Positions 1 to 60,257 of a DNA stretch of 60,257 bases are shown piece after piece; the first letter of the stretch is position 1, and the number at the start of each line of letters is the position of its first letter. Position numbers and translations under genes: made by a program. The notes under the pieces are model-generated. The model ran no database searches. It was not told the origin of the DNA and saw nothing but the letters and a program-made list of their open reading frames with translations. Origin of the DNA: a virus; the IMG/VR virus record IMGVR_UViG_3300027759_000010, positions 1 through 60,257 of that record; one strand, written 5' to 3'.

Positions 1-127
1 CTTGTACCCGCCGCCAGCAGCTTTATAACGTTTAGCCATCAATTGAGCTTTACGGGCCGACCACTCGCCAGCACCTGTACCCTGCACTGCGGCAGCTTTT
101 ACGCTGTTAAAAATACGCTTGCGTAGC
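1..127. repeat. Left copy of 127-bp terminal direct repeat
   Basis: Bases 1-127 are identical to 60131-60257. The exact length of 127 equals a common maximum k-mer of short-read assemblers. The likeliest reading is a circular assembly graph cut open, giving a unique genome of 60,130 bp, rather than a true packaged terminal repeat. Confidence 0.97.
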
Positions 128-240
128 TCGGGCTTGGTGTAGTTGCCAGCTTCGTTCACCTTAGATTTCACTGCGCCACCCTCTTTGTACTGGGTGAAGT
201 CAGTGTTATCCCGGCGAGTTTTACGCTTGCCCTTGGGCAT
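1..240 (-). CDS. Small basic virion-associated protein, 5' part (gene spans the circular junction)
   Basis: ATG at 240 on the minus strand reads 80 codons to base 1. Across the junction (60130 downward) it gains one Asp codon and a TGA at 60127-60125, giving an 81-aa protein. It is Lys/Arg-rich, begins MPKGKRKTRRDN, and ends in AGGGYKD. It belongs to a type of small basic protein common in the structural operons of uncultured phages; its function is unknown. The stop is followed almost directly by the ATG of the next gene at 60123, so the two are probably translationally coupled. A neighbour elsewhere in this cluster (1452-1775) is similarly basic. Confidence 0.85.
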   Translation of the reverse strand, partial: MPKGKRKTRRDNTDFTQYKEGGAVKSKVNEAGNYTKPELRKRIFNSVKAAAVQGTGAGEWSARKAQLMAKRYKAAGGGYK

Positions 241-284
241 TTTACTGGGGGAGATGGCTCCCATCCCACGGCTAGCTAGCATGA

Positions 285-701
285 CTACACCATCTTCCCA
301 CGGGTCTTACCCTTGGTGGCACAGCCATCAGCACGAGATGAAGCCGAGGACACTTTACCGCCTTTTTTCATATTTTTGCTGGCGTCTTCATAGGCTTTGT
401 TTGTACGCTCTTGCAATTTCATCTCAGCGGCGGCTTCACGGGCGCGGTCGGTAGAAGTTTTTTCAACCCCACGTGTTTCGCGCTTCATCTCAGCGGCGGC
501 TTCGGCTTCGCGTTTTTCTCGGGCATTTTGAATTAGCTTGCTGCCACCAATACCGCCAAGCATAGCTAATGCAGCGGGGCCCGCCACCTTGCCAACTGTT
601 TCAAGCGTACTTGAGCTACGAGCACCGCCGCCGCCCATACCTCCAGCACCGCCTCCCTCAAGCGTTTCTAACTCAGCTAGTTTTTGACGTATTTTTGGCA
701 T
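285..701 (-). CDS. Small structural-operon protein with C-terminal KGKTxGxMV tail
   Basis: 138 aa. A Gly-rich N-terminal third (about residues 16-60) contains a short hydrophobic stretch (AGPAALAMLGGIGG). The centre (about 60-115) is strongly charged and probably helical or coiled coil, rich in Glu, Arg, Lys and Ala. The C-terminus ends ADGCATKGKTRGKMV, nearly identical to the tail of the protein at 1452-1775. No enzyme motif is visible. Its place among late small genes between head and tail modules suggests a virion-associated or assembly role; this is inference. Confidence 0.8.
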   Translation of the reverse strand: MPKIRQKLAELETLEGGGAGGMGGGGARSSSTLETVGKVAGPAALAMLGGIGGSKLIQNAREKREAEAAAEMKRETRGVEKTSTDRAREAAAEMKLQERTNKAYEDASKNMKKGGKVSSASSRADGCATKGKTRGKMV

Positions 702-710
702 GATGGCTCC

Positions 711-1268
711 TTAGCAGGTTTTGCCGCCGCTCTTCATAGTGATCATCTTGCCTTTGGTTTTACCCTTAGACTCAATGCCGCCACCTTTAGCGTAGCCCAT
801 GCCACCCATGTTCATTTTCTTGGTCGCGCCGCCATGTTTCATTGCGCCTTTGCCATCAGCAGCAAAAGCTGGAATCTTTTTGCCGTCTTTCATGACCATA
901 GGCATACCGCCATCGGCCATACCGCCTTTTTTCATGCCCATCATGGAGGTCTTAGCCATAGGTGTAGGACTTTTCATGCCATCCTTAGCCATGCTCATAC
1001 CTTTTTTCATCACAGGTTTGCCCATATTTGTAGCCATAGTTTCACCGCCTTCTTTCATGATTGACATCTTGCCGTGAAGTGTCTTAGGTTTATTAACTTT
1101 TTGAAGGTCGGGGCGGGACGCATTAGTGTCCTTGCCAAACTTCATCCCCTTGCTCTCGCCGCTAAATTCCTTAGCAACCGATACCGGTACACCCGCAGCT
1201 TTTGCAAACTTGGGGTTGTGTGCAGCCGCATCCATGAACAGCTTTTGTTTTTCACTCGTTGCTGGCAT
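711..1268 (-). CDS. Met/Gly/Lys-rich protein with DUF3008-like N-terminus
   Basis: 185 aa. The N-terminus (MPATSEKQKLFMDAAAHNP) resembles DUF3008-type phage proteins, which begin MPxxSxxQxxFM. The rest is low complexity, dominated by Met, Lys and Gly with repeated MKKGGM and MKxG-type peptides, and ends KGKTKGKMITMKSGGKTC. The KGKTKGKM element matches tails of neighbouring proteins. The start overlaps the end of the gene at 1252-1455 by 17 bp, consistent with coupled translation. Function is unknown; a DNA-binding or virion-internal role is possible from its charge. Confidence 0.8.
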   Translation of the reverse strand: MPATSEKQKLFMDAAAHNPKFAKAAGVPVSVAKEFSGESKGMKFGKDTNASRPDLQKVNKPKTLHGKMSIMKEGGETMATNMGKPVMKKGMSMAKDGMKSPTPMAKTSMMGMKKGGMADGGMPMVMKDGKKIPAFAADGKGAMKHGGATKKMNMGGMGYAKGGGIESKGKTKGKMITMKSGGKTC

Positions 1269-1455
1269 CTTTTTTCCTGCGGATTATTTCAGCAAAAGGT
1301 TTACCTGCAATCATTTCAGTGATCCGCATGCCTGTCCACACAATCGTAAACAGCGCGGCAACCGCAGGTAGCAGTTGCATTAACGTACCAATAGCCGTAA
1401 CAGCGGCGACGCCATCCGCTACATGCTTTAGGGTTTCAACGTTTGCTTGGTTCAT
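1252..1455 (-). CDS. Small membrane protein, possible holin
   Basis: 67 aa. A long hydrophobic region at about residues 14-46 (ADGVAAVTAIGTLMQLLPAV onward) could form one long or two short membrane helices, followed by a basic C-terminus (RRKKDASNE). Size and topology fit small phage holins, but a second holin-like candidate lies in the lysis block at 49800-50297, so assignment is open. It overlaps the neighbouring genes at both ends (4 bp with 1452-1775, 17 bp with 711-1268). Confidence 0.75.
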   Translation of the reverse strand: MNQANVETLKHVADGVAAVTAIGTLMQLLPAVAALFTIVWTGMRITEMIAGKPFAEIIRRKKDASNE

Positions 1456-1775
1456 ACCATACGCCCTTTTGTCTTGCCTTTGGTAGCGCAGCCGTCAGCC
1501 GCAGTTACATAACCGCCTTCTGCACAGTTCCAAGCCCGCAGGCTCTTATTGATGCGTGAATTCGGGTCGTTGGCCGTCTTGGCGCTGGTCAGCTTCTTCT
1601 TCATGCCTTCCATACGGGCGCAGAAAGAGTCGCGCCTGCTGCCGCCCTCGGGCTGGGGTGCTTTCAACCCCGGCTTGCCCGGATTGGCTTTGTTGTAAGA
1701 CGCACGGCCCTTGGCGTTCAAGCCACCCTTTGGGTTCTTGCCTTCTTTGCGAGTCCATGCTGCTGATTTAGCCAT
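1452..1775 (-). CDS. DUF6321-like small basic protein
   Basis: 107 aa. The N-terminal 80 residues have the pattern of DUF6321 proteins of phages: W-x-RKEGKNPKGGLNAKGRASYN, then QPEGGSRRDSFCARM and NDPNSRINKSLRAWNC. The C-terminus ADGCATKGKTKGRMV matches the tail of the 285-701 product. The biochemical role of DUF6321 is not established. The late-operon position and strong positive charge suggest it accompanies DNA or capsid assembly (inference). Confidence 0.85.
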   Translation of the reverse strand: MAKSAAWTRKEGKNPKGGLNAKGRASYNKANPGKPGLKAPQPEGGSRRDSFCARMEGMKKKLTSAKTANDPNSRINKSLRAWNCAEGGYVTAADGCATKGKTKGRMV

Positions 1776-1776
1776 G

Positions 1777-2256
1777 TTACTGGCCTACAGTTACGGTAGT
1801 GTTGAGTTCCAGAGGTTCCCAACGTAGATAATGCCGCCAAGTACCTGTGGTAGAACCTACTGCAATTACAATTTTAATAGCCCCAGCAGGTACGCGCACT
1901 CCACGGGAAGAGGTGTTTAGCAACACTCCCGATAAATTCTGCCCCGGATTCTCACCCAGTGCACTTGTAGCGGTCAAGATAACTGAATACCCCGGAGCCG
2001 TATTTGCCAAAGTAGTAGACGCAGCGGATAAATCTACCGTCTGTGGAGAAGCTGCGGCTGTTACATAAGTAAACTTCAGCGTGGATGCCGTGGCATTGTT
2101 AAGCGTAACGCATTCAGATACAAGACTTACGATCTGAATACTTCCAGTAACCGTAAAAATTGTGTCCCCAGTAACCATTACCTTGGCCCCGGTCTTGGCT
2201 GTGTGGTCTGAAGGCTCGCCTAAACCAGCAACAGGGTAGTTAATTGAGACTGCCAT
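1777..2256 (-). CDS. Putative virion structural protein, beta-rich
   Basis: 159 aa, rich in Thr, Ser, Val and Ala with alternating hydrophobic residues, typical of beta-sandwich virion proteins. There is no signal peptide or catalytic motif. It follows the 108-aa protein by 2 bp, in a run of structural genes after the major capsid gene. Probably a head decoration or accessory protein; assigned by context only. Confidence 0.8.
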   Translation of the reverse strand: MAVSINYPVAGLGEPSDHTAKTGAKVMVTGDTIFTVTGSIQIVSLVSECVTLNNATASTLKFTYVTAAASPQTVDLSAASTTLANTAPGYSVILTATSALGENPGQNLSGVLLNTSSRGVRVPAGAIKIVIAVGSTTGTWRHYLRWEPLELNTTVTVGQ

Positions 2257-2258
2257 GA

Positions 2259-2585
2259 TTAACCTTTCATGTACACGGTAACCGTAGCCGTTGAACCCGA
2301 TATTGACGATACATTAGCTCGGTAGTACTCGTACGTGTTAGCGCAAGCAAACCCATCAGACGTAGCCGAAGTGCCAAGCACCAAAGTAATCGTGCCTAAA
2401 GTAATGTAGTTTGTCCCGTCATTACTGACTTGAATCAGAATAACTGCTGCCCCTGTGCTACTGGCAACTGTTCCTGTGGCTTGAAAGCTGTGCTGGACGT
2501 ATGTCGCTAATGCCGTGGTATCACGGGGATTCCATGCTGTGCCAGCGCCTGTTGTTGTAGCCGCATTAAGTAGTATCTGTGCCAT
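2259..2585 (-). CDS. Putative virion structural protein, beta-rich
   Basis: 108 aa. Thr/Ser/Ala-rich, with a central segment (VSNDGTNYITLGTIT) reminiscent of small beta-sandwich decoration domains. It overlaps the end of the 55-aa coiled-coil gene by 20 bp. Function is unrecognised; a capsid or tail surface role is inferred from neighbours. Confidence 0.8.
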   Translation of the reverse strand: MAQILLNAATTTGAGTAWNPRDTTALATYVQHSFQATGTVASSTGAAVILIQVSNDGTNYITLGTITLVLGTSATSDGFACANTYEYYRANVSSISGSTATVTVYMKG

Positions 2586-2733
2586 CTTGTTGCTCCGGTG
2601 CGTCTAGCCTGTTTATCAGCATCTTGTACGCTTGGATTGTGCCTTGAGCTTGGATTAGAAAGTTTTGGGCTTTCTGGGCTTCAGTCTCAAGGTCACGAAT
2701 CTCAGTCTCCAAGAATTCCTTGGTAATTTGCAT
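2566..2733 (-). CDS. Short coiled-coil protein (55 aa)
   Basis: ATG at 2733 reads 55 codons to TAA at 2568-2566. The sequence begins MQITKEFLETEIRDLETEAQ and continues as one charged amphipathic helix rich in Glu and Gln, ending with Asp/Thr. The start shares its first base with the stop of the 200-aa structural gene upstream (TAATG-type coupling), and its end overlaps the next start by 20 bp. Similar short coiled-coil genes sit at this position in many uncultured marine phages. A scaffold or chaperone-like role is possible but unproven. Confidence 0.8.
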   Translation of the reverse strand: MQITKEFLETEIRDLETEAQKAQNFLIQAQGTIQAYKMLINRLDAPEQQDGTDTT

Positions 2734-3335
2734 TATGCAAACGTAGCGTAAGCAGGGACGTAGTACACAGTGCCGCCGATCATGACTTTGATCGCTTTAG
2801 ACACAGTAGTCACGCTGGTTGCTGTAGGCGCAATCGTAGCTGCGGGAGCGGTGTCAATATTCATCAACAAAGGAATTTCGCCAGTGTTTGCACCACTGTC
2901 AGTCACGCGAATGAACGAGGCTGTTGCTGGCAAAGTGGCATTAACTGTGTAGTTGGTATCCAACTGAATCACAGCCAAAGTACCGCCGGGAGTACCGTCA
3001 GTGCCGCCCAGAGTAGCACGAATTGCGTTAGCAGCGCCAGAAATACTGGCTGAAGCGCCATCAATTTCCAAAGAAATGTGAGCACCGTTGATTGTGCCTG
3101 CAGTGGCGGCAGATGCACCCGTTACAACAGAGAAAGCACGGAGCGTTTCGCCTGAACCTGTAGAGGTAAAGGTAAGTTTGTTGTAGCTTAAACGTGTATC
3201 GCCAGATGCTGCGGACGTTGTAGCAAATGCAGCGTTAACGTTTTCTGCTGTAGTTACAGCAAGGGGAGAAGCGGAAGTGCCCGTATCAAAGCCGTTGTTA
3301 GATACGACTGGGCCGGAGAACGTGGTGGTTGCCAT
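2733..3335 (-). CDS. Putative head decoration/structural protein
   Basis: 200 aa, very rich in Ala, Thr, Ser and Gly, with a C-terminus IKVMIGGTVYYVPAYATFA typical of short beta-strand virion proteins. A Shine-Dalgarno AAGGA lies about 7 nt before the ATG. It is the first gene after the terminator that follows the major capsid gene, so it is expressed by readthrough or from an unrecognised promoter at 3336-3434. It probably decorates or stabilises the capsid. Confidence 0.82.
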   Translation of the reverse strand: MATTTFSGPVVSNNGFDTGTSASPLAVTTAENVNAAFATTSAASGDTRLSYNKLTFTSTGSGETLRAFSVVTGASAATAGTINGAHISLEIDGASASISGAANAIRATLGGTDGTPGGTLAVIQLDTNYTVNATLPATASFIRVTDSGANTGEIPLLMNIDTAPAATIAPTATSVTTVSKAIKVMIGGTVYYVPAYATFA

Positions 3336-3362
3336 GATTGTTTCCTTACATGCAAGTTAGGC

Positions 3363-3401
3363 GTATCAGTCTGCATGTCGTCAGCCGGGACTGTCTGATA
3401 C
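3363..3401. repeat. Inverted repeat downstream of capsid terminator
   Basis: GTATCAG at 3363-3369 is matched by CTGATAC at 3395-3401, giving a 7-bp stem around 25 nt. It lies between the capsid terminator and the start of the 200-aa gene, so it would form in that gene's leader RNA or act as a protein site. Confidence 0.45.
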
Positions 3402-3434
3402 ACCGGAAAGCCCGGAATGAAGTCAATATACACC

Positions 3435-3463
3435 AAAAGAAAAGGGGGCACAAGGCCCCCCTT
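3435..3463 (-). terminator. Intrinsic terminator after major capsid gene
   Basis: On the minus strand AAGGGGG (3463-3457) pairs with CCCCCTT (3448-3442) around an 8-nt loop. It is followed by TTTTCTTTT (3443-3435). It starts about 21 bp after the capsid stop and would reduce transcription of downstream late genes relative to capsid. Confidence 0.85.
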
Positions 3464-3483
3464 CAAATATTCCCGAAGAAATA

Positions 3484-4401
3484 TTAGGTCGAACCGGACG
3501 AGCCGAACATGCCCAATGGGTCAGACCAGCCGAAGCTGTAACGCTCACGGGACTTGTAACGCACGTTACCGGTGTCAAAGTCACCGTCCATCTTGTTCTC
3601 CAGAGGAGAGCGGATGAAGTGCTTCAAACCGTTAGGCACGTCGGTGCACAAGAACCAAGCGTTTGTGTCGGTCAAGTAGTTGTTGACTGTGTAGCCTTCA
3701 GGGATAGAACCGTTGTTTTTCAACGCATTAATATCATTGTCAGCAGTACCAACACGCAGTGAAGTCTCAAGCAAACGAGTTGCCGTGAACTGCAATGCAG
3801 GTGGAACAATCAGCTTCTTAGGCTTGCCAGCAATCAGCAAACCACGCTCATCAGTCCAAGCAGCGATCTGGATAACGGCGGCTTCCAAAGAAGTCTCGTT
3901 TAGGTCAGCTTGAGTAGATGGGGTATTGCTGTTAGTACCACCGGAGATCAAGGGGTGTGCTGTACTAAACAGAGGAACGCCATCACCACCGTAATAAACG
4001 GCAGAGTTAGTGAAACCATTGTTCAAAACAGCAGCAGCTTTAACCTGCTTGGTGTAGGCCATAGCGCGAGCCAAAGCTTTGGTGTAACGGGCTGACAACG
4101 AGTCATACAAGTTGTCTTCCACAGCTTCTTCAGTGATGGAGAAACCCAAAGCGATAGTTTCGTGGTTGTAACGAGTTGTCCATGCTTCTTGTGCATTGTC
4201 GTAAGCGATGGCAGAGCCCTCGTTCTTAACAGGTGCGGCAGAGAAGCCAGACAGTTTCGTTTCTTCTTCGAACGAACGCTCTGAAGTTTCGGTTTCATAA
4301 ATTTCTTTATGTTGTTCACCGTAACGAGCGTACTCCATACCAAACAAAGCGTTCAGGCCGGGAAGAAGTTCTTTAAGTAGTTGTGCGCGTGAAATAGCCA
4401 T
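3484..4401 (-). CDS. Major capsid protein (Mu gpT-like family)
   Basis: 305 aa. The N-terminal region contains a charged stretch (KEIYETETSERSFEEETKLSGF). The core carries ETIALGFSITEEAVEDNLYD and a FSTAHPL segment, both characteristic of Mu gpT-type major head subunits, which form the HK97-fold shell. A strong Shine-Dalgarno (AAGGAG, spacing about 8) precedes the ATG, as expected for the most abundant virion protein. It lies directly after the decoration gene and before a strong terminator. Fold assignment is from family resemblance. Confidence 0.9.
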   Translation of the reverse strand: MAISRAQLLKELLPGLNALFGMEYARYGEQHKEIYETETSERSFEEETKLSGFSAAPVKNEGSAIAYDNAQEAWTTRYNHETIALGFSITEEAVEDNLYDSLSARYTKALARAMAYTKQVKAAAVLNNGFTNSAVYYGGDGVPLFSTAHPLISGGTNSNTPSTQADLNETSLEAAVIQIAAWTDERGLLIAGKPKKLIVPPALQFTATRLLETSLRVGTADNDINALKNNGSIPEGYTVNNYLTDTNAWFLCTDVPNGLKHFIRSPLENKMDGDFDTGNVRYKSRERYSFGWSDPLGMFGSSGST

Positions 4402-4413
4402 GATTTATGCTCC

Positions 4414-5019
4414 TTATACGCCAGTAGCGTTGTTGTACTGATGCATAGTCGCATTGATCTTAACGATAACTTCAGGGAAGACATCGGCGGCAGTGGCGGT
4501 TTCCCGAACTACATCAATGATACGAATAGGCAGAGTATTGGTTGTCGCAGTAGTAGCCAGAATAGCCACTTTGGAATTACCCGTCGTGGCGCTTCCTGCG
4601 TTCTGTACCAACGTGGCGTTATTCCCGATGGCGGAAATGCCAACACCGGTAATAACAGTCGTACCAGACACAACAGCTACTTGGAACAGCGTATCAGGAT
4701 CATCTGCAACAACTGCAAAAATCAACGTGCCAGACTTGACTTGCTGGCTCGCTGGATAAAATTGCTGTTGCTGAATTTGACCTGTCGAAGCGTTAGTAAA
4801 ACTTACACCAAGAAAAATACCGCAAGGCGTGGCAGTTGTTGTGCCCGTGTCTAGCTCGATAGTTCCATCAGAGATACGTTTTACCAAATCACCATAGAAA
4901 ATGCTAGTGGCATAACCACTCGCAATCTGCATCAGGCGGGTTGCGCCTGCAAATACCTGTCCACCTATTAGGTTTACAGGCTTTAGACCGTAAGGGGCCG
5001 AGACTGTAGGATAAGCCAT
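4414..5019 (-). CDS. Capsid decoration/accessory structural protein
   Basis: 201 aa, beginning MAYPTVSAPYGLKPVNLIGG, the signature opening of a structural family found next to capsid genes in many uncultured aquatic phages. It is rich in Thr, Val and Ala, with repeated small-residue beta segments. GGAG lies 7 nt before the ATG. Position immediately upstream of the major capsid gene fits a head decoration or stabilisation role. Confidence 0.85.
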   Translation of the reverse strand: MAYPTVSAPYGLKPVNLIGGQVFAGATRLMQIASGYATSIFYGDLVKRISDGTIELDTGTTTATPCGIFLGVSFTNASTGQIQQQQFYPASQQVKSGTLIFAVVADDPDTLFQVAVVSGTTVITGVGISAIGNNATLVQNAGSATTGNSKVAILATTATTNTLPIRIIDVVRETATAADVFPEVIVKINATMHQYNNATGV

Positions 5020-5036
5020 TTAAGACTCCTATAAAT

Positions 5037-5510
5037 TTAAGTACCAGAACCGAAAGTAACCTTAGTTTTTCTCTCCGAAAAGAGAGGCATCCTAGGATCA
5101 TTTTCACGAAGGAAATTGTTATCTACCGAGTCAATCTGAGACTTATTTTGCTTGTCGTAATATTCGGCACGCTGTTTTAAGAACTCTTCAGGAATACGGC
5201 ACAACAACAACCCACCAATCTCAATACCGCCTTTAAAGCGGCCTTCAACGGTGGCGTGCATCATAAGCTCGGGATAATCTTCTGCTTTGCAGGGTTCATA
5301 TCCTTCACGTAACTTTGAAGAAATATTACTAGGATCAGCCACGCCCAATGTGCTAGTGCGGATATACCTGTGCTTCCAACCGGGACGGTCTTCGGGCATG
5401 GGCAGTGTCTCAGGCGGACGCCACGCTTCAGGGCGTTGAGTCATTGCACGAGAATCCACTTCACGAGCGTTACGGTTTTGTGTCTTTCCAGACGATAAAA
5501 CTTGATCCAT
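5037..5510 (-). CDS. Conserved phage protein in head operon, unknown function
   Basis: 157 aa, hydrophilic. It has a central motif DPSNISSKLREGYEPCKAED followed by a predicted helix containing EEFLKQRAEYYDKQNKSQ. The start overlaps the scaffold stop by one base (TAATG), and AGAGGTG provides the ribosome site. Members of this family sit between scaffold and decoration genes in related phages. It may be an assembly cofactor; there is no visible enzymatic motif. Confidence 0.82.
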   Translation of the reverse strand: MDQVLSSGKTQNRNAREVDSRAMTQRPEAWRPPETLPMPEDRPGWKHRYIRTSTLGVADPSNISSKLREGYEPCKAEDYPELMMHATVEGRFKGGIEIGGLLLCRIPEEFLKQRAEYYDKQNKSQIDSVDNNFLRENDPRMPLFSERKTKVTFGSGT

Positions 5511-6514
5511 TATTCACCTCTTCTTAGTTGAGCAACCTGTTTAGCGTATTCTTCCAAAGGAACCCCAAGGCGGCGAGCTATCGCTGCTTCAGATGCCTTT
5601 AGCCTAATACGATTAGGCGGAGTGCTACGGGAGGCGGGTGCCACCACGTTAGCGGGCTTTGTTGCACGGCGTTGGGTTTCACCCTCGTAAGCCGGTTCGG
5701 ATACCTTTTTCGAAGGAGTATCATCTTCATAGCTCTGGGTATCATCTTCATAATACTCAGGAAATCGTCTACGCATTGTAGCGTCTACTCGTTTGTAGTA
5801 GTCATCAGACCCCACAAAGTCAGCACCTTGTTCCTTAGCCAGCTTCTGATGCAACCCGAGGGCGGAAGCTGTCATTTCAGGATCAGTGCCAAACCAAGTG
5901 TTTTTCTGCATCCAACGCTGGTCGCGCTGTGACACATTAGGCTGATTTGTACTACGTTGTTGTATTTGTACACCTTTTTCTTGGGCTTGTAAAGGCCTCA
6001 TGTTCTGAACTTTATCCAAATTCAGTGTTGCCCGCGAAACATCTGCCTGTGCATCTACTACAGCATCAGAATCCCCGGACTCATAAGCCTCTTTGTATTT
6101 TTTCTTGGCACTCTCAAATTCCAACTCAGCGGAACTTTTTGATTGCTCAATATACGCCATTGACCCAAGCTCAACTTGTTGCTGTAGCCTGCGGTTTTGA
6201 TCCCACAATTGCTTGGTCATCTTCTCAGCCGCCTCGCGTTCACGCAGTGCTTCTTCCTTAGCACGGCGCTCGTCGTGGTAGCCTTTTCCTAATTTCTTAA
6301 TGCGGGCCTGAACTTTTTCGTCGTATTCGGACAGTTCACCGTCAGTAACGTCCTCTACCTGTACTTTCATGGGCTTTCGGCCACGATCTTCCAGCGGAGT
6401 ATCGTCTTCAATTTCTACTTCAAAGCCATCGTCTTCTACTACGGGTTTACCCTTAGTTTCATCGGCTTCATGAGGAAACTTAAATTCCTCGTCTTTTACT
6501 TCAGCTTGTGCCAT
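5510..6514 (-). CDS. Putative scaffolding protein
   Basis: 334 aa, highly charged. The N-terminal 70 residues are very acidic (VEDDGFEVEIEDDTPLEDRG). A long predicted coiled coil (about residues 75-190) is rich in Lys, Glu, Arg and Gln. The C-terminus is basic (RIRLKASEAAIARRLG onward), as expected for a scaffold tail that binds coat protein. Length, composition and position between portal and coat genes match internal scaffolding proteins of P22-type phages. No protease motif is seen. Confidence 0.82.
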   Translation of the reverse strand: MAQAEVKDEEFKFPHEADETKGKPVVEDDGFEVEIEDDTPLEDRGRKPMKVQVEDVTDGELSEYDEKVQARIKKLGKGYHDERRAKEEALREREAAEKMTKQLWDQNRRLQQQVELGSMAYIEQSKSSAELEFESAKKKYKEAYESGDSDAVVDAQADVSRATLNLDKVQNMRPLQAQEKGVQIQQRSTNQPNVSQRDQRWMQKNTWFGTDPEMTASALGLHQKLAKEQGADFVGSDDYYKRVDATMRRRFPEYYEDDTQSYEDDTPSKKVSEPAYEGETQRRATKPANVVAPASRSTPPNRIRLKASEAAIARRLGVPLEEYAKQVAQLRRGE

Positions 6515-6526
6515 GTATTAGCTCCT

Positions 6527-6931
6527 TTATGATGCACGCGAAATACCACGCGGGTCTTCCACAACTGCTTCAACCGAATCATCATTAATGAGACGGAATT
6601 CACGACCGTGGATTTTCAGGCGAGTTCCTGAATTGGGGCGGACGACGACAAAGTCACCTTCCTTGCACGAGGGGCCAGAGGGAAACCGGCTCTCGTCTTT
6701 GTAGCAGTCAGGGCCAAGCTTTACTACAAACAGCACTGGGGTCAGTACCTCTTCGTAGTGCATAGTCTGACTAGATTTAACTAGCGCACTGTCTTCATAC
6801 TCTTCGGATGCGTCGGGGACGACACAAAGCATCATGAACCTTTTCGGGTCAGGCAACTGTTTGGCTTTTTGTTCAGGCGTCTTATTCAGAATACCCGACA
6901 AATCTACCGCAGCGACATCAAAATCAGTCAT
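6527..6931 (-). CDS. GroES-like co-chaperonin
   Basis: 134 aa from ATG 6931, chosen because GGAGA lies just upstream and ATGA overlaps the previous stop; a longer reading starts at 6967. Residues about 30-130 carry the Cpn10-like pattern of phage co-chaperonins: RFMMLCVVPDASEEYEDSAL, a mobile-loop-like SALVKSSQ segment, then VLFVVKLGPDCYKDESRFP, CKEGDFVVVRPNSGTR and EFRLINDDSVEAVVEDPRGI. GroES caps the host GroEL folding chamber; a phage version would favour folding of phage proteins such as coat. No GroEL gene is present, so it must use host GroEL. Confidence 0.82.
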   Translation of the reverse strand: MTDFDVAAVDLSGILNKTPEQKAKQLPDPKRFMMLCVVPDASEEYEDSALVKSSQTMHYEEVLTPVLFVVKLGPDCYKDESRFPSGPSCKEGDFVVVRPNSGTRLKIHGREFRLINDDSVEAVVEDPRGISRAS

Positions 6932-7121
6932 CACTAGTCTCCATTTTTTGCACGAGGTCATTGACAAAATTTTCTGCGTGAGTCAGACCCCGGATGACCC
7001 CACAGACATGACGATACTCGTCAAAAGTTTTAGCTCCTCCTCCATTGAGGAAGGTTTGTTGATCGCTTCGGAGCTTGTCAATCTCTTTAGCGATGTGCGC
7101 CAACAGTTTGTAGTCGTTCAA
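6924..7121 (-). CDS. Small conserved protein, TTG start
   Basis: 65 aa. The only suitable start is TTG at 7121, with AAGGAG 5 nt upstream, overlapping nothing but abutting the portal stop (7124-7126). The sequence (MNDYKLLAHIAKEIDKLRSD, then GGAKTFDEYRHVCGVIRGL) is a predominantly helical protein with homologues in the same position in uncultured aquatic phages. It ends within the co-chaperonin start by ATGA-type overlap. Function is unknown. Confidence 0.82.
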   Translation of the reverse strand: MNDYKLLAHIAKEIDKLRSDQQTFLNGGGAKTFDEYRHVCGVIRGLTHAENFVNDLVQKMETSDD

Positions 7122-7123
7122 CG

Positions 7124-9619
7124 TTACTCCTTCTTAGGTTTTTGAGACGTTCTTTGTGCCATTTGCACGGCCATCTGAGCGCGGTTTTTAGCAATATCAA
7201 CGCCAATTTTTGCCCCCTCAAGCAACTGCTGTTTCTGGAGCTTGTCTTTTGCAGCGGCAGCGCTCGCACCAACTTGCATAGCCGCAATTTCTTTCTGGGC
7301 CGCAATGCGTGATTCTTCGACCCTAATCTGGTCAGCCTTAGCCGCCGCATCAACTTGTTGCTTCTGAACTTTAAGCTGCAACTCTTGCATCTTGATCTGG
7401 AGTTCTTGCTGCTGCATTTGGATGATCGGGTCTTGTGCTTGTTGCTGAGCCTGCTGCTGTGCGGCCTGTGCTTGAGCTTGCTGGGTCATGCGGGTAGACG
7501 CTTGTGCAGCCAACTGCGCAACTTGCGCAGCCACCTCTGGAGTCATGTTTTTTTCTTGTTCCTCGGTAGGCAACAAGAGGCCAACTGTCTGCTCAACTTC
7601 TTTGCGGTATGCAAACGCCAAGTGCTCGTTGATATGAGCCATCATTGAGCCCATGATTGACTGGCCTTGCGGAGTTGACTGGATAAGCCCCATGATCTTG
7701 GGGTTCTGTAGCATCGACGTATGCACAGCAATGTGGGCTTGGTGATCCTGCTCAATGAACGCCTTCATAGGTTTGCCGGTCAGAGCGTTCTGGTTCTCCT
7801 GCACTGGGTCTGTAGCTGTAGCATCGTCCTCAACCGGTATGAGTTTGGCTGCGTTCTTGATGCCCAACACCTCAATCATCTGACGATGAAGAAGCGGCAG
7901 GTTGTAGAGTTGTGGTGCTGTCTGCGCGAGTTGCAATGCAGCCTGATACTGAACAATCTTCTGCGCCATTGTTGCGGCGTTTGGATCACTCACAGGGATC
8001 ACAGCGACCATGTCGTAGTCAGATTTCTTAGCACGGCGTGAGCCATCAACCGGCTCGTAGTCGTACTCTTCTGGTGTGTAGTCAGCAATAATTGCCTTGA
8101 GCAGCTTGAACTCTTGCTTCATGCTGTAGTGCATACGAGCTTGTACTGCGCCCATCACTTTTAGTGTGCGCTCAAGAATAGCCAGCGTAGTCCCCACGGG
8201 TGCTTGCGCACTCATGTCGCTGACCTTCATGTCTCCTGCGGACGCAAACTGCCTGCCTTCCTGCACAATGTTCTGGAACAGGGTGTAGAGAACTTGGCTT
8301 GGCTCCTTATACGGCAGCGGCAAGATGTTGTCCCGGATCGAGCCACTTGGCACGTCCACATCACGGAACTCACCGGGCGCAATCGGAGTGTCATCACCCT
8401 TGATACGCAGACCACGGGACTTCAGACCACCGGGCAAGTTAGAGAGTGTTCCCGCATCAACAAGCTGCCGGATGAGCATGGTCGCGCTCTTGGCATACCC
8501 ACCGATCAAGTGGATGAGGCCATACCCATAGAACCCAAACCCCGGAATGTACTGGTAGTGGACAAAGTGCTGGCGCTTCATGTGAAGATCATCGCCCTCG
8601 TACCAATTGCGGCGGATGGCAAGAATCTTAGTCGTAGCCTTCTCAACAGTCACAACATAGGGCAGCGCAATACCCGTCATCTCGCCCTCTTTGTCCTTGT
8701 GCTCGTAGCCTTCTAGGTCAAGATCAACGTGCATCTCCAGTATCCTGTACCTGTCGTCCTGCACCGCTGACATGCCCGTCTCTTCATTCTTCTGCTTCTC
8801 AATATCATCAAGCTCATTGGACGGCTCACCCAACTCCACGTCGCTGTAGAACCCAGCTTCTTGCAGCTTGATAATCTCATTCTCAGTTTTACGCATCACG
8901 TGCGTAACGCGCTCGGCACGCTCTAAGTTAGACGCGCCATAGGGAACAACGATGTCTTCTGCGGGGATGAACATCGCAACCTGACGGCCAATGCTCGGGT
9001 CGTAGTAGACCTTCTTAAACGCTGAACCCGCAAGTGGCAAATTCCACAATAGCTTTTCATGCTCCGGGCGATACTCCACCATCACATCAGTAAGCTGGTA
9101 GTTCATGTCCTCGCGCACGCGAGCCGAGGCTTCTTCTTTTTCAGGTGTATCTTTGCCAAGAATCTGCGTCTTTACGGGGCCAGCGGCGGGGAATGTCTCC
9201 ATGATCCCTTCACTTTGAAACCGCACCACAGACTCAGTGAGCATCGGGTGGAACACGCCACAAGCACCAGCCCACGGCTCTGTACGCTCCTCATACTTCA
9301 AACCTAGCAGCTTCAGGCCGTCAACATAAGTTTTGATCCAGTCTTTGCGGTCGCCAATATCTTTATCAAAGTTTGACACCAACTCCGAGCCAAGAGTACC
9401 AAGCACGCTGTCGCTAATATAGTCAGCTAAGTTGGCATCAAAATCATCGTCGCCTTCTTTGTCACTTCCGGGCTCTAATTCAATCTCAATATCGCCCATA
9501 GCAATAGTGACAGACTCAGGGTCTTCAATCTCAATTTCAATAGGAGGAGCCATGCCCATGCCCTCTTCAATACCCAAGGGGGCTGCGTACAAACCTTTGT
9601 CCATTGAACTTGTTGCCAT
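7124..9619 (-). CDS. Portal protein (P22 gp1-like)
   Basis: 831 aa, a length typical of P22-type portals (about 725 aa or more). An acidic N-terminus (to about residue 70) is followed by the portal core with GLKYEERTEPWAGACGVFHP, MNYQLTDVMVEYRPEHEKLL, and the FKKVYYDPSIGRQVAMFIPA segment. The last 150 residues are an extremely Gln/Ala-rich helix, matching the P22 portal barrel that projects into the capsid. The dodecameric portal is the DNA gate and the docking ring for terminase and gp4-like protein. AAGGA precedes the ATG. It follows terminase by 9 bp. Confidence 0.93.
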   Translation of the reverse strand: MATSSMDKGLYAAPLGIEEGMGMAPPIEIEIEDPESVTIAMGDIEIELEPGSDKEGDDDFDANLADYISDSVLGTLGSELVSNFDKDIGDRKDWIKTYVDGLKLLGLKYEERTEPWAGACGVFHPMLTESVVRFQSEGIMETFPAAGPVKTQILGKDTPEKEEASARVREDMNYQLTDVMVEYRPEHEKLLWNLPLAGSAFKKVYYDPSIGRQVAMFIPAEDIVVPYGASNLERAERVTHVMRKTENEIIKLQEAGFYSDVELGEPSNELDDIEKQKNEETGMSAVQDDRYRILEMHVDLDLEGYEHKDKEGEMTGIALPYVVTVEKATTKILAIRRNWYEGDDLHMKRQHFVHYQYIPGFGFYGYGLIHLIGGYAKSATMLIRQLVDAGTLSNLPGGLKSRGLRIKGDDTPIAPGEFRDVDVPSGSIRDNILPLPYKEPSQVLYTLFQNIVQEGRQFASAGDMKVSDMSAQAPVGTTLAILERTLKVMGAVQARMHYSMKQEFKLLKAIIADYTPEEYDYEPVDGSRRAKKSDYDMVAVIPVSDPNAATMAQKIVQYQAALQLAQTAPQLYNLPLLHRQMIEVLGIKNAAKLIPVEDDATATDPVQENQNALTGKPMKAFIEQDHQAHIAVHTSMLQNPKIMGLIQSTPQGQSIMGSMMAHINEHLAFAYRKEVEQTVGLLLPTEEQEKNMTPEVAAQVAQLAAQASTRMTQQAQAQAAQQQAQQQAQDPIIQMQQQELQIKMQELQLKVQKQQVDAAAKADQIRVEESRIAAQKEIAAMQVGASAAAAKDKLQKQQLLEGAKIGVDIAKNRAQMAVQMAQRTSQKPKKE

Positions 9620-9628
9620 TTTTAATCC

Positions 9629-11149
9629 TTAGACTGTATAGAACCGCTCGCGGCGGCTACCTTTAAACCATTTAATTTCTTCAGGCTCATCGCTCGGTAA
9701 GCGCAGGAACCCACCTTGACGAAAGCGCATCAGCGCTAAAGTTGTTGCGTCAACCAAGTCATCGTGTTCGCCTGACGGGAATGCTGCAACCTCGTCCACT
9801 AGCTCTTCTGCCCAGCGAGTTTGTGGAACCCACACTTTCCCACTCGCAATTATGTCTGAGACCGAGTTCAAACGGGCAATTTTGTCTTGGCCCTTACCCG
9901 GCGTGTACTCCTGCACCGGTATGCCCATTGCCCGCAGGTCATAGATGAGCGGCGCACCGGACGCCTTCTTCTCCACGATTAATGAGTCAGGTTCATACTC
10001 GTTGTACTCACGCAAAACATCCCGCTTGAGGTCTGGGAACTCCACACGCTTCTTATATGTGTTGAGCAAAATAATGTTGGGGGCGAAGTTATCTTCCTCG
10101 CAGTTAAAGATACCCCACGTAGTACCGGCTGAATAGTCGGCACGCTGAGTTTTCTCAAACGCCGTATCCCATGACTGCAAGATGTAGTCGCACACAGGGG
10201 GATCATCTTTCTCCCACCACTTCCACCAATCTCTCTTAACAATAGCAGACTCATTGCCCACCGGGTTCTGCTGATACTGCGCCTGCCACTTGGAGTTGGG
10301 CAACTCTTCGCGCAAGGCTTCGAGTTCTTCTTTGCTCCAAAACTGAGGCCATACAGGGTTGCCCGAAGGCAGGATTGCGGGGAACTCAATGACCTCCCAC
10401 TCTTCGCCTGCCCTCTGAGCCGCGCTTTTGAGCACCTGACCCGTCAAATCTCTTGCCGCCCAGCGCGTCATAACGATCACAATAGCCCCACCCGGCTGCA
10501 AACGCTGCCTAGGGCCGGACGTGTACCACTCATACACCTTGTCGTACACCTCTGGATTGCTTGCTGCCATCGCAGCTTCTTGTTCTGAGTGCGGATCGTC
10601 AATAATAAGCACGTCAGCGCCCTTACCGGTCACTGCACCACCCACACCAATCGCAAAATAGTCACCACCCCTGCTGGTATTCCACCGGCCAGCCGCTTTT
10701 GAGTCAGCTTGCAGCACTAAATTAGGAAAAATCCCGTTGTAAATCTCGGAATCCACCAAATTTCGCACTTTTCTACCAAATCCCACCGCCAATTCAGCAG
10801 TGTGGGACGTCTGAATCACCTTTTTATGGGGAAATTTGCCCAAAAACCAAGCTGGCAACAGATAAGAAGCAAACTCAGACTTGGTATGACGAGGGGGCAT
10901 ATTGATAATAAGACGTTTGCAAGTTCCATTAGCAACCCTTTCAAAAGCTTCGGCCATTCGCTTGTGGTGCGCACCTGAAATAAAAGTTGGCCAGACCTTT
11001 TCTACAAACTTGATGAACTTGTCTTGGCAAAGTTCACGGTCTTTGAGCTTTTCCAACTTAACAAGCTGAGCTTCCAACACGCGCAGGTCAGCATCGGATA
11101 GCTTGCCGGTGTTTATGGCCGACTCGATGTCTTTAAGAGTTAGGCTCAT
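9629..11149 (-). CDS. terL: Terminase large subunit
   Basis: 506 aa. The N-terminal ATPase has a variant Walker A, MPPRHTKS (residues 84-91), and Walker B VLIIDD (180-185). The C-terminal RNase H-like nuclease has D328 in QSWDTAF, E393 in IVEKKASG and D463/D464 in EHDDLVDA. The enzyme pumps DNA into the prohead through the portal and cuts the concatemer. The start overlaps the small-subunit gene by 17 bp. All catalytic residues are intact. Packaging mode (headful or cohesive end) cannot be read directly. Confidence 0.97.
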   Translation of the reverse strand: MSLTLKDIESAINTGKLSDADLRVLEAQLVKLEKLKDRELCQDKFIKFVEKVWPTFISGAHHKRMAEAFERVANGTCKRLIINMPPRHTKSEFASYLLPAWFLGKFPHKKVIQTSHTAELAVGFGRKVRNLVDSEIYNGIFPNLVLQADSKAAGRWNTSRGGDYFAIGVGGAVTGKGADVLIIDDPHSEQEAAMAASNPEVYDKVYEWYTSGPRQRLQPGGAIVIVMTRWAARDLTGQVLKSAAQRAGEEWEVIEFPAILPSGNPVWPQFWSKEELEALREELPNSKWQAQYQQNPVGNESAIVKRDWWKWWEKDDPPVCDYILQSWDTAFEKTQRADYSAGTTWGIFNCEEDNFAPNIILLNTYKKRVEFPDLKRDVLREYNEYEPDSLIVEKKASGAPLIYDLRAMGIPVQEYTPGKGQDKIARLNSVSDIIASGKVWVPQTRWAEELVDEVAAFPSGEHDDLVDATTLALMRFRQGGFLRLPSDEPEEIKWFKGSRRERFYTV

Positions 11150-11732
11150 TTATATCTTCAGGTACGTCTACCATACGTGTTTCTTCTGTTGGGCCTAGGA
11201 GCGTATCCAGATCATCTAGAGGTGTGGCATCCATCACTTCTGCGTTCATGAGCCGCTTGATACGTTCCTTGATGGAGTCTTCCAGCCCCTTGCTTGTGGT
11301 GTGATGCACAGTAATCTCACTGCGCTCAGTAAAGAGGCCGATGTCTGAATGTTTGCCCAACAACTCAAGCGCTTTGATCTCAATCTTCGGATCGCCGCAG
11401 TCAGTCATCTTGACCAACTTGTTCGTAATAAATGTGCGGGCTTGTTGTATATCCGTAAATGCTTGGAAGTCAAATTGCTTGACAAGTACAGACGCAGCCT
11501 TAGCCTCTGCCGCACTAAGTACGTGCTTAGGCACATTGGGTTTATTGGTGCCGTTAATTAGCTCTGCTGCTTTATGCAGAGAGTTGTCATCGTAATCAAT
11601 GCCGGGGCCCAGCACATCAATAAGGTCTGCGGTATTTGCAGCGATGGCTATGCCGTCCTTGTGAGTCTTGGGCTGCTCATCGGACATATCGAACGGTAAC
11701 TTGTGTTCCGTTGTTGGCTGAATTTCAATCAT
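11133..11732 (-). CDS. terS: Terminase small subunit (putative)
   Basis: About 199 aa from ATG 11732; a GTG at 11771 and an ATG at 11687 are alternatives because no start has a strong Shine-Dalgarno. The C-terminal half contains KIEIKALELLGKHSDIGLFT and KGLEDSIKERIKRLMNAE, a pattern of small terminase subunits of aquatic phages, with helical oligomerisation segments. The protein would recognise the packaging site and recruit the large subunit. It is the first gene of the leftward arm. Confidence 0.8.
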   Translation of the reverse strand: MIEIQPTTEHKLPFDMSDEQPKTHKDGIAIAANTADLIDVLGPGIDYDDNSLHKAAELINGTNKPNVPKHVLSAAEAKAASVLVKQFDFQAFTDIQQARTFITNKLVKMTDCGDPKIEIKALELLGKHSDIGLFTERSEITVHHTTSKGLEDSIKERIKRLMNAEVMDATPLDDLDTLLGPTEETRMVDVPEDINEPNS

Positions 11733-11778
11733 AGGCACCGTAGGTGAACGGGAGTGGTGCAAATGTAACACTACTTTT

Positions 11779-11796
11779 AAATTTTTGCAAAAATTT
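11779..11796. repeat. 18-bp perfect palindrome upstream of terS
   Basis: The sequence AAATTTTTGCAAAAATTT reads identically on both strands. It lies 8-47 bp upstream of the candidate terS starts in the divergent intergenic region, a position suited to an operator of the late arm or a packaging site. Confidence 0.7.
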
Positions 11797-12034
11797 TTTT
11801 GGGCTAGCCTTTTATTTTTGCACCGGGGGGTGTTTGGGAGCGGAGAAAAAGAGGATAAAAAGCGGAAAACTGAAAGGGGGTGGGGGGATTTTTAATTTAG
11901 CTCATCGGGAGAGCTACACAGTGTGTATGTGACTACGGGACTCCTTTGCTCAAAATCTGGGTGATGGGGTATTGCTGGTGGCAAAACCTAACTTTTGTTA
12001 TGGGATGCCCCTATTTATCTTTTTATTTATTACT
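11797..12034. other. Divergent intergenic region with purine-rich tract
   Basis: Non-coding sequence between the leftward and rightward arms. It holds a strongly purine-biased plus strand at 11836-11889 ending in runs of five and six G, and a D-arm-like stretch at 11899-11915 without the rest of a tRNA. An imperfect copy of the palindromic box is at 11988-12001. No leftward sigma70-type promoter could be recognised, although one is expected here for the late genes. Confidence 0.6.
11988..12001. repeat. Palindromic box, imperfect copy
   Basis: CTAACTTTTGTTAT: the box with one change in each arm. It lies about 33 bp upstream of the -35 of the first early promoter. Confidence 0.5.
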
Positions 12035-12062
12035 TTGCATTTTGTGGTGCGATTTGTATAAT
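12035..12062 (+). promoter_or_regulatory. Early promoter (sigma70-like)
   Basis: TTGCAT (12035-12040) and perfect TATAAT (12057-12062) with a 16-bp spacer, in an AT-rich context. It points to the first rightward gene about 75 bp downstream. Confidence 0.75.
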
Positions 12063-12092
12063 AGATAGCATGCACCGCACAATGTGATGCAT

Positions 12093-12110
12093 CCCTGATA
12101 GCAGGGTTTT
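12093..12110 (+). terminator. Possible leader attenuator hairpin
   Basis: CCCTG-ATAG-CAGGG (12093-12106) followed by TTTT, in the leader about 30 bp after the -10. The stem is only 5 bp, so it would be a weak pause or attenuator at most. Confidence 0.4.
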
Positions 12111-12139
12111 ATTAGATGATATTAGAAAAGGTATTTATC

Positions 12140-12655
12140 ATGACTACAGTTATTCAGACCCAAGCAATTGACACCGGTATCCTTGATGCAGCAGAGATTG
12201 CATTAGTTGACGGGGTTAGCAAAACCGGTGACTTAATTCAAGGTTACGCCGATGCACTGTGCGCGGTATTCAATCGGCGCGACACTGAGGGTCATACCCT
12301 CGAAGCATGGTACAACCTAGTCGGTGCGGAGCGTAAGGGTATCAAGGCGCGCCGCGCTTCATTTGTTCAACGCATGATTGCACGCGGACATGTTAAGGCT
12401 GGGACTACTGACAAACCCAGTGCAACAGTTGACACCTACTGGCAACGGGTCAAGGAAGCTTCGGGCTATGTGCCAAAAGGCAGGGTTTCCGGTGGCACTG
12501 ACGTAGATGCTAAGACCCTTGCAGAATTGAAGACCATGATTAATCGGATTCTGAAGTCCGAGGAAGACGGCAAAGACTGTAACGCTTCGATGTTCAAAGG
12601 CAACCTGATGGAGGTCTTCGAGGGCTTGGGCGGTGAAGTGGATACGCTCGGATAA
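12140..12655 (+). CDS. First early protein, unknown function
   Basis: 171 aa from ATG 12140, chosen because AAGG lies at suitable spacing; an in-frame ATG at 12116 has no ribosome site. The protein is helical and charged, with GAERKGIKARRASFVQRMIA and a YWQRVKEASGYVPKG segment, and a helical C-terminal part with TLAELKTMINRILKSEEDGK. The basic central region could bind nucleic acid, but no family is recognised. As first gene of the early arm it is a candidate host-takeover or regulatory protein, including as ligand for the palindromic boxes that begin right after it (inference). Confidence 0.8.
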   Translation: MTTVIQTQAIDTGILDAAEIALVDGVSKTGDLIQGYADALCAVFNRRDTEGHTLEAWYNLVGAERKGIKARRASFVQRMIARGHVKAGTTDKPSATVDTYWQRVKEASGYVPKGRVSGGTDVDAKTLAELKTMINRILKSEEDGKDCNASMFKGNLMEVFEGLGGEVDTLG

Positions 12656-12665
12656 GTAAATCACG

Positions 12666-12689
12666 GAACCTAGGGGAAACCCTAGGTTC
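12666..12689 (+). ncRNA. Strong RNA stem-loop with GAAA tetraloop
   Basis: GAACCTAGGG (12666-12675), loop GAAA, and CCCTAGGTTC (12680-12689) form a perfect 10-bp stem closed by a GNRA tetraloop. There is no T-tract, so it is not a normal terminator. It touches a palindromic box sharing base 12689, and may be an RNA-processing or stability element. Confidence 0.7.
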
Positions 12690-12702
12690 TAACAAATGTT
12701 AG
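12689..12702. repeat. Palindromic box CTAACA-AA-TGTTAG
   Basis: Exact copy. It lies directly after the GAAA-loop hairpin and 15 bp before the ATG of the 49-aa gene. Confidence 0.85.
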
Positions 12703-12717
12703 AAACTGGAGAAAATT

Positions 12718-12867
12718 ATGGTCATTCGTTTAAGTGGTACATTTTGCCGGTTCTTGTTATCGAAGCATATGATGTGGGCTTGGAAATTCTGGTGGATTGG
12801 AACCGCCCGAGTCGGCACTGATTGCACCAACTACGTTCGCATAGGTTGGATCACCCCAAAATTCTAA
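12718..12867 (+). CDS. Small Trp-rich protein (49 aa)
   Basis: ATG at 12718 with GGAG at good spacing, 49 codons, TAA at 12865-12867. The centre is aromatic and amphipathic (MMWAWKFWWIGTARVG) and the protein is basic. No family is recognised. A strong intrinsic terminator follows 20 bp later, so this gene ends the first early transcript. Its composition suggests membrane association or a small inhibitor; this is inference. Confidence 0.65.
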   Translation: MVIRLSGTFCRFLLSKHMMWAWKFWWIGTARVGTDCTNYVRIGWITPKF

Positions 12868-12886
12868 CCTAATGTTATAAAACTTA

Positions 12887-12909
12887 GCCCGCCTAGTGCG
12901 GGCTTTTTT
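12887..12909 (+). terminator. Intrinsic terminator
   Basis: GCCCGC (12887-12892), loop CTAGT, GCGGGC (12898-12903), then six T. It closes the first short early transcript. The following GCGTCTGTA is repeated after the terminator at 21229. Confidence 0.9.
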
Positions 12910-12919
12910 GCGTCTGTAC

Positions 12920-12933
12920 CTAACAAATGTTAG
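12920..12933. repeat. Palindromic box CTAACA-AA-TGTTAG
   Basis: Exact copy, just downstream of the first terminator and 4 bp before the first tandem structured repeat. Confidence 0.85.
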
Positions 12934-12936
12934 CGC

Positions 12937-13073
12937 ACCACAATGTTATTTTTAGTCTGGATTTTGTCTTGCACCAGTTCTCTGTGCGGGGGTAGGACAG
13001 CGTACCACAATGTTATTTGTTCTATTGATGGGACAATTTAGGCTTGCACCAGTTCTCTGTGCGGGGGTAGGAC
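12937..13073. repeat. Two tandem composite repeats (about 67-75 bp period)
   Basis: Each unit has ACCACAATGTTATTT (12937-12951 and 13004-13018), then a variable stretch, then an identical 31-bp element (12968-12998 and 13043-13073). The 31-bp element begins CTTGCACCAGTTCTCTGTGC, where GCAC and GTGC can pair, and ends GGGGGTAGGAC. Conservation of the blocks but not the spacers implies function. Confidence 0.85.
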
Positions 13074-13082
13074 TAAGCAAAT

Positions 13083-13096
13083 CTAACAAATGTTAT
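13083..13096. repeat. Palindromic box, one mismatch
   Basis: CTAACAAATGTTAT, last base changed. It lies between the tandem repeats and the iteron cluster. Confidence 0.65.
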
Positions 13097-13122
13097 GTTT
13101 CGGTGTGGCAAAATTTGGCTTT

Positions 13123-13453
13123 GTTACGTTACAAAAATGGAAACGTAACGCACTTTCTTCAATGAAATCAACAACTTAGCCCCTAATGTTACATGTTACG
13201 TTTTTTTGCGAAGTGGCATGGCGGTCAGAAAGGCGGCGCAAGTCAGCAAGTGCAATCTGTACCATGATATAATCTAGGAAAGCCTTATATATAATTCTTA
13301 AAAAAACTTAACATTGTAACTTTACCCGTTTTTTCTCTCGTAACCTGTTGATTTCATTGGACTTTATAATGTTATATGTCAAAACTTTTTCTCGTAACAT
13401 TCTGCAACATTGTCACAAATAAACGTAACACCCCCACACCAGCAGAACGTAAC
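13123..13453. repeat. CGTAAC iteron cluster, candidate origin
   Basis: CGTAAC or its complement GTTACG occurs at 13123, 13144, 13195, 13339, 13393, 13424 and 13448: seven copies in 331 bp, against about 0.16 expected by chance. The first two form GTTACGTT...AACGTAAC, an 8-bp inverted repeat with an 11-nt loop. An AT-rich segment lies in the middle. Confidence 0.6.
13265..13273 (+). promoter_or_regulatory. Possible extended -10 promoter
   Basis: TGATATAAT fits an extended -10 (TGnTATAAT) but no good -35 precedes it. No gene follows before the next promoter, so it may instead be part of the AT-rich unwinding tract. Confidence 0.35.
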
Positions 13454-13483
13454 AATACTGCGCCGATGCACACCCCCAAATAC

Positions 13484-13512
13484 TTGACATATCCATAACT
13501 TTGTGGTATAAT
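13484..13512 (+). promoter_or_regulatory. Near-consensus sigma70 promoter
   Basis: Perfect TTGACA (13484-13489), 17-bp spacer and perfect TATAAT (13507-13512). The whole 29-bp element matches the promoter at 15295 in 25 positions. A palindromic box lies 57 bp beyond the -10. Confidence 0.92.
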
Positions 13513-13569
13513 ATAAAGATGGGTTGGGGTTATTGTGTTCGTCGTTAGGTTTGCCCAGCCCAGTAAAGC

Positions 13570-13583
13570 CTAACATTTGTTAG
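13570..13583. repeat. Palindromic box CTAACA-TT-TGTTAG
   Basis: Exact copy, 12 bp upstream of the ATG of the 54-aa gene, within the leader of the 13484 promoter. Confidence 0.85.
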
Positions 13584-13595
13584 AAAGGTTAGAAG

Positions 13596-13760
13596 ATGAA
13601 ATCAGTATGGATTCTCACGCAGAACTTGGCGTTCATTTGCGGAGTGTACTCAAGCGAAGCAAAAGCCGAGCGCGTCATGCGTGAGTTAGAAGCCCGAGAC
13701 CTAGAGGGTGGGACACCTCTGGCTAACAGCTACTACGTGACAGAAGAAGACGTTGAATAA
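13596..13760 (+). CDS. Small early protein (54 aa), unknown
   Basis: ATG 13596, TAA 13758-13760. The protein (MKSVWILTQNLAFICGVYSS, then a charged helix EAKAERVMRELEARD) resembles small phage proteins with a beta-hairpin followed by a helix. AGAAAGG provides the ribosome site. Its TAA stop is part of the next palindromic box. First gene of the second early transcript; function unknown. Confidence 0.78.
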   Translation: MKSVWILTQNLAFICGVYSSEAKAERVMRELEARDLEGGTPLANSYYVTEEDVE

Positions 13761-13770
13761 CATTTGTTAG
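13757..13770. repeat. Palindromic box, first base changed
   Basis: ATAACATTTGTTAG. It overlaps the stop codon of the 54-aa gene and lies 12 bp before the next ATG. Confidence 0.8.
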
Positions 13771-13782
13771 AAAGGTTAGATC

Positions 13783-14007
13783 ATGAATGATTGGAAGCTA
13801 TGCCGTGACTGCGGCGATGAGTTCTCTGTAGAGCGCTGGAGCTTAGGCTATCGGCACTGCCTATTCTGCGGTGAGGAAGCTGCCCGTACCGAGCGCATGA
13901 GTTGGTGCGTTATCCAAGAGTACACCAAGGGTAATTACCAATTTGTTACAACTGCTAGCGCACATACAACGCTCAAACAGACTAATCAAAAAGAATTGAG
14001 GGGCTGA
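13783..14007 (+). CDS. Zinc-ribbon-type small protein
   Basis: 74 aa. Two CxxC pairs (C7/C10 and C26/C29) are spaced as in a zinc ribbon. A C-terminal part WCVIQEYTKGNYQFVTTAS follows, similar in layout to small phage zinc proteins ending in a Lys/Asn-rich tail. AAAGG and a palindromic box lie upstream. Probably nucleic-acid- or protein-binding; the target is unknown. Confidence 0.8.
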   Translation: MNDWKLCRDCGDEFSVERWSLGYRHCLFCGEEAARTERMSWCVIQEYTKGNYQFVTTASAHTTLKQTNQKELRG

Positions 14008-14010
14008 CCC

Positions 14011-14184
14011 ATGACCGAAGACCCCAAAGATACAGCCGAGAGGATGGTTAGCCTGTACAAGCACAGCAAGTACACGCCCGAGGAAAGGGCGACTGACCAT
14101 GCGTTTGCCTACGACAGCCACGAAGCAGGGCGCAAGTTCTGGATTGCGGTTCTAAACCATATCAACAAAGGAGCAAACAAATGA
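14011..14184 (+). CDS. Small acidic/helical protein (57 aa)
   Basis: ATG 14011 three bases after the previous stop, TGA 14182-14184 overlapping the next ATG (ATGA). Charged helical sequence with YKHSKYTPEERATDHAFAYD and a KFWIAVLNHI amphipathic helix. No recognised family; translational coupling to both neighbours supports it being real. Confidence 0.72.
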   Translation: MTEDPKDTAERMVSLYKHSKYTPEERATDHAFAYDSHEAGRKFWIAVLNHINKGANK

Positions 14185-14501
14185 GCGACACAAAAAAGAT
14201 AGCCGCTTTTCTGCTGTACATGGCAGAGCACGAGCGCCCGACAGTTAATCGAATGGCAGGTTTAACTGTATTTGCCGACTTGGTATCGCTTGCGAAGCAT
14301 GAGTTTGAAACCATGAGCGTGGAGGAGCGGGACAAGTTTAAGAAGCCCGAGTACACCATGAACGAAGCCGAGATATATATCGAGGAGAGATTGAAGCACA
14401 TGCGAGAAGCGTTTGACAAAGCATTGGAGGAAGCCGAGTACCAAGCAGATTATTACGAGCGGAGATTCAATGCAGTCCGAGAAGCCGTAGAAAAAGCCTA
14501 A
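14181..14501 (+). CDS. Coiled-coil early protein, unknown
   Basis: 106 aa, almost wholly helical. The second half (about 55-106) is a Glu/Ala/Arg-rich coiled coil (EERLKHMREAFDKALEEAEY). AAAGGAG lies upstream and the start overlaps the previous stop. The stop is followed directly by an exact palindromic box. Function unknown. Confidence 0.78.
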   Translation: MSDTKKIAAFLLYMAEHERPTVNRMAGLTVFADLVSLAKHEFETMSVEERDKFKKPEYTMNEAEIYIEERLKHMREAFDKALEEAEYQADYYERRFNAVREAVEKA

Positions 14502-14511
14502 CAATTGTTAG
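14498..14511. repeat. Palindromic box CTAACA-AT-TGTTAG (fully symmetric)
   Basis: The only copy with a self-complementary AT centre, so all 14 bp form a perfect palindrome. It shares its first bases with the TAA stop of the preceding gene. Confidence 0.88.
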
Positions 14512-14526
14512 AAAAGGAGCAAACAA

Positions 14527-14700
14527 ATGAGGCCAAGACACGTAAAGGTGGACAAGCTGACCAAGCGAGTTAGCCAGACCGACTACTTACAAATGTTAGA
14601 TGAGGCCATGAAGTACGCAAGGATTCAGGAGTCCAAGCCCATGTTGCAGGTGAGGGAGTTGCCCATACACACTAAGGAGGGAGTACAAGATGCTGACTAG
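14527..14700 (+). CDS. Small basic protein (57 aa), unknown
   Basis: ATG 14527 with AAAGGAG upstream, TAG at 14698-14700. It starts MRPRHVKVDKLTKRVSQTDY and has a helical middle with MLDEAMKYARIQESKPML. It overlaps the next small gene by 11 bp. No family is recognised. An imperfect box sequence lies within the coding region at 14586-14599. Confidence 0.7.
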   Translation: MRPRHVKVDKLTKRVSQTDYLQMLDEAMKYARIQESKPMLQVRELPIHTKEGVQDAD

Positions 14701-14779
14701 AACCGAGAAGATCACCCGCGTGGTGTTCCTGCTTTGTCTTATTGTCGTAGCCCTAGACCTGTTTTATTGGAGGCCATGA
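14690..14779 (+). CDS. Tiny membrane protein (29 aa)
   Basis: AAGGAGGG precedes ATG 14690 at suitable distance; the protein is a basic start (MLTRTEKITR), one hydrophobic helix VVFLLCLIVVALDLFYW, then RP. The stop overlaps the next ATG. Single-helix miniproteins of this type can modulate host membrane enzymes or superinfection, but no homologue is recognised. Small size lowers certainty. Confidence 0.55.
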   Translation: MLTRTEKITRVVFLLCLIVVALDLFYWRP

Positions 14780-14931
14780 TGAGGTTGTTACAAGACGAGT
14801 GCCGAGGACTGAGCAGCTGGTTTGCAAGCCGACTGGATGCTAGGGAAGTGGTACGAAATAATCTTAGGGAGGAACTAACAGATGTTAGGGAGTGGGAACT
14901 TAACAACGATCAACCGAGCAGGGAGGGCTAG
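14779..14931 (+). CDS. Small early protein (50 aa), unknown
   Basis: Start 14779 chosen because GGAGG stands 6 nt upstream and the ATG overlaps the previous TGA; an ATG at 14776 is too close to the ribosome site. Acidic, helical, beginning MRLLQDECRGLSSWFASRLD. An exact palindromic box (14875-14888) lies inside its coding sequence. It is followed directly, without a gap, by the next gene. Confidence 0.68.
   Translation: MRLLQDECRGLSSWFASRLDAREVVRNNLREELTDVREWELNNDQPSREG
14875..14888. repeat. Palindromic box CTAACA-GA-TGTTAG (inside a gene)
   Basis: Exact arms, GA centre, within the coding region of the 50-aa gene and 44 bp before the next start. Confidence 0.75.
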
Positions 14932-15120
14932 ATGAACAACTATTACCTTTGCCGAGTACCACACACGAAGGTGGTTGTCGTGCTTACGGACATGGACTAC
15001 AGATACCAGCGTTTGCATGAGAGCCAACTGCGCGAGCCTAACCCTGAATATAACTTTGTGCTGTTGGCGCAGGGGTCGGAGAAACTTATGAAGCAGTACA
15101 GAAACTTAATGGGGGTCTAA
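14932..15120 (+). CDS. Small early protein (62 aa), unknown
   Basis: Mixed alpha/beta composition (MNNYYLCRVPHTKVVVVLTD, then YNFVLLAQGSEKLMKQYR). GGAGGG is upstream and the start abuts the preceding stop. The stop forms part of the next palindromic box. No family recognised. Confidence 0.72.
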   Translation: MNNYYLCRVPHTKVVVVLTDMDYRYQRLHESQLREPNPEYNFVLLAQGSEKLMKQYRNLMGV

Positions 15121-15130
15121 CAAATGTTAG
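15117..15130. repeat. Palindromic box CTAACA-AA-TGTTAG
   Basis: Exact copy containing both the TAA stop of the upstream gene and the candidate ATG (15124) of the next gene. Confidence 0.85.
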
Positions 15131-15285
15131 CTAGATACTACGTGACAGGGTGGAGTGGTGGGTTCGGCAGATGGATTGCCGAGAGCCTCGAAGCTAAGAG
15201 TATGACGGTGGCGAAGCAGAGGTTCACTACCAAGTACCCCACACTCAAGACTATTAAAGCATACAAATTGAGAGGAGAAGCATAG
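15124..15285 (+). CDS. Small basic early protein (53 aa), unknown
   Basis: The ATG sits inside the palindromic box. The protein (MLARYYVTGWSGGFGRWIAE, then KSMTVAKQRFTTKYPTLKTI) is basic. It ends 9 bp before the next near-consensus promoter. There is no clear Shine-Dalgarno apart from the preceding GGGGG, so the start is uncertain. Confidence 0.6.
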   Translation: MLARYYVTGWSGGFGRWIAESLEAKSMTVAKQRFTTKYPTLKTIKAYKLRGEA

Positions 15286-15294
15286 GCGAGAAAC

Positions 15295-15323
15295 TTGACA
15301 TACCCATTAAATTGTGGTATAAT
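15295..15323 (+). promoter_or_regulatory. Near-consensus sigma70 promoter
   Basis: Perfect TTGACA (15295-15300), 17-bp spacer, perfect TATAAT (15318-15323). The 29-bp element is a near copy of that at 13484, and the leader also shares a GTGT...GTTAG stretch and a palindromic box. It drives the MoxR/VWA gene block. Confidence 0.92.
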
Positions 15324-15390
15324 TAAGGTTGCTATGGATAATTGTGTCTGTAGTAGTTAGAGTAGGTGGAAGCGTTTAGAGCGCAACCCC

Positions 15391-15404
15391 CTAACATTTG
15401 TTAG
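15391..15404. repeat. Palindromic box CTAACA-TT-TGTTAG
   Basis: Exact copy in the leader of the 15295 promoter, 67 bp after the -10 and 29 bp before the MoxR-type gene. Confidence 0.85.
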
Positions 15405-15433
15405 AAATATTAGCGTAATCAGAAGGATTGAAA

Positions 15434-16504
15434 ATGGCAGAAATCAATTTCGGTAAGAGCATCACGCTCAAGCAAGCGGCTAACCTTATCCGCACAAACC
15501 CAACGACTCGGTTCTTACTGCAAGGTGAGCCCGGCATTGGGAAGTCTTCCCTACTAGAGAATATCGCTGACTCCCTCGGCTATGAGCATGCGTACATCGA
15601 TGTGCCGAACATGGACTTGGGCGATATTGCGATGCCTGTGATCGACCACGACACAAAGACTACCCGCTACTACCCTAACGCTAGGTTCAAGATACACGAG
15701 AAGAAGCCGCTGGTCATCATGCTCGATGAGTTCACTAAGGGTGCTGACCCCGTGAAGAACATGCTTCACCCCATGCTAGAGAAGGCTAACCCGAGGCTTG
15801 GTGACATCCCCCTCACCACTTCACCGCCAACCATTGTGTTTCTCACAGGTAATCTAACTACCGATGGAGTGGGTGATTCCCTCAAAGCACATAGCCGTAA
15901 CCGCTTAGTCCCAGTAACGATTGCTAAACCCGATGCCGAGCAGTGGATTGAGTGGGCGATCGGTAAAGGTATCGAAGCCGAGGTGATTGCATGGGTGAGC
16001 CGTTTCCCGCAAGTACTCGCAAGCTACACCGATGGGGCGCAGGGTGACAACCCGTACATCTACAACCCACGCAAGACTCAGCATGCGTTCGTATCACCAC
16101 GCTCATTGGAGACGGCGAGCAACATTGTCCGCACTCGCAAAGAGAACGACCCTGATTCAGTGATTGCCGCCTTGACTGGTGCGATCGGTGAATCCGGTGC
16201 GCGTGATATGCAAGCGTACATTGAGTTCTCAGATCAGCTACCCACATGGGAGGCCACGATCAAAGAGCCAAAGACTACGACAGTACCGACAAGTTCGGGA
16301 GCCTGCGCTATTGTGGTGTTCGGTGCTATCTCTCGCATTACGAAGGAAACCATTAGCCCGTTCATGGAGTACTTGGAGAGGTTCGATGCCGAGTGGCAAG
16401 CCGTGTTCGCTATCAACATTGCCAAGAACTCCACTAAGCAGAGCATTGCGTTCTCAAGCAGTGCGTTCAAGGACTGGGTTGTTAAGAACCAAGACCTGCT
16501 CTGA
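15434..16504 (+). CDS. MoxR-type AAA+ ATPase
   Basis: 356 aa from ATG 15434, which has AAGGA at good spacing; a TTG at 15428 is less likely. Walker A GEPGIGKSS (residues 31-39), Walker B LVIMLDE (93-99) and a sensor-1-like FLTGN segment are intact, followed by SRNRLVPVTI. MoxR ATPases act as chaperones that remodel targets together with a VWA-domain partner, and such a gene lies downstream at 16742. It leads its own transcript. In phages the target is unknown; host complex remodelling or assembly of a phage enzyme are options. Confidence 0.88.
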   Translation: MAEINFGKSITLKQAANLIRTNPTTRFLLQGEPGIGKSSLLENIADSLGYEHAYIDVPNMDLGDIAMPVIDHDTKTTRYYPNARFKIHEKKPLVIMLDEFTKGADPVKNMLHPMLEKANPRLGDIPLTTSPPTIVFLTGNLTTDGVGDSLKAHSRNRLVPVTIAKPDAEQWIEWAIGKGIEAEVIAWVSRFPQVLASYTDGAQGDNPYIYNPRKTQHAFVSPRSLETASNIVRTRKENDPDSVIAALTGAIGESGARDMQAYIEFSDQLPTWEATIKEPKTTTVPTSSGACAIVVFGAISRITKETISPFMEYLERFDAEWQAVFAINIAKNSTKQSIAFSSSAFKDWVVKNQDLL

Positions 16505-16509
16505 GATAC

Positions 16510-16523
16510 CTAACAAATGTTAG
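16510..16523. repeat. Palindromic box CTAACA-AA-TGTTAG
   Basis: Exact copy between the MoxR-type gene and the 67-aa gene, 11 bp before the chosen start of the latter. Confidence 0.85.
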
Positions 16524-16534
16524 GAATGAATGGT

Positions 16535-16738
16535 ATGTCAGCAAGTGACCTCAAGAAACTACCCCGCTACTACATGCAGTGGGTGACTGTGCCCTACCCC
16601 GAGGAGACTGGGGTTGCTCGGTTACAGGTAGAGGGGCTAATCATACGAGACGCCGAGACGGATGGCTTTCCGATTGTGTTTGAGCATACTGATAAGCGAG
16701 TAGTAGCGAAGATGTTAACAATTTTAAACGAAGGGTAA
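16535..16738 (+). CDS. Small protein within MoxR/VWA module
   Basis: 67 aa if started at 16535, where AGGA stands 9-10 nt upstream; ATGs at 16517 and 16526 are also in frame. Mainly beta/alpha, with YYMQWVTVPYPEETGVARLQ and a C-terminal helix KRVVAKMLTILNEG. Its position between ATPase and VWA genes suggests it belongs to the same complex or its regulation. No family recognised. Confidence 0.7.
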   Translation: MSASDLKKLPRYYMQWVTVPYPEETGVARLQVEGLIIRDAETDGFPIVFEHTDKRVVAKMLTILNEG

Positions 16739-16748
16739 CAAATGTTAG
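16736..16748. repeat. Palindromic box, first base changed
   Basis: TAACAAATGTTAG. It spans the TAA stop of the 67-aa gene and the ATG of the VWA gene at 16742. Confidence 0.8.
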
Positions 16749-17953
16749 AAGAAAGAAAAGTTCAGAAGGCGAAGATTACTTTGATGCGTGACCCGAAGTT
16801 TGCTCTTTGGTCGGGCATTTTGATGGTTGGGCGTACTAGCGTAGTGGACAACATTCCGACTGCATGCACCAACGGGCGTGACGAGATGTACGGGCGTAAG
16901 TTTGTAGCCGGACTCAAAGAGCCCGAGTTGAATTTCGTGGTGTTGCATGAGAACTTGCACAAGGCATTCCGTCACCTGACCACATGGAAGAAGCTGCATG
17001 ATGAAGATCACCAGCTCGCTAATTCTGCTTGTGACTACGTTATTAACCTCAAGCTCAAAGACCTCGATCCGAGCGAGCGACTCATTGCGATGCCACGTTG
17101 GGCAGATGGTGAACTCAAGGGCAAACCGATGGGGTTGGTTGACGAGAAGTATCGCGGCCTCAATGCCAAACAAGTGTTCGACCTACTCAAAGAGAAGCAG
17201 GAGGATAACGGCAGCTCGGGCGGTGGTGGCGATGTCCCCGGTGGGTTCGATGAGCACGACTGGGCTGGGGCAAAGGAGATGACCGAGGAGGAGAAGAAGG
17301 TTCTCGAGCGCGAGATAGATCAGGCTATTCGCCAAGGGGTAATGGCGCACCAAAAGATCGCGGGAACTGGTGGTGGTGATCTAGATCGGGACTTGCTTGA
17401 CTTGCTTGAGCCGAAGGTCGACTGGCGTGAGATGTTGCGTGAGTTCGTGAAGTCTACGTGTAGCGCAAAAGATACATCGTCATGGCGTAGGGTGAATCGT
17501 AGGTTCTTGTCTACGGGTATCTACATGCCGAGCCTGATCGGTGAGAAGGTAGGGCACTTGGTTATTGCTGTGGATACGTCAGGTTCTGTTGGGCAGGAAG
17601 AGTTGTCGGGCTTCCTAACAGAAGTTAGGGGTATCGCAGAAGAAGTTAAGCCGAGCCAAGTGGACTTGATCTATTGGGATAGCCGAGTAGCCGCACACGA
17701 AGAGTACACCGAGAACGATGTGTCCAACATCATTAACTCGACCAAGCCTAAAGGCGGTGGTGGTACGTCACCCTCATGCGTGTCTAGGTACTTGAAAGAC
17801 AAGCACATTGCGCCCGAGTGCGTCATCGTTCTCACCGATGGGTACGTGGGTGAAGACTGGGGTAGCGACTGGACTGCGCCTGTACTGTGGGCGATCGTAG
17901 GAGGAAACGATTGTGTTGCAGGCAATGGCAAAACAGTTCATGTCAAGGACTAA
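16742..17953 (+). CDS. VWA-domain protein with HExxH metallopeptidase-like motif (DUF2201-like)
   Basis: 403 aa. The N-terminal half contains H69-E-N-L-H73, a zincin HExxH motif as in the putative metallopeptidase domain of DUF2201-type proteins. A Gly-rich acidic linker (about 160-185) follows. The C-terminal half is a VWA domain with an intact MIDAS: DTSGS at 278-282 and TDG with D366. Such proteins pair with MoxR AAA+ ATPases, as here (gene at 15434), to form metal-dependent protein-binding machines. The ATG lies inside a palindromic box, with no separate strong Shine-Dalgarno. Peptidase activity is not proven by the motif. Confidence 0.87.
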   Translation: MLEERKVQKAKITLMRDPKFALWSGILMVGRTSVVDNIPTACTNGRDEMYGRKFVAGLKEPELNFVVLHENLHKAFRHLTTWKKLHDEDHQLANSACDYVINLKLKDLDPSERLIAMPRWADGELKGKPMGLVDEKYRGLNAKQVFDLLKEKQEDNGSSGGGGDVPGGFDEHDWAGAKEMTEEEKKVLEREIDQAIRQGVMAHQKIAGTGGGDLDRDLLDLLEPKVDWREMLREFVKSTCSAKDTSSWRRVNRRFLSTGIYMPSLIGEKVGHLVIAVDTSGSVGQEELSGFLTEVRGIAEEVKPSQVDLIYWDSRVAAHEEYTENDVSNIINSTKPKGGGGTSPSCVSRYLKDKHIAPECVIVLTDGYVGEDWGSDWTAPVLWAIVGGNDCVAGNGKTVHVKD

Positions 17954-17964
17954 GTGGTGGTTCA

Positions 17965-17977
17965 TAACAAATGTTAG
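17965..17977. repeat. Palindromic box, first base changed
   Basis: TAACAAATGTTAG between the VWA gene and the 76-aa gene; its last two bases start the ribosome site AGGAG. Confidence 0.8.
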
Positions 17978-17987
17978 GAGAGCAAAA

Positions 17988-18218
17988 ATGATTGTAGTGA
18001 CTATGGGGTATTCAGATTACGTGATGAGCGCCAAGGATGCGTTCACACTCAGTGAGATTCTTAGCCGAGCCGAGAGGTACGAGAACAAGTACCGAGGTAG
18101 TGGTAATGAGAATACGTTCCACGTGTATGAGAACGACAAACCGTTCCCCATGCACATCATTGCCGACGACATATATCGTATGGCTAAGTTAGCCGGTAAA
18201 CCAACCAAGGAGAATTGA
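17988..18218 (+). CDS. Small protein (76 aa) in MoxR/VWA module
   Basis: Start 17988 chosen for its AGGAG ribosome site; the upstream in-frame extension overlaps the VWA gene and lacks one. Alpha/beta composition with SAKDAFTLSEILSRAERYEN and FHVYENDKPFPMHIIADDIY. The next gene starts one base after the stop. No recognised family. Confidence 0.75.
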   Translation: MIVVTMGYSDYVMSAKDAFTLSEILSRAERYENKYRGSGNENTFHVYENDKPFPMHIIADDIYRMAKLAGKPTKEN

Positions 18219-18219
18219 A

Positions 18220-18402
18220 ATGAAATTAGAAGATGTACAGAACGCGCTGTTCGCAGCGTATGACTTACGAAATGCCATGACATCGGCAGACAAGCGCCGA
18301 CCTACAGCCAACGAGAATTTTGGTACGAGCCTTGCCGAAGTGATTGAGTTTTTGGTAGGGCTTGAAGAAGAGTTTTTATCATCAGAAGGAGAAACATTAT
18401 GA
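18220..18402 (+). CDS. Small helical protein (60 aa) in MoxR/VWA module
   Basis: AAGGAG lies upstream. Acidic helical sequence (MKLEDVQNALFAAYDLRNAM ... IEFLVGLEEEFLSS). The stop overlaps the next ATG by 4 bp, so it is coupled to the 282-aa gene. Function unknown. Confidence 0.75.
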   Translation: MKLEDVQNALFAAYDLRNAMTSADKRRPTANENFGTSLAEVIEFLVGLEEEFLSSEGETL

Positions 18403-19247
18403 GTATTAGCGCATCAGCAGTTTTGGTCGAGTTGAACCTTAGCGTTTGGCCTGCCGCAAAGATCGACCGTGAACTTACGAACCAAGTCAACACCAATGCG
18501 TCTGCCCACAAGGACGCATCACAGACCAAGAAGAATCTGTTTGCGGGTACAAGCCTACGAGCAGACATCGAGAAGTTCGCCGCAAGGGTACGTCTCTATC
18601 ACAACCAACACACGTTGCCGTGGGCTGACAAGGGTGAGCGCATGTTGCCGACCAAGTTATTCATGGACTACAAGCAGACTATGAATGGATACGAGCGTAC
18701 GTTCAACATGCTATGCGATAACTTCTTTGATGAGTACGAGACTCTGGTGCAGGATGCCAAGGTGAACCTTGCCGGTATGTACAAAGCAGAAGACTATCCT
18801 GATCTAACAAATGTTAAGACTAAGTTCAGCTTTAGACGTAGCGTGAAGCCTTTGCCCGAGGCTGGTGACTTTCGCTTGGACATTCCCGCGCATGACTTAG
18901 AGGAGATGCGAGCCGCGTACGAAGGTCAGTATTCGGACAAGCTGGCCGAAGCGATGCGAGCACCGTGGGAGCGCCTGCATAAAGTTCTCTTAGGTATGTC
19001 TGAGAAGCTGGAAAGCTCAGGCGATGAGAAGAAGCGTTTCCACGACTCATTGATCTCCAACCCACTGGAGTTGTGTGAGTTGCTGACGAAACTGAACGTT
19101 ACTAACGACCCGAAGCTGGAGGATGCACGTAGGCAAGTAGAACTAGCCATGCTCGGGGCCGACATTGAAGAAGTCAAGGATAGCCCGCTGGTTCGTGAGA
19201 ATCTGAAGTCCAAGGTTGACGCCATCCTTGGTAAGTTCGAATGGTAA
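18399..19247 (+). CDS. DUF3150-like partner of MoxR/VWA module
   Basis: 282 aa, helical and charged. Features include LFAGTSLRADIEKFAARVRL, a LPTKLFMDYKQTMNGYERTF segment followed by FFDEYETLVQDAKVNLAGMY, and a C-terminal helical part. This layout resembles DUF3150 proteins, which are often encoded near AAA+ and VWA genes in phages and plasmids; I assign this by pattern only. Strong GGAG and start overlap (ATGA-type) with the 60-aa gene. Likely an adaptor or substrate of the ATPase/VWA pair (inference). Confidence 0.75.
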   Translation: MSISASAVLVELNLSVWPAAKIDRELTNQVNTNASAHKDASQTKKNLFAGTSLRADIEKFAARVRLYHNQHTLPWADKGERMLPTKLFMDYKQTMNGYERTFNMLCDNFFDEYETLVQDAKVNLAGMYKAEDYPDLTNVKTKFSFRRSVKPLPEAGDFRLDIPAHDLEEMRAAYEGQYSDKLAEAMRAPWERLHKVLLGMSEKLESSGDEKKRFHDSLISNPLELCELLTKLNVTNDPKLEDARRQVELAMLGADIEEVKDSPLVRENLKSKVDAILGKFEW

Positions 19248-19260
19248 TAACATTTGTTAG
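19248..19260. repeat. Palindromic box, first base changed
   Basis: TAACATTTGTTAG, immediately after the TAATAA-type end of the 282-aa gene; its TTAG continues into the GGAG ribosome site of the next gene. Confidence 0.8.
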
Positions 19261-19272
19261 GAGTAGGTGAGT

Positions 19273-20151
19273 ATGAGTATGAATACATTGAATTTGAGCA
19301 ACGTGGTGCTCAGCGAAGACTTAGAGGGGCAGCGTAGCAAGATCGGAGGCGTTCACAAGTTGATCGACCCTGTGGTTAACCGACTGGCTACGTTGAATCC
19401 GCTTTGGATATTCGAGGCTAGGGCTAGAGGTAACGTCCCCAGTGGGTACATGGTGGATAACTTTGTTGTCAAGTTAGACGGTGAGCCTTTGGGTTGCATT
19501 ACAAACAGCTACATGGGTAGCCGGGGCTATGTGATCTCTATCAGCAACGACCGTATTGGTAAGAGCCGATCACGTAGCGATTCGTATCGCACTGCTGATG
19601 CAGACAAAGCTGTACTCATGGCGAAGAAGATGTTTGGCAAGATGAATCCGACTGAGCGTATCAGCAAGGCTAATGCTGCGGCAGAACGTGTAGTGACTCG
19701 GGGAGCTTGGAACAAAGAGCGAGAGCGTCAGACCCATACCAGCACAGTGCATGGTGCGTTGCTAGCGTGGGCTGAGAGCAAGGGCATGCCAATGTTCTTG
19801 GAGTTCATCGACAAGGAAGCGCTACTGGACACTAGGCAAAAGATTACTACTAGCATGGAAAAGCTAGAGGTGATTAACACCGAGATGAAAACTATCGAGC
19901 GTGTTCAGAAGGACTTCAACGACAGTAAAACTGCGCTAGTGGTCAAAGACTCGGGTAAGTATCTAGTCAGGATAGGTGACAAGGTAGACCTATACGATGA
20001 TAATACGCTCCCCGTGGATATGCGTATGAAGATGGGTATGCTCAAGTTGGTGGAAGACGAGCAGTACATCACTGACGTAGGCTGCAAGGTGACGAGTGAG
20101 ATATTTGTTTTGTTGGTCGACAAGGAGGCCGTGCATGAAAGCCGTACTTGA
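19273..20151 (+). CDS. Early protein (292 aa), unknown
   Basis: ATG 19273 follows AGGAG; a GTG at 19267 and ATG at 19279 are alternatives. N-terminal half mixed alpha/beta with KIGGVHKLIDPVVNRLATLN and GYVISISNDRIGKSRSRSDS. The middle is basic and helical (FGKMNPTERISKANAAAERV). The C-terminal third is beta-rich. No enzymatic motif is recognised. It closes the MoxR/VWA gene block and may belong to it. Confidence 0.78.
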   Translation: MSMNTLNLSNVVLSEDLEGQRSKIGGVHKLIDPVVNRLATLNPLWIFEARARGNVPSGYMVDNFVVKLDGEPLGCITNSYMGSRGYVISISNDRIGKSRSRSDSYRTADADKAVLMAKKMFGKMNPTERISKANAAAERVVTRGAWNKERERQTHTSTVHGALLAWAESKGMPMFLEFIDKEALLDTRQKITTSMEKLEVINTEMKTIERVQKDFNDSKTALVVKDSGKYLVRIGDKVDLYDDNTLPVDMRMKMGMLKLVEDEQYITDVGCKVTSEIFVLLVDKEAVHESRT

Positions 20152-20320
20152 GTTCACGTATCCACAAGATGAGACCAAGCTCAAGCATGCGTTGAAGGGT
20201 GAGGACTACTACTTGGCGTTGATTGAAATTGACCGAGCGCTTGTGAATGCTCGACAGTTTGGAGGAGCCGACATGCCCGACAGGATTAGATATATTTTAG
20301 AGGGGGTAATAGATGTATGA
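20135..20320 (+). CDS. Small conserved phage protein (61 aa)
   Basis: Start 20135 has GGAGG upstream and overlaps the previous gene by 17 bp. The sequence MKAVLEFTYPQDETKLKHAL, then EDYYLALIEIDRALVNARQF, is a recognisable conserved small phage protein of unknown role, with a beta-strand plus two helices. Its stop overlaps the next start (ATGA). Confidence 0.82.
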   Translation: MKAVLEFTYPQDETKLKHALKGEDYYLALIEIDRALVNARQFGGADMPDRIRYILEGVIDV

Positions 20321-20481
20321 AATGCCCCCTATGCCAAGCCCCAACGGAGATTAAAGACTCACGACTGACTAGCAAAGGCTACGTAAGACGTAGGAAATGT
20401 TTTAACGACCACGTATTCAAGACTGTGGAAACACTGCTGACCGAACCTAAAAAGAAGGGGAGTAAAAATGACAGGGATTGA
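20317..20481 (+). CDS. NrdR-like zinc-ribbon miniprotein
   Basis: 54 aa; ATG 20317 overlaps the previous TGA. MKCPLCQAPTEIKDSRLTSK followed by GYVRRRKCFNDHVFKTVE mirrors the N-terminal zinc ribbon of NrdR (CPxC ... DSR ... RRRxC ... F.T.E). The second Cys pair is reduced to Cys28 with a His nearby, and the ATP-cone domain of NrdR is absent. NrdR represses ribonucleotide reductase genes by DNA binding. A ribbon-only phage form might bind the same operators or serve another DNA-binding role. Confidence 0.75.
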   Translation: MKCPLCQAPTEIKDSRLTSKGYVRRRKCFNDHVFKTVETLLTEPKKKGSKNDRD

Positions 20482-20671
20482 GAACCTAAAACTGGAACAA
20501 CAAAAGAAAGGGCGGGGGCTTGGTAAGAAACCCGCACTGTTCTGTACGAGCTTGCGTCTACCAAAGGATGTGATGGATTACTTCAACACAAACTTCGCGT
20601 ATACAAAGCAAGCCAAGATGAGAGAAATTCTTACCGAGTATGTTAGCAACCAAACAGGAGATAAAGCATGA
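20468..20671 (+). CDS. Ribbon-helix-helix-like regulator (67 aa)
   Basis: Begins MTGIENLKLEQQKKGRGLGK; the segment ALFCTSLRLPKDVMDYFNTN has the beta-strand plus helix pattern of ribbon-helix-helix or BrnA-type proteins, followed by a basic helix and LTEYVSNQ. AAGGGGAG lies upstream. It could be a DNA-binding regulator; no toxin gene is adjacent. A dimeric regulator of this kind is a candidate for the palindromic boxes. Confidence 0.72.
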   Translation: MTGIENLKLEQQKKGRGLGKKPALFCTSLRLPKDVMDYFNTNFAYTKQAKMREILTEYVSNQTGDKA

Positions 20672-21201
20672 TTAAACCAGCACAAAACAAAGCGGCGCAA
20701 ATCCGTGAGTACATTGCGGCTAACCCCAAAGCTAAACCAGCAGAAATAGGCAAGGCAGTGGGCTCTAGCAAACAGTACGTATACATAGTGCAGAGTAAAG
20801 AAAAGGCCAAGATAGCGAAGAAGGCCAAGGCAGCGAAGAAGACTAAGCCCGCACACAAACCTAATTGGAAACGGTTGGGTTTCTTTAGTTCAGACACTCC
20901 AGTGGTCGAGGATACAGTTACCGATACGTACAAAGACCGTATGATGGAGTTGGCATACGCAGCGACAACGGGTAGGGCGAAGATACGTATGGAAGGCGAC
21001 CGAGGCGACCCGGTTAACAACCCTGCTCATTACACAGTAGGGGGAATCGAGACGATTGACTTCATCGAAGCTAAGAAGTTGAACTACCGCCTTGGTAACG
21101 TGGTGAAGTACCTGACACGTGCCGACCACAAGGGCAACAAGATCGAAGACCTACGTAAAGCGCAGTGGTACTTGGAGCGAGAGATCGAGAGCCTGTCCTA
21201 A
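20668..21201 (+). CDS. HTH plus DUF3310 (SaV-like) protein
   Basis: 177 aa. The N-terminal 45 residues look like a small helix-turn-helix (REYIAANPKAKPAEIGKAVG, then SSKQYVYIVQ). A Lys/Ala-rich basic linker follows. Residues about 114-177 are a DUF3310 domain (DPVNNPAHYTVGGIETIDFI ... VVKYLTRADHKGNKIEDLRK). DUF3310 proteins are sometimes called nucleotide-kinase-like, but activity is unproven. Fusion to an HTH suggests a DNA-linked regulatory role. A palindromic box and an intrinsic terminator follow. Confidence 0.82.
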   Translation: MIKPAQNKAAQIREYIAANPKAKPAEIGKAVGSSKQYVYIVQSKEKAKIAKKAKAAKKTKPAHKPNWKRLGFFSSDTPVVEDTVTDTYKDRMMELAYAATTGRAKIRMEGDRGDPVNNPAHYTVGGIETIDFIEAKKLNYRLGNVVKYLTRADHKGNKIEDLRKAQWYLEREIESLS

Positions 21202-21211
21202 CTTTTGTTAG
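21198..21211. repeat. Palindromic box, one internal change
   Basis: CTAACTTTTGTTAG: one arm base changed. It spans the TAA stop of the DUF3310 gene just before a terminator. Confidence 0.6.
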
Positions 21212-21228
21212 GAGTTAGGGTAATCACT

Positions 21229-21251
21229 AGCCACCTTCGGGTGGCTTTTTT
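21229..21251 (+). terminator. Intrinsic terminator (UUCG loop)
   Basis: AGCCACC-TTCG-GGTGGCT (21229-21246) with a run of T to 21251. The ultra-stable UUCG tetraloop and U-tract make a strong terminator closing the 15295 transcript. Confidence 0.93.
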
Positions 21252-21263
21252 GCGTCTGTAGTA

Positions 21264-21291
21264 TTGACAAAGTAAAAACTTCGGATAGAAT
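21264..21291 (+). promoter_or_regulatory. Sigma70-like promoter for replication genes
   Basis: Perfect TTGACA (21264-21269), 16-bp spacer, TAGAAT (21286-21291). A similar element, including GTAAAAA in the spacer, occurs at 29060. Confidence 0.82.
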
Positions 21292-21320
21292 TAAGACTCG
21301 AAAACAAATTGGAGTGTTAG

Positions 21321-21626
21321 ATGGCGACCACGCCCGAGGCAAAAGTTAAAGCCAAGATCAAGGCTATCTTAAAAGCCCACAACATCTACTACGCCATGCC
21401 TATCGGCACTGGCTACGGCAACAGCGGTGTGCCCGACTTCCTGTGTTGCATCAACGGTCACTTTGTGGCTATCGAAGCCAAGGCTGGCAAGGGTAAAGTT
21501 ACTGCGCTACAACAAAAAAACCTACGCGAGATACAAGATGCAGGGGGCATAACCCTAGTTCTTAACGAGGAGAGTTTTAATCTGCGACCATCCCCCCTTG
21601 AGTTTGTATTGAAAGAGCTCGCATGA
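21321..21626 (+). CDS. VRR-NUC domain nuclease
   Basis: 101 aa. PD-(D/E)XK core with D39 in GVPDFL, E52-A-K54 and a following Gln pair (Q64/Q65), the VRR-NUC signature. Stand-alone VRR-NUC proteins of phages cleave structured DNA such as Holliday junctions, which would resolve replication intermediates before packaging. It begins the polymerase transcript and overlaps the polymerase start by 4 bp. Confidence 0.9.
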   Translation: MATTPEAKVKAKIKAILKAHNIYYAMPIGTGYGNSGVPDFLCCINGHFVAIEAKAGKGKVTALQQKNLREIQDAGGITLVLNEESFNLRPSPLEFVLKELA

Positions 21627-23440
21627 AATTTTTAACGATTGACTTTGAGACCTACTACTCACGTGAGTTCAGCCTAACAAAAGTTACCACTGAGGAATAC
21701 ATTCGCAGTGAGCAGTTTGAGGCTATCGGTGTAGCTGTACAGGTGGACGATGCAAAGCCCGAGTGGTTCAGCGGCGATGCTGAATCCATGCACCAGTTCC
21801 TTGCTCAATTTGATTGGGCTAACAGCTTAGCTATTGCGCACAACGCCCCGTTCGATGGTGCAATTTTGAAGTGGGTCTACGGACTCAGCCCTAAAGGTTG
21901 GCTTGATACTTTGTCTATGGGCAGAGCGCTACACGGTACGGAGGTAGGTGGTAGCTTGAAGGTGCTAGCTAATTACTACGGCCTTGGCGAGAAGGGTACG
22001 GAGGTTGAGAACGCCTTGGGTCTGCACCGTGCCGACTTCAGCCCCGAGCAGTTGGCTAGGTACGGCGATTACTGCAAGAACGATGTGGCGCTTACGTGGG
22101 AATTGTTTGGGCAGATGAGCAAAGGTTTCCCCAAGGTTGAGTTGCGCCTGATCGACTTGACTGTGCGTATGTTCACCGAGCCGGTACTGCGCTTAGATAC
22201 CGTTTTGTTAGACAGCTACTTAGAAGAGGTTGTGAAAAAGAAGCGCTTTGCACTGGCTAACTACGACCGCGATGATTTGATGAGCAACCCAAAGTTTGCC
22301 GAGTTGCTTGTAAAGCTTGGTGTCGAGCCGCCTATGAAGGTCAGCCCCGCGACGGGCAAACAAACCTTTGCATTCTCCAAGACAGACGAAGCGTTCAAGG
22401 CATTGCTTGAACATGAAAACCCCGAGGTACAGGCTTTAGTAGCAGCGAGATTGGGCACTAAATCTACAATAGAAGAGACAAGAACTGAGAGGTTCATTGG
22501 TATTGCCAAGCGCGGTGCGTTACCTGTACCCCTACGCTACTATGCCGCGCACACTGGACGTTGGGGCGGGGATGACAAGCTGAACTTGCAGAACTTACCA
22601 CGGGGTTCTGTGCTTAAGAGTTGCATCGAAGCGCCGGATGGGTATCTGATGATTGACTCAGACTCATCACAAATTGAAGCCCGTACGCTGGCATGGCTTG
22701 CAGAACAGAACGACTTGGTAGATGCGTTTGATAGGGGTGAAGATGTTTATAAAATTATGGCGTCTGCTATCTATAACAAAGATGTGTCAGCGATTACAAA
22801 AGACGAGAGGTTTGTTGGCAAGACTACGATTCTTGGTTGCGGCTACGGCATGGGGGCAAAGAAGTTCCAAGCGCAACTCAAGAACTTTGGTGTGGCGATT
22901 GATTTGGACGAAGCGACACGCATTATTGACACGTACCGCGCAACGTATCCGAAGATTGTTGAGCTATGGAAGTCTGCGGCGTCAGCCCTAAAGTCCATAC
23001 TACAGAAACAGCACACCACGCTAGGCCGAGGCGATATTTTAAAAGTCGAGGGCGTCAAGGGTATTTTGTTACCCAACACCTTGTACTTGCGTTACCCCAA
23101 CTTGCGTAAGCTCCAAGACGATGACGGCGAGATCGAACTTGTATACGACACCAAGAAGGGCAAAGCAATTATTCCAACACGCATCTACGGCGGCAAGGTG
23201 ATTGAGAACGTGTGTCAAGCCTTGGCTCGGATTGTGATCGGTGAGCAGATGCTATTGGTTGCGAAGAAGTACCGAGTGGTTATGACTGTGCATGACGCTA
23301 TCGCTTGCATTGTGCCGTCTGAACAGGTTGAAAACGCTATGGAGTACGTTGAGATGTGCATGCGTACACGACCAGATTGGGGCATGGATTTACCACTGAA
23401 CTGCGAGGCAGGGTACGGGAGAAATTATGGAGCATGCTAA
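21623..23440 (+). CDS. DNA polymerase, family A, with 3'-5' exonuclease
   Basis: 605 aa. The N-terminal exonuclease has D7-x-E9 (DFETYYS), D78 (HNAPFD) and D154 (YCKNDV). The polymerase domain has motif A at 345-353 (DSDSSQIEA), motif B at 396-411 (RFVGKTTILGCGYGMG), and motif C HD at 557-558. It replicates the phage genome. The residue aligned with E. coli Pol I F762 is Leu404, a variant common in uncultured aquatic phages. The length is a compact exo+pol form without a 5' nuclease. Confidence 0.96.
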   Translation: MKFLTIDFETYYSREFSLTKVTTEEYIRSEQFEAIGVAVQVDDAKPEWFSGDAESMHQFLAQFDWANSLAIAHNAPFDGAILKWVYGLSPKGWLDTLSMGRALHGTEVGGSLKVLANYYGLGEKGTEVENALGLHRADFSPEQLARYGDYCKNDVALTWELFGQMSKGFPKVELRLIDLTVRMFTEPVLRLDTVLLDSYLEEVVKKKRFALANYDRDDLMSNPKFAELLVKLGVEPPMKVSPATGKQTFAFSKTDEAFKALLEHENPEVQALVAARLGTKSTIEETRTERFIGIAKRGALPVPLRYYAAHTGRWGGDDKLNLQNLPRGSVLKSCIEAPDGYLMIDSDSSQIEARTLAWLAEQNDLVDAFDRGEDVYKIMASAIYNKDVSAITKDERFVGKTTILGCGYGMGAKKFQAQLKNFGVAIDLDEATRIIDTYRATYPKIVELWKSAASALKSILQKQHTTLGRGDILKVEGVKGILLPNTLYLRYPNLRKLQDDDGEIELVYDTKKGKAIIPTRIYGGKVIENVCQALARIVIGEQMLLVAKKYRVVMTVHDAIACIVPSEQVENAMEYVEMCMRTRPDWGMDLPLNCEAGYGRNYGAC

Positions 23441-24368
23441 TAAGCCACTTATCGACAAGTTTTTTGACCGTGTTACATCTAATGATCTTGGATTGCCGAC
23501 TGAGTTCCGGCACAACGTACCGAAGAAGGATGTGCAAACATTTATCCTGTCGCCCGAAGTTGCGTTGAGCGCCGAGATGCTTGTGCGTTCTAAGTCTTTC
23601 AAGATGCCTAACCTTGCTGAATTGCGTATGCCGTACCCGCATACGGTGATCGAGTACCCGCTAACAGAGGACATTCGCAAACTGCGGCACAACGGCACTA
23701 TAAACGGCATCGTTGAGATAACACGCATCGGCGCATACATCCAAGAAATCAACGAAGGTGTGTTTACTTGTTTGCCGTATTGGGAGTTTGTTGACGGTCG
23801 TATTCAGCATAGCTTTTTTATGTTTTTATTTGGCATGAATGCGCTTGGCGCACTTAAAGTGTCCCTTAGCTCTAGGGTCAACGGAGAGGATGCTATTGAT
23901 TGCAACATCGTACCGTGCACATCGTTTATCGTAGCCGCAGAAAAAGCGGGGGTTCCACCCGAGCGATTTAAACAACTATTTGCAGCGCCTGAAACACAAC
24001 AACATATCAGGGAAGCTGCCACAGAAATTCCATGTCTTATGTTTGCCTCCTATCTCTTGCTTAGCTGTAAAAGTGGAGTAGGTCGGACTAAAGTTTCCGC
24101 ACGAGTACCCCCTAAAGGCATGAAGCTTGGCGGTAAAAAACAGAAAGCATACTCTGCTAGTGCGTACACACTGCTGCATTTGGAAGAGATTGAGAGCGCC
24201 ACCACCGAGGGTGTTGTAAGTCGCCGTTCAGATATTTCAGCCCACTACGTGCGAGGCCACTTTAAGCAGCGCAAAAGCGGTATCTATTGGTGGAATTCAT
24301 TTGTGCGCGGTAACGGGGAGCCCCGTAAACGCGAAGCTTACTTGGTGAAAGACTATGGAGCATGCTGA
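23427..24368 (+). CDS. Conserved phage protein (313 aa), unknown
   Basis: It overlaps the polymerase end by 14 bp. Mostly alpha/beta. The C-terminal motif HYVRGHFKQRKSGIYWWNSF followed by VRGNG is shared by a family of phage proteins near replication genes. It resembles a small nucleic-acid-binding module (aromatic and basic). No catalytic motif is recognised. Adjacency to polymerase suggests a replication or host-modulation role. Confidence 0.8.
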   Translation: MEHANKPLIDKFFDRVTSNDLGLPTEFRHNVPKKDVQTFILSPEVALSAEMLVRSKSFKMPNLAELRMPYPHTVIEYPLTEDIRKLRHNGTINGIVEITRIGAYIQEINEGVFTCLPYWEFVDGRIQHSFFMFLFGMNALGALKVSLSSRVNGEDAIDCNIVPCTSFIVAAEKAGVPPERFKQLFAAPETQQHIREAATEIPCLMFASYLLLSCKSGVGRTKVSARVPPKGMKLGGKKQKAYSASAYTLLHLEEIESATTEGVVSRRSDISAHYVRGHFKQRKSGIYWWNSFVRGNGEPRKREAYLVKDYGAC

Positions 24369-24532
24369 AAATGGAATGCGCATACTGTGGAAGTACATCA
24401 ACAAGAAGACAAGAGACATTCACTATTCATGGGAACGCTGGAGTCGAGGCGATGCCTACGGATTTTGGGAAGTTAGATTCCCTCCCGAGCAAGATTAACC
24501 AACTGAAAAAGAAGAGGGGCAACAATGTTTAA
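24362..24532 (+). CDS. Small CxxC protein (56 aa)
   Basis: ATG 24362 (or 24371) overlaps the previous stop. MLKMECAYCGSTSTRRQETF shows one zinc-knuckle-like CxxC, the rest is basic. Its end overlaps the following gene start by 8 bp. Lacks a second Cys pair, so may bind zinc as a dimer or be a remnant. Function unknown. Confidence 0.65.
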   Translation: MLKMECAYCGSTSTRRQETFTIHGNAGVEAMPTDFGKLDSLPSKINQLKKKRGNNV

Positions 24533-24740
24533 ATATTTATGGACAGAACTCAAGCTGATGCTCAAGACCGTTACGCCGATTCAAGCGGTGACACATGAGC
24601 TACTTCACGCAGAACACGCTCTATTACAGGCAGAGTCAGGCGTGGAATATGCGACTGCACTGGTGGCGTACAACAAGAATCGGGTCAAGCGCTTGAGGGC
24701 GTATTTGGATAAGACTGAAGAAGTGAAGGAGCCGACATGA
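24525..24740 (+). CDS. Small coiled-coil protein (71 aa)
   Basis: Starts MFKYLWTELKLMLKTVTPIQ and continues as an amphipathic helix HELLHAEHALLQAESGVEYA with a basic NRVKRLRAYL. This is a common small phage protein of unknown function, often near replication genes. AAGAGGGG lies upstream; the stop overlaps the next ATG. Confidence 0.8.
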   Translation: MFKYLWTELKLMLKTVTPIQAVTHELLHAEHALLQAESGVEYATALVAYNKNRVKRLRAYLDKTEEVKEPT

Positions 24741-24973
24741 ACTGCGACACAGGAGCAATCTGCCCACATACGCCTCAGTGTGACCACATTTGCCAAGCCA
24801 TCGAAACCCGCAAAATCAAGCCGTATCCGGCAATACCTGATGACATTGAGCCAGTGCCGCAAGTGTGGCAAGTGGTTGGCAGCGTTTTAGTTGGTTTTGT
24901 GCTGGTGGCGCTGGTAGTGATAGCCGCCCTGTTTTTCTTTACTGGGCTTTACATTTGGAGCTTGTTGATATGA
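24737..24973 (+). CDS. Small membrane protein with Cys-rich N-terminus
   Basis: 78 aa. Four Cys at 3, 9, 15 and 19 (MNCDTGAICPHTPQCDHICQ) could bind a metal. A long hydrophobic stretch at about 43-78 (VVGSVLVGFVLVALVVIAAL onward) would span the membrane one or two times. It is coupled (4-bp overlap) to its neighbours. Possible host membrane modulator; no family recognised. Confidence 0.75.
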   Translation: MNCDTGAICPHTPQCDHICQAIETRKIKPYPAIPDDIEPVPQVWQVVGSVLVGFVLVALVVIAALFFFTGLYIWSLLI

Positions 24974-25026
24974 CCAAAGACGAAGCACTGAAGCTGGCGC
25001 TGGAGGCGCTGGAAGAATACCATTAA
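24970..25026 (+). CDS. Tiny or truncated helical ORF (18 aa)
   Basis: ATG 24970 overlaps the previous TGA and reads MTKDEALKLALEALEEYH before TAA. This N-terminal helix is familiar from longer hypothetical phage proteins, so it may be a truncated relic. It has no evidence of function on its own. Confidence 0.4.
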   Translation: MTKDEALKLALEALEEYH

Positions 25027-25080
25027 GCGCACTGCTGACCTGACCACGATTCACACATGCACACCACCAAGGGAAAACAC

Positions 25081-25242
25081 ATGAACTTTGGCCAAAATAA
25101 ACTTATCGATGGGTTGGTTGAAGACCTATTAAAAACAATCCACAAATACGATGACTCTCTGTACATGGCGACTGTGATTGGCTGCATGGAGATTGTTAAA
25201 CAGCAACTGATTGATGAGGCAAAGGAGGACGGGCATGACTGA
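25081..25242 (+). CDS. Small early protein (53 aa), unknown
   Basis: Start 25081 chosen because AGGGA lies 6 nt upstream; an in-frame ATG at 25057 lacks one. Helical: MNFGQNKLIDGLVEDLLKTI, then YMATVIGCMEIVKQQLIDEA. It overlaps the next start by 8 bp. Confidence 0.7.
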   Translation: MNFGQNKLIDGLVEDLLKTIHKYDDSLYMATVIGCMEIVKQQLIDEAKEDGHD

Positions 25243-25414
25243 AGAAGACGATGATACACAGGTGTACAAGAAGCCGTGGGTAAACCTGAGTGATTCACAG
25301 ATAGAAGCGATCTACTACGAGGTGGTAGCGGAACACCGAGGTGCGCCTATGCCTTGGGGACAAGTAGTGTTTGCAAAAGCGGTGCAAGCTATGTTGAAGG
25401 AGTTGAACGCATGA
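25235..25414 (+). CDS. Small early protein (59 aa), unknown
   Basis: AGGAGG upstream of ATG 25235. Acidic N-terminus, then NLSDSQIEAIYYEVVAEHRG and a helix FAKAVQAMLKELNA, a pattern common among small phage proteins upstream of exonuclease genes. The stop overlaps the next ATG. Confidence 0.75.
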   Translation: MTEEDDDTQVYKKPWVNLSDSQIEAIYYEVVAEHRGAPMPWGQVVFAKAVQAMLKELNA

Positions 25415-25635
25415 CACTACAAGAACAGTTTGGGCAAGCCAAAGTACAGCTTGAACAACTTGTCGCAGGTAGGCCGAAGTTTTATCGTGCATGGGAGGAC
25501 ACATGGGCTACGTTTCACGAAGATCCAGCCGCTTTCCGCAAGGCATACGACAGCTTGTACGGCTATGACGTTGAGAAGAACAAAGTTTGGGACGAAGTAA
25601 AGCGTCTGAGAAAAATAATTGAGGAGAACGCATGA
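25411..25635 (+). CDS. Small helical protein (74 aa), unknown
   Basis: ATG 25411 overlaps the previous TGA (ATGA). Charged and helical (MTLQEQFGQAKVQLEQLVAG, then EKNKVWDEVKRLRKIIEENA). No family recognised; part of a chain of translationally coupled small genes. Confidence 0.72.
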   Translation: MTLQEQFGQAKVQLEQLVAGRPKFYRAWEDTWATFHEDPAAFRKAYDSLYGYDVEKNKVWDEVKRLRKIIEENA

Positions 25636-25805
25636 CCTACGAAGAGTTCATTGACTTTGTTAAATCAGAGTGTATGCACGAAACCATTTACGAAGACAGC
25701 GAAGGCAGACTAATCCTTGTGATTGATTTGCTGAGCGCATACGTCATGGTGAACAAACTCAAGGAGAATTGGAAAAAACCATACGGCCCAAAGGTGAACA
25801 CATGA
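25632..25805 (+). CDS. Small acidic protein (57 aa), unknown
   Basis: ATG 25632 overlaps the previous stop and TGA 25803-25805 overlaps the next ATG. MTYEEFIDFVKSECMHETIY, a short beta segment RLILVIDLL, then a basic tail. GAGGAG is upstream. Function unknown. Confidence 0.7.
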   Translation: MTYEEFIDFVKSECMHETIYEDSEGRLILVIDLLSAYVMVNKLKENWKKPYGPKVNT

Positions 25806-26005
25806 GGCCGCACTTTAATTTCCATCGGCGCATTGGTCTCACCCCCAGCGTTGGGGTTGAGTTTGCCAACTACAACTCAAGTGGGACAATCATCCTGCGT
25901 TTGTGGTGGTCTGCGGTTACATGTACGTTTGATGTCCCCAAGCGGTATCGGAAAGTGGAGGACGAAGAGACCCGTTTTTACAGACAACTCAGGGAGAACA
26001 TATGA
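25802..26005 (+). CDS. Small basic protein (67 aa), unknown
   Basis: ATG 25802 in an ATGA overlap with the previous stop; the upstream in-frame extension is inside the preceding gene. Beta-rich centre (GVEFANYNSSGTIILRLWWS) and a basic helix KRYRKVEDEETRFYRQLREN. Unrecognised. Confidence 0.7.
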   Translation: MRPHFNFHRRIGLTPSVGVEFANYNSSGTIILRLWWSAVTCTFDVPKRYRKVEDEETRFYRQLRENI

Positions 26006-26136
26006 CAATACAGCTTGCAGCCGACGATGGGGATTTTTACGGATTGCCCCGTGACTCGGTAAGTTCGTCAAACGCGGGCGGCAATGGCGTGACTGCTGGA
26101 GAGACAGCACCTATTAACGTGGGGGTAAAGCGGTGA
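26002..26136 (+). CDS. Small protein (44 aa), unknown
   Basis: ATG 26002 overlaps the previous TGA; AGGGAG upstream. Low-complexity composition rich in Gly, Asn and Ser (MTIQLAADDGDFYGLPRDSV). The stop overlaps a GTG start of the next gene. Probably translated because of coupling at both ends, but of unknown function. Confidence 0.6.
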   Translation: MTIQLAADDGDFYGLPRDSVSSSNAGGNGVTAGETAPINVGVKR

Positions 26137-26378
26137 TTAAGTACGACGGCTACGACGAAGCGATCATTGGGCCAGCGTATATCTGGCGTGACAGTACGCA
26201 CGTATCTGTATTGGTTTACGACGCGGAGAAAATACGGGATATTCTTATGAAGCGTGATGGCATGTTGCACGAGGACGCACGTGAGTTTATTGAGTTCAAT
26301 ATTGAAGGCGGCTACTTGGGTGAACAAACCCCTGTGCTAGTTTGGCCTAATGACCTATGGGATTGGGATGAGTCATGA
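26133..26378 (+). CDS. Small early protein (81 aa), GTG start
   Basis: GTG 26133 overlaps the previous TGA (GTGA). Alpha/beta protein: YDEAIIGPAYIWRDSTHVSV, then DAEKIRDILMKRDGMLHEDA and a Trp/Asp-rich end. Homologous small proteins occur upstream of RecB-like genes in other phages. The stop overlaps the exonuclease start. Confidence 0.75.
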   Translation: MIKYDGYDEAIIGPAYIWRDSTHVSVLVYDAEKIRDILMKRDGMLHEDAREFIEFNIEGGYLGEQTPVLVWPNDLWDWDES

Positions 26379-27037
26379 GTATCGTTTGGTCATTCAGCAG
26401 CCTAAAAACATTTCAGCAGTGCCCTAAGAAGTACTACCACACTAAGATAGCTAAGGACATTGTCGAACCTGACACAACGGCAACGCTGTATGGCAAGACT
26501 GCTCACACTGTGGCGGAGGAATACGTCAAAGATGGAGTCCCGATCCCTAAAGCGTTTGCGTATATGCAAGCTACTCTAGACGTTCTAAAAGAAATCCCCG
26601 GAGACAAATTATGCGAGGTAAAGCTTGGGTTGACAAAGAACTTGGAAAGTTGCGATTTCGATGCACCGAATGTGTGGTGGCATGGGATAGCCGATTTGGT
26701 AGTTATCAATCGGGAGACTGGGACGGCTCACTCGGTCGACTACAAGACAAGCAAGAATGCGAGATATGCGGACGTGAAGCAACTCGATCTTGTAGCCTGT
26801 GGCCTGTTCGCCAAGTTTCCGGAAGTCAAGAGGGTGAAGTCTGCTCTCCTTTTCGTGGTGAGTAAGGAGTTCGTCAAGGCTGAGCACCATTCCGAGATGT
26901 TGATTAAGTACATGGAGTCCCCCTCCAAAGATGTTGCAAGAATTGAGGCGGCATTGGACAATGGTGTCTGGAACCCAATCCAAGGCCCACTGTGCAAGTT
27001 CTGTGCAGTGAGAGATTGTGAATACAACAGGAGCTAA
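26375..27037 (+). CDS. Cas4/AddB-like PD-(D/E)XK nuclease with Fe-S cysteines
   Basis: 220 aa. RecB-type nuclease motifs: H44 (GKTAHTVAEE), D107 (GIADLVV), D122-x-K124 (VDYKTSK). One N-terminal Cys (C16 in FQQCPKKYY) and three C-terminal Cys (C207, C210, C215 in CKFCAVRDC) match the 4Fe-4S arrangement of Cas4 and AddB nucleases. It probably resects DNA ends for recombination during phage replication. No CRISPR array or cas1 is present, so a CRISPR role is unlikely. Confidence 0.9.
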   Translation: MSIVWSFSSLKTFQQCPKKYYHTKIAKDIVEPDTTATLYGKTAHTVAEEYVKDGVPIPKAFAYMQATLDVLKEIPGDKLCEVKLGLTKNLESCDFDAPNVWWHGIADLVVINRETGTAHSVDYKTSKNARYADVKQLDLVACGLFAKFPEVKRVKSALLFVVSKEFVKAEHHSEMLIKYMESPSKDVARIEAALDNGVWNPIQGPLCKFCAVRDCEYNRS

Positions 27038-27039
27038 AA

Positions 27040-27396
27040 ATGGAAAATGATTATGTACGCGCACGGAAGACAGACCCCTCGACAAGCCATGAGGCAGCGG
27101 ATAGAGTAAAAGAGTTTGTTCACGCGCACTACCAACAAATACTGCAAGCTTTACTAGACCACGGCCCATTAGGTAAAGACGGTATAGCTAAGAAAGCTAA
27201 TACGAATAACCGTGAGGATGGGGTTGCTATATCTCGCCGACTGCCTGAGTTGCAGAAGATGGGTTTGGTACTTCTTACAGGTGAAAAAGTTCAGTCGCGT
27301 AGTGGGCGCAATGAACGTGAGTGGGTAATTAACCAAGACGCTTATAAAGAAAGGGTCAAACAAAATGCCATACGTAAACAAACCCCGTCCGTATAA
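27040..27396 (+). CDS. Winged-helix DNA-binding protein
   Basis: 118 aa. The opening RKTDPSTSHEAADRVKEFVH is typical of phage winged-helix proteins. Residues about 32-80 form the wing-HTH (LLDHGPLGKDGIAKKANTNN, then AISRRLPELQKMGLV), and the C-terminus is basic. AGGAG precedes the start. It may regulate early genes or assist replication; its site is unknown. Confidence 0.82.
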   Translation: MENDYVRARKTDPSTSHEAADRVKEFVHAHYQQILQALLDHGPLGKDGIAKKANTNNREDGVAISRRLPELQKMGLVLLTGEKVQSRSGRNEREWVINQDAYKERVKQNAIRKQTPSV

Positions 27397-27679
27397 AAAA
27401 GAGTACACCCAACAAATTACACGAGGAGAAGCTGATGAACGGCTGGAGCGACAACGAGCACGAGAGTCAATTGACAAGAAAAGTGCCGACACAAACAAAG
27501 ACGGACGTGCTGATGTCCGCGAAGGCAAAGATGTTGCTCATATCAAAGCACTATCTAAAGGGGGCGCTAATAAAAACGGAGTCAAGCTTCAGTCGCCTTC
27601 AGCCAACCGATCGTTTAAGCGTGGCTCAAACCACAAAGTAGTGTCAGAAGTAAGCACCAAAGAACGTAAGAAAAAATGA
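27365..27679 (+). CDS. HNH-endonuclease-like small basic protein
   Basis: 104 aa, overlapping the previous gene by 32 bp. MPYVNKPRPYKKEYTQQITR opens a known group of phage proteins with an HNH-like pattern: KDVAHIKALSKGGANKNGVK then SPSANRSFKRGS. A single His and Asn-rich loops fit a reduced HNH fold; activity is uncertain. Very basic. Confidence 0.75.
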   Translation: MPYVNKPRPYKKEYTQQITRGEADERLERQRARESIDKKSADTNKDGRADVREGKDVAHIKALSKGGANKNGVKLQSPSANRSFKRGSNHKVVSEVSTKERKKK

Positions 27680-29079
27680 ACCTATCAGAATATACGTGGC
27701 CCCGCCCACCGGGGTTCACGCCGTTTGAGCATCAGAAGACTACATCAGAATTTCTCACCATAAACCGCAAGGCGTTCTGCTTCAACGAGCAAGGTACAGG
27801 TAAGACAGCATCAGTTATTTGGGCTGTGGACTACTTGATGTCCATTGGTTTAATTAAGCGTGTGTTAGTGATCTGCCCTCTGTCGATCATGAAGTCGGCT
27901 TGGCAGAACGACTTGTTTAAGTTTGCTATCCACAGAACCGTATCAATTGCTTACGGAGCCGCACGTAAGCGCAAAGAAATTGTGAACGCTGGTGCTGAGT
28001 TTGTCATCATCAACTTTGATGGCGTTGGCATCGTTAAAAAAGAAATCATTGCCGGTGGGTTTGATCTCATCGTAGTGGACGAGGCGTCAGCCTATAAGAA
28101 CGCGCAGACTGAGCGTTGGAAAGACTTGCGCGATTTAGCAAAGAACATCAAGGGCTTGTGGATGCTGACTGGTACGCCTGCTGCGCAGTCACCTGTGGAT
28201 GCTTACGGATTGGCAAAGCTTGTGAACCCCAAGGGTGTGTCGCCTTTCTTTGGTCAGTTCCGAGACACGGTGATGATGAAGCTCACTATGTACAAGTGGA
28301 TACCGAAGCCGACCGCACAGCTAATTGTCCACAAAGCCTTGCAGCCAGCCATTCGGTTTGAGAAAGCCGACTGCCTTGATTTGCCGCCCGTTACGTTTGT
28401 TGAGCGAGACGCACCACTGACCCCGCAGCAGTTAAAGTTCTACAACATACTTAAGAAGCAGATGCTGATCGAGGCTGCTGGCGAAGAGGTATCAGCCGTT
28501 AACGCTGCCGTACAGATTAACAAACTCCTGCAAATAGCTGGAGGTGCGGTGTATACGGATACAAAGGAAGTCATTGAGTTCGACGTAAGTAGCCGACTGA
28601 ATGTGGTGCAAGAAGTCATCGAAGAGTCAAGCCACAAGGTGCTTGTGTTTGTTCCGTTTACGCACACCATACAACTGCTTGAGAAGCACTTACAAAAGAA
28701 CAACATTACGTGCGAAGTAATTAACGGCGCGGTTCCTGTAAACAGGCGCTCAGACATTGTCAAGCAGTTCCAAGAGCAGCCAGAGCCAAAGGTGCTAATC
28801 ATCCAGCCGAAGGCGGCGTCACACGGGTTAACGCTAACTGCCGCCAACACAATCATTTGGTATGCTCCATGCACAAGTGTTGAGACGTACCTACAAGCTA
28901 ACGCACGTATCGACAGACCGGGGCAAGTCAACAACATGACTGTGGTACACATCAAGGGTAGCCCCATCGAGGCCAAGATGTACGCACTGCTTCAGGGCAA
29001 CATTAACAACCACCAAAAAGTAATCGACTTGTACCGCCAAGAAATTTCTTCGGAAACTCTTGACAATGTAAAAAGTTAG
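27676..29079 (+). CDS. SNF2-like superfamily 2 helicase
   Basis: 467 aa. Walker A EQGTGKT (38-44), DEAS box (135-138), TGTPA (165-169) and a C-terminal ANARIDRPGQ motif VI segment. These mark an SF2 helicase of the SNF2/RapA-like type widespread in phages. It could remodel or unwind DNA during replication or initiation. The start overlaps the HNH-like gene by 4 bp. A promoter lies at its 3' end. Confidence 0.93.
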   Translation: MNLSEYTWPRPPGFTPFEHQKTTSEFLTINRKAFCFNEQGTGKTASVIWAVDYLMSIGLIKRVLVICPLSIMKSAWQNDLFKFAIHRTVSIAYGAARKRKEIVNAGAEFVIINFDGVGIVKKEIIAGGFDLIVVDEASAYKNAQTERWKDLRDLAKNIKGLWMLTGTPAAQSPVDAYGLAKLVNPKGVSPFFGQFRDTVMMKLTMYKWIPKPTAQLIVHKALQPAIRFEKADCLDLPPVTFVERDAPLTPQQLKFYNILKKQMLIEAAGEEVSAVNAAVQINKLLQIAGGAVYTDTKEVIEFDVSSRLNVVQEVIEESSHKVLVFVPFTHTIQLLEKHLQKNNITCEVINGAVPVNRRSDIVKQFQEQPEPKVLIIQPKAASHGLTLTAANTIIWYAPCTSVETYLQANARIDRPGQVNNMTVVHIKGSPIEAKMYALLQGNINNHQKVIDLYRQEISSETLDNVKS

Positions 29080-29087
29080 AGTAGAAT
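29060..29087 (+). promoter_or_regulatory. Sigma70-like promoter for SSB/primase genes
   Basis: Perfect TTGACA (29060-29065), 16-bp spacer, TAGAAT (29082-29087), overlapping the helicase stop. It resembles the promoter at 21264 (GTAAAAA spacer, TAGAATTA). Confidence 0.8.
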
Positions 29088-29138
29088 TAGATTTGTGTGG
29101 GCCTTTGCCGCCACACACTTAACCATTAGGAGAATTAG

Positions 29139-29564
29139 ATGGACGAAGACGTCAAGGACAGAGTCACCCCCGTAGATTTGGACAAGCTGACCACAATCTA
29201 CATCAAGATTAGAGACGCCCGTGCCGACAACAAGCGCACGTTTGAGTCTGAAGACAACGAACTTAAAGAGCAGATGGAAGTGCTAGAGGCACAGATGCTC
29301 GATGTATGCAAAGAGATGAAAGCGGATAGTATCCGCACCCCACACGGCACGATCATTCGCTCGGTAAAGTCACGGTACTGGACGAACGATTGGGATTCAA
29401 TGTACGACTTCATAGAGGAGCACGGTGCATTTGGCCTGTTAGAGAAGAGACTTCATCAAACAAACATGAAAGACTTTCTCTCTGAGAATCCCGAAGTTCT
29501 ACCACTTGGCCTCAATGTGGAGAATTCTTATTCCGTGGTAGTTAGACGTTCAAAGGAAAAATGA
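29139..29564 (+). CDS. Conserved phage protein paired with ssDNA-binding protein
   Basis: 141 aa. An N-terminal coiled coil (LDKLTTIYIKIRDARADNKR onward) is followed by a conserved globular part with HGTIIRSVKSRYWTNDWDSM and ENPEVLPLGLNVENSYSVVV. TTAGGAG upstream. This protein regularly precedes the zinc-containing ssDNA-binding gene in uncultured phages; a recombination or SSB-partner role is likely but unproven. Confidence 0.82.
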   Translation: MDEDVKDRVTPVDLDKLTTIYIKIRDARADNKRTFESEDNELKEQMEVLEAQMLDVCKEMKADSIRTPHGTIIRSVKSRYWTNDWDSMYDFIEEHGAFGLLEKRLHQTNMKDFLSENPEVLPLGLNVENSYSVVVRRSKEK

Positions 29565-29565
29565 A

Positions 29566-30456
29566 ATGAGTAATGTCATGGTCATCAACGAAGACTTGCC
29601 TGACTTCCTGCAAAGTGCAGGGGTTAGCGAGCTTACAAAACAACTCGCCGGTAAGACTGGCGTTAAGCGCATCGTGCCTAAAAACGGAATCTTCCGTAAG
29701 ACGGTCGGTGGTGAAGAGATGGGGAAAGTCAAAGGCAGCTTAGACGTCATCATCGTTAACGCATCTCCCGCTGTGGGCCGCATCTTCTACGTAAAACCGT
29801 GGAGTCCTGATGCCGAGCCGACTGCGCCCGACTGCTTCTCTAACGATGGTCGCACACCTGATGCCGGTGCAGAGAACCCACAAGCTGAGCGTTGCGACAA
29901 CTGCCAACAGAACATCAAGGGTTCGGGCATGGGCAACTCAAAGTCTTGCCGCTATTCACGCCGTATCGCTATGGTGCTGAAAGAGGATTTCGGTACTTCA
30001 CTTGAAGGCGAAGTCTATCAAATGAACTTGGCGTCCAAGTCATTGTTCGGTGAGGGCGCGGGTGAAAACACGCACACCTTTGAAAACTACTCCAAGTATT
30101 TGTCCAACAACGGCAAGAGCTTGGACTACGTTGTTACGCAGATCAGTTTCAACGAAGAGAACGATAACCAGTCTGTGCTGTTCACGCCGACTGGCTACAT
30201 CAACAAAGCGCAATTTGCTGTGACTAGCGAAGTAGCTAAGAAACCTGACGTGTTGAGGATGGTCGTTATGACACCATACCAAGCTGACATGGCGGGCAAG
30301 CAAGCTAAGTTAGATGCACCAGTTTCCAAAGCCACTGCGCCTAAAGCTGAGTCTTCCATTGAAGAGCCAACTAAGCGTGAAAAGAAAGCTGAACCTAAAC
30401 CTACAGTTAAGAAAGACCTTGACTCTGTGGTGAAGGCTTGGAGCGACGAGGAATAA
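29566..30456 (+). CDS. Putative single-stranded DNA-binding protein
   Basis: 296 aa. A central zinc site is formed by C90, C110, C113 and C128 (APDCFSNDG ... RCDNC ... KSC). The C-terminus is a Lys/Glu/Pro-rich linker ending in VVKAWSDEE, an acidic tail like those by which phage SSBs contact replication partners. Located between a partner protein and the primase-helicase. It would coat ssDNA at forks. Assigned from the zinc motif, tail and context. Confidence 0.78.
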   Translation: MSNVMVINEDLPDFLQSAGVSELTKQLAGKTGVKRIVPKNGIFRKTVGGEEMGKVKGSLDVIIVNASPAVGRIFYVKPWSPDAEPTAPDCFSNDGRTPDAGAENPQAERCDNCQQNIKGSGMGNSKSCRYSRRIAMVLKEDFGTSLEGEVYQMNLASKSLFGEGAGENTHTFENYSKYLSNNGKSLDYVVTQISFNEENDNQSVLFTPTGYINKAQFAVTSEVAKKPDVLRMVVMTPYQADMAGKQAKLDAPVSKATAPKAESSIEEPTKREKKAEPKPTVKKDLDSVVKAWSDEE

Positions 30457-30458
30457 CT

Positions 30459-30707
30459 ATGCCCTACGGTTACAGCCAAAGCTTGGTGTACGCAAATAAA
30501 CAAGCAAACATTAAGTCTTTGGGTGTGGCCTTGGGACGTGTTTGTATTCGTGCGGACATTAGCGTTAGCGAGGTTGCAGGGTTCTTCGGGGTATCTCGGA
30601 TGACTATCTACAATTGGTTCAAGGGGGACTCTGTCCCCTACCCTTGCTACGCTGAAGTCATCAGCGAATACATCACCCGCACCAAAGCTACCATCCAAAC
30701 AAAGTAA
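30459..30707 (+). CDS. Helix-turn-helix DNA-binding protein
   Basis: 82 aa from ATG 30459; the longer in-frame reading extends into the SSB gene. Residues about 33-60 (ADISVSEVAGFFGVSRMTIY, then NWFKGDSVPY) form a Cro/phage-type helix-turn-helix. A small DNA-binding regulator or replication accessory. No divergent operator is seen nearby; it could act at the origin or palindromic boxes. Confidence 0.8.
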   Translation: MPYGYSQSLVYANKQANIKSLGVALGRVCIRADISVSEVAGFFGVSRMTIYNWFKGDSVPYPCYAEVISEYITRTKATIQTK

Positions 30708-30710
30708 AAC

Positions 30711-33563
30711 ATGTCATCTTTCGATCTGCTTGATGCGGTACTGCCACCGGAAGGGCGCTACTGTGTGATAGGGATTGGCAAGTATCCTGACCAACATTTT
30801 GTAGAGACTAAGGAACAGGTTGAAGAGTTAGCGAAGGGGTTTGTTAAACGCAAGATTGACGTGTTCTTTGGATGCGCCAAGTTTGGTTCGTTAGACAACC
30901 GCACCCATGAAAATGCAAAATACTTCCGTGCTCTGTGGATGGACATTGATTGTGGCCCAACCAAAGGTGTACCCGACAAAAAAGGCATTATCAAGGGCTA
31001 TCTCGATCAGCAAACTGGACTCGACGAGTTCAAGAAGTTCTGCATTACGGTCGGCTTACCAAGGCCAATATTAGTTAGCTCCGGCTACGGCATACATGCG
31101 TACTGGCTGCTAGAAGAAACAGTGTCCCGCCGAGAGTGGGAGCCACTAGCCAATAGGCTTCGTGAACTGTGCGTTGAGCAAGGGTTAATTGTGGACTCCT
31201 CAGTCTTTGAGGCTTCACGTGTCCTGCGCATCCCCGGCACATTCAATTTTAAACAGGAAGACCCTAAAGAGGTAACAGTACTAAACGAGTTGACGCCTCG
31301 CATGACATACCAAGAAGTTAAAGACTTGCTTGGTGCGCCTGAACCAAAGGACGATACACCCGATTTCATCCCTCGCTCAATGAGCCCGATGATGGAAGCA
31401 CTCATGGGTAACAAAGTCAAGCGGTTTAAGACGATCATGATGAAGGGTGAGGGCGGGTGCGCTCAACTTAACTACTGCTTTGAAAACCAAAACAGCATCG
31501 AAGAACCGTTATGGCGCTCCGCTCTTTCTATTGCAGCTTTTTGCGTAGACGGAGATAAGGCTGTACATAAACTGTCAGACCAGCACGAGGGCTACGATGC
31601 CGTAGAAGTTGACAACAAGGTTAATAACCTACGTAGCAAAGGTGGCCCACACCACTGCGCGACATTTGCAAAACTCAATCCGCAAGGCTGTGAGGGTTGC
31701 ATCCATAGAGGCAAAATTAAATCGCCCATCATGCTCGGCGTTGAGATTGAAGAGGCCGATGCAGAAGATAACGAATACGCCGTTGAAGATGAAGACGGTG
31801 AGGTTGAAATACAGCACATCCCAGAGTATCCGTTTCCGTTTTTCCGTGGCAAGAAGGGTGGCATTTACATTCGCCCCGAGAGCGAAGACGAAGAGGCCGA
31901 GCCCAAACTTGTTTACGAGCATGACTTTTACGTAGTCAAGCGCATGCGTGACCCCGAGCTTGGCGAGATAGCTTTGTTTCGTTTGCACTTACCGCACGAC
32001 GGTGTCCGAGAGTTCAGCATCCCTACGATGGGTATCTCTTCACCCGATGAGTTGCGCAAACAGTTGGCACACAACGGAGTTGTAGCTCATAAGTCACAGT
32101 ACGAATTACTCGCAAGATACGTTGTTTTCTTTATAAAAAATTTGCAATACATTAAAAAGGCAGAAACCATGAGAACTCAGTTTGGTTGGGTAGAGGGGGA
32201 CAGCAAGTTCATCCTCGGTGATCGAGAGATTACAAAAGACGGAGTGTTTTACAGCCCGCCGTCGAGCGTTACAAAAGATGTTGCCGCAAAACTAATTGTT
32301 AAAGGCACGATGGAGAAGTGGAAAGAAGCGTTCAACATGTACGCTAGAAAGGGGCTCGAACCCCATGCGTTTGCCGCGCTCACAGCGTTTGGCTCACCAC
32401 TGCTGAAGTTCACAGGTCTTGAAGGCGCGATCATCAACGTGATTCACCCTGACTCTGGTTCGGGCAAGTCGACGGCATTGTTTATGTGCAACAGCGTGTA
32501 CGGTCAGCCCAAGGAGTTGACCTCCATGTACAAGGATACGTTCAATGCAAAGATGCACCAGCTTGGTGTGATGAACAACCTGCCCAACACCATCGACGAG
32601 ATTACCAACCTCAGTGGCATGGAGTTCTCTGACTTGGCGTACAGCATTAGCCAAGGCCGTGGCAAAAACAAAATGAACGGCTCAACAAACACTCTGCGTG
32701 TTAACAACACTAGCTGGCAGGGCACGACTTTGTGCTCGGCAAACGCCAGCTTCTACGAAAAGTTAGGTGCGGCAAAGAATACACCCGATGGCGAGTCTAT
32801 GCGTCTGCTCGAGTACAAGATCGAACCTAACAGCGCGATTGGTGTGCAGGAGGGCAAGCAGATGTTTGACCACCAACTGCGTGAGAACTTTGGCCATGCC
32901 GGTGAAATCTACATCCAGTGGCTTGTCAATAACTTGGAAGAAGCAGTAGCCCTGATGCGTAAGATTCAGGCTCGGCTCGATAAAGAAGTACAGTTTAGTC
33001 AGAAGGAGCGTTTCTGGTCGGCTGTATCAGCTTGCAACATAGCTGGTGGTTTGATTGCGTCCCAACTGGAACTGCACGACTACGACATGAAAGCTGTGTA
33101 CGACTGGCTCAAGGGTATGCTTAACGAGATGCGGTTTGAGATCCAAGCACCTAACTCAACACCCGTAACAATCCTTGGTGAGTTCGTTAATGCGCACATC
33201 AATAACGCCCTAGTAGTGAACGGTGAAGTCGATTCTCGTAGCAACCTACAGTCCATGCCTATGCTCGAGCCCCGTGGAGAGCTACTCATACGCTACGAGC
33301 CAGACACTAAGGAATTATTTATTGCGGCCAAGCAATTCAAAGACTTTTGCGTCAAGCAGCAGATCAACTACAAGACTACTCTGAAAGAGTTGGGCAATGC
33401 CAAGATTTATGTGGACGGTGTGAACAAGCGGATGTCCAAGGGCATGAAGGTTGTGTCCCCCGCAGTTCGGGTGCTGAAGTTCGATGCCTCAGCCGCCGAG
33501 TTCTTACAGATGGATACTTTTGCGGTTGCAGATGAAAATAGAGACGGTGTCGTACCAGATTGA
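30711..33563 (+). CDS. Primase-helicase fusion (AEP primase + DUF927-like helicase)
   Basis: 950 aa. N-terminal archaeo-eukaryotic primase: D78-I-D80 (LWMDIDCG) and SGYGIH (124-129). A central zinc or linker region contains CAQLNYC and CEGC-type Cys. The C-terminal helicase has Walker A GSGKST (583-588), Walker B with D629-E630 (NTIDEIT), and the DUF927-like segment around FTGLEGAIINVIHPDSG. One protein would unwind the fork and lay primers for the family A polymerase. No separate initiator is recognised. Confidence 0.92.
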   Translation: MSSFDLLDAVLPPEGRYCVIGIGKYPDQHFVETKEQVEELAKGFVKRKIDVFFGCAKFGSLDNRTHENAKYFRALWMDIDCGPTKGVPDKKGIIKGYLDQQTGLDEFKKFCITVGLPRPILVSSGYGIHAYWLLEETVSRREWEPLANRLRELCVEQGLIVDSSVFEASRVLRIPGTFNFKQEDPKEVTVLNELTPRMTYQEVKDLLGAPEPKDDTPDFIPRSMSPMMEALMGNKVKRFKTIMMKGEGGCAQLNYCFENQNSIEEPLWRSALSIAAFCVDGDKAVHKLSDQHEGYDAVEVDNKVNNLRSKGGPHHCATFAKLNPQGCEGCIHRGKIKSPIMLGVEIEEADAEDNEYAVEDEDGEVEIQHIPEYPFPFFRGKKGGIYIRPESEDEEAEPKLVYEHDFYVVKRMRDPELGEIALFRLHLPHDGVREFSIPTMGISSPDELRKQLAHNGVVAHKSQYELLARYVVFFIKNLQYIKKAETMRTQFGWVEGDSKFILGDREITKDGVFYSPPSSVTKDVAAKLIVKGTMEKWKEAFNMYARKGLEPHAFAALTAFGSPLLKFTGLEGAIINVIHPDSGSGKSTALFMCNSVYGQPKELTSMYKDTFNAKMHQLGVMNNLPNTIDEITNLSGMEFSDLAYSISQGRGKNKMNGSTNTLRVNNTSWQGTTLCSANASFYEKLGAAKNTPDGESMRLLEYKIEPNSAIGVQEGKQMFDHQLRENFGHAGEIYIQWLVNNLEEAVALMRKIQARLDKEVQFSQKERFWSAVSACNIAGGLIASQLELHDYDMKAVYDWLKGMLNEMRFEIQAPNSTPVTILGEFVNAHINNALVVNGEVDSRSNLQSMPMLEPRGELLIRYEPDTKELFIAAKQFKDFCVKQQINYKTTLKELGNAKIYVDGVNKRMSKGMKVVSPAVRVLKFDASAAEFLQMDTFAVADENRDGVVPD

Positions 33564-33726
33564 CTGGTCTAAGTTCCGGCGCGGCTATTCTTTCTTTGTA
33601 CCCTGCATTGATGATAAAGCCGCCCGGAGAACAATTGCGGCAATAAGTAAGCGGCTAAAGATGCCTACAGTTACGAAGGTAGTTATAGAGGAAGGCATCA
33701 AAGGTTTGCGAGTGTGGCGGGTTTGA
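33532..33726 (+). CDS. Small conserved protein (64 aa)
   Basis: ATG 33532 overlaps the primase-helicase end by 32 bp. MKIETVSYQIDWSKFRRGYS, basic, ending EGIKGLRVWRV. This exact type of small protein recurs after primase-helicase genes in many phages. It has two beta-strands and a basic helix; function unknown. It is the last rightward gene, followed by a strong terminator. Confidence 0.82.
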   Translation: MKIETVSYQIDWSKFRRGYSFFVPCIDDKAARRTIAAISKRLKMPTVTKVVIEEGIKGLRVWRV

Positions 33727-33779
33727 GCTACACTGCTCATGTTGGCTTCTCGCAGTTGCTGACGTTGCTACTCCTCTTT

Positions 33780-33807
33780 ATCCCCGGCTAATCACCGGGG
33801 ATTTTTT
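33780..33807 (+). terminator. Intrinsic terminator between convergent arms
   Basis: ATCCCCGG (33780-33787), 7-nt loop, CCGGGGAT (33795-33802), then TTTTTT to 33807. It ends the early arm. The stop of the leftward 2,096-aa gene lies in the loop. On the minus strand no U-tract follows, so it acts mainly rightward. Confidence 0.93.
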
Positions 33808-36800
33808 CTGCCTTTCGTTTAGCCGCCATCTCAGTGGCCCGTCGATCTAGACGATCTTGCAGCTTGTCCGCAGCTTCTCCAACGATTGAAACATTCTTCT
33901 CCGTGACGTTCACACCTGCACGAGAGCTTGCACGTTGTTCAGCCTTCTTGAGAAGCGAATTGTAGATGGAGTCGGCATCAAGTGCGTAAGACGGGTTCTT
34001 CTTGTTGAACTTAGAAACTTCGTTCTCTATGATGTCGGCAAACTTATCATCCCCTGCATCGGTCTCTTTACGGCGTTGGAAATCAAGTTTGTTCAGTATC
34101 AAGTTGCGTTGGTTATTGATTTTTTGCTCGATACCCGAATATTTAAACGCTGGGCCTTGAGTAGCGGCAAGGATATCAGGACGGAAACCAATTGCTTGGC
34201 CAATTATTTCACCCGTTTTTACATCGTCTTTGCCGACTAACTCCTTGCCGCGACCAGTCTGCATACCTTCGTCTGCGTATTTGTTAGCAACTACAAGGTT
34301 ACGAACCACAGCGGGGAGCATGCGCTCCAACATCTTCTGGTAGTCACCCATTGCGTAAGCATCGTAGGCATCGGCAAAACCTAACATCAAACTGGCAGTC
34401 GGGCCACCAAAGTGATCCAGCATAAAAGCAATTGCGCTTTCACGAGAAGTCTTAGTCTCTTTGCTGTCACGCCCAAATAGATCGGCTAGTCCAATACGAG
34501 CACCAATAGCCCATCCGGTAAGCGCATTAAATGGGCCTTCTTTAACGAGGTCGCTTACGGGCACGCCGCCAAGCGTAACGTCGCCTAACTTATCGGGGAG
34601 AAGTACTTCAAAGAACCAAGTAAAGAAGTCAATATTTTTAAGTTCTTCAGGCCAGTCGTCGTCCAAACTCAACTGGCTCCAAGCCCATCCAGCAAGCCCC
34701 ATGATTGGGTTAATCAAAGCCATGTTTGCCGCACCAGCAAGCAAGAATGATGTGCCCATCATGCCAAAGAATTTAGTAGCTGCTTCTTTCTTGCCTTCTT
34801 TGTTGAGGAAGGGGAGCATCTTCTTAAAGTTGGTTAGCAGCAGCAAAGACATCTGCAACGGATACGTCTTGAACTGAAACGCAATCTTGCCAATACCTTG
34901 CTGCATAAACCGTGGGCGGTTTGTAACGTCGTAGTTACCCAGCGCTTCGTTGGTGGAGTCAACAGCTTTTTGTACGGCAGTGTCGTAGTCAAGTCCCTGC
35001 TTCTTACCCAACCGATACGCAGCTAGATACACGGCCTCACGGCTTAAACGCTCAGTGTTGTGCATCAATGCACCGACCATCAAGTTTGCAAGACGCTTGC
35101 CTTTACCTACAACACCCTCAAACTGCTCGGTGGACATGCTTTTGTAGCCCCACACCAAAGAGGCATAGGTTGACTCAGACACACCACGGGCTGTCATCTC
35201 ACCGATAGCTTTGCGCTCGTCGGCAGGAAGAGTTTTGTTATTGGCAATGCTCGGCGCAGAAATAGAGGTTGTACCGTCTACATTAGGGCGGAATACGCTG
35301 TATTGATTAACCAGAGTGGTCATCTTTGCAAGCTCAGTAGCCGCACCTGTAGCGTTGTTGTAGTTACCAGCAAGTACAGGCAAACCAGAAATAAATATGC
35401 TAGAAGGCTGAATCAATGCCGACGCAGCAGAAGACAAGTACCAGAAGTAAGACGCTTTGTTTGCAACACCAGCAACAGACTCGCTTAAAGAACCGTGAGC
35501 GCCAGACAACGCCATGTCAATACGTTTCTCAGCTTCTTGCACAAACGGGGACAACTCTTCACGCTCGGCAATAGAGTTACGCGCTTCTGACATTGCGTTA
35601 CGGAGAAGCGGCCCGTACTTCAAACGTGCCAACTGAATGGATTGTTTAGAAGCAGTAGTCGCAATGTTTCGCTGCAAGTCTGTACTAAAACCAGCCCGAC
35701 CTTTACGGTGAGTAAACTGCCTGCGGAACGATTGCTCCGGCATTGTGGTCAGATAGATCTGGTAGACCGCATCCTTCAAACCTTCTTTAGCTTCAGGCGA
35801 GCCCAAGTCTTTGGCGTCGATTGCTGCAAAAACTTCTTTAAGCATCTCGCTTGAGTTCTGTGATGCGGCGCGTAGTTCTTTTAGGTCGTTGCCTTGCTCA
35901 AACTCTTTATCGGCCACCAACTCAGCTAAACTTTTCCCCCGTTCAGCCGCTAATTTTTTAGCCGCTTCATTACGTTCTGCGCGAGTCTCAAATAGATAGA
36001 ACAAGCGTTGCTCACCCGAGCCAATGGCTAGGAAGAAATCACCACGGCGCACTAACGGGAAGAAAGGCTTGATCCTCGACTCGGCTTCAAATGTTTTACG
36101 CAAGACAGCCATCAGATTTTTCTTCTCTTCCGTAGTCATACCCTGCAAGTTATTTATCTGCTCGTCCAACAGATCAGAGTACAACTCAATGACTGACTCA
36201 TAGTAGTCCCGCAACTTCTTGTACATGCGCTGACCGACAGGGCCGAGTGCTTTGTAGTCGTCATCAAGTTCTTTACTGCGTACACGGGTGCTAGTGTCAG
36301 ACGGGTCTATCTCTGCCAGCGTAGTGGCGTACACAAATTCTGAAAATTTCTCACGGCTAAGTTTGGGGTCTTCCTTAAACCCACGGTTCATAGAACCAAT
36401 TATCTGCTCTGCGCCAACCAAAAACTTCTGGGACATACCCAACATGCGTTGCATTTGAGTGTTAGCTTTATTTAGCGCAGGTATACCCGCATCAGCGGCC
36501 CACTTAGCTAAGAAGTCAAACGTAGGAAGGCGCACAGTAGCTTGTAGCTTGGCATACCCCAGCGCATCAGTTACGTTAGCCAGTATTTCGCGCACAGCTT
36601 TGGGGTCACGCGCCAACTGCATCAACTCAACGTTCTTAGCCTCTTCGCCTTCACGGGACAGCCGCACTTTTTCTTTTGCAATCTTTGCGTCTTTTTCAAG
36701 CTGAGCAGCGGTGCGTTTTACTTTAGAGTCGGCCTCTTCGTCGAACAAATCTTCTGGGCCTTTTTGTTGGAGCGAAGTTCTTCCTGTTTCAACTGCTGTC

Positions 36801-39800
36801 AGTCTTGTATCAAGCATCTTGTCTGTGATGTCAACCAAGTCAGTGAACGCAGTAGCTTCACCCTGCTTGATACCAAACAAATCACGGATACTGCTAACAA
36901 ACGTAGAGAAGAGAGTTGGCTCTTTGCGTACACCTTGCACGCGCATCAAGAACTTTTGGAACTCCGGGCTAGACATGCCGTAAGCCAAGAACTCATTAGG
37001 GTCTTTAAATATGTCGTAGCTGTCTGTTTTGTCGTTGTAGGTTCTGCTAACTATGTCGTTAACGTCCTCATCAACCATGTCAAGGTACGCCAAGTCTTTG
37101 TATTCCTGCTCGGCACGCTTCATGATGCCGTCCATCTCGCGCATAAATTTCTGCAAACTAGCGTTTTTAAAGCCTTTCAATAGACCTGCTGTAATACGAC
37201 TAGCCGTTGCTGCGTGCAACAATTCATGTAGCACTGTTATATTATTTATACCCTGTTGGTCTCCGAAGCTACTACCACGCACGTAGATAGTACGTTCTTT
37301 CCCTAGCATCACAAACAAGCCCCGCGCACCTTCTAACTCGGCAAGAATACTGGCCGGGGTTGCATCACCCTTCTCAACAACCACAAACTTAACGCCAACC
37401 ACAAAGTTACGAATGCGCTGGGCCACAAACCGCTGGAACAGATTGCCTGTCTTGATGATTTGCGCAATTGCTTGCGAGCCGTTAACCAGTCCGCTAAACC
37501 CTGTGTCAGCTTTGGCTACTTTGGCCTCAGAAGAACGCATCTTTTTAGGAATGTCCTTGGGGTCGATGTCTTCTTCAAGCATCTGCTTGGCACGTTCACG
37601 CACTGCTTTGGGTGCGCTAGGATCATTTGCAGCGTCGTTGATATACATAGCTGCATTAGCTATGCTAGTTTTTTCTGCGGGCGAGTTATACGTCTCAAGC
37701 GCCGACTCCAAGGCAGCAAGTTCTACTTTGGTGTCCTGATCTACTTCAACAGTGCCGTCTTCTGATGGGGCTTTAGCTGGTCGGCCTCGGCCTTGTGAAG
37801 CAAGTGCTTTATCAAGTTCAGCTTGGTACTGAGTAGCACGGGCAGCATCGCCCCTGTCTTGCGCTTTAGCCAGATTTACAGCCGCAGTAGCTTGCTTCCT
37901 GTTCTTGTAGGTCGCGGTTACTGCACCGTCTGTAACGTGTTCAAACCCACCTTCGGGGTTCTGTGCTACTACATGCTTTTGCGGGGCGGGTGGCCGACCA
38001 CGCTTACCGGTTACTGCTCCGGTTGTTGGTGGTGTTTGTCCTTCTTGCGCTGCTTCGATGGTTTCAGAGGTTTCAGTGCCAAGTGGGGCTCCTTCAGTTT
38101 CAGTTACGGGTTCTTCTATTGCGGCTGGTGCAAGTGTTTCAGGTGTTTTAGGTGTTTCAGTTACGGGTTCTTCTATTGCAGTCGGCTCGAGTCTTTCTCC
38201 TCCAACAACCCCTGTAACATCCTGTCCAGCAGGAACCACTCCACTTGGCTCAGCGACTCCAACTCCTCCGGCGGGGGGCTCTGCACTGGGCTGTCCAGCC
38301 ACTTGAACGCTGTCTCTACTTGGCTCGGTGATAGTCTGTCCAACATTTGTTTCTCCTTGAGCTTCTACCCGCGCAAGTTCATCCGCTTGCACTTCCTCTT
38401 GAGCTAGGTTTTGGGCATCAATTACTGCTTGCTGTGGTGGGACGCCAGACGCAATTAAGTCTTGCGTGATTTGCTCAACACGGTTCTCAGGTACTTTTAT
38501 GGCGGCGTCTTTATTCTCGGCCTTTAGCTGGGCATCAACTTTGCGTGTGGCAATATTTTCAGCGTTTTCTGCGGGAATACCTTGTTGGATATTAATTTCA
38601 GTAAGCGCGGCAATGCGGTCGGCGCGAACTTTTTCGGGTGTTGTTTCTAGTGGTGGCGCTTCTTTTAAGTCGTCGCTTGGACGCACTTTGCCAAGTTCGC
38701 CTAAGTTTGTATCCGTTGGTTTTTTCTCCGCCGCAAGCTCAGCGTTAATCACGGCTTGTTGCTCGGCCATCTTAGCGTCGCGTAAATTAGAACGCGCTTC
38801 TAGCGGAGCAGTAACGCCCTCGGCCAAAGCCTCAAGTAACACATCGGCGGGTTTGTTTTCACCTGTAGCTTTTTGCGCTGCAAACTCACCACCTGCGCCT
38901 CCAGCCATTTGGGTTGTTAATTCTTTGCCCCACGCCGCCATCGTAGCTTTTGTAGCCGCAGAGCCAGCAAGTTTGCCTTCCGCAATAAGAGCCCGTGCGG
39001 GCTTTAAGAACCTACCTGCTATGCCCATAGATAGAGCGTCGAATGCGCCGACGATTAAACCCCGCTTAGCGCCCTTGTCTTTGATCTCCGCAATAATTTT
39101 AGGGTCAGATAGAGCTTTGGACACCGCGTTTGCGTCCAGCATATTGACGCCTTTGTCTTGCAAGACATCAGCCATAACGGAGCCATACTCAAGACCACCA
39201 GAACTAAGGCCAGCCGCGCCAGAACGAGCCAAAACTCCAGCGGGGCCGAGCACCAAAGCAGGAGCCATAGCAGGCAAAGACACAGCCACCGACTCAACTA
39301 GCATGGTAAATGTTGCACGTGGGTTAGAAGCCAGAGCGGTAATAGCGTCGCCGTAAGTTTTAGCGTTGCCAATTTCTTCCATACCCTCACGTATAGCCTG
39401 TGATGGGGCAGCGGCAGCTCTTTGTTTTGCGTTACGCGCCAGCAAGCGTCCAGCGGCATCTGCGTCGGTTACACCGGTTTGAAACAAGAAACTTGTGGCC
39501 ACATCGCCTAGGCTTGCGTCTACGCGCTTAAACATATTGCCCATTGCTTCTGCGACGTACTTTACGTCTGTTACGGGAGACTCAAAAAACTCCGTCTCGG
39601 GCGTTGCTTTAATTTCACCAGCGGGTTGGGCTTTAACGGCTGGTACAGGCGCAGCCATTGGCGCTTGCTGCTTAAAGTAGTCACTACCCCGCCCCTGTCC
39701 GTGCTTAACTACATCACCCCATTTGACGCCCATTTTCTGCAAGGACTGCTTCATCTTATTAAGGTCTGCACCCTCTTCAATAAGATTGACGGCGTCGTCT

Positions 39801-40078
39801 AGCATTTCCCTTCGGTCTTTGTACGGGGCGGCTTTAGCTGGCCCCGGTTCTTTGCCCACTACGGGCGCAATTGGGGTTTCAGCAGGGGCAATGTCAGCCG
39901 CCATTGCAGCGCCAAAGTCATATCCCGCTTTAGGCTCCGCAGCTTGCGTAGGTTTTTGTGTAGGCGCAGGTTGGCTCCCTGCAATTAAACGCTTAACAGT
40001 GGATTGGATTACCGCTGGGTCTGTGCCATCGGGAAACTCAAGAACTCGCCCATCTGCGAGTTGTGCCTCGATTGCCAT
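33788..40078 (-). CDS. Giant internal virion (polyvalent) protein, LPD38-like
   Basis: 2,096 aa. The N-terminus (MAIEAQLADGRVLEFPDGTD) is a short beta domain found in phage virion proteins. A Pro/Glu/Thr-rich linker (about 580-740) joins to a zincin-like domain with H951-E-L-L-H955 and downstream conserved acidic residues. The C-terminal third resembles the large polyvalent protein domain LPD38, with hydrophobic helices in TKFFGMMGTSFLLAGAANMA. Such proteins are packed in the head and ejected into the host with DNA. The HExxH suggests a protease. AAGGG precedes the start. It is the last leftward gene. Confidence 0.85.
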   Translation of the reverse strand: MAIEAQLADGRVLEFPDGTDPAVIQSTVKRLIAGSQPAPTQKPTQAAEPKAGYDFGAAMAADIAPAETPIAPVVGKEPGPAKAAPYKDRREMLDDAVNLIEEGADLNKMKQSLQKMGVKWGDVVKHGQGRGSDYFKQQAPMAAPVPAVKAQPAGEIKATPETEFFESPVTDVKYVAEAMGNMFKRVDASLGDVATSFLFQTGVTDADAAGRLLARNAKQRAAAAPSQAIREGMEEIGNAKTYGDAITALASNPRATFTMLVESVAVSLPAMAPALVLGPAGVLARSGAAGLSSGGLEYGSVMADVLQDKGVNMLDANAVSKALSDPKIIAEIKDKGAKRGLIVGAFDALSMGIAGRFLKPARALIAEGKLAGSAATKATMAAWGKELTTQMAGGAGGEFAAQKATGENKPADVLLEALAEGVTAPLEARSNLRDAKMAEQQAVINAELAAEKKPTDTNLGELGKVRPSDDLKEAPPLETTPEKVRADRIAALTEINIQQGIPAENAENIATRKVDAQLKAENKDAAIKVPENRVEQITQDLIASGVPPQQAVIDAQNLAQEEVQADELARVEAQGETNVGQTITEPSRDSVQVAGQPSAEPPAGGVGVAEPSGVVPAGQDVTGVVGGERLEPTAIEEPVTETPKTPETLAPAAIEEPVTETEGAPLGTETSETIEAAQEGQTPPTTGAVTGKRGRPPAPQKHVVAQNPEGGFEHVTDGAVTATYKNRKQATAAVNLAKAQDRGDAARATQYQAELDKALASQGRGRPAKAPSEDGTVEVDQDTKVELAALESALETYNSPAEKTSIANAAMYINDAANDPSAPKAVRERAKQMLEEDIDPKDIPKKMRSSEAKVAKADTGFSGLVNGSQAIAQIIKTGNLFQRFVAQRIRNFVVGVKFVVVEKGDATPASILAELEGARGLFVMLGKERTIYVRGSSFGDQQGINNITVLHELLHAATASRITAGLLKGFKNASLQKFMREMDGIMKRAEQEYKDLAYLDMVDEDVNDIVSRTYNDKTDSYDIFKDPNEFLAYGMSSPEFQKFLMRVQGVRKEPTLFSTFVSSIRDLFGIKQGEATAFTDLVDITDKMLDTRLTAVETGRTSLQQKGPEDLFDEEADSKVKRTAAQLEKDAKIAKEKVRLSREGEEAKNVELMQLARDPKAVREILANVTDALGYAKLQATVRLPTFDFLAKWAADAGIPALNKANTQMQRMLGMSQKFLVGAEQIIGSMNRGFKEDPKLSREKFSEFVYATTLAEIDPSDTSTRVRSKELDDDYKALGPVGQRMYKKLRDYYESVIELYSDLLDEQINNLQGMTTEEKKNLMAVLRKTFEAESRIKPFFPLVRRGDFFLAIGSGEQRLFYLFETRAERNEAAKKLAAERGKSLAELVADKEFEQGNDLKELRAASQNSSEMLKEVFAAIDAKDLGSPEAKEGLKDAVYQIYLTTMPEQSFRRQFTHRKGRAGFSTDLQRNIATTASKQSIQLARLKYGPLLRNAMSEARNSIAEREELSPFVQEAEKRIDMALSGAHGSLSESVAGVANKASYFWYLSSAASALIQPSSIFISGLPVLAGNYNNATGAATELAKMTTLVNQYSVFRPNVDGTTSISAPSIANNKTLPADERKAIGEMTARGVSESTYASLVWGYKSMSTEQFEGVVGKGKRLANLMVGALMHNTERLSREAVYLAAYRLGKKQGLDYDTAVQKAVDSTNEALGNYDVTNRPRFMQQGIGKIAFQFKTYPLQMSLLLLTNFKKMLPFLNKEGKKEAATKFFGMMGTSFLLAGAANMALINPIMGLAGWAWSQLSLDDDWPEELKNIDFFTWFFEVLLPDKLGDVTLGGVPVSDLVKEGPFNALTGWAIGARIGLADLFGRDSKETKTSRESAIAFMLDHFGGPTASLMLGFADAYDAYAMGDYQKMLERMLPAVVRNLVVANKYADEGMQTGRGKELVGKDDVKTGEIIGQAIGFRPDILAATQGPAFKYSGIEQKINNQRNLILNKLDFQRRKETDAGDDKFADIIENEVSKFNKKNPSYALDADSIYNSLLKKAEQRASSRAGVNVTEKNVSIVGEAADKLQDRLDRRATEMAAKRKAEKIPGD

Positions 40079-40087
40079 AAGAACCCT

Positions 40088-41614
40088 TTACGGAAGTTGT
40101 TTACCCGCCGCATCAAATTTTAATACAGTCCTAGGGTTAGCAGATTGTGGGTTTACAGTTACATAATTCTTTTTAAACTTAGTTTCCGCAGCTTCTACGC
40201 TACCCGCATCCGCAACAGCTTTTTTCCACTCGCGGCTATTCATAAGCTTGTGTTTAGCAAGCGCTTCGTTTGCTGCAATATTTTCCTTAGACTCAACGGG
40301 TGCAATCCTAGTTGCAGCGTTAAGCCCCCCAATTTCACCAGTAGAAAACGAAGTCTTGGTTTGTTTTGCAGTCAATGCGCCAGCTTGTGCGCGTATACGT
40401 GCCGTAAATGCTTCTGGCGACTCACCTTTTTTTGGCTTACTAGTTGCCATTAGGTCAGCTACGTTATCTGCGTATAGTTGTTCAGCCAACTTAGGCCCAG
40501 CGCCAGCGCCAGCGCCTTTACCGGTAGCTCGATTACCTGTAACGCCTTTAGCGGCTAGGTTAGCCACGGCATTATTTAAATCAAACTCAGCTTTGTTTTC
40601 GTCTTGCTGGAACTTTCTGTAGTTCTCCATAGAAGCATCTGCGGCGCGTAAATTACCCATACGCTCTTTACGTTGTGCATCTTTAAGGGCAAACTGCATC
40701 TTAGCGTTAGCAGTTTTCATGGCTTGATCGGCACGGTCAACTTCGCCCATTGCACCTGCGTAAGCTGGCAGTGCGTTACTAGCGCCCTCAGAAAGACTAC
40801 GGCCTTTAAGAACAGCGCCCGCCGCAGTCAACAGTGCCATAGCTTCACCAGTATTACGGCGTTTGGCTCTGTCGGCGTCTTCTTGCGCCCCACGTGCTAT
40901 TTCAGGCCCGTAAATATCTGGGCCAGCATTTTTAGTCTCACGCTCTAAAAACTTTGCACGTAATGCTTCTTGTTCTGTCGGGTTTGTTTTTCGAGCCCTC
41001 CTTTTTTGCATATTTTCTATTTGTTTTATTAGCAGCGAGTTAAACCGATCAGTTGCACTACCTGTGCCAGCATCCGTAGCTGTATCCGTATCAGCGTCAT
41101 CATCTACATACATACCTGTTTCGTCTTCGCTATACGGTGTACCGGGTGGCACGGTAAGCTCCCCACCGACTGGGGCAATGTTGTCCGTAACCAAACTGTT
41201 GTTATTTTCTTTGGTAGGCCCTGCAAACGCAACAATGCCGCCAGCAGCGTAGTCTTCTTCGGGCGTGTACATACCGGCCAAACCACCGGAAGCGGCTTGC
41301 ATCGTAGGCTGTGGCATTGGGGGGCGCTGCGGCATACCTTGGGGGGCTTGACCCATTGCACCGGGCACCATCGCCCCTAGACCTTGCATCATAGGAGGAG
41401 GGGCCATGTTCTCAGCAACGATAGATGGGGACGAACTCGGCTGTTGTGCCTGACCCGCCATAGCCATTCTTTGAGATTCTTTGACCAGCTTCAGTGCATT
41501 TAGCGCAGTGTAGGGGTCTAGCTTAGGGTCAGGGCTCTGGCCCATCACCGCAGCTTGCAGAGCTTGAGGGTTTTGTTTGTACCGCTCGGCGTAGACAGAT
41601 GCCATGTCAATCAT
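40088..41614 (-). CDS. Internal virion / ejection protein (508 aa)
   Basis: 508 aa. N-terminal 110 residues are Pro/Met/Gln-rich (APPPMMQGLGAMVPGAMGQA). A motif GGLAGMYTPEEDYAAGGIVA, frequent in virion proteins of uncultured phages, follows. Then an acidic linker and a long helical, Ala/Lys-rich body. Ten bp from the 2,096-aa gene. Composition and position suit a protein inside the head or in the ejection apparatus. Confidence 0.8.
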   Translation of the reverse strand: MIDMASVYAERYKQNPQALQAAVMGQSPDPKLDPYTALNALKLVKESQRMAMAGQAQQPSSSPSIVAENMAPPPMMQGLGAMVPGAMGQAPQGMPQRPPMPQPTMQAASGGLAGMYTPEEDYAAGGIVAFAGPTKENNNSLVTDNIAPVGGELTVPPGTPYSEDETGMYVDDDADTDTATDAGTGSATDRFNSLLIKQIENMQKRRARKTNPTEQEALRAKFLERETKNAGPDIYGPEIARGAQEDADRAKRRNTGEAMALLTAAGAVLKGRSLSEGASNALPAYAGAMGEVDRADQAMKTANAKMQFALKDAQRKERMGNLRAADASMENYRKFQQDENKAEFDLNNAVANLAAKGVTGNRATGKGAGAGAGPKLAEQLYADNVADLMATSKPKKGESPEAFTARIRAQAGALTAKQTKTSFSTGEIGGLNAATRIAPVESKENIAANEALAKHKLMNSREWKKAVADAGSVEAAETKFKKNYVTVNPQSANPRTVLKFDAAGKQLP

Positions 41615-41623
41615 GATTATTCC

Positions 41624-42616
41624 TTAAACCAAGTGATTCAAAGCAAGTGCGCCAATACCGCCGCCGTTTGATTCCACCGCACCGCCGTTGGCAAACAGTT
41701 TGCTGATACCAGCCGCGCCAAGACCCAACGATGCAATATTTTGTGCAGCCGAGGGAGGAGCTTGATAAATAGAACTACCTGTTTGCGACAGAGGCGTGCC
41801 GCGCAACATATCAGACATAAAGCTAAGCTGCTTATACGGGTAGTTCTGGAAGTTCAGATAGTCTTGGTATTTATTGTTTAAATCACTTTGCACCTGTTGC
41901 TGCTGTTGCAAACCGTACTGGTTCTGAAATGCGTTAATGCCCATGTTCTGTTGGTACTGCGTGTTGCCCAGATTGCCTAAATTTTGAGCAGCTTGACCAG
42001 CCGTTTGCAGACCCTGAAGACCTAGACCCGCACCAAACTGTTGCTGCTGAGCGTTAAGTTGGTTTTGAGCGTTGTACTGTTGCATTGCTTGGTTGTAAGC
42101 GTTTTGCAGCCCAGTAGCTTGGATGTCACCCTTTTGACGGGCTAAGTTATTTGCTGCTTGGCTACGCATAAGGTAGTCACCGCTACCGCCAAATGCACCC
42201 GAACGAGCCGCTTGAGCTTGCTGCGCTTGTCCTGCAATTTGAGCTTGGCGTTGAGCGTCCTGCTGCTGCCGAGCCACCACATTGTCCATGTAAGGACTCA
42301 TCAGGTTTTGAGCAGCCGAAGAGTTAAAGTTCGCCGGGTTAAACGTGTACTGTGTATTAAGTGCGCCCAACCCAGCCATACCAGCCAAAGCCGTTGCGTC
42401 TTTTAACTGAGGCGCAGTCTGCATCAAAGCCGCGTTTTCATACGACTGGTTTTGCAGTGGAGAGAACTGCGCGGTACGCTCCCCCTGATACTGCATGTAC
42501 GGATTTGCTTCTAAGTCAGTTAGAGCCGCACTCTGGCCGAGCATGTTTTGCGCATACTCTGCTACTTCAGGGGCAAAACCGTATTGGATTTGCTGTGTTT
42601 GTGTGGGCGTAGCCAT
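41624..42616 (-). CDS. Gln/Asn/Ala-rich internal virion protein (330 aa)
   Basis: 330 aa with a Gln-rich helical centre (QQQDAQRQAQIAGQAQQAQA, then GLQNAYNQAMQQYNAQ), similar to P22 gp7-type ejection proteins in style. The C-terminus GISKLFANGGAVESNGGGIG carries the same Gly-rich AxGG signature as its neighbours. A DNA-ejection role is inferred. Confidence 0.8.
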   Translation of the reverse strand: MATPTQTQQIQYGFAPEVAEYAQNMLGQSAALTDLEANPYMQYQGERTAQFSPLQNQSYENAALMQTAPQLKDATALAGMAGLGALNTQYTFNPANFNSSAAQNLMSPYMDNVVARQQQDAQRQAQIAGQAQQAQAARSGAFGGSGDYLMRSQAANNLARQKGDIQATGLQNAYNQAMQQYNAQNQLNAQQQQFGAGLGLQGLQTAGQAAQNLGNLGNTQYQQNMGINAFQNQYGLQQQQQVQSDLNNKYQDYLNFQNYPYKQLSFMSDMLRGTPLSQTGSSIYQAPPSAAQNIASLGLGAAGISKLFANGGAVESNGGGIGALALNHLV

Positions 42617-42626
42617 GATTTATTCC

Positions 42627-45600
42627 TTATGCGGGAAGATATTTATCGGCGCGGCTATTTTTAGCCACTTTGCCTTTGCCAATTGAGTTTCGGCGGGCGG
42701 CTTGGATTCTGTCCATCATGGCGTACAGTTTACGCGCACCAGCTTCTGTTGAGCCGTTACCCAACTCAGAAACAATTCGTGCGGGAACTACAAATTCACC
42801 GTCGGCAAGTCGAGCCGGTTGTTTTTTGCCAATCATCGCGGGGATTGAATCACTAGTACCATCGCCGGGGCCACGCAGAAGCCTGCCGCCATCGGAGTAG
42901 TCACCAAGGTTATACATACCACCTCGGGCCAGAGCAGCTATGCCGCCGTAAGCAAAGCCATCAGGGGAAGCGCTTTCGGCGCTGTCAACACCACTACCAC
43001 TAGGGCTACCATCAGGGCTACCACCAATATCATCTGCCCCATCATCCAGTTGGCCAAGGTCTGCTTGAACGTAGGTATCGTCTTGTATAGGGCCACCTAC
43101 TACTACACCGGTATTCGTAGTGCCTTGACCATCATAGTCGCCCTCTTGGTCGCCTAAAGTACCCATCAAGCCGCCGCCCCACGTATAAGACCCCGGTATT
43201 GCATCGAGGTCGTTATCTTGAACATCTTGGTTCCTACTAGAAACAACTTCGTTAAGTGCTGTACCCCTGCTTTCCACAGGCGCAAAGTTGTTAGATTTGC
43301 TGTCAAACATATTTGCAAGATACCCAAGTGCAATTGGGAGGCCGTTAATAAGCCCGTAGCCGGGCATCATTCCTTTTGCAGCACCTAATGCGTAAGCGGC
43401 TATATTTGCTTGTAGTGGATTTTGTTCGAAAAACTCCGCTCTCCCTTTGTCAGACAGGTTTGTCCACGCAGGGTTTGAATCAACATAGGGGTCGCTACTT
43501 CCGCCGAAGGTACTATACTCGCCAAGACCCATGCCAGTATCTTTCGCGTCGCCTTTTAAGTTGTACCGTTTTTTAGCCTCGGCAACACTAATACCCAGCG
43601 CTCTGGCCACTTGCTCTATAGTGATGTTGTTGGTTTTCAGCCACTGTTCGTAGGCTTTGGTGTCTGTTGCCGAGCCGCCAGTAGCCAAACTAAGCAAGCC
43701 CCCAGTGGCCACTGTTGTACTGGTCAGTGCATCCGCAACTTCTCTGTCAGATTTACCGACAACTCTTTTGCCCTCGGGCGTGTAAGACACAGGGATATAG
43801 TCAGGGTTAACTTTGTATTTCCTAGTAACGGGATCGAACAAAACTTTCTTAGAAGCAATATTTGCAGGCACGCCTAGAACTGATTCAGAATACGGTTTCA
43901 TTACCTCGCCAGTAGCTGTGTACGGCGTAGCTGAATAGTTTGATTTGCCCATCAAGTAGTCATAGGCTTGCTTAGAACCACCAGTCTGCTTGTTATATTT
44001 TTTATCAAACTCTTCAATTGTTTTAGGCGCATAGGACGTATAGCCCAAGCTACCTCCGCCAGCAGTATAGGCGTCCTTCACCTCATCCATACCCGAGAAA
44101 CCGCCGTACGGACGACCCGGAATATTCGGCGTTACAGTGATTGAGCCGTCTGGGTTATATGTTTTATCGCCGGGGTTGGTAGCATTTCCATACGGATTTC
44201 GTATGCTATTAAAATCAAACCCCGTTCTAGCGCCGGGAGCCCGCAATTGAGAAGCAGCAAATATATCTTTGTCAAAGTCAATGTCCGAAGCTACTAGTTG
44301 GGCAACGGTTTTACCTGTTTGCCTCAGAACATCCGCTTCAGTCATACCTCTTGCTGCCAAGGACGCTGTGGCTTCTCTAATTTTTTGGGCAGTTGTAGCA
44401 GCCGAATCAGCTTTAGCGTAGGTTTGGAATTGGCCGTACAGGTTTTTAAGGTCTGGAATAGTTTTTGTTGCGTCGAACGCATCTTTGTACCATGCCTGCG
44501 TTTTATCAGCCGCAGTAACCTCACGCCCAAGCGTATTGCGCACCCACTCGTCGACAATATTAGTCCGATCCGCTGACTGATACCCCGTGTAAGGCGTGAC
44601 AGCAGACGCATAGCTGCTGCTTCTAGCCGGGTCGGTATTAAATATCTCCCCACTTGTACGTGCGTTTCTCAAGAAATCTTCATACACTTGTTCTGGTCTT
44701 TGCCCAGCACTAAGCATCACTGGATTAAACGCTGCTATTCGGTCTGTATAAGTTGCAAGACCACCCGGATCTGCATCACGCCCCAGCACGTTGCGGTACA
44801 TGTCGGCTACTTGCGTTTGTATAGGAGCCTTTGAAAGAGCCTTTTCTGTAGCATCACCAGCGACGCCTTGCCAAGCCTCTACCTCCCAAGGTGCCGCTGC
44901 GCGACCCCACACTTCTTGATAGGCTTTCTGCACCATATCATCACTGACCGTTGGTGATGTGTAATCTACTGTCGCCTGATATTGAGAGCTTGGGTTAGCT
45001 CGTTGTGCTGCTGTTAACGGGGAGTTTTGCAGTGACGATACAAGCGTTTGATAGTCTAGTCCTCCTGTACCGGCAGCTTGTGCCCTACTAAAATCCGTAC
45101 GAGGAGGCGTACCAAACTTGTCCTCCGTCTCAGGAAACGGCATGTTCCCCGGACTACCTAAGGGGTTGTCGCTGTCCATAATAGGCATAGTAGGCCCCCT
45201 TGGGCCGCTGCCGACAGGCAGTGTGTCACCGCCGTCAGCCATGCGAACAACAGGCTCGCTACGCTGAGCAAAGTTTAATTGGCCGGGGCTGTAGCCGCCG
45301 TCATACATGCCCATCAAACCGCCATCGGCTGCTGTTTCTTCGTCTTCTTCTTTTTTTGCTTTTCTAGGCACTTCGTAGTTGCCTGTAGACGTGTAACGCT
45401 GGGTGTATGGATCGAATGAATACGTGCTCATCTGGCCGGGGCGCGTTGTTGTAGTCGGCATATTGGACTTAACTGCTTGGTCAGCTAGGATAGGAGCAGC
45501 ACCTGCGGCTAAATATTTAAAATTGTCCTTGGCAAAACCACCAAAAGCGCTGGGGCTAGATGTGACTGCTTTTGCGCCTGCACTAAGTCTGTCAAAGGGG

Positions 45601-46145
45601 CCTGCACTTGTTGCAACACGAGAAGAGGCCTCGGAAGCGCTATCTATTGCCTGTCGTTTTAGTGCCTCAGCCGCTTCAGTAGTGAGCCCTTGTTCCGCTC
45701 CGTAACGTAAAGCTTCTTCTCCGGCGAGTCTACCGGCTTCGTTTGCAGCTAAATTAGTAGCCTCCCCAGACAACACATTTGTGCCCGCGCCAAGCAAGCC
45801 AGCACCCAAACCAGCGCCACCATAAGCGCCAAGACCTGCGCTAATACCACGACCTAAATCGCCTGTACGTGCTGCTTCAACTGCACCAACACCCAAGCCA
45901 GCCATAGTTGGGCTAATAGCGCCGCCTGACAAATACGAGACACCAAAACCAATAAGAGATGGGAGCAGCTTTTCCAAGAAGTTAGCTTCAGGAAGACCCG
46001 TCTCAGGGTTGATAGTCAGTGAGCCGCCGTTCTTCACGGCCAAAGCTTGTAGCCCCTGCACTTCACGTGGGGACATGTGGATGAGCATCGAGTCAGGGCC
46101 GCGACCCTTGGATGCCATGTGATCGGCTAGTACTGCAAGGCTCAT
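42627..46145 (-). CDS. Large virion protein with DUF4214-like repeats (1,172 aa)
   Basis: The N-terminus MSLAVLADHMASKGRGPDSM followed by MSPREVQGLQALAVKNGGSL is a widely conserved opening of virion proteins in uncultured phages, then a Gly/Ala-rich hydrophobic segment. Residues about 400-560 hold three DUF4214-like repeats (YQEVWGRAAAPWEVEAWQ; YRNVLGRDADPGGLATYTDR; VRNTLGREVTAADKTQAWY). The C-terminus (GPGDGTSDSIPAMIGKKQPA, then LADGEFVVPARIV) is a conserved phage tail motif. Probably an internal or ejection protein. GAGAGG precedes the ATG. Confidence 0.82.
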   Translation of the reverse strand: MSLAVLADHMASKGRGPDSMLIHMSPREVQGLQALAVKNGGSLTINPETGLPEANFLEKLLPSLIGFGVSYLSGGAISPTMAGLGVGAVEAARTGDLGRGISAGLGAYGGAGLGAGLLGAGTNVLSGEATNLAANEAGRLAGEEALRYGAEQGLTTEAAEALKRQAIDSASEASSRVATSAGPFDRLSAGAKAVTSSPSAFGGFAKDNFKYLAAGAAPILADQAVKSNMPTTTTRPGQMSTYSFDPYTQRYTSTGNYEVPRKAKKEEDEETAADGGLMGMYDGGYSPGQLNFAQRSEPVVRMADGGDTLPVGSGPRGPTMPIMDSDNPLGSPGNMPFPETEDKFGTPPRTDFSRAQAAGTGGLDYQTLVSSLQNSPLTAAQRANPSSQYQATVDYTSPTVSDDMVQKAYQEVWGRAAAPWEVEAWQGVAGDATEKALSKAPIQTQVADMYRNVLGRDADPGGLATYTDRIAAFNPVMLSAGQRPEQVYEDFLRNARTSGEIFNTDPARSSSYASAVTPYTGYQSADRTNIVDEWVRNTLGREVTAADKTQAWYKDAFDATKTIPDLKNLYGQFQTYAKADSAATTAQKIREATASLAARGMTEADVLRQTGKTVAQLVASDIDFDKDIFAASQLRAPGARTGFDFNSIRNPYGNATNPGDKTYNPDGSITVTPNIPGRPYGGFSGMDEVKDAYTAGGGSLGYTSYAPKTIEEFDKKYNKQTGGSKQAYDYLMGKSNYSATPYTATGEVMKPYSESVLGVPANIASKKVLFDPVTRKYKVNPDYIPVSYTPEGKRVVGKSDREVADALTSTTVATGGLLSLATGGSATDTKAYEQWLKTNNITIEQVARALGISVAEAKKRYNLKGDAKDTGMGLGEYSTFGGSSDPYVDSNPAWTNLSDKGRAEFFEQNPLQANIAAYALGAAKGMMPGYGLINGLPIALGYLANMFDSKSNNFAPVESRGTALNEVVSSRNQDVQDNDLDAIPGSYTWGGGLMGTLGDQEGDYDGQGTTNTGVVVGGPIQDDTYVQADLGQLDDGADDIGGSPDGSPSGSGVDSAESASPDGFAYGGIAALARGGMYNLGDYSDGGRLLRGPGDGTSDSIPAMIGKKQPARLADGEFVVPARIVSELGNGSTEAGARKLYAMMDRIQAARRNSIGKGKVAKNSRADKYLPA

Positions 46146-46179
46146 ATCTGCCTCTCAAAATGTGGGTTGCTGAATAATA

Positions 46180-46452
46180 TCATGTTGACGTCTTTATGCG
46201 AAGCATTTGGCTTGTTGCCTGCACACCATCTTGCGTGTCTCTGTAGACATCGCCAAGCCTCAAAGTAGGCAAGTCCGCCTCAGTAGGCAATGTGGCAAGA
46301 TTTAAATTTAATGTTGACCCGCCCATATCGCCGGGGTTGGACAACTGATTAAAGTACAGGCGCAAGATGTTGTTGAACTGGTCAAAGTACCGTTTGTCGT
46401 ACTCGTCAGGGGGCAACGGTAGGCTTGGGGAGGTTGCGTTTAGTTCAGCCAT
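46180..46452 (-). CDS. Small virion-associated protein (90 aa)
   Basis: Begins MAELNATSPSLPLPPDEYDK, with helix FDQFNNILRLYFNQLSNPGD and end LGDVYRDTQDGVQ. This short protein accompanies gp10-like hub genes in related uncultured phages. It overlaps the hub stop by one base. Function unknown. Confidence 0.8.
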   Translation of the reverse strand: MAELNATSPSLPLPPDEYDKRYFDQFNNILRLYFNQLSNPGDMGGSTLNLNLATLPTEADLPTLRLGDVYRDTQDGVQATSQMLRIKTST

Positions 46453-48593
46453 TAGCGTCTACCATCAGCCCTGATGTCAATTCGTGGTGCGCCCAACTGC
46501 CAGCATGTATTGACTTGGTTGGAGCTAATCTTAAATATCATCTGGCGACCACGCATACGGGTAAATATTTGCCCTGTAAATTCTTCGGTAATGACGTACG
46601 TACTACCCTTGATAACCGTACCGCTAGCACTGCTTGTGGTTCCGGAACCAGAATTAGTCAGACCGTACAGCGTCATAGTTACCCGTGGGGCAACGGCGGC
46701 GGGGCTATTAGTAGCATTTTCAAAACTTAAATCGGGTAGGACGCGCCAAACAAAACCAAAGTTATGACCGTCACCAATATCAAACTCGGACGAACTAATG
46801 TAAGCATCAATTGCAGCCGCAGTGCCGGTTGTGTTGTCGTTCAACCCTGTTTCATGGTTAATTAAGTTACCTGTAATTGCAGTGCTGTTGTACTTGGCAG
46901 CAATAGGGACAGCCTGCAAACCAGAGTCAAGCCAAGCTGTACGCTCCATTGTGCCGTAATACCAGATTTTTTCTTGGTAGTTATAGATAACATACCTGTC
47001 CACTACCGTGCTGTTAGCCGAGCAGTAGAACCACCAGACCTCATTGAAGCCTTCGTTTGTTCCGGCAAAAACTTGCAACGACTGCTCTTGATTTAAATCT
47101 TGGAATACATAGCGGCGCAGGTCACAGTTTAGTGTGTTTACACGGCCATCGTAGACGTAGAACTTGTCCACACCCATCCAGTACACAACGCCCGAGGCAA
47201 TCACAGCCGAGTTAGGACTCATGATTGAGATGTTGTCACCAAGAAGCTGCGGCACCCAGACGTAAGGAGGGCCGAGATACTGGAGCGAGTACACAGCCGA
47301 GTCGGTAAACATCACAATTTCTTGGCGAGTTTGTACAATACCTACAATTTCAGAACCGTGAGATATACGGATGAACCCCGCTTGGTTGGTGGGGTCTGGC
47401 GTCCAGTTATAGATGTCGTCTTGCCCTGACCAGCGAATTAACATGGGGTCTAATACATTAGAGCCGTAGTCATTACACCCAAACGCAATTACAAAACGAG
47501 AACTGTCGGACACCGTAAAGTTGTTCTGCACAGTCGGCACATCTACAATTAAAGAAATGTACACACCTGTACCCGTACTTGATGTATTGACCGCATTACC
47601 TGCGCCGTCCAAAAGCTTAAACGTCAACCCATTAACTTCAAATACATAATACGTAGTTGCCGTAGAGATGCCCGTGGGTAAAGATGTGGTGGCCGCAAAC
47701 TGAAGCGCCGCGCCTTCTGTATATAGAATGGTTGAAGTCACCACAGTTGGTGAGGCATTGGTAAAAGTAACCGTACCGCCTAAAGAATTGAGCAACACAC
47801 CCCGAGTGCTTACAGTGTTAGTTGCGTTCCAGTAGTAAATAGCGCCGTTACGGGGGCCGTAAACTAAATCTTGGCCATAGTTAATTTGGTTCCACAAACG
47901 AAGCGAAGATGTGGATGAAAGGCCATAACCCCATGTACCAATCGTGCCACTGGCAGGGGGAGGACTACCCCAAGCGCCAGCGCCCCACCCCACAAGAGGA
48001 ACAGGAATCACGGGGCCAACATTGATCTGGTACGTGGCTACAACAGAAGCACCGCCACCGGGAGAGCCAGCAATAGCCGTGGCATTTGGCGTCACGGAAA
48101 TTACAATTGTGTAGGTGTTGGCTGTTAAAACTGTAACTTGATACTGCGCGTTTAGTATCGTAGCCGTAACGTTTGTGCCGCCACTGCCAATAGCTACAGC
48201 CCCGCTAAATGTTACAAAATCTCCAGTGACGCAGCCGTGGCTTGTGTCTGTTACTGTAACTGTAGTGGAAGCTGTTAACGCAAACGGATTGTTGTTGATC
48301 GTAGAGGACGCACGGATGGGCGTGATGTCGTAGTAGAGGCCACCTTGATTGAGATAGAACTTGAGGTTCGTGCCAACGCCAATTAAGTTGTCGCCACCAA
48401 GCGTCACCCAATTCCACAAAGACCGGCATACGCCTTGATACGTAGCAGCAGAGTACGGTTGCCAGCCACCAATAACTTCTGGATTGCCTTGACGAAAGCG
48501 CACCTTGTCGGCTTCATACCAACCGCCTTCGGTGGTGTAGCGGGTGTTCTCTTTATTTACCCCCGGCTTGAAAAGCACCTTCTGTAATGGCAT
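46452..48593 (-). CDS. Tail hub / DNA-stabilisation protein (P22 gp10-like)
   Basis: 713 aa, beta-rich, beginning MPLQKVLFKPGVNKENTRYT and EADKVRFRQGNPEVIGGWQP, the signature start of P22 gp10-type tail accessory proteins of aquatic phages. Repeated hydrophobic strands fit a beta-propeller-like fold. In P22 gp10 lies below gp4 under the portal and keeps packaged DNA inside. The gp4-like gene lies far away at 58940. Separated from the endolysin by the inserted GIY-YIG gene. Confidence 0.75.
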   Translation of the reverse strand: MPLQKVLFKPGVNKENTRYTTEGGWYEADKVRFRQGNPEVIGGWQPYSAATYQGVCRSLWNWVTLGGDNLIGVGTNLKFYLNQGGLYYDITPIRASSTINNNPFALTASTTVTVTDTSHGCVTGDFVTFSGAVAIGSGGTNVTATILNAQYQVTVLTANTYTIVISVTPNATAIAGSPGGGASVVATYQINVGPVIPVPLVGWGAGAWGSPPPASGTIGTWGYGLSSTSSLRLWNQINYGQDLVYGPRNGAIYYWNATNTVSTRGVLLNSLGGTVTFTNASPTVVTSTILYTEGAALQFAATTSLPTGISTATTYYVFEVNGLTFKLLDGAGNAVNTSSTGTGVYISLIVDVPTVQNNFTVSDSSRFVIAFGCNDYGSNVLDPMLIRWSGQDDIYNWTPDPTNQAGFIRISHGSEIVGIVQTRQEIVMFTDSAVYSLQYLGPPYVWVPQLLGDNISIMSPNSAVIASGVVYWMGVDKFYVYDGRVNTLNCDLRRYVFQDLNQEQSLQVFAGTNEGFNEVWWFYCSANSTVVDRYVIYNYQEKIWYYGTMERTAWLDSGLQAVPIAAKYNSTAITGNLINHETGLNDNTTGTAAAIDAYISSSEFDIGDGHNFGFVWRVLPDLSFENATNSPAAVAPRVTMTLYGLTNSGSGTTSSASGTVIKGSTYVITEEFTGQIFTRMRGRQMIFKISSNQVNTCWQLGAPRIDIRADGRR

Positions 48594-48622
48594 AATGACC
48601 TACCTTAAACGGAGACAACACC

Positions 48623-49348
48623 ATGTACGTATACATCTGGAAGACCCTTGAAGGCCAACCGTTCTACGTTGGTTTGACAAAAACTATCCACCGCACTAAC
48701 CCGCGTAACGCTGGGGGACGTAATTGGCTGTGCCGACAAAAATTGGCAGAGCTTGGCGTAGAAAATGTGGTGGTCGAATTTCATACAGTGACCGATATTA
48801 TCAGTGCGCAAGAACTTGAACGCAAGTTAATTACAGAGTACGGGCGTGTGCAATTAAGCAACGGGCCACTCACTAATTTACAAGAAGGCGGCAACGGTGC
48901 ACATGGAATGTCAGCCGCCGGAAAAGAATCTTTACGCCAACACATGCTTGACCCTACGCACCCAATTCGTAGTCCTGAAGCAAGGGCCAAACAACGCGCA
49001 AGGATGAAAGCACCTGATGTCACGGTTTTGTTTAGTGGGGAAAATAACCCATCCAAACGCCCAGAAGTACGCGCTAAGTTAAAAGCAATGTGGACAAATC
49101 CAGAATTTCGTGCAGCACGAATTGCTGAAAGGGTTGGCGTTAAAAAACATTCAGCCCAGTTTAAGGATGCTGCGCGGCAACGCCTACTTGACGTAAATAA
49201 CCCTATGCGGGAGTACCACAAGGTGCTTAATAGCGATCCAACCATAGCCGCAAAACGAGTAGCAACATTACGCAGCCCAGAACAACGCGCTCGGCAATCT
49301 GAAGCAATGAAAGCAAATTGGGCCAAGCGTAAGGCACTCATAGCTTAA
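48623..49348 (+). CDS. GIY-YIG homing endonuclease with NUMOD3 repeats
   Basis: 241 aa on the strand opposite to all its neighbours. YVYI (2-5) and YVG (15-17) form the GIY-YIG core, with a catalytic Glu in AQELERKLITEYGR (about 62-75) and LQEGGNGAHG after it. The rest holds several NUMOD3-type DNA-binding repeats (SPEARAKQRARMKAP; RPEVRAKLKAMW; SPEQRARQSEAMKANW). GGAG precedes the ATG. It is a freestanding mobile gene that inserted between endolysin and hub. Confidence 0.92.
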   Translation: MYVYIWKTLEGQPFYVGLTKTIHRTNPRNAGGRNWLCRQKLAELGVENVVVEFHTVTDIISAQELERKLITEYGRVQLSNGPLTNLQEGGNGAHGMSAAGKESLRQHMLDPTHPIRSPEARAKQRARMKAPDVTVLFSGENNPSKRPEVRAKLKAMWTNPEFRAARIAERVGVKKHSAQFKDAARQRLLDVNNPMREYHKVLNSDPTIAAKRVATLRSPEQRARQSEAMKANWAKRKALIA

Positions 49349-49374
49349 TCCAGTAGGGCGCATTTGGGTACGCA

Positions 49375-49803
49375 TTAAGCATACGCCCTAACTCCCGCCT
49401 TGTCAATGATAAGCGCTTGCCTACGGGGAGTTCCGTCTGGGGTGTTCGTCACACTGATATGCGTCCATGAATTGAACTCACGGATGATCTGGTCAACCGG
49501 CAAACCCGCAGCAATGACTGCACGTACCACAGCATCGGGAGTCATGCCGGGAACACGGATGTCCGCAGCGCAGCCCAGCCGGTGCTGGCTGGTGTCTTTT
49601 GAACCAACCGAATCATTCACGGCCTTAGACCGGAACCCAGAGTTAATCATGATTGGTTTGCCGTCGAGCGCCGTCTTTACCTGCTCCAAGAACTCAGCAA
49701 GGCGTTGGAGGTTGGCAGTCTCGGCTTCGTTTGGGGTGTTGTCAAACTGCCTGTGGCTAGTGGCGGTCAGTTCGTCCAGCGTAAAGTGCTCGGTAAGGTT
49801 CAT
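49375..49803 (-). CDS. Endolysin, peptidase M15 (D-Ala-D-Ala type)
   Basis: 142 aa. Zinc ligands H74 (SQHRLGCAAD), D81 and H115 (WTHISV), with E109 as likely catalytic acid, match M15A peptidases. It cleaves peptidoglycan cross-bridges for lysis. No signal peptide, so a holin must release it; a membrane protein gene overlaps its start by 4 bp. Complete domain length. Confidence 0.92.
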   Translation of the reverse strand: MNLTEHFTLDELTATSHRQFDNTPNEAETANLQRLAEFLEQVKTALDGKPIMINSGFRSKAVNDSVGSKDTSQHRLGCAADIRVPGMTPDAVVRAVIAAGLPVDQIIREFNSWTHISVTNTPDGTPRRQALIIDKAGVRAYA

Positions 49804-50297
49804 TTAACTGGCCCTGCCTTGGAAAGTAAATCGGTCTTGGCTTGTGAGCCAGCAGATGATCCAAAATAATACGCGATTATTCCCGTCCAAGCTGTGCCGA
49901 GGCTCCCCAACATCATCAAGATTGCTGGATTAGCGCTGTCCACTTTGCCAATGAACATCATCACCATAATGCCAAAAAAACCCAGTGTGACTGTACCCGC
50001 AAGTATTGGCGGCATCAGGCTGCGGGTTGTAGCTTGCATCTCCCGTGCTGACTTCCTGTCCTCAACCTCCAGCTTTTCAAAGTTCAGGCCAAGCTCCTGC
50101 GCTTGTTTCTGCAACTCAATTTCAGCAATCTTGACTTGAGCTATTTGTTCTGCTGACAACTTGTTGTTGGAAATTAGGTCGCCCACCTTGTCGGGGTCAA
50201 CGCCGATAGCCTTGGAGATAGCCGACACAGCCATCCCTGCCAAGGGGCCACCAAGCGCAGTAGCGATTGTCGGTGCGATTTGTTTTAGCCAGTCCAT
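49800..50297 (-). CDS. Holin-like membrane protein
   Basis: 165 aa. A helical N-terminal region (residues 1-95, partly charged coiled coil) is followed by two membrane helices at about 97-117 and 124-147. It is directly upstream of the endolysin with a 4-bp overlap, the usual holin position. The pattern resembles three-helix holins with an amphipathic first helix. It could also be a membrane-bound lysis regulator. Confidence 0.8.
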   Translation of the reverse strand: MDWLKQIAPTIATALGGPLAGMAVSAISKAIGVDPDKVGDLISNNKLSAEQIAQVKIAEIELQKQAQELGLNFEKLEVEDRKSAREMQATTRSLMPPILAGTVTLGFFGIMVMMFIGKVDSANPAILMMLGSLGTAWTGIIAYYFGSSAGSQAKTDLLSKAGPVK

Positions 50298-50905
50298 TAC
50301 TGTTTACTCCTTGATAACATTGTTGCTGCAATTTGAAGCATGGCGCGGGTGCTGTCCATGTCTTCAGGCTCCGAAGCCCATCCAACTGTAATCTGACCGA
50401 CAAACCTACCCGGCTCCGGGGGGACACTGATGCGACAAGTGTACGCAACACCTCTTGCGATGTACCATAAACCCATCTCCGACTGCGCTGACTTGTACTC
50501 ACTGCACGGGATTTCATTTGCCATCAGCTTGACTACATCAGCGTTATTGGCTGCGTTCTGCGTAAACAGGCCAACATCCAGACCGTCGTTTGTTTTGTCT
50601 CTGCCGTTTTTTCCGTAGGCCCGATACAACACCCTAGTGCCAAACATCGAATTGACCTTAAACACCGCCACGATCAAAGCGCCTGACTGTTTAAACAAAT
50701 GGCTTGCGGCGTCCTCAACTCTATCCTCGGCAATGGATGGTATCTTTTTGGATTCCTTGTATGCCCCTATCAACAACTCTTGGTTTGTATATACAAAATA
50801 CCCTGCAAAAGTCAGCACCGCCATCAACACCATCGCAAACAAACGAAACGGGCTGGACACATACTCCAACACCTTGTCAATGATACTTAGCTGTTCTTTA
50901 CTCAT
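50297..50905 (-). CDS. Membrane-anchored lysis-block protein (202 aa)
   Basis: Start 50905 chosen because ATG overlaps the previous stop; a GTG at 50920 is possible. A single N-terminal membrane helix (about residues 22-40, FRLFAMVLMAVLTFAGYFVY) leads to a periplasm-oriented globular domain with two Cys (CSEYKS and YTCRIS). Conserved upstream of holin genes in related uncultured phages. Could sense or control lysis timing, like an antiholin; no direct evidence. Confidence 0.75.
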   Translation of the reverse strand: MSKEQLSIIDKVLEYVSSPFRLFAMVLMAVLTFAGYFVYTNQELLIGAYKESKKIPSIAEDRVEDAASHLFKQSGALIVAVFKVNSMFGTRVLYRAYGKNGRDKTNDGLDVGLFTQNAANNADVVKLMANEIPCSEYKSAQSEMGLWYIARGVAYTCRISVPPEPGRFVGQITVGWASEPEDMDSTRAMLQIAATMLSRSKQ

Positions 50906-51393
50906 CTTTGGAAACTGCACTTACCAGCGCATTGTGCAAGGACTTCAAACGAAAGATATGCAATGCCGCCAATCAACCCAAAGAAAATTAACCCTAGTAA
51001 GACAATCTCGATAACTTCGTCCATTTCTTTTTTCTGTTTGGCAGCAGCTTCTCGCTCACGCCGCGCATCGTGGGCAGATTCCACATCCATTGCAGCCGCT
51101 CTGGACTTAATCTTGTTCCAAACATCTATCTTGCCACTCTGCATAAACAGCAACTGCAACTCATCTTCAAACCGCTTAGCCTGATCGAGCGCCATCTCAA
51201 TTTGAATGGCAGTGCCCATCGAGGACTTGGACTTCTTGGCCTGTACCGCAGCCTTAGTTGCCGTAGACTTAGCGTCAAAATACTTGCCCAAGACCGGGCC
51301 AAGAGAGCTTACGTCATCAACAGTCTTGCTGACCTTTTTGATTAGCGCAACCGCCGCCTGTATCCCCGCTAGGGCTGTGATCGGGTCAATCAC
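50902..51393 (-). CDS. Coiled-coil protein with C-terminal membrane helix (163 aa)
   Basis: GTG start 51393 with GGAGG at good spacing. It begins MIDPITALAGIQAAVALIKK, has a coiled coil in the centre and a C-terminal membrane helix VIEIVLLGLIFFGLIGGIAY followed by a Cys-containing tail. A tail-anchored architecture in the lysis block; spanin-like or holin-associated function is possible. Unrecognised family of aquatic phages. Confidence 0.75.
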   Translation of the reverse strand: MIDPITALAGIQAAVALIKKVSKTVDDVSSLGPVLGKYFDAKSTATKAAVQAKKSKSSMGTAIQIEMALDQAKRFEDELQLLFMQSGKIDVWNKIKSRAAAMDVESAHDARREREAAAKQKKEMDEVIEIVLLGLIFFGLIGGIAYLSFEVLAQCAGKCSFQR

Positions 51394-51544
51394 TTTCGGC
51401 CTCCGCTACTTTCTTTGGCTCCGGTTTATTTTTCTCCCGCCATTTCAGGCACCAGACCAGCAACCTGTCAGACGACCAACTCCACCGCACGCACTCAAAT
51501 ACGGGCGCTTGTACCGCTGGCGGCGGGGGTGGTAAGGCATCCAT
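51386..51544 (-). CDS. Small Pro-rich protein (52 aa)
   Basis: ATG 51544 reads MDALPPPPPAVQAPVFECVR, then a Trp-rich WSWSSDRLLVWCLKWREK and basic tail, ending TGA 51388-51386, overlapping the next start by 8 bp. Similar tiny proteins occur before lysis genes in related phages. Without a signal peptide or membrane helix, it may be a cytoplasmic partner. Function unknown. Confidence 0.7.
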   Translation of the reverse strand: MDALPPPPPAVQAPVFECVRWSWSSDRLLVWCLKWREKNKPEPKKVAEAESD

Positions 51545-51564
51545 CTTCAGCAGTCATTAGAAAT

Positions 51565-52068
51565 TTACGGTGCAACAGGCCAGTCGATAGTCCAAGGAAA
51601 ACCTGCCTGTGCAGGCACATTGCGCAAAGCAGTACGGTATGTAGCCCATGCAGCCTTGTCAGCAGTGCTGTCGGCAATCTGAGTCCAATCGCAGTCCTTG
51701 AGCTTGTCAGTGCGTGAGACGCGAACCGACTTAGCCTGCTCAGCGTCTTTCATGGCCTTGTATGCAGCTTCGTTCTCAGCCGCAGTCTTGGCAGGGGTTG
51801 TGTCCGTTGCGGGGGTGTCTGTGAACACTGGGCCAAGGATGTACTTGGTGTACCACTTGCCGTCAACTTGCTCAACACCAGCGGCTTGCGAGTATTGATA
51901 GACCGTGCCGCCAGAGGCTTGTGGGCCTTCAAAGACTACATCAGCGCCCAAGGCTTCAAGCACCTCAGTTGTTGTTGTAACCCATGTAGGGCCACCGTTG
52001 GCTTTGGTGTATGCACGAAACTCTGCCTCGTACATTACTGCGCCTGTTTCTCTGATTCGTATTTGCAT
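51565..52068 (-). CDS. Tail fibre assembly chaperone-like protein
   Basis: 167 aa. N-terminal beta-rich part (MQIRIRETGAVMYEAEFRAY). The C-terminal part ends RTDKLKDCDWTQIADSTADK, then TYRTALRNVPAQAGFPWTID, the hallmark of phage tail assembly chaperones (APC-type domain). It directly follows the fibre gene, as expected for a dedicated chaperone of the distal fibre. Confidence 0.85.
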   Translation of the reverse strand: MQIRIRETGAVMYEAEFRAYTKANGGPTWVTTTTEVLEALGADVVFEGPQASGGTVYQYSQAAGVEQVDGKWYTKYILGPVFTDTPATDTTPAKTAAENEAAYKAMKDAEQAKSVRVSRTDKLKDCDWTQIADSTADKAAWATYRTALRNVPAQAGFPWTIDWPVAP

Positions 52069-52077
52069 GATGTGTCC

Positions 52078-54063
52078 TTATGCGATTGCAAGAAAGATGA
52101 ATGTTCCAGCACTTGCGTTGATTGCAGCGGGGGCTGTACTGCTAATCTCAAAACCTGTTGCGGCTGTGTCAATGTAGTCAGTACCTGTCACTTCAGCGTC
52201 AGTGGTGTTTAGCAAAAGGTAAGGGTCGTTACCAGCCACGATGCCACGGGCTGAGTCCCAGACATACCAATCGCCGGTGCTGTCAGTACGCTTTATGAGA
52301 ACAAAGCGGCTCCCCGCTGTGAAACCACAGTTGATGGTTTGTGTAGTTCCAGTACCTGTGTATGAGCCTACTTTGGAGACTCCAGCGCAGGTTGCAAATA
52401 GGTAGGCAACATAGGTATATCCACTGTTGTTGACGTTTGCCTCTGTACCAACACTAAAAACTGATGCTGTTGGTCTAGTACTGTTCCATGTGGTTGTTTC
52501 TCCCGCCAATTCCGCGTAGTCTCTATTTAGTATCATCTTTGAACTTGCTGGCAGTGTCGCTGAATAAATCATCCAACCGTCAATGACGTTACTCCTGCAC
52601 TTCACAATCATCAACTCAGGTACTGCCTGTAAGTTATGGCTCAGAGTTCTGTTTACCCCCGACCCCGTATAGCAAACCTCATCAAAGAAGCTGGGGGCGC
52701 GTCCAAAACTGTAATTTACGTACGGATACCCATTCCCGTTTGTGGGGAGATTGCCCGTCATTTTTACGCCATTTTGAACATCAAAGCCGTTAATAGATGG
52801 ATTAGAAACTTCAGCGCTTGTGCTATTTGAATTTAAATAAAAACTCGCGCCGCGAAGTCTGTCCCAAAAACTGTTTATTGAACTTGCAACACGGTCTGTG
52901 TTTGTGCTGAACATTAAATCAGTAGGCGTAACTGTTGACGTAACTGTTGCTGTTAATCCTGTACCTGTCCTAGCGATAGGCGCAAACACCTTAGTCGCAT
53001 CAGTAGGCACTTTCATCGGGCCACGGCGTATGGCTATGTAGATGACTTGTAATCCACTAGATTGACTAGTTACCTCAAATCCAGTTGCAGTCGGTTTCCA
53101 TCCACCTCTTGTTGTTTCTGCAGCAGATGTATTTGGAACAAGTTGCTTGGCAGAGCCTTGCGATGTACTATTATCCCAACCACGCATAGTATCAAATATT
53201 CTCCACTCTTCAGCAAAAGTTTCTGCTAGTTTAACTAACAAAAACTGTGGCTCATATCCAAGATTAACAACCGCATTTCCAGAACCATCTCCGACATAAC
53301 TCCCACACGAAATCACATTGTCCGTACCCGTCAGGCCAAAGCCTCCTGCGTCATGGGCGAATAGGTAGGCTACGTATGTTTCGCCATTGGCATTTGAATC
53401 TGATATAGAGCCATTAAAATACTCAGGAACAAACCATGTAGTTGAAATAGTTGAAGATGGATTTGTGGCTACGTATTGAGCGTTTGTTGCATTTAATTTA
53501 AGACCAAAACTATATGAATTATTAGTTATTCTTGCAATTGCATTCCAATCTCCAGTTGTACTTGTGCATTTATATACAATAAACCCGGGCTTCGAACCAA
53601 GATTGTGTGAAATTTGTCTATCAGAAGCACCATTGCCTGTCCACGTCACAATATCAAAAAACTTAGGTTGTTTGCGGAATGTCCATGAGACGTAGTTGTT
53701 GGCAGAAAGATTCCAGTAATCAGAAGCCCCGCTTACTGAAAAACCACTTGTAGTAAATGCAGACAATCCATCAGGAGAACCATTAGTTTGAGCACCTGTA
53801 CTGTTAGACTGAAGATAATTATATGCACCTCTTGCGGTGTCATACCACATTTGACCAGTTGAACCTGCCGTTCTGTTCTTAAACCAAACCAACCCACCCT
53901 TGGTAGACAAGTCAATGTTATTAGTAATGGTCTGTGATGTGCTGTTGCCCGTATAAAGGTATGTGCTGAACACTTCCTCAATATAGTTAGCAACAGTAGC
54001 AGCCTGTGCAAACTCCCCAAAGCCTTGAGCCGATGCCGCACCCCTTGTTTGTACTAATGGCAT
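52078..54063 (-). CDS. Tail fibre protein with DUF7483-like repeats (661 aa)
   Basis: Starts MPLVQTRGAASAQGFGEFAQ. The rest consists of repeated beta-modules of about 150-200 residues, each with a YTGNG/S..T motif, a KxGFxxVK-type strand, a WxxxD segment and an ETYVAYLFA-like strand, as in DUF7483 fibre proteins. It is followed by a chaperone gene. It is the prime candidate for the host-receptor-binding protein. Confidence 0.85.
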   Translation of the reverse strand: MPLVQTRGAASAQGFGEFAQAATVANYIEEVFSTYLYTGNSTSQTITNNIDLSTKGGLVWFKNRTAGSTGQMWYDTARGAYNYLQSNSTGAQTNGSPDGLSAFTTSGFSVSGASDYWNLSANNYVSWTFRKQPKFFDIVTWTGNGASDRQISHNLGSKPGFIVYKCTSTTGDWNAIARITNNSYSFGLKLNATNAQYVATNPSSTISTTWFVPEYFNGSISDSNANGETYVAYLFAHDAGGFGLTGTDNVISCGSYVGDGSGNAVVNLGYEPQFLLVKLAETFAEEWRIFDTMRGWDNSTSQGSAKQLVPNTSAAETTRGGWKPTATGFEVTSQSSGLQVIYIAIRRGPMKVPTDATKVFAPIARTGTGLTATVTSTVTPTDLMFSTNTDRVASSINSFWDRLRGASFYLNSNSTSAEVSNPSINGFDVQNGVKMTGNLPTNGNGYPYVNYSFGRAPSFFDEVCYTGSGVNRTLSHNLQAVPELMIVKCRSNVIDGWMIYSATLPASSKMILNRDYAELAGETTTWNSTRPTASVFSVGTEANVNNSGYTYVAYLFATCAGVSKVGSYTGTGTTQTINCGFTAGSRFVLIKRTDSTGDWYVWDSARGIVAGNDPYLLLNTTDAEVTGTDYIDTAATGFEISSTAPAAINASAGTFIFLAIA

Positions 54064-54072
54064 GATTGTCCT

Positions 54073-55203
54073 TTAAGCAAACTTGGTCTGTGAAGTAAAC
54101 ACAGTAAATGCCGCATTGCCCGTCTTGACGATTGTGTACATATACACATCAATGCTTGAAGCATTACCAGCCGCCCATGCAGTACCTCCTTGATATTTAG
54201 GAGTTACAGAACTTCCATCCACTTGAACCGCGCTGTTGTAATAAGCAGTCGCGCCCTGAGTAACTAAAAAAGCCGCAGTCACAGACTGACCCGTTGTCAT
54301 AGCAGTATTTAAAGAAGTGCCGCTAGAAGCTCTGAAATTAACTGTCCAGTTTGCTGATGCGGCAGTCGTGTAGTAAATAACAGATTGGGTAGTTACATCG
54401 TAGTTAATCGTGCCAGTAGCCGCTGTAGCTGATACTGTAGCAATCTCTGCCGTGTCGTTCAAGATCATTGCAAGTGCTGATGATGTGCCGCTAAAGGTTT
54501 GAGTGGCTGTAAAGGTTGTTGCTGTGCCGGGGGCCACATAATCCGTACCCGCAGTGGCATTTGCTAACGCGCCGCCAGAATTGGCTTTAAGAATTGCAGT
54601 GCCCGAGGGTGGGGCTAAGTAGTCAGTACCAGAAGTAGCCGCAGAGATTGCAGTGCCGTTACCTTTTAGAACACCCGTAATTGATGTTGTTAAAGTTAAA
54701 GCGGGAGTTGCGCCACCCGAACTTGTGCCTGCAAAACCATTACTCGATGCAACGGATACTGCGGTTACGGTGCCTGTCCCGGCAGTGCTGGTGGCAATCT
54801 TTACGTAGTCAGTGCCGTTGTAGTACACAAAACACTTCTCACCCACAGCAACGGAAACACCGGATTGGCCAGCGGCTTTAAAAGTTACCGCGCTGGTAGC
54901 GCCTGCGTGATCCACCATGTACAGCTTGCTGTAGCTGGGAGCAGTGATAACCTTGGTAACAGTTTGCGTGCCGGTGATACGAATCACCATGTACTGGGCT
55001 GTGGTAGTAGTTATTGCATTTCCCGACGCGCTACCTGTGGTGTTTGCCAATGTAATAGCACCATCACCCGCAAAAGACAACGTACCCGCAATGGCAATGT
55101 CAAGGTAGTCAGAAATGCCGTAGTTGACTGTGTCGCCCCACGTACCAGAGAGCGTCCCCTGTGTGGGGGTGACTAAGCCCAAAAGAGTCGTTGTAGCTGC
55201 CAT
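54073..55203 (-). CDS. Tail fibre/appendage protein (376 aa)
   Basis: Opening MAATTTLLGLVTPTQGTLSG and TWGDTVNYGISDYLDIAIAG is typical of aquatic phage fibres. A middle part has paired motifs (SGTDYLAP and AGTDYVAP), and the C-terminus is beta-rich. Gly, Thr and Ala dominate. Likely forms the fibre shaft connecting the tail to the 661-aa tip. Confidence 0.85.
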   Translation of the reverse strand: MAATTTLLGLVTPTQGTLSGTWGDTVNYGISDYLDIAIAGTLSFAGDGAITLANTTGSASGNAITTTTAQYMVIRITGTQTVTKVITAPSYSKLYMVDHAGATSAVTFKAAGQSGVSVAVGEKCFVYYNGTDYVKIATSTAGTGTVTAVSVASSNGFAGTSSGGATPALTLTTSITGVLKGNGTAISAATSGTDYLAPPSGTAILKANSGGALANATAGTDYVAPGTATTFTATQTFSGTSSALAMILNDTAEIATVSATAATGTINYDVTTQSVIYYTTAASANWTVNFRASSGTSLNTAMTTGQSVTAAFLVTQGATAYYNSAVQVDGSSVTPKYQGGTAWAAGNASSIDVYMYTIVKTGNAAFTVFTSQTKFA

Positions 55204-55213
55204 TTAAGTGCTC

Positions 55214-55957
55214 CTAATTCGTTGCAACAGCAGTCCAACCCGCCGTTTGTGTGTTACCGATATTTTGCCAGTTTGCGGTCTGCGTGTCATCTATTACATC
55301 CCAGAAAGGCCGTGATGTGATTGAATCTGTTCCCGTTGCCAACTCATTAATGGAAGCTATAAACGCCGCCGCCGCTGCCAATGTATCTGCGCTCGTTGCA
55401 GTTTCTACTACCGATGCACCCAAGCTAGCCGTTGTTGTAACCGCATCCGTACCTGTTGCACTCTCAGTAACCGAAGAACTCAATGTAAGCAACGAACTAA
55501 CGGCATCCGACCCTGTGGCTGACTCCGTTATTGCCCCAAAGAACGTAAAACTAGAATTGACTGCCTCTGTACCTGTTGCAGTCTCTGCAACTGTAGCCGC
55601 GTACACAGGAGCACTTGATACCGCATCCGCCCCCGTTGCTGTCTCCGCTATGATTGGGAAGTACGTTAGTGCTCCTGTTATTGCGTCACTACCCGTACTT
55701 GTCTCAGTAACCGAAGTTCCAAACCCTTGCGCCGCTACAACATCGTCTGTGCCCGTTGCCGTTTCCGTAACCGCCGCATTTACTGCAACCGACGAAACTA
55801 CGTCATCCGACCCCGTTCCTGTTTCGCTAACCGAAGCCGCTAGTGCCACTAACGCCGTTACTGCGTCCGATCCCGTAGATGTTTCGTCAACCGTGCTTGA
55901 AAAAGCCGTGAAGCCCCAGCCACCTTCACCCCATGTGCCGGAACCCCACGCTGACAT
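55214..55957 (-). CDS. Structural protein with ten 20-residue repeats
   Basis: 247 aa. Trp/Gly-rich head (MSAWGSGTWGEGGWGF), then ten tandem 20-residue repeats of pattern V-x-E-T-A-T-G-T/S-D-A-V with the Glu at 25, 45, 65, 85, 105, 125, 145, 165, 185 and 205, and a short tail ending TQTAGWTAVATN. An exact 20-residue period suggests an extended beta-fibre or solenoid. Located between fibre and structural genes. Function unknown. Confidence 0.88.
   Translation of the reverse strand: MSAWGSGTWGEGGWGFTAFSSTVDETSTGSDAVTALVALAASVSETGTGSDDVVSSVAVNAAVTETATGTDDVVAAQGFGTSVTETSTGSDAITGALTYFPIIAETATGADAVSSAPVYAATVAETATGTEAVNSSFTFFGAITESATGSDAVSSLLTLSSSVTESATGTDAVTTTASLGASVVETATSADTLAAAAAFIASINELATGTDSITSRPFWDVIDDTQTANWQNIGNTQTAGWTAVATN
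55295..55894. repeat. Ten degenerate 60-bp tandem repeats (within gene)
   Basis: Coding for residues 22-221 of the repeat protein. Copies are alike at protein level but much diverged in DNA, so purifying selection on protein with old duplications is likely. Confidence 0.8.
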
Positions 55958-55958
55958 A

Positions 55959-56537
55959 TTAAGCCGCCAAGCTGAATGTGTAAGTCACAGACAAAGTATC
56001 GCTGTTTACCACAGAACGGTCGCCGGGTGAGCCAAAGTCAGCCGCAGAGAACAATGTACCTGTCGTGCCACTCTTAGCACTACCGCTGGTCAGGAAAGCC
56101 CCGCCTACGGTTGTTGTACCGTTGATGTTGAACACAGCAGGGGAAGCTGTGTTAGTCACTACAGAAGGATTGGCAGTGGTAGCCGTTACGAACGTAGCAG
56201 CCACACGAGTGGCGTTGCTATAGGTTACATTTTCTGTCCAGCCAGCGTGGGAGGCCATTGTGTCGCCAGCCGCAGGTGTATTAGAAGCGCCAGCGCCATA
56301 CAAACCCAAATACCAAGTGGTGATCTGGGTTACTGAAGTCAAAGCTGAACCCGCCATGTACGCCAGACCTGCATTGACTACAAGATTCTTAGACTTCGCT
56401 TCCCACTTCAGGTTGCCGTCTTTGTCGTGGCATTTGATTTCAAACAAACCGGTCGCTTTTGCGTCCTCACCGGCTTTGATGTTACAGGTCAGACCACTAG
56501 AAACAGTGTCAATGGCTTTAAGTTTTTCGGTGGTCAT
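55959..56537 (-). CDS. Tail/virion structural protein (192 aa)
   Basis: After a short helical N-terminus, FEIKCHDKDGNLKWEAKSKN, then LVVNAGLAYMAGSALTSVTQ and WYLGLYGAG, match a family of phage structural proteins with a conserved beta domain. GGAGT ribosome site upstream. Likely a minor tail or decoration component. Confidence 0.82.
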   Translation of the reverse strand: MTTEKLKAIDTVSSGLTCNIKAGEDAKATGLFEIKCHDKDGNLKWEAKSKNLVVNAGLAYMAGSALTSVTQITTWYLGLYGAGASNTPAAGDTMASHAGWTENVTYSNATRVAATFVTATTANPSVVTNTASPAVFNINGTTTVGGAFLTSGSAKSGTTGTLFSAADFGSPGDRSVVNSDTLSVTYTFSLAA

Positions 56538-56546
56538 ATTGACTCC

Positions 56547-56966
56547 TTAATTAGAACTACGAATAAGAGCCGCCGTAGCGGTGTTTGCGGGCATGGTGAT
56601 TGTAAATGTGATGGTGGACGTCTTATCGGATCCAAAGTCTAAAACAGCAACGGATTTGTTGCCCTGACTGGAGTTGTAGATCAACGCACACCGCGCTGTG
56701 ATAGCCCCTGTCCACGAGATGTTTGGGAAGCCCACATAGGCTGTGTATCCAGAAGACGATACCGTAATGGGCGTTAGTGTTGCCCCACCAGCAGCGTACG
56801 TGCCCGTGTTGGCTACTTCATTTGTAGCGGAGTACGCCGTTGTTGTCTCGTCTAAATTAGCAGAAGCTGTGTACAAAGCAATCTTTATGACATCCGTAGT
56901 CAAGTCGTGGACGCCTTTATAAAGCTCCACTTTAAACGACGTAGTTTGGGTTTGGACAATGCTCAC
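56547..56966 (-). CDS. Minor structural protein (139 aa)
   Basis: Beta-rich protein beginning MSIVQTQTTSFKVELYKGVH, with KIALYTASANLD and WTGAITARCALIYNSSQGNK. Such proteins are common in phage virion operons near the head-tail connector. Its start overlaps the previous stop (ATGA). Confidence 0.82.
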   Translation of the reverse strand: MSIVQTQTTSFKVELYKGVHDLTTDVIKIALYTASANLDETTTAYSATNEVANTGTYAAGGATLTPITVSSSGYTAYVGFPNISWTGAITARCALIYNSSQGNKSVAVLDFGSDKTSTITFTITMPANTATAALIRSSN

Positions 56967-57625
56967 GTTGTGATCCGTAGTTTAGTTTGTCCATCACGGT
57001 ACGCATCACCGCGCTCAAGTCCGTCGCCCAGACGTTTAGCCAACGCAAGTGCTTCTTGGTACTTACCGTTGTACAGCGCCATCATGTCTTGCTCACCTTT
57101 CATGTAGGTGTACGCCTCAACCAAAGAACCGTACAACAGCACCGTGTCAAAGTTATCGCCCAGCCACGAAGTAAAGGGTGCCACGGTAATACTTGGCGGG
57201 TAAAAATAGTAGTGCAGTTCGGAACTGTACGCCGCATCGGGTGTTGGGCCAAGAATAAAAGTTAGCTCTGCTGCGTTATCCGAGCGTGGGCCAAACAAAG
57301 CGTAGTACTTAGGGATCCCCTTGTCTGTGGGCTGTGGATACGCTTGCCGGATAAAGTTAACGTCTTTGTTCAACAAATACTCATACTCACCGCTGGCGTT
57401 AATGACGGCCAACGAGTACACCGCTAAGAAATCTGTAGGGCACTGCAAGTACTTATTATTTGTAGTCATTGACCCCGTTACGTTCTTGCGAATAGAGGGG
57501 AACTGCACTGAGTTGTAGATACGCTGCTCAGCCTGCGTAACGAACACGGGAATATTAGCCACGAAATCTGTTTCCGTGTTCTCCGTGTACGCTTGAATCG
57601 CGTTGCTGAGTTCAGTGTAATTCAT
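56963..57625 (-). CDS. Head-tail adaptor-type structural protein (220 aa)
   Basis: Begins MNYTELSNAIQAYTENTETD, then VTQAEQRIYNSVQFPSIRKN and CPTDFLAVYSLAV; ends with a helix EALALAKRLGDGLERGDAYR. This architecture is seen in adaptor or tail-ring proteins of short-tailed phages (T7 gp11-like in layout). Overlaps the following 86-aa gene by 4 bp. Confidence 0.75.
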   Translation of the reverse strand: MNYTELSNAIQAYTENTETDFVANIPVFVTQAEQRIYNSVQFPSIRKNVTGSMTTNNKYLQCPTDFLAVYSLAVINASGEYEYLLNKDVNFIRQAYPQPTDKGIPKYYALFGPRSDNAAELTFILGPTPDAAYSSELHYYFYPPSITVAPFTSWLGDNFDTVLLYGSLVEAYTYMKGEQDMMALYNGKYQEALALAKRLGDGLERGDAYRDGQTKLRITT

Positions 57626-57882
57626 GCCATTGGGCCTCTGGCTGTAATGCCCTTAGTAGCCGCGCCGTTACCACGGGTGACGATACCGGATGTCTTAGTT
57701 GGGTTTTCACCGTTGTTAATGACACCAACACTCATTCTCATGGTGCTAAGGCTGCTAATGCTGGAATCCTTGCCGGGATTTTCTGACATCACCAAAACTT
57801 TGCCGTTCATTTTGTGCGGCACAGCATAAGTGGCGGCGTCGCCAACTTCTTTACCCATAACTTTTTTGCTGAATTTAGCCAT
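57622..57882 (-). CDS. Small basic virion-associated protein with ATKG-type tail
   Basis: 86 aa. Basic N-terminus MAKFSKKVMGKEVGDAATYA and C-terminus GNGAATKGITARGPMA, a variant of the ATKGKTxG tail on the 285-701 and 1452-1775 products. Small, with no enzyme motif. Common at this position in uncultured phages. Confidence 0.8.
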   Translation of the reverse strand: MAKFSKKVMGKEVGDAATYAVPHKMNGKVLVMSENPGKDSSISSLSTMRMSVGVINNGENPTKTSGIVTRGNGAATKGITARGPMA

Positions 57883-57884
57883 GA

Positions 57885-58088
57885 TTAGCCTCCACGTTGG
57901 TTAGCAACTTTAGCCATGCCACGACCGTACTTGAGCATCATCTCATTGGTCTTACCGCCCTTAGCTAGCTTTGTAGGTGGTTTGCCGGGGTGCATGTTTT
58001 TCTCGTGTTTACCGATAGCAGACTTAATCATCTTTTTGTCCTGCGCCATGTCCATCTTCATGTCTGCTTTTGCGTCATCATGTTTCAT
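57885..58088 (-). CDS. Small Lys/Met-rich protein (67 aa)
   Basis: Begins MKHDDAKADMKMDMAQDKKM and contains HEKNMHPGKPPTKLAKGGKT, a recognisable small phage protein with a helical basic core. Likely virion-associated or DNA-binding. Starts just after the zinc protein gene, with GGAGT as ribosome site. Confidence 0.8.
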   Translation of the reverse strand: MKHDDAKADMKMDMAQDKKMIKSAIGKHEKNMHPGKPPTKLAKGGKTNEMMLKYGRGMAKVANQRGG

Positions 58089-58099
58089 ATTAAACTCCT

Positions 58100-58483
58100 T
58101 TAATTAACTGTAACTGTACCAACAAATGTCGTTGCCACCAAGTAGTTTGGCGTCAGAGCGGCATCAAAATTACTGGCCCCACCTACTGGGTTCCAACCCC
58201 ACTGAATGTCTCGTGAACCACCGGTCGGATTGCCAGCAGTGTTTACGCCCGCCGTAACGTAGGTTGAGTCGTGGCGTGGATTGCGCACCGCTTGTGGGTC
58301 ATCTACTGGGTACATACCCAACTGCAACTGCGGCTGGTCAGGATCAAAACATTGAGGGCAAACAAGTAGGTTATATATCTTGGTCTTTTGTATCTCTTTA
58401 CGAAGCGCTGTCAATTTAAACTGAAAACCGCAGCGATCACACATAGCAATACTGTTTTTACCAGAGGCAAAACGATTACCCAT
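58100..58483 (-). CDS. Zinc-ribbon virion-associated protein (127 aa)
   Basis: Start 58483 chosen for its GAGG ribosome site; a longer reading starts at 58495. C15/C18 (MCDRCGF) and C42/C45 (VCPQCFD) form a zinc ribbon, followed by DPDQPQLQLGMYPVDDPQAV and a beta-rich C-terminus. Members sit near head-tail genes in aquatic phages; the role is unknown. Overlaps the HNH gene by 8 bp. Confidence 0.82.
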   Translation of the reverse strand: MGNRFASGKNSIAMCDRCGFQFKLTALRKEIQKTKIYNLLVCPQCFDPDQPQLQLGMYPVDDPQAVRNPRHDSTYVTAGVNTAGNPTGGSRDIQWGWNPVGGASNFDAALTPNYLVATTFVGTVTVN

Positions 58484-58943
58484 GTGCCACCTCAAACTTA
58501 TTCTTCTTGCGTATGTTGTCTACGCCGCGCAAAAACTGAAGGTTGTTTGGTACATGCAACCCAGACACAAGTTTACCTTGCAGTGGGACTACGTGGTCAA
58601 CATGCCACGGTTCTTCGTTGTTACGCGCCAGCATTGCCGCAACCGAGTAGTAGCATTTAATTTTTAACCGGTCAAACGGTGAAAGCCACACAGGTGTACG
58701 TTGCTTAATCACTTTTTTGCGCATCGAACACAAAAAGTTTATTTTGCCTTTGTTTGCTTGCCGGTACTCTCGTTTTTGCGCTAGGCTTGCTTCTTGTGTA
58801 GCGTAATACGCAGCCCGTTTGTTGGCAATAATTTTCTCTTTATTAGCCGCCCTGTAAGCGCGTTTAACCTCTGCAATACGGGCTTTGTTGGCCTCGTAGT
58901 ACGCCTTGTGGTACGCAGTGTCGGTAACGCGCTTTGGCTTCAT
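58476..58943 (-). CDS. HNH endonuclease (mobile) in structural operon
   Basis: 155 aa from ATG 58943, which overlaps the gp4-like gene stop (ATGA); an upstream reading is inside that gene. The N-terminal part has repeated basic Tyr/Lys/Ala helices (AYYEANKARIAEVKRAYRAA). HNH motif at the C-terminus: HVDHVVPLQ (H114, D116, H117) with NNLQFL (N133/N134). Lies between head-completion and zinc-protein genes; a probable freestanding homing endonuclease. Confidence 0.88.
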   Translation of the reverse strand: MKPKRVTDTAYHKAYYEANKARIAEVKRAYRAANKEKIIANKRAAYYATQEASLAQKREYRQANKGKINFLCSMRKKVIKQRTPVWLSPFDRLKIKCYYSVAAMLARNNEEPWHVDHVVPLQGKLVSGLHVPNNLQFLRGVDNIRKKNKFEVAHG

Positions 58944-59890
58944 GTGCCGCTTCCAATAAACATCTGCCGAGGCACGAATCTGACACTTGCTTTTTCTCTG
59001 TCCTCGGTTGCAGCCAACTCCCAAGCCTCATCGTACTGTTGCTTTAGTACAGGCAAGCGTTCAGCGCCGCCAACAATTTTTAACGCCAGATAGTACGCAA
59101 GGCCAGCGGCCAAACATGGGATAAACCTGAACGGCACGTCCATCACGTTCACACCACCACCGGCATCCTGCGTGCGGCGTAAGCGCCAGTAGACAAATGT
59201 GTATTGCTGCGATCCATCAGGAGTCGGCCAGACCGTAACGGCGGGGACTTGCGCCCAGTACACAGTAGCCGCAGCGGTATGAGCCGCAGCGATCGTTTCT
59301 TGCTGGCCACGGGAGCAGTTAAACAGCGTACCCGTCTTAGCGTTTGCGTTCTGGGTGATGTAACCGTAGTTGATGATCTCGTCATCAATCTTAACGAAGC
59401 CCGTAGCGGGTAGACCCGTTACATCATTCAGCACAATGGATGTACTCGTAGACGTAATTGTTGTTGTAAGCGTCGCAGCAACCGGGGTATTTTGGCCGTT
59501 GTACCGCTGAATCCAGACTTGGATCGGTCTGGCTTGTTGAATCTTGTTGGGGATCGTAGCGTACGTAGAAACACTAATACGTGTGATCGTTAAGTCAGCC
59601 TGTGTATTGGCTACATTGTTGCCGGTACGTATAACGTGCTCGATCAGATCCACTGTGTCATCTGGCAGGGCGTATGTATTCTGGCCTTGAACAAGAGTGA
59701 TCTCACCTTGCTCCATTGTCCACATATTGATACCGCGATTGGCCCAATCTGCAAACATGATGTTCAAGCTACGGCGGGCAGTACGCAAGTCGTAACCAGT
59801 ACGCATCTCGCTTCCGGCGCGTTCAAACGCCTCCTCAACTAGCTCATCGAGTTGGAGGTTAAAACTAGATGCGCCAGAAGTAATTGCCAT
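58940..59890 (-). CDS. Head-completion protein, P22 gp4-like
   Basis: 316 aa. The N-terminus FNLQLDELVEEAFERAGSEM, then RTGYDLRTARRSLNIMFADW and ANRGINMWTMEQGEI, is the tail-accessory factor family (P22 gp4-like) that binds below the portal. The middle has an inserted beta-rich segment (TTTITSTSTSIVLNDVTGLP). The C-terminus is helical. It seals the packaged head and recruits tail proteins. Preceded by the 77-aa gene. Confidence 0.88.
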   Translation of the reverse strand: MAITSGASSFNLQLDELVEEAFERAGSEMRTGYDLRTARRSLNIMFADWANRGINMWTMEQGEITLVQGQNTYALPDDTVDLIEHVIRTGNNVANTQADLTITRISVSTYATIPNKIQQARPIQVWIQRYNGQNTPVAATLTTTITSTSTSIVLNDVTGLPATGFVKIDDEIINYGYITQNANAKTGTLFNCSRGQQETIAAAHTAAATVYWAQVPAVTVWPTPDGSQQYTFVYWRLRRTQDAGGGVNVMDVPFRFIPCLAAGLAYYLALKIVGGAERLPVLKQQYDEAWELAATEDREKASVRFVPRQMFIGSGT

Positions 59891-60123
59891 TATCTAAACC
59901 CTGCCGTTTTCTTTGCAATTGTTTTGGGTTGGGCTACGAACTGCTTCCCGGCGGCTTTTCCTGCTCGCTTGGCTTTGGTCGTTGCAGCGTACTCACTAGA
60001 GCTAAGACTTTTAATCGCAGCGCTTGGAAGGTATCTTTCACCTGTTTCAGAAGATTTTTTACCACTTTTTGTTCTCCATTTTTGGTCGCCCCAGTCTTTC
60101 AGGGATTTCTGCGGGGCTTTCAT
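59890..60123 (-). CDS. DUF5872-like small basic protein (77 aa)
   Basis: MKAPQKSLKDWGDQKWRTKS, then GERYLPSAAIKSLSSSEYAA and TTKAKRAGKAAGKQ, match DUF5872 proteins found in many phages. Very basic. The start lies one base after the stop of the junction-spanning gene and the end overlaps the gp4-like start. DUF5872 has no established biochemical role. Confidence 0.85.
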   Translation of the reverse strand: MKAPQKSLKDWGDQKWRTKSGKKSSETGERYLPSAAIKSLSSSEYAATTKAKRAGKAAGKQFVAQPKTIAKKTAGFR

Positions 60124-60124
60124 C

Positions 60125-60257
60125 TCAGTCCTTGTACCCGCCGCCAGCAGCTTTATAACGTTTAGCCATCAATTGAGCTTTACGGGCCGACCACTCGCCA
60201 GCACCTGTACCCTGCACTGCGGCAGCTTTTACGCTGTTAAAAATACGCTTGCGTAGC
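60125..60257 (-). CDS. 3' part of junction-spanning small basic protein
   Basis: This is the same gene as 1-240 read at the other end of the linearised map. Here 43 codons plus TGA at 60127-60125 are visible, ending AAGGGYKD. The first 127 bases of overlap belong to the terminal repeat. Confidence 0.85.
   Translation of the reverse strand, partial: LRKRIFNSVKAAAVQGTGAGEWSARKAQLMAKRYKAAGGGYKD
60131..60257. repeat. Right copy of 127-bp terminal direct repeat
   Basis: Identical to 1-127. See the left copy; it shows circular closure of the assembly. Confidence 0.97.

Follow-up and report, generated by a model that had tools for sequence, protein, structure and literature searches.

Satellite phage P4 uses a single fused primase-helicase as initiator together with short iterons in both orientations, and it needs a second site, crr. 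The alpha protein of P4 is a helicase-primase fusion (PMC7145576). In the SaPI and SCCmec modules (SaPIbov1 Rep, Cch, Cch2) an initiator helicase of the DUF927/Cch kind works together with a primase on short iterons in non-coding DNA, to which two hexamers are proposed to bind (PMC7581432). Cch is related to SaPIbov1 Rep, and SaPI Rep recognizes the origin iterons with its C-terminal domain (PMC7581432). In lambda ori, R6K gamma and pSC101 the iterons adjoin an AT-rich opening region, and IHF helps opening in R6K and pSC101 (PMC5043065).

The DNA analyzed here, termed the window, comprises all 60,257 nucleotides of a freshwater phage record (IMG/VR IMGVR_UViG_3300027759_000010). A non-coding stretch of about 390 bases in it (13083-13470) carries iterons and two IHF boxes around the most easily melting DNA, and this layout is kept in 24 non-redundant relatives. 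It is therefore very probably the place where replication starts, and an iteron-type origin of bidirectional replication at 13.1-13.5 kb, which the sequence-only reading had put forward as a candidate, is the best explanation of these features (probability about 0.8). The window shares with the SaPI and SCCmec modules the kind of initiator helicase, the cooperation with a primase and the short iterons in non-coding DNA. It differs in that primase and helicase are fused, the iteron is another one, two IHF boxes are present and the origin would serve a whole phage genome. The single fused primase-helicase as proposed initiator and the short iterons in both orientations are reminiscent of P4, but no second CGTAAC cluster that would correspond to crr was seen across the genome. 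As in lambda ori, R6K gamma and pSC101, the iterons adjoin an AT-rich region. Unlike in these systems, they flank the core as two arms, a DnaA box is missing and the proposed initiator belongs to another family.

Iteron cluster and its conservation

All seven CGTAAC/GTTACG words listed in the sequence-only reading are present at their places. In the left arm, iteron 1 (13123-13128, minus strand) and iteron 2 (13144-13149, plus strand) form the 8-bp inverted repeat described earlier, with GTTACGTT at 13123-13130 and AACGTAAC at 13142-13149. Iteron 3 (13195-13200, minus strand) is positioned inside the most conserved block, ATGTTACATGTTACGTTTTTTT (13186-13207, plus strand). The right arm consists of iterons 4 (13339-13344), 5 (13393-13398), 6 (13424-13429) and 7 (13448-13453), all on the plus strand, the first of which is absent from most relatives. 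The expectation of 0.16 words in 331 bp given previously holds as an equal-base value, but rises to 0.29 under a first-order Markov model (13083-13483). None of 20,000 samples drawn from this local model (401 bp) contained seven or more words. When all 6-mers were compared in 350-bp windows throughout the genome, CGTAAC at 13123 ranked first (about -4.4 as the log10 of expected places), and among 8-mer clusters the first rank went to AACGTAAC at 13123 (-7.2). Genome-wide, the hexamer is only mildly enriched, with 47 occurrences versus 27.8 expected.

Relatives were gathered from IMG/VR by two routes. The 179-aa protein neighboring the origin, used as a query, yielded 21 loci, and the exact pattern of the most conserved block was found in 33 IMG/VR stretches; all counts of the layout are based on 24 non-redundant origin regions. 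These regions hold 142 iterons in 10.4 kb of origin DNA, compared with 144 in the 285.6 kb outside. This corresponds to 13.6 iterons per kb in the origin regions and 0.50 per kb elsewhere in the same contigs, a 27-fold difference. Two inverted iteron arms flank a nearly repeat-free gap, which contains no iteron in 23 of the 24 relatives. The left arm usually harbors two to three copies of GTTACG at spacings of 12 and 48 and is followed by about 199 bp free of iterons, and the right arm usually harbors one to four copies of CGTAAC at spacings of about 30 and 24. The window and L013 represent a variant arrangement with equal offsets (left 0, 21 (inverted) and 72; right 216, 270, 301 and 325). 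Conservation of the hexamer in relatives had been set beforehand as a test that could refute the origin proposal; the iterons are kept, and so is the two-armed layout. The conserved iteron approximates AATGTTACG and is thus longer than the hexamer. A conserved AAGTGCAA is also present at 13248-13255 (plus strand).

Candidate melting core, IHF consensus boxes and GC skew

An AT-rich tract that could unwind was a further element of the original proposal. The tract is real and, as a candidate melting core at 13266-13340, represents the least stable DNA of the genome. By nearest-neighbor stacking energies, the stability minima of the genome begin at 13266 for stretches of 60 bp, at 13285 for 100 bp and at 13254 for 150 bp. 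In the 63-kb relative G001, the corresponding region ranks second in instability.

The core is flanked by conserved TTGATT blocks that fit WATCAANNNNTTR, which we take to be the IHF consensus. The left box AATCAACAACTTA (13166-13178, plus strand) matches it perfectly, and the right box TAACCTGTTGATT (13341-13353) shows the perfect consensus on the minus strand. Only four such sites occur in the 60 kb of the window, two of which are these boxes in the origin (13166, plus; 13341, minus). The left box is perfect in 24 of 24 loci and the right one in 23 of 24, with L053 lacking it. Across the 24 loci, the four N positions take 4 forms in the left box and 14 in the right box. Variation is thus confined to the consensus-free positions, as would be expected under selection on the consensus bases. 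Inversion affects the left box in the window and L013 and the right box in several other relatives, which an autonomous site would permit. Both boxes are likely docking sites for IHF, as judged at the level of the consensus.

With the conserved clustered short site, the adjacent AT-rich element and the consensus-level IHF sites, the stretch has the components of an iteron-type origin, except for the DnaA box, which is common at iteron origins of plasmids but not universal. No match to TTWTNCACA was located near the origin of the window, and among the relatives only L034 and L060 have one.

The turning points of the cumulative GC skew are at 11.4 and 33.7 kb, and its minimum is 1.9 kb away from the proposed origin. 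The skew had been suggested as a check. It is compatible with an origin at 13.1-13.5 kb but cannot count as separate evidence, since gene orientation is divided in the same way. As a proof of the origin it was therefore rejected.

Genomic setting

The first 127 bases of the window recur at its end (1-127 and 60131-60257), so that the record forms a closed circle of 60,130 bp; the overlap itself is probably an assembly k-mer overlap. G001 likewise closes into a circle. The block of leftward late genes (portal, TerL, TerS-like) is bounded by a divergent region near 12 kb. The early and replication genes, which encode a MoxR-type ATPase, a VWA protein, PolA, an exonuclease, a SNF2 helicase and the primase-helicase, run rightward to 33.6 kb, where they meet a leftward block. 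The label of the putative TerS is based on gene position and sequence look, without a family match.

To the left of the origin, an intrinsic terminator (12886-12911, plus strand) closes the upstream transcript. To its right follows an early promoter, TTGACA-17-TATAAT with an extended -10 (13484-13512, plus strand), which is a perfect sigma-70 promoter (12/12) and is kept in nearly all relatives but not in L026. Hence, the origin element is situated between transcripts. A second perfect TTGACA-17-TATAAT promoter with an extended -10 was noticed at 15295-15323, upstream of the ATPase gene. It has a palindrome about 70 bp downstream, as does the promoter at 13484.

Left of the origin, the 27-bp element TGCACCAGTTCTCTGTGCGGGGGTAGG occurs in two perfect copies (12970-12996 and 13045-13071, both plus strand). 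All 23 relatives inspected carry one or two copies of its CCAGTTC portion to the left of the origin, and among 20 aligned copies this portion does not vary. The element is possibly a TerS site, a primase start or a promoter. The 179-aa protein (12116-12655, plus strand) always adjoins the origin in this group. Searches of Pfam, PHROG, PDB and folds returned no match for it, and a role as initiator was not supported. Rfam and tRNA scans were empty. A homing-endonuclease-like gene at 48623-49348 is inserted against the direction of its neighbors. Genome bins were also considered as an indication of the host; they proved unusable because TerL relatives are binned under unrelated phyla.

Proposed initiator and mechanism

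The sequence-only reading had recognized no separate initiator, and none was recognized in this analysis either. Its alternative guess, that the primase-helicase might be the binder at this place, gains support from the relationships of this protein, and the binding itself is proposed by analogy. The 950-aa protein (30711-33563, plus strand) combines an AEP primase with a DUF927/Cch-like helicase (PF06048, E 1.7e-30) and is encoded in at least 320 IMG/VR stretches. As a single-sequence query it matched SCCmec Cch (5dgk, E 6e-8) and SaPIbov1 Rep (8tch, E 1e-5), whereas a profile of the family alignment gave no match in the PDB. A predicted model with a mean pLDDT of 54 served only for the top fold matches, which were Cch and SaPIbov1 Rep and also AEP primases. 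In this low-confidence model, residues 860-925 show a winged-helix-like order of elements, and the C-terminus had no sequence match in the PDB. By analogy with these relatives, the primase-helicase is the likeliest initiator, which would bind CGTAAC.

Its gene (30.7-33.6 kb) is 17 kb from the origin (13.1-13.45 kb), which counts against the origin model. In this respect the window differs from the SaPIs, whose origins are located directly downstream of rep. This indicates that SaPI-like initiation need not mean a SaPI-type origin.

Initiation could proceed as follows. The C-terminal domain of the primase-helicase would bind the iterons, with one oligomer per arm, and host IHF would bend the DNA at both boxes and thereby bring the arms together. 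The AT-rich core would then open, and helicases would load onto opposite strands and prime. Both forks, extended by the phage PolA, would run with transcription in either direction and meet near 33.6-33.8 kb, where the gene blocks converge.

Palindromes at early gene starts

A family of palindromes, (C)TAACANNTGTTA(G), is represented by 14 copies between 12.69 and 19.25 kb, mostly at gene ends and starts. One copy, CTAACAAATGTTAT (13083-13096, plus strand), is at the left edge of the proposed origin, and another (13570-13583, plus strand) is among those at start sites of the early region. The others begin at 12690, 12921, 13758, 14499, 14876, 15118, 15392, 16511, 16736, 17965, 18805 and 19248. 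In some of them, the ATG of the palindrome is itself the start codon of the gene. An ATG preceded by a Shine-Dalgarno sequence lies within 25 nt of the end of, or inside, 60 of 141 palindromes, compared with 38 of 320 random places. When single palindromes were folded as RNA, one reached -3.5 kcal/mol (z -2.8) and the others were less clear.

The CTAACAWWTGTTAG palindromes found at the starts of early genes are similar to the iterons, with TGTTA common to both, which had made a shared binder attractive. However, three clade-specific palindrome versions exist among the relatives. Every palindrome copy is CTGACAAATGTCAG in L033, L051 and L056, and the palindromes of L034, L035, L062, L060 and L154 are CTAACAATGTTAG, whereas the iterons stay GTTACG in both clades. 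One protein for iterons and palindromes was consequently rejected, since the sequence or spacing of the palindromes shifts between clades and the iterons are constant. A binder other than that of the iterons is probable for the palindromes. Their concerted and symmetric changes suggest that a trans-acting factor, or else an RNA hairpin, is involved, separate from whatever binds the origin.

In Cluster K mycobacteriophages, the SAS and ESAS, partly inverted repeats of unknown function, are located at translation starts of non-structural genes (PMC3203893). The palindromes of the window are similar in place and can be viewed as a new case of SAS-like repeats. They differ from the 13-bp SAS and the 17-bp inverted repeats in being single, 13-14 bp long and of another sequence, and in changing in concert between clades. 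This separate palindrome family, the pair of IHF boxes and the terminator and promoter bracketing the origin are new with respect to the sequence-only reading.

Alternative explanations and the distribution of modules

Similar arrangements of short repeats with IHF sites also serve other functions. In P1 pac, hexamers in two groups are combined with IHF, and in lambda cosB the R sites are. A packaging site, at which the small terminase would bind the hexamers and IHF would bend the DNA, agrees with the two hexamer groups and IHF boxes, with the TerS-like gene only 1.4 kb away and with the circular record (127-bp overlap), owing to which genome ends are not seen elsewhere. It leaves unexplained, however, why the least stable DNA of the genome is found here and why the element sits between a terminator and the early promoter. 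No CGTAAC cluster was found in the searched stretches of phages with related packaging genes (L028-L031, L064-L069), although these TerL relatives are distant and the test is weak. In addition, IHF boxes around non-coding AT-rich DNA occur in phages whose primase-helicase is related but in which TerS, TerL and portal have no match. A packaging site is accordingly improbable. An operator or enhancer, on which a phage regulator and IHF would control the early promoter at 13484, is slightly easier to accept but still unlikely; an origin could be present at the same time. A distance of 31 bp separates the last iteron from the strong promoter, and the palindromes, which have the TGTTA half-site too, are distributed over this operon. 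Yet about 360 bp lie between the left arm and the promoter, neither the inverted layout nor the melting core is needed for such control, and no repressor was recognized among the genes scanned. The divergence of the palindromes in relatives with unchanged GTTACG iterons also makes one regulator for both unlikely. P1 parS is a centromere of clustered repeats with IHF sites, and repeats of this kind can form centromeres, but it is very improbable that this phage is maintained as a plasmid and uses the region for partition, as neither ParA/ParB nor an integrase or lysogeny gene was found in the gene scans.

The replication origin reading is further informed by phages that share only some of these genes. 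DSL-LC04, HTVC023P, HTVC027P and 023Pt_psg01 have TerL and portal in common with the window, without sharing its primase-helicase. Rhizobium phage RHph_TM27A (MN988461) and Pseudomonas phage Rollin (OR577172) share PolA, the SNF2 helicase and the primase-helicase with the window, but not TerL, TerS or portal. The window thus appears as a mosaic of packaging and virion genes akin to those of HTVC023P-type podophages and DSL-LC04 and replication genes akin to those of RHph_TM27A and Rollin. RHph_TM27A harbors only two IHF consensus sites in 60.9 kb. They are inverted, 318 bp apart and flank the least stable DNA of that genome in a non-coding gap, in which AT-rich repeats but no clear iterons were found. 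Rollin, available as a partial record, has an IHF box between inverted AAAAGGTAGTAAC repeats in AT-rich non-coding DNA, so its iterons differ from those of the window. A published origin for either phage was not found in the literature searched. These two phages, which have the replication genes but not the packaging genes in common with the window, also resemble it in their non-coding regions. The architecture thus follows the replication module, within the limits of a comparison with distant phages, and this speaks against a packaging site. A lone IHF site is not diagnostic of an origin, because in DSL-LC04, too, a gap close to the TerS gene contains one consensus site.

Taken jointly, a tentative reading, with odds a little short of even, is that a fused AEP-primase/SaPIbov1-Rep-like helicase and an origin with inverted arms, an IHF pair and a melting core form a portable replication module that passes between phages whose virion genes are unrelated. 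In the same reading, a second, separate regulator in the freshwater group would mark early gene starts by the concertedly changing palindrome. If the origin model holds, the site at which an abundant, uncultivated group of freshwater phages begins replication would be placed within about 400 bp and a testable initiator named for it. It would also suggest that whole tailed phages use SaPI-style initiation with IHF, and would provide a small cassette of origin plus initiator for replication tests in laboratory hosts.

Two further observations concern related genomes. In RHph_TM27A, EVB29_077 (L166:42248-45331, MN988461) is annotated as a putative integrase, yet it is a homolog of the primase-helicase. 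In L064, five copies of GTACGAAA are clustered near 2518, about 2.5 kb upstream of TerL, the place that the origin occupies in the window; this cluster is possibly an origin with another iteron.
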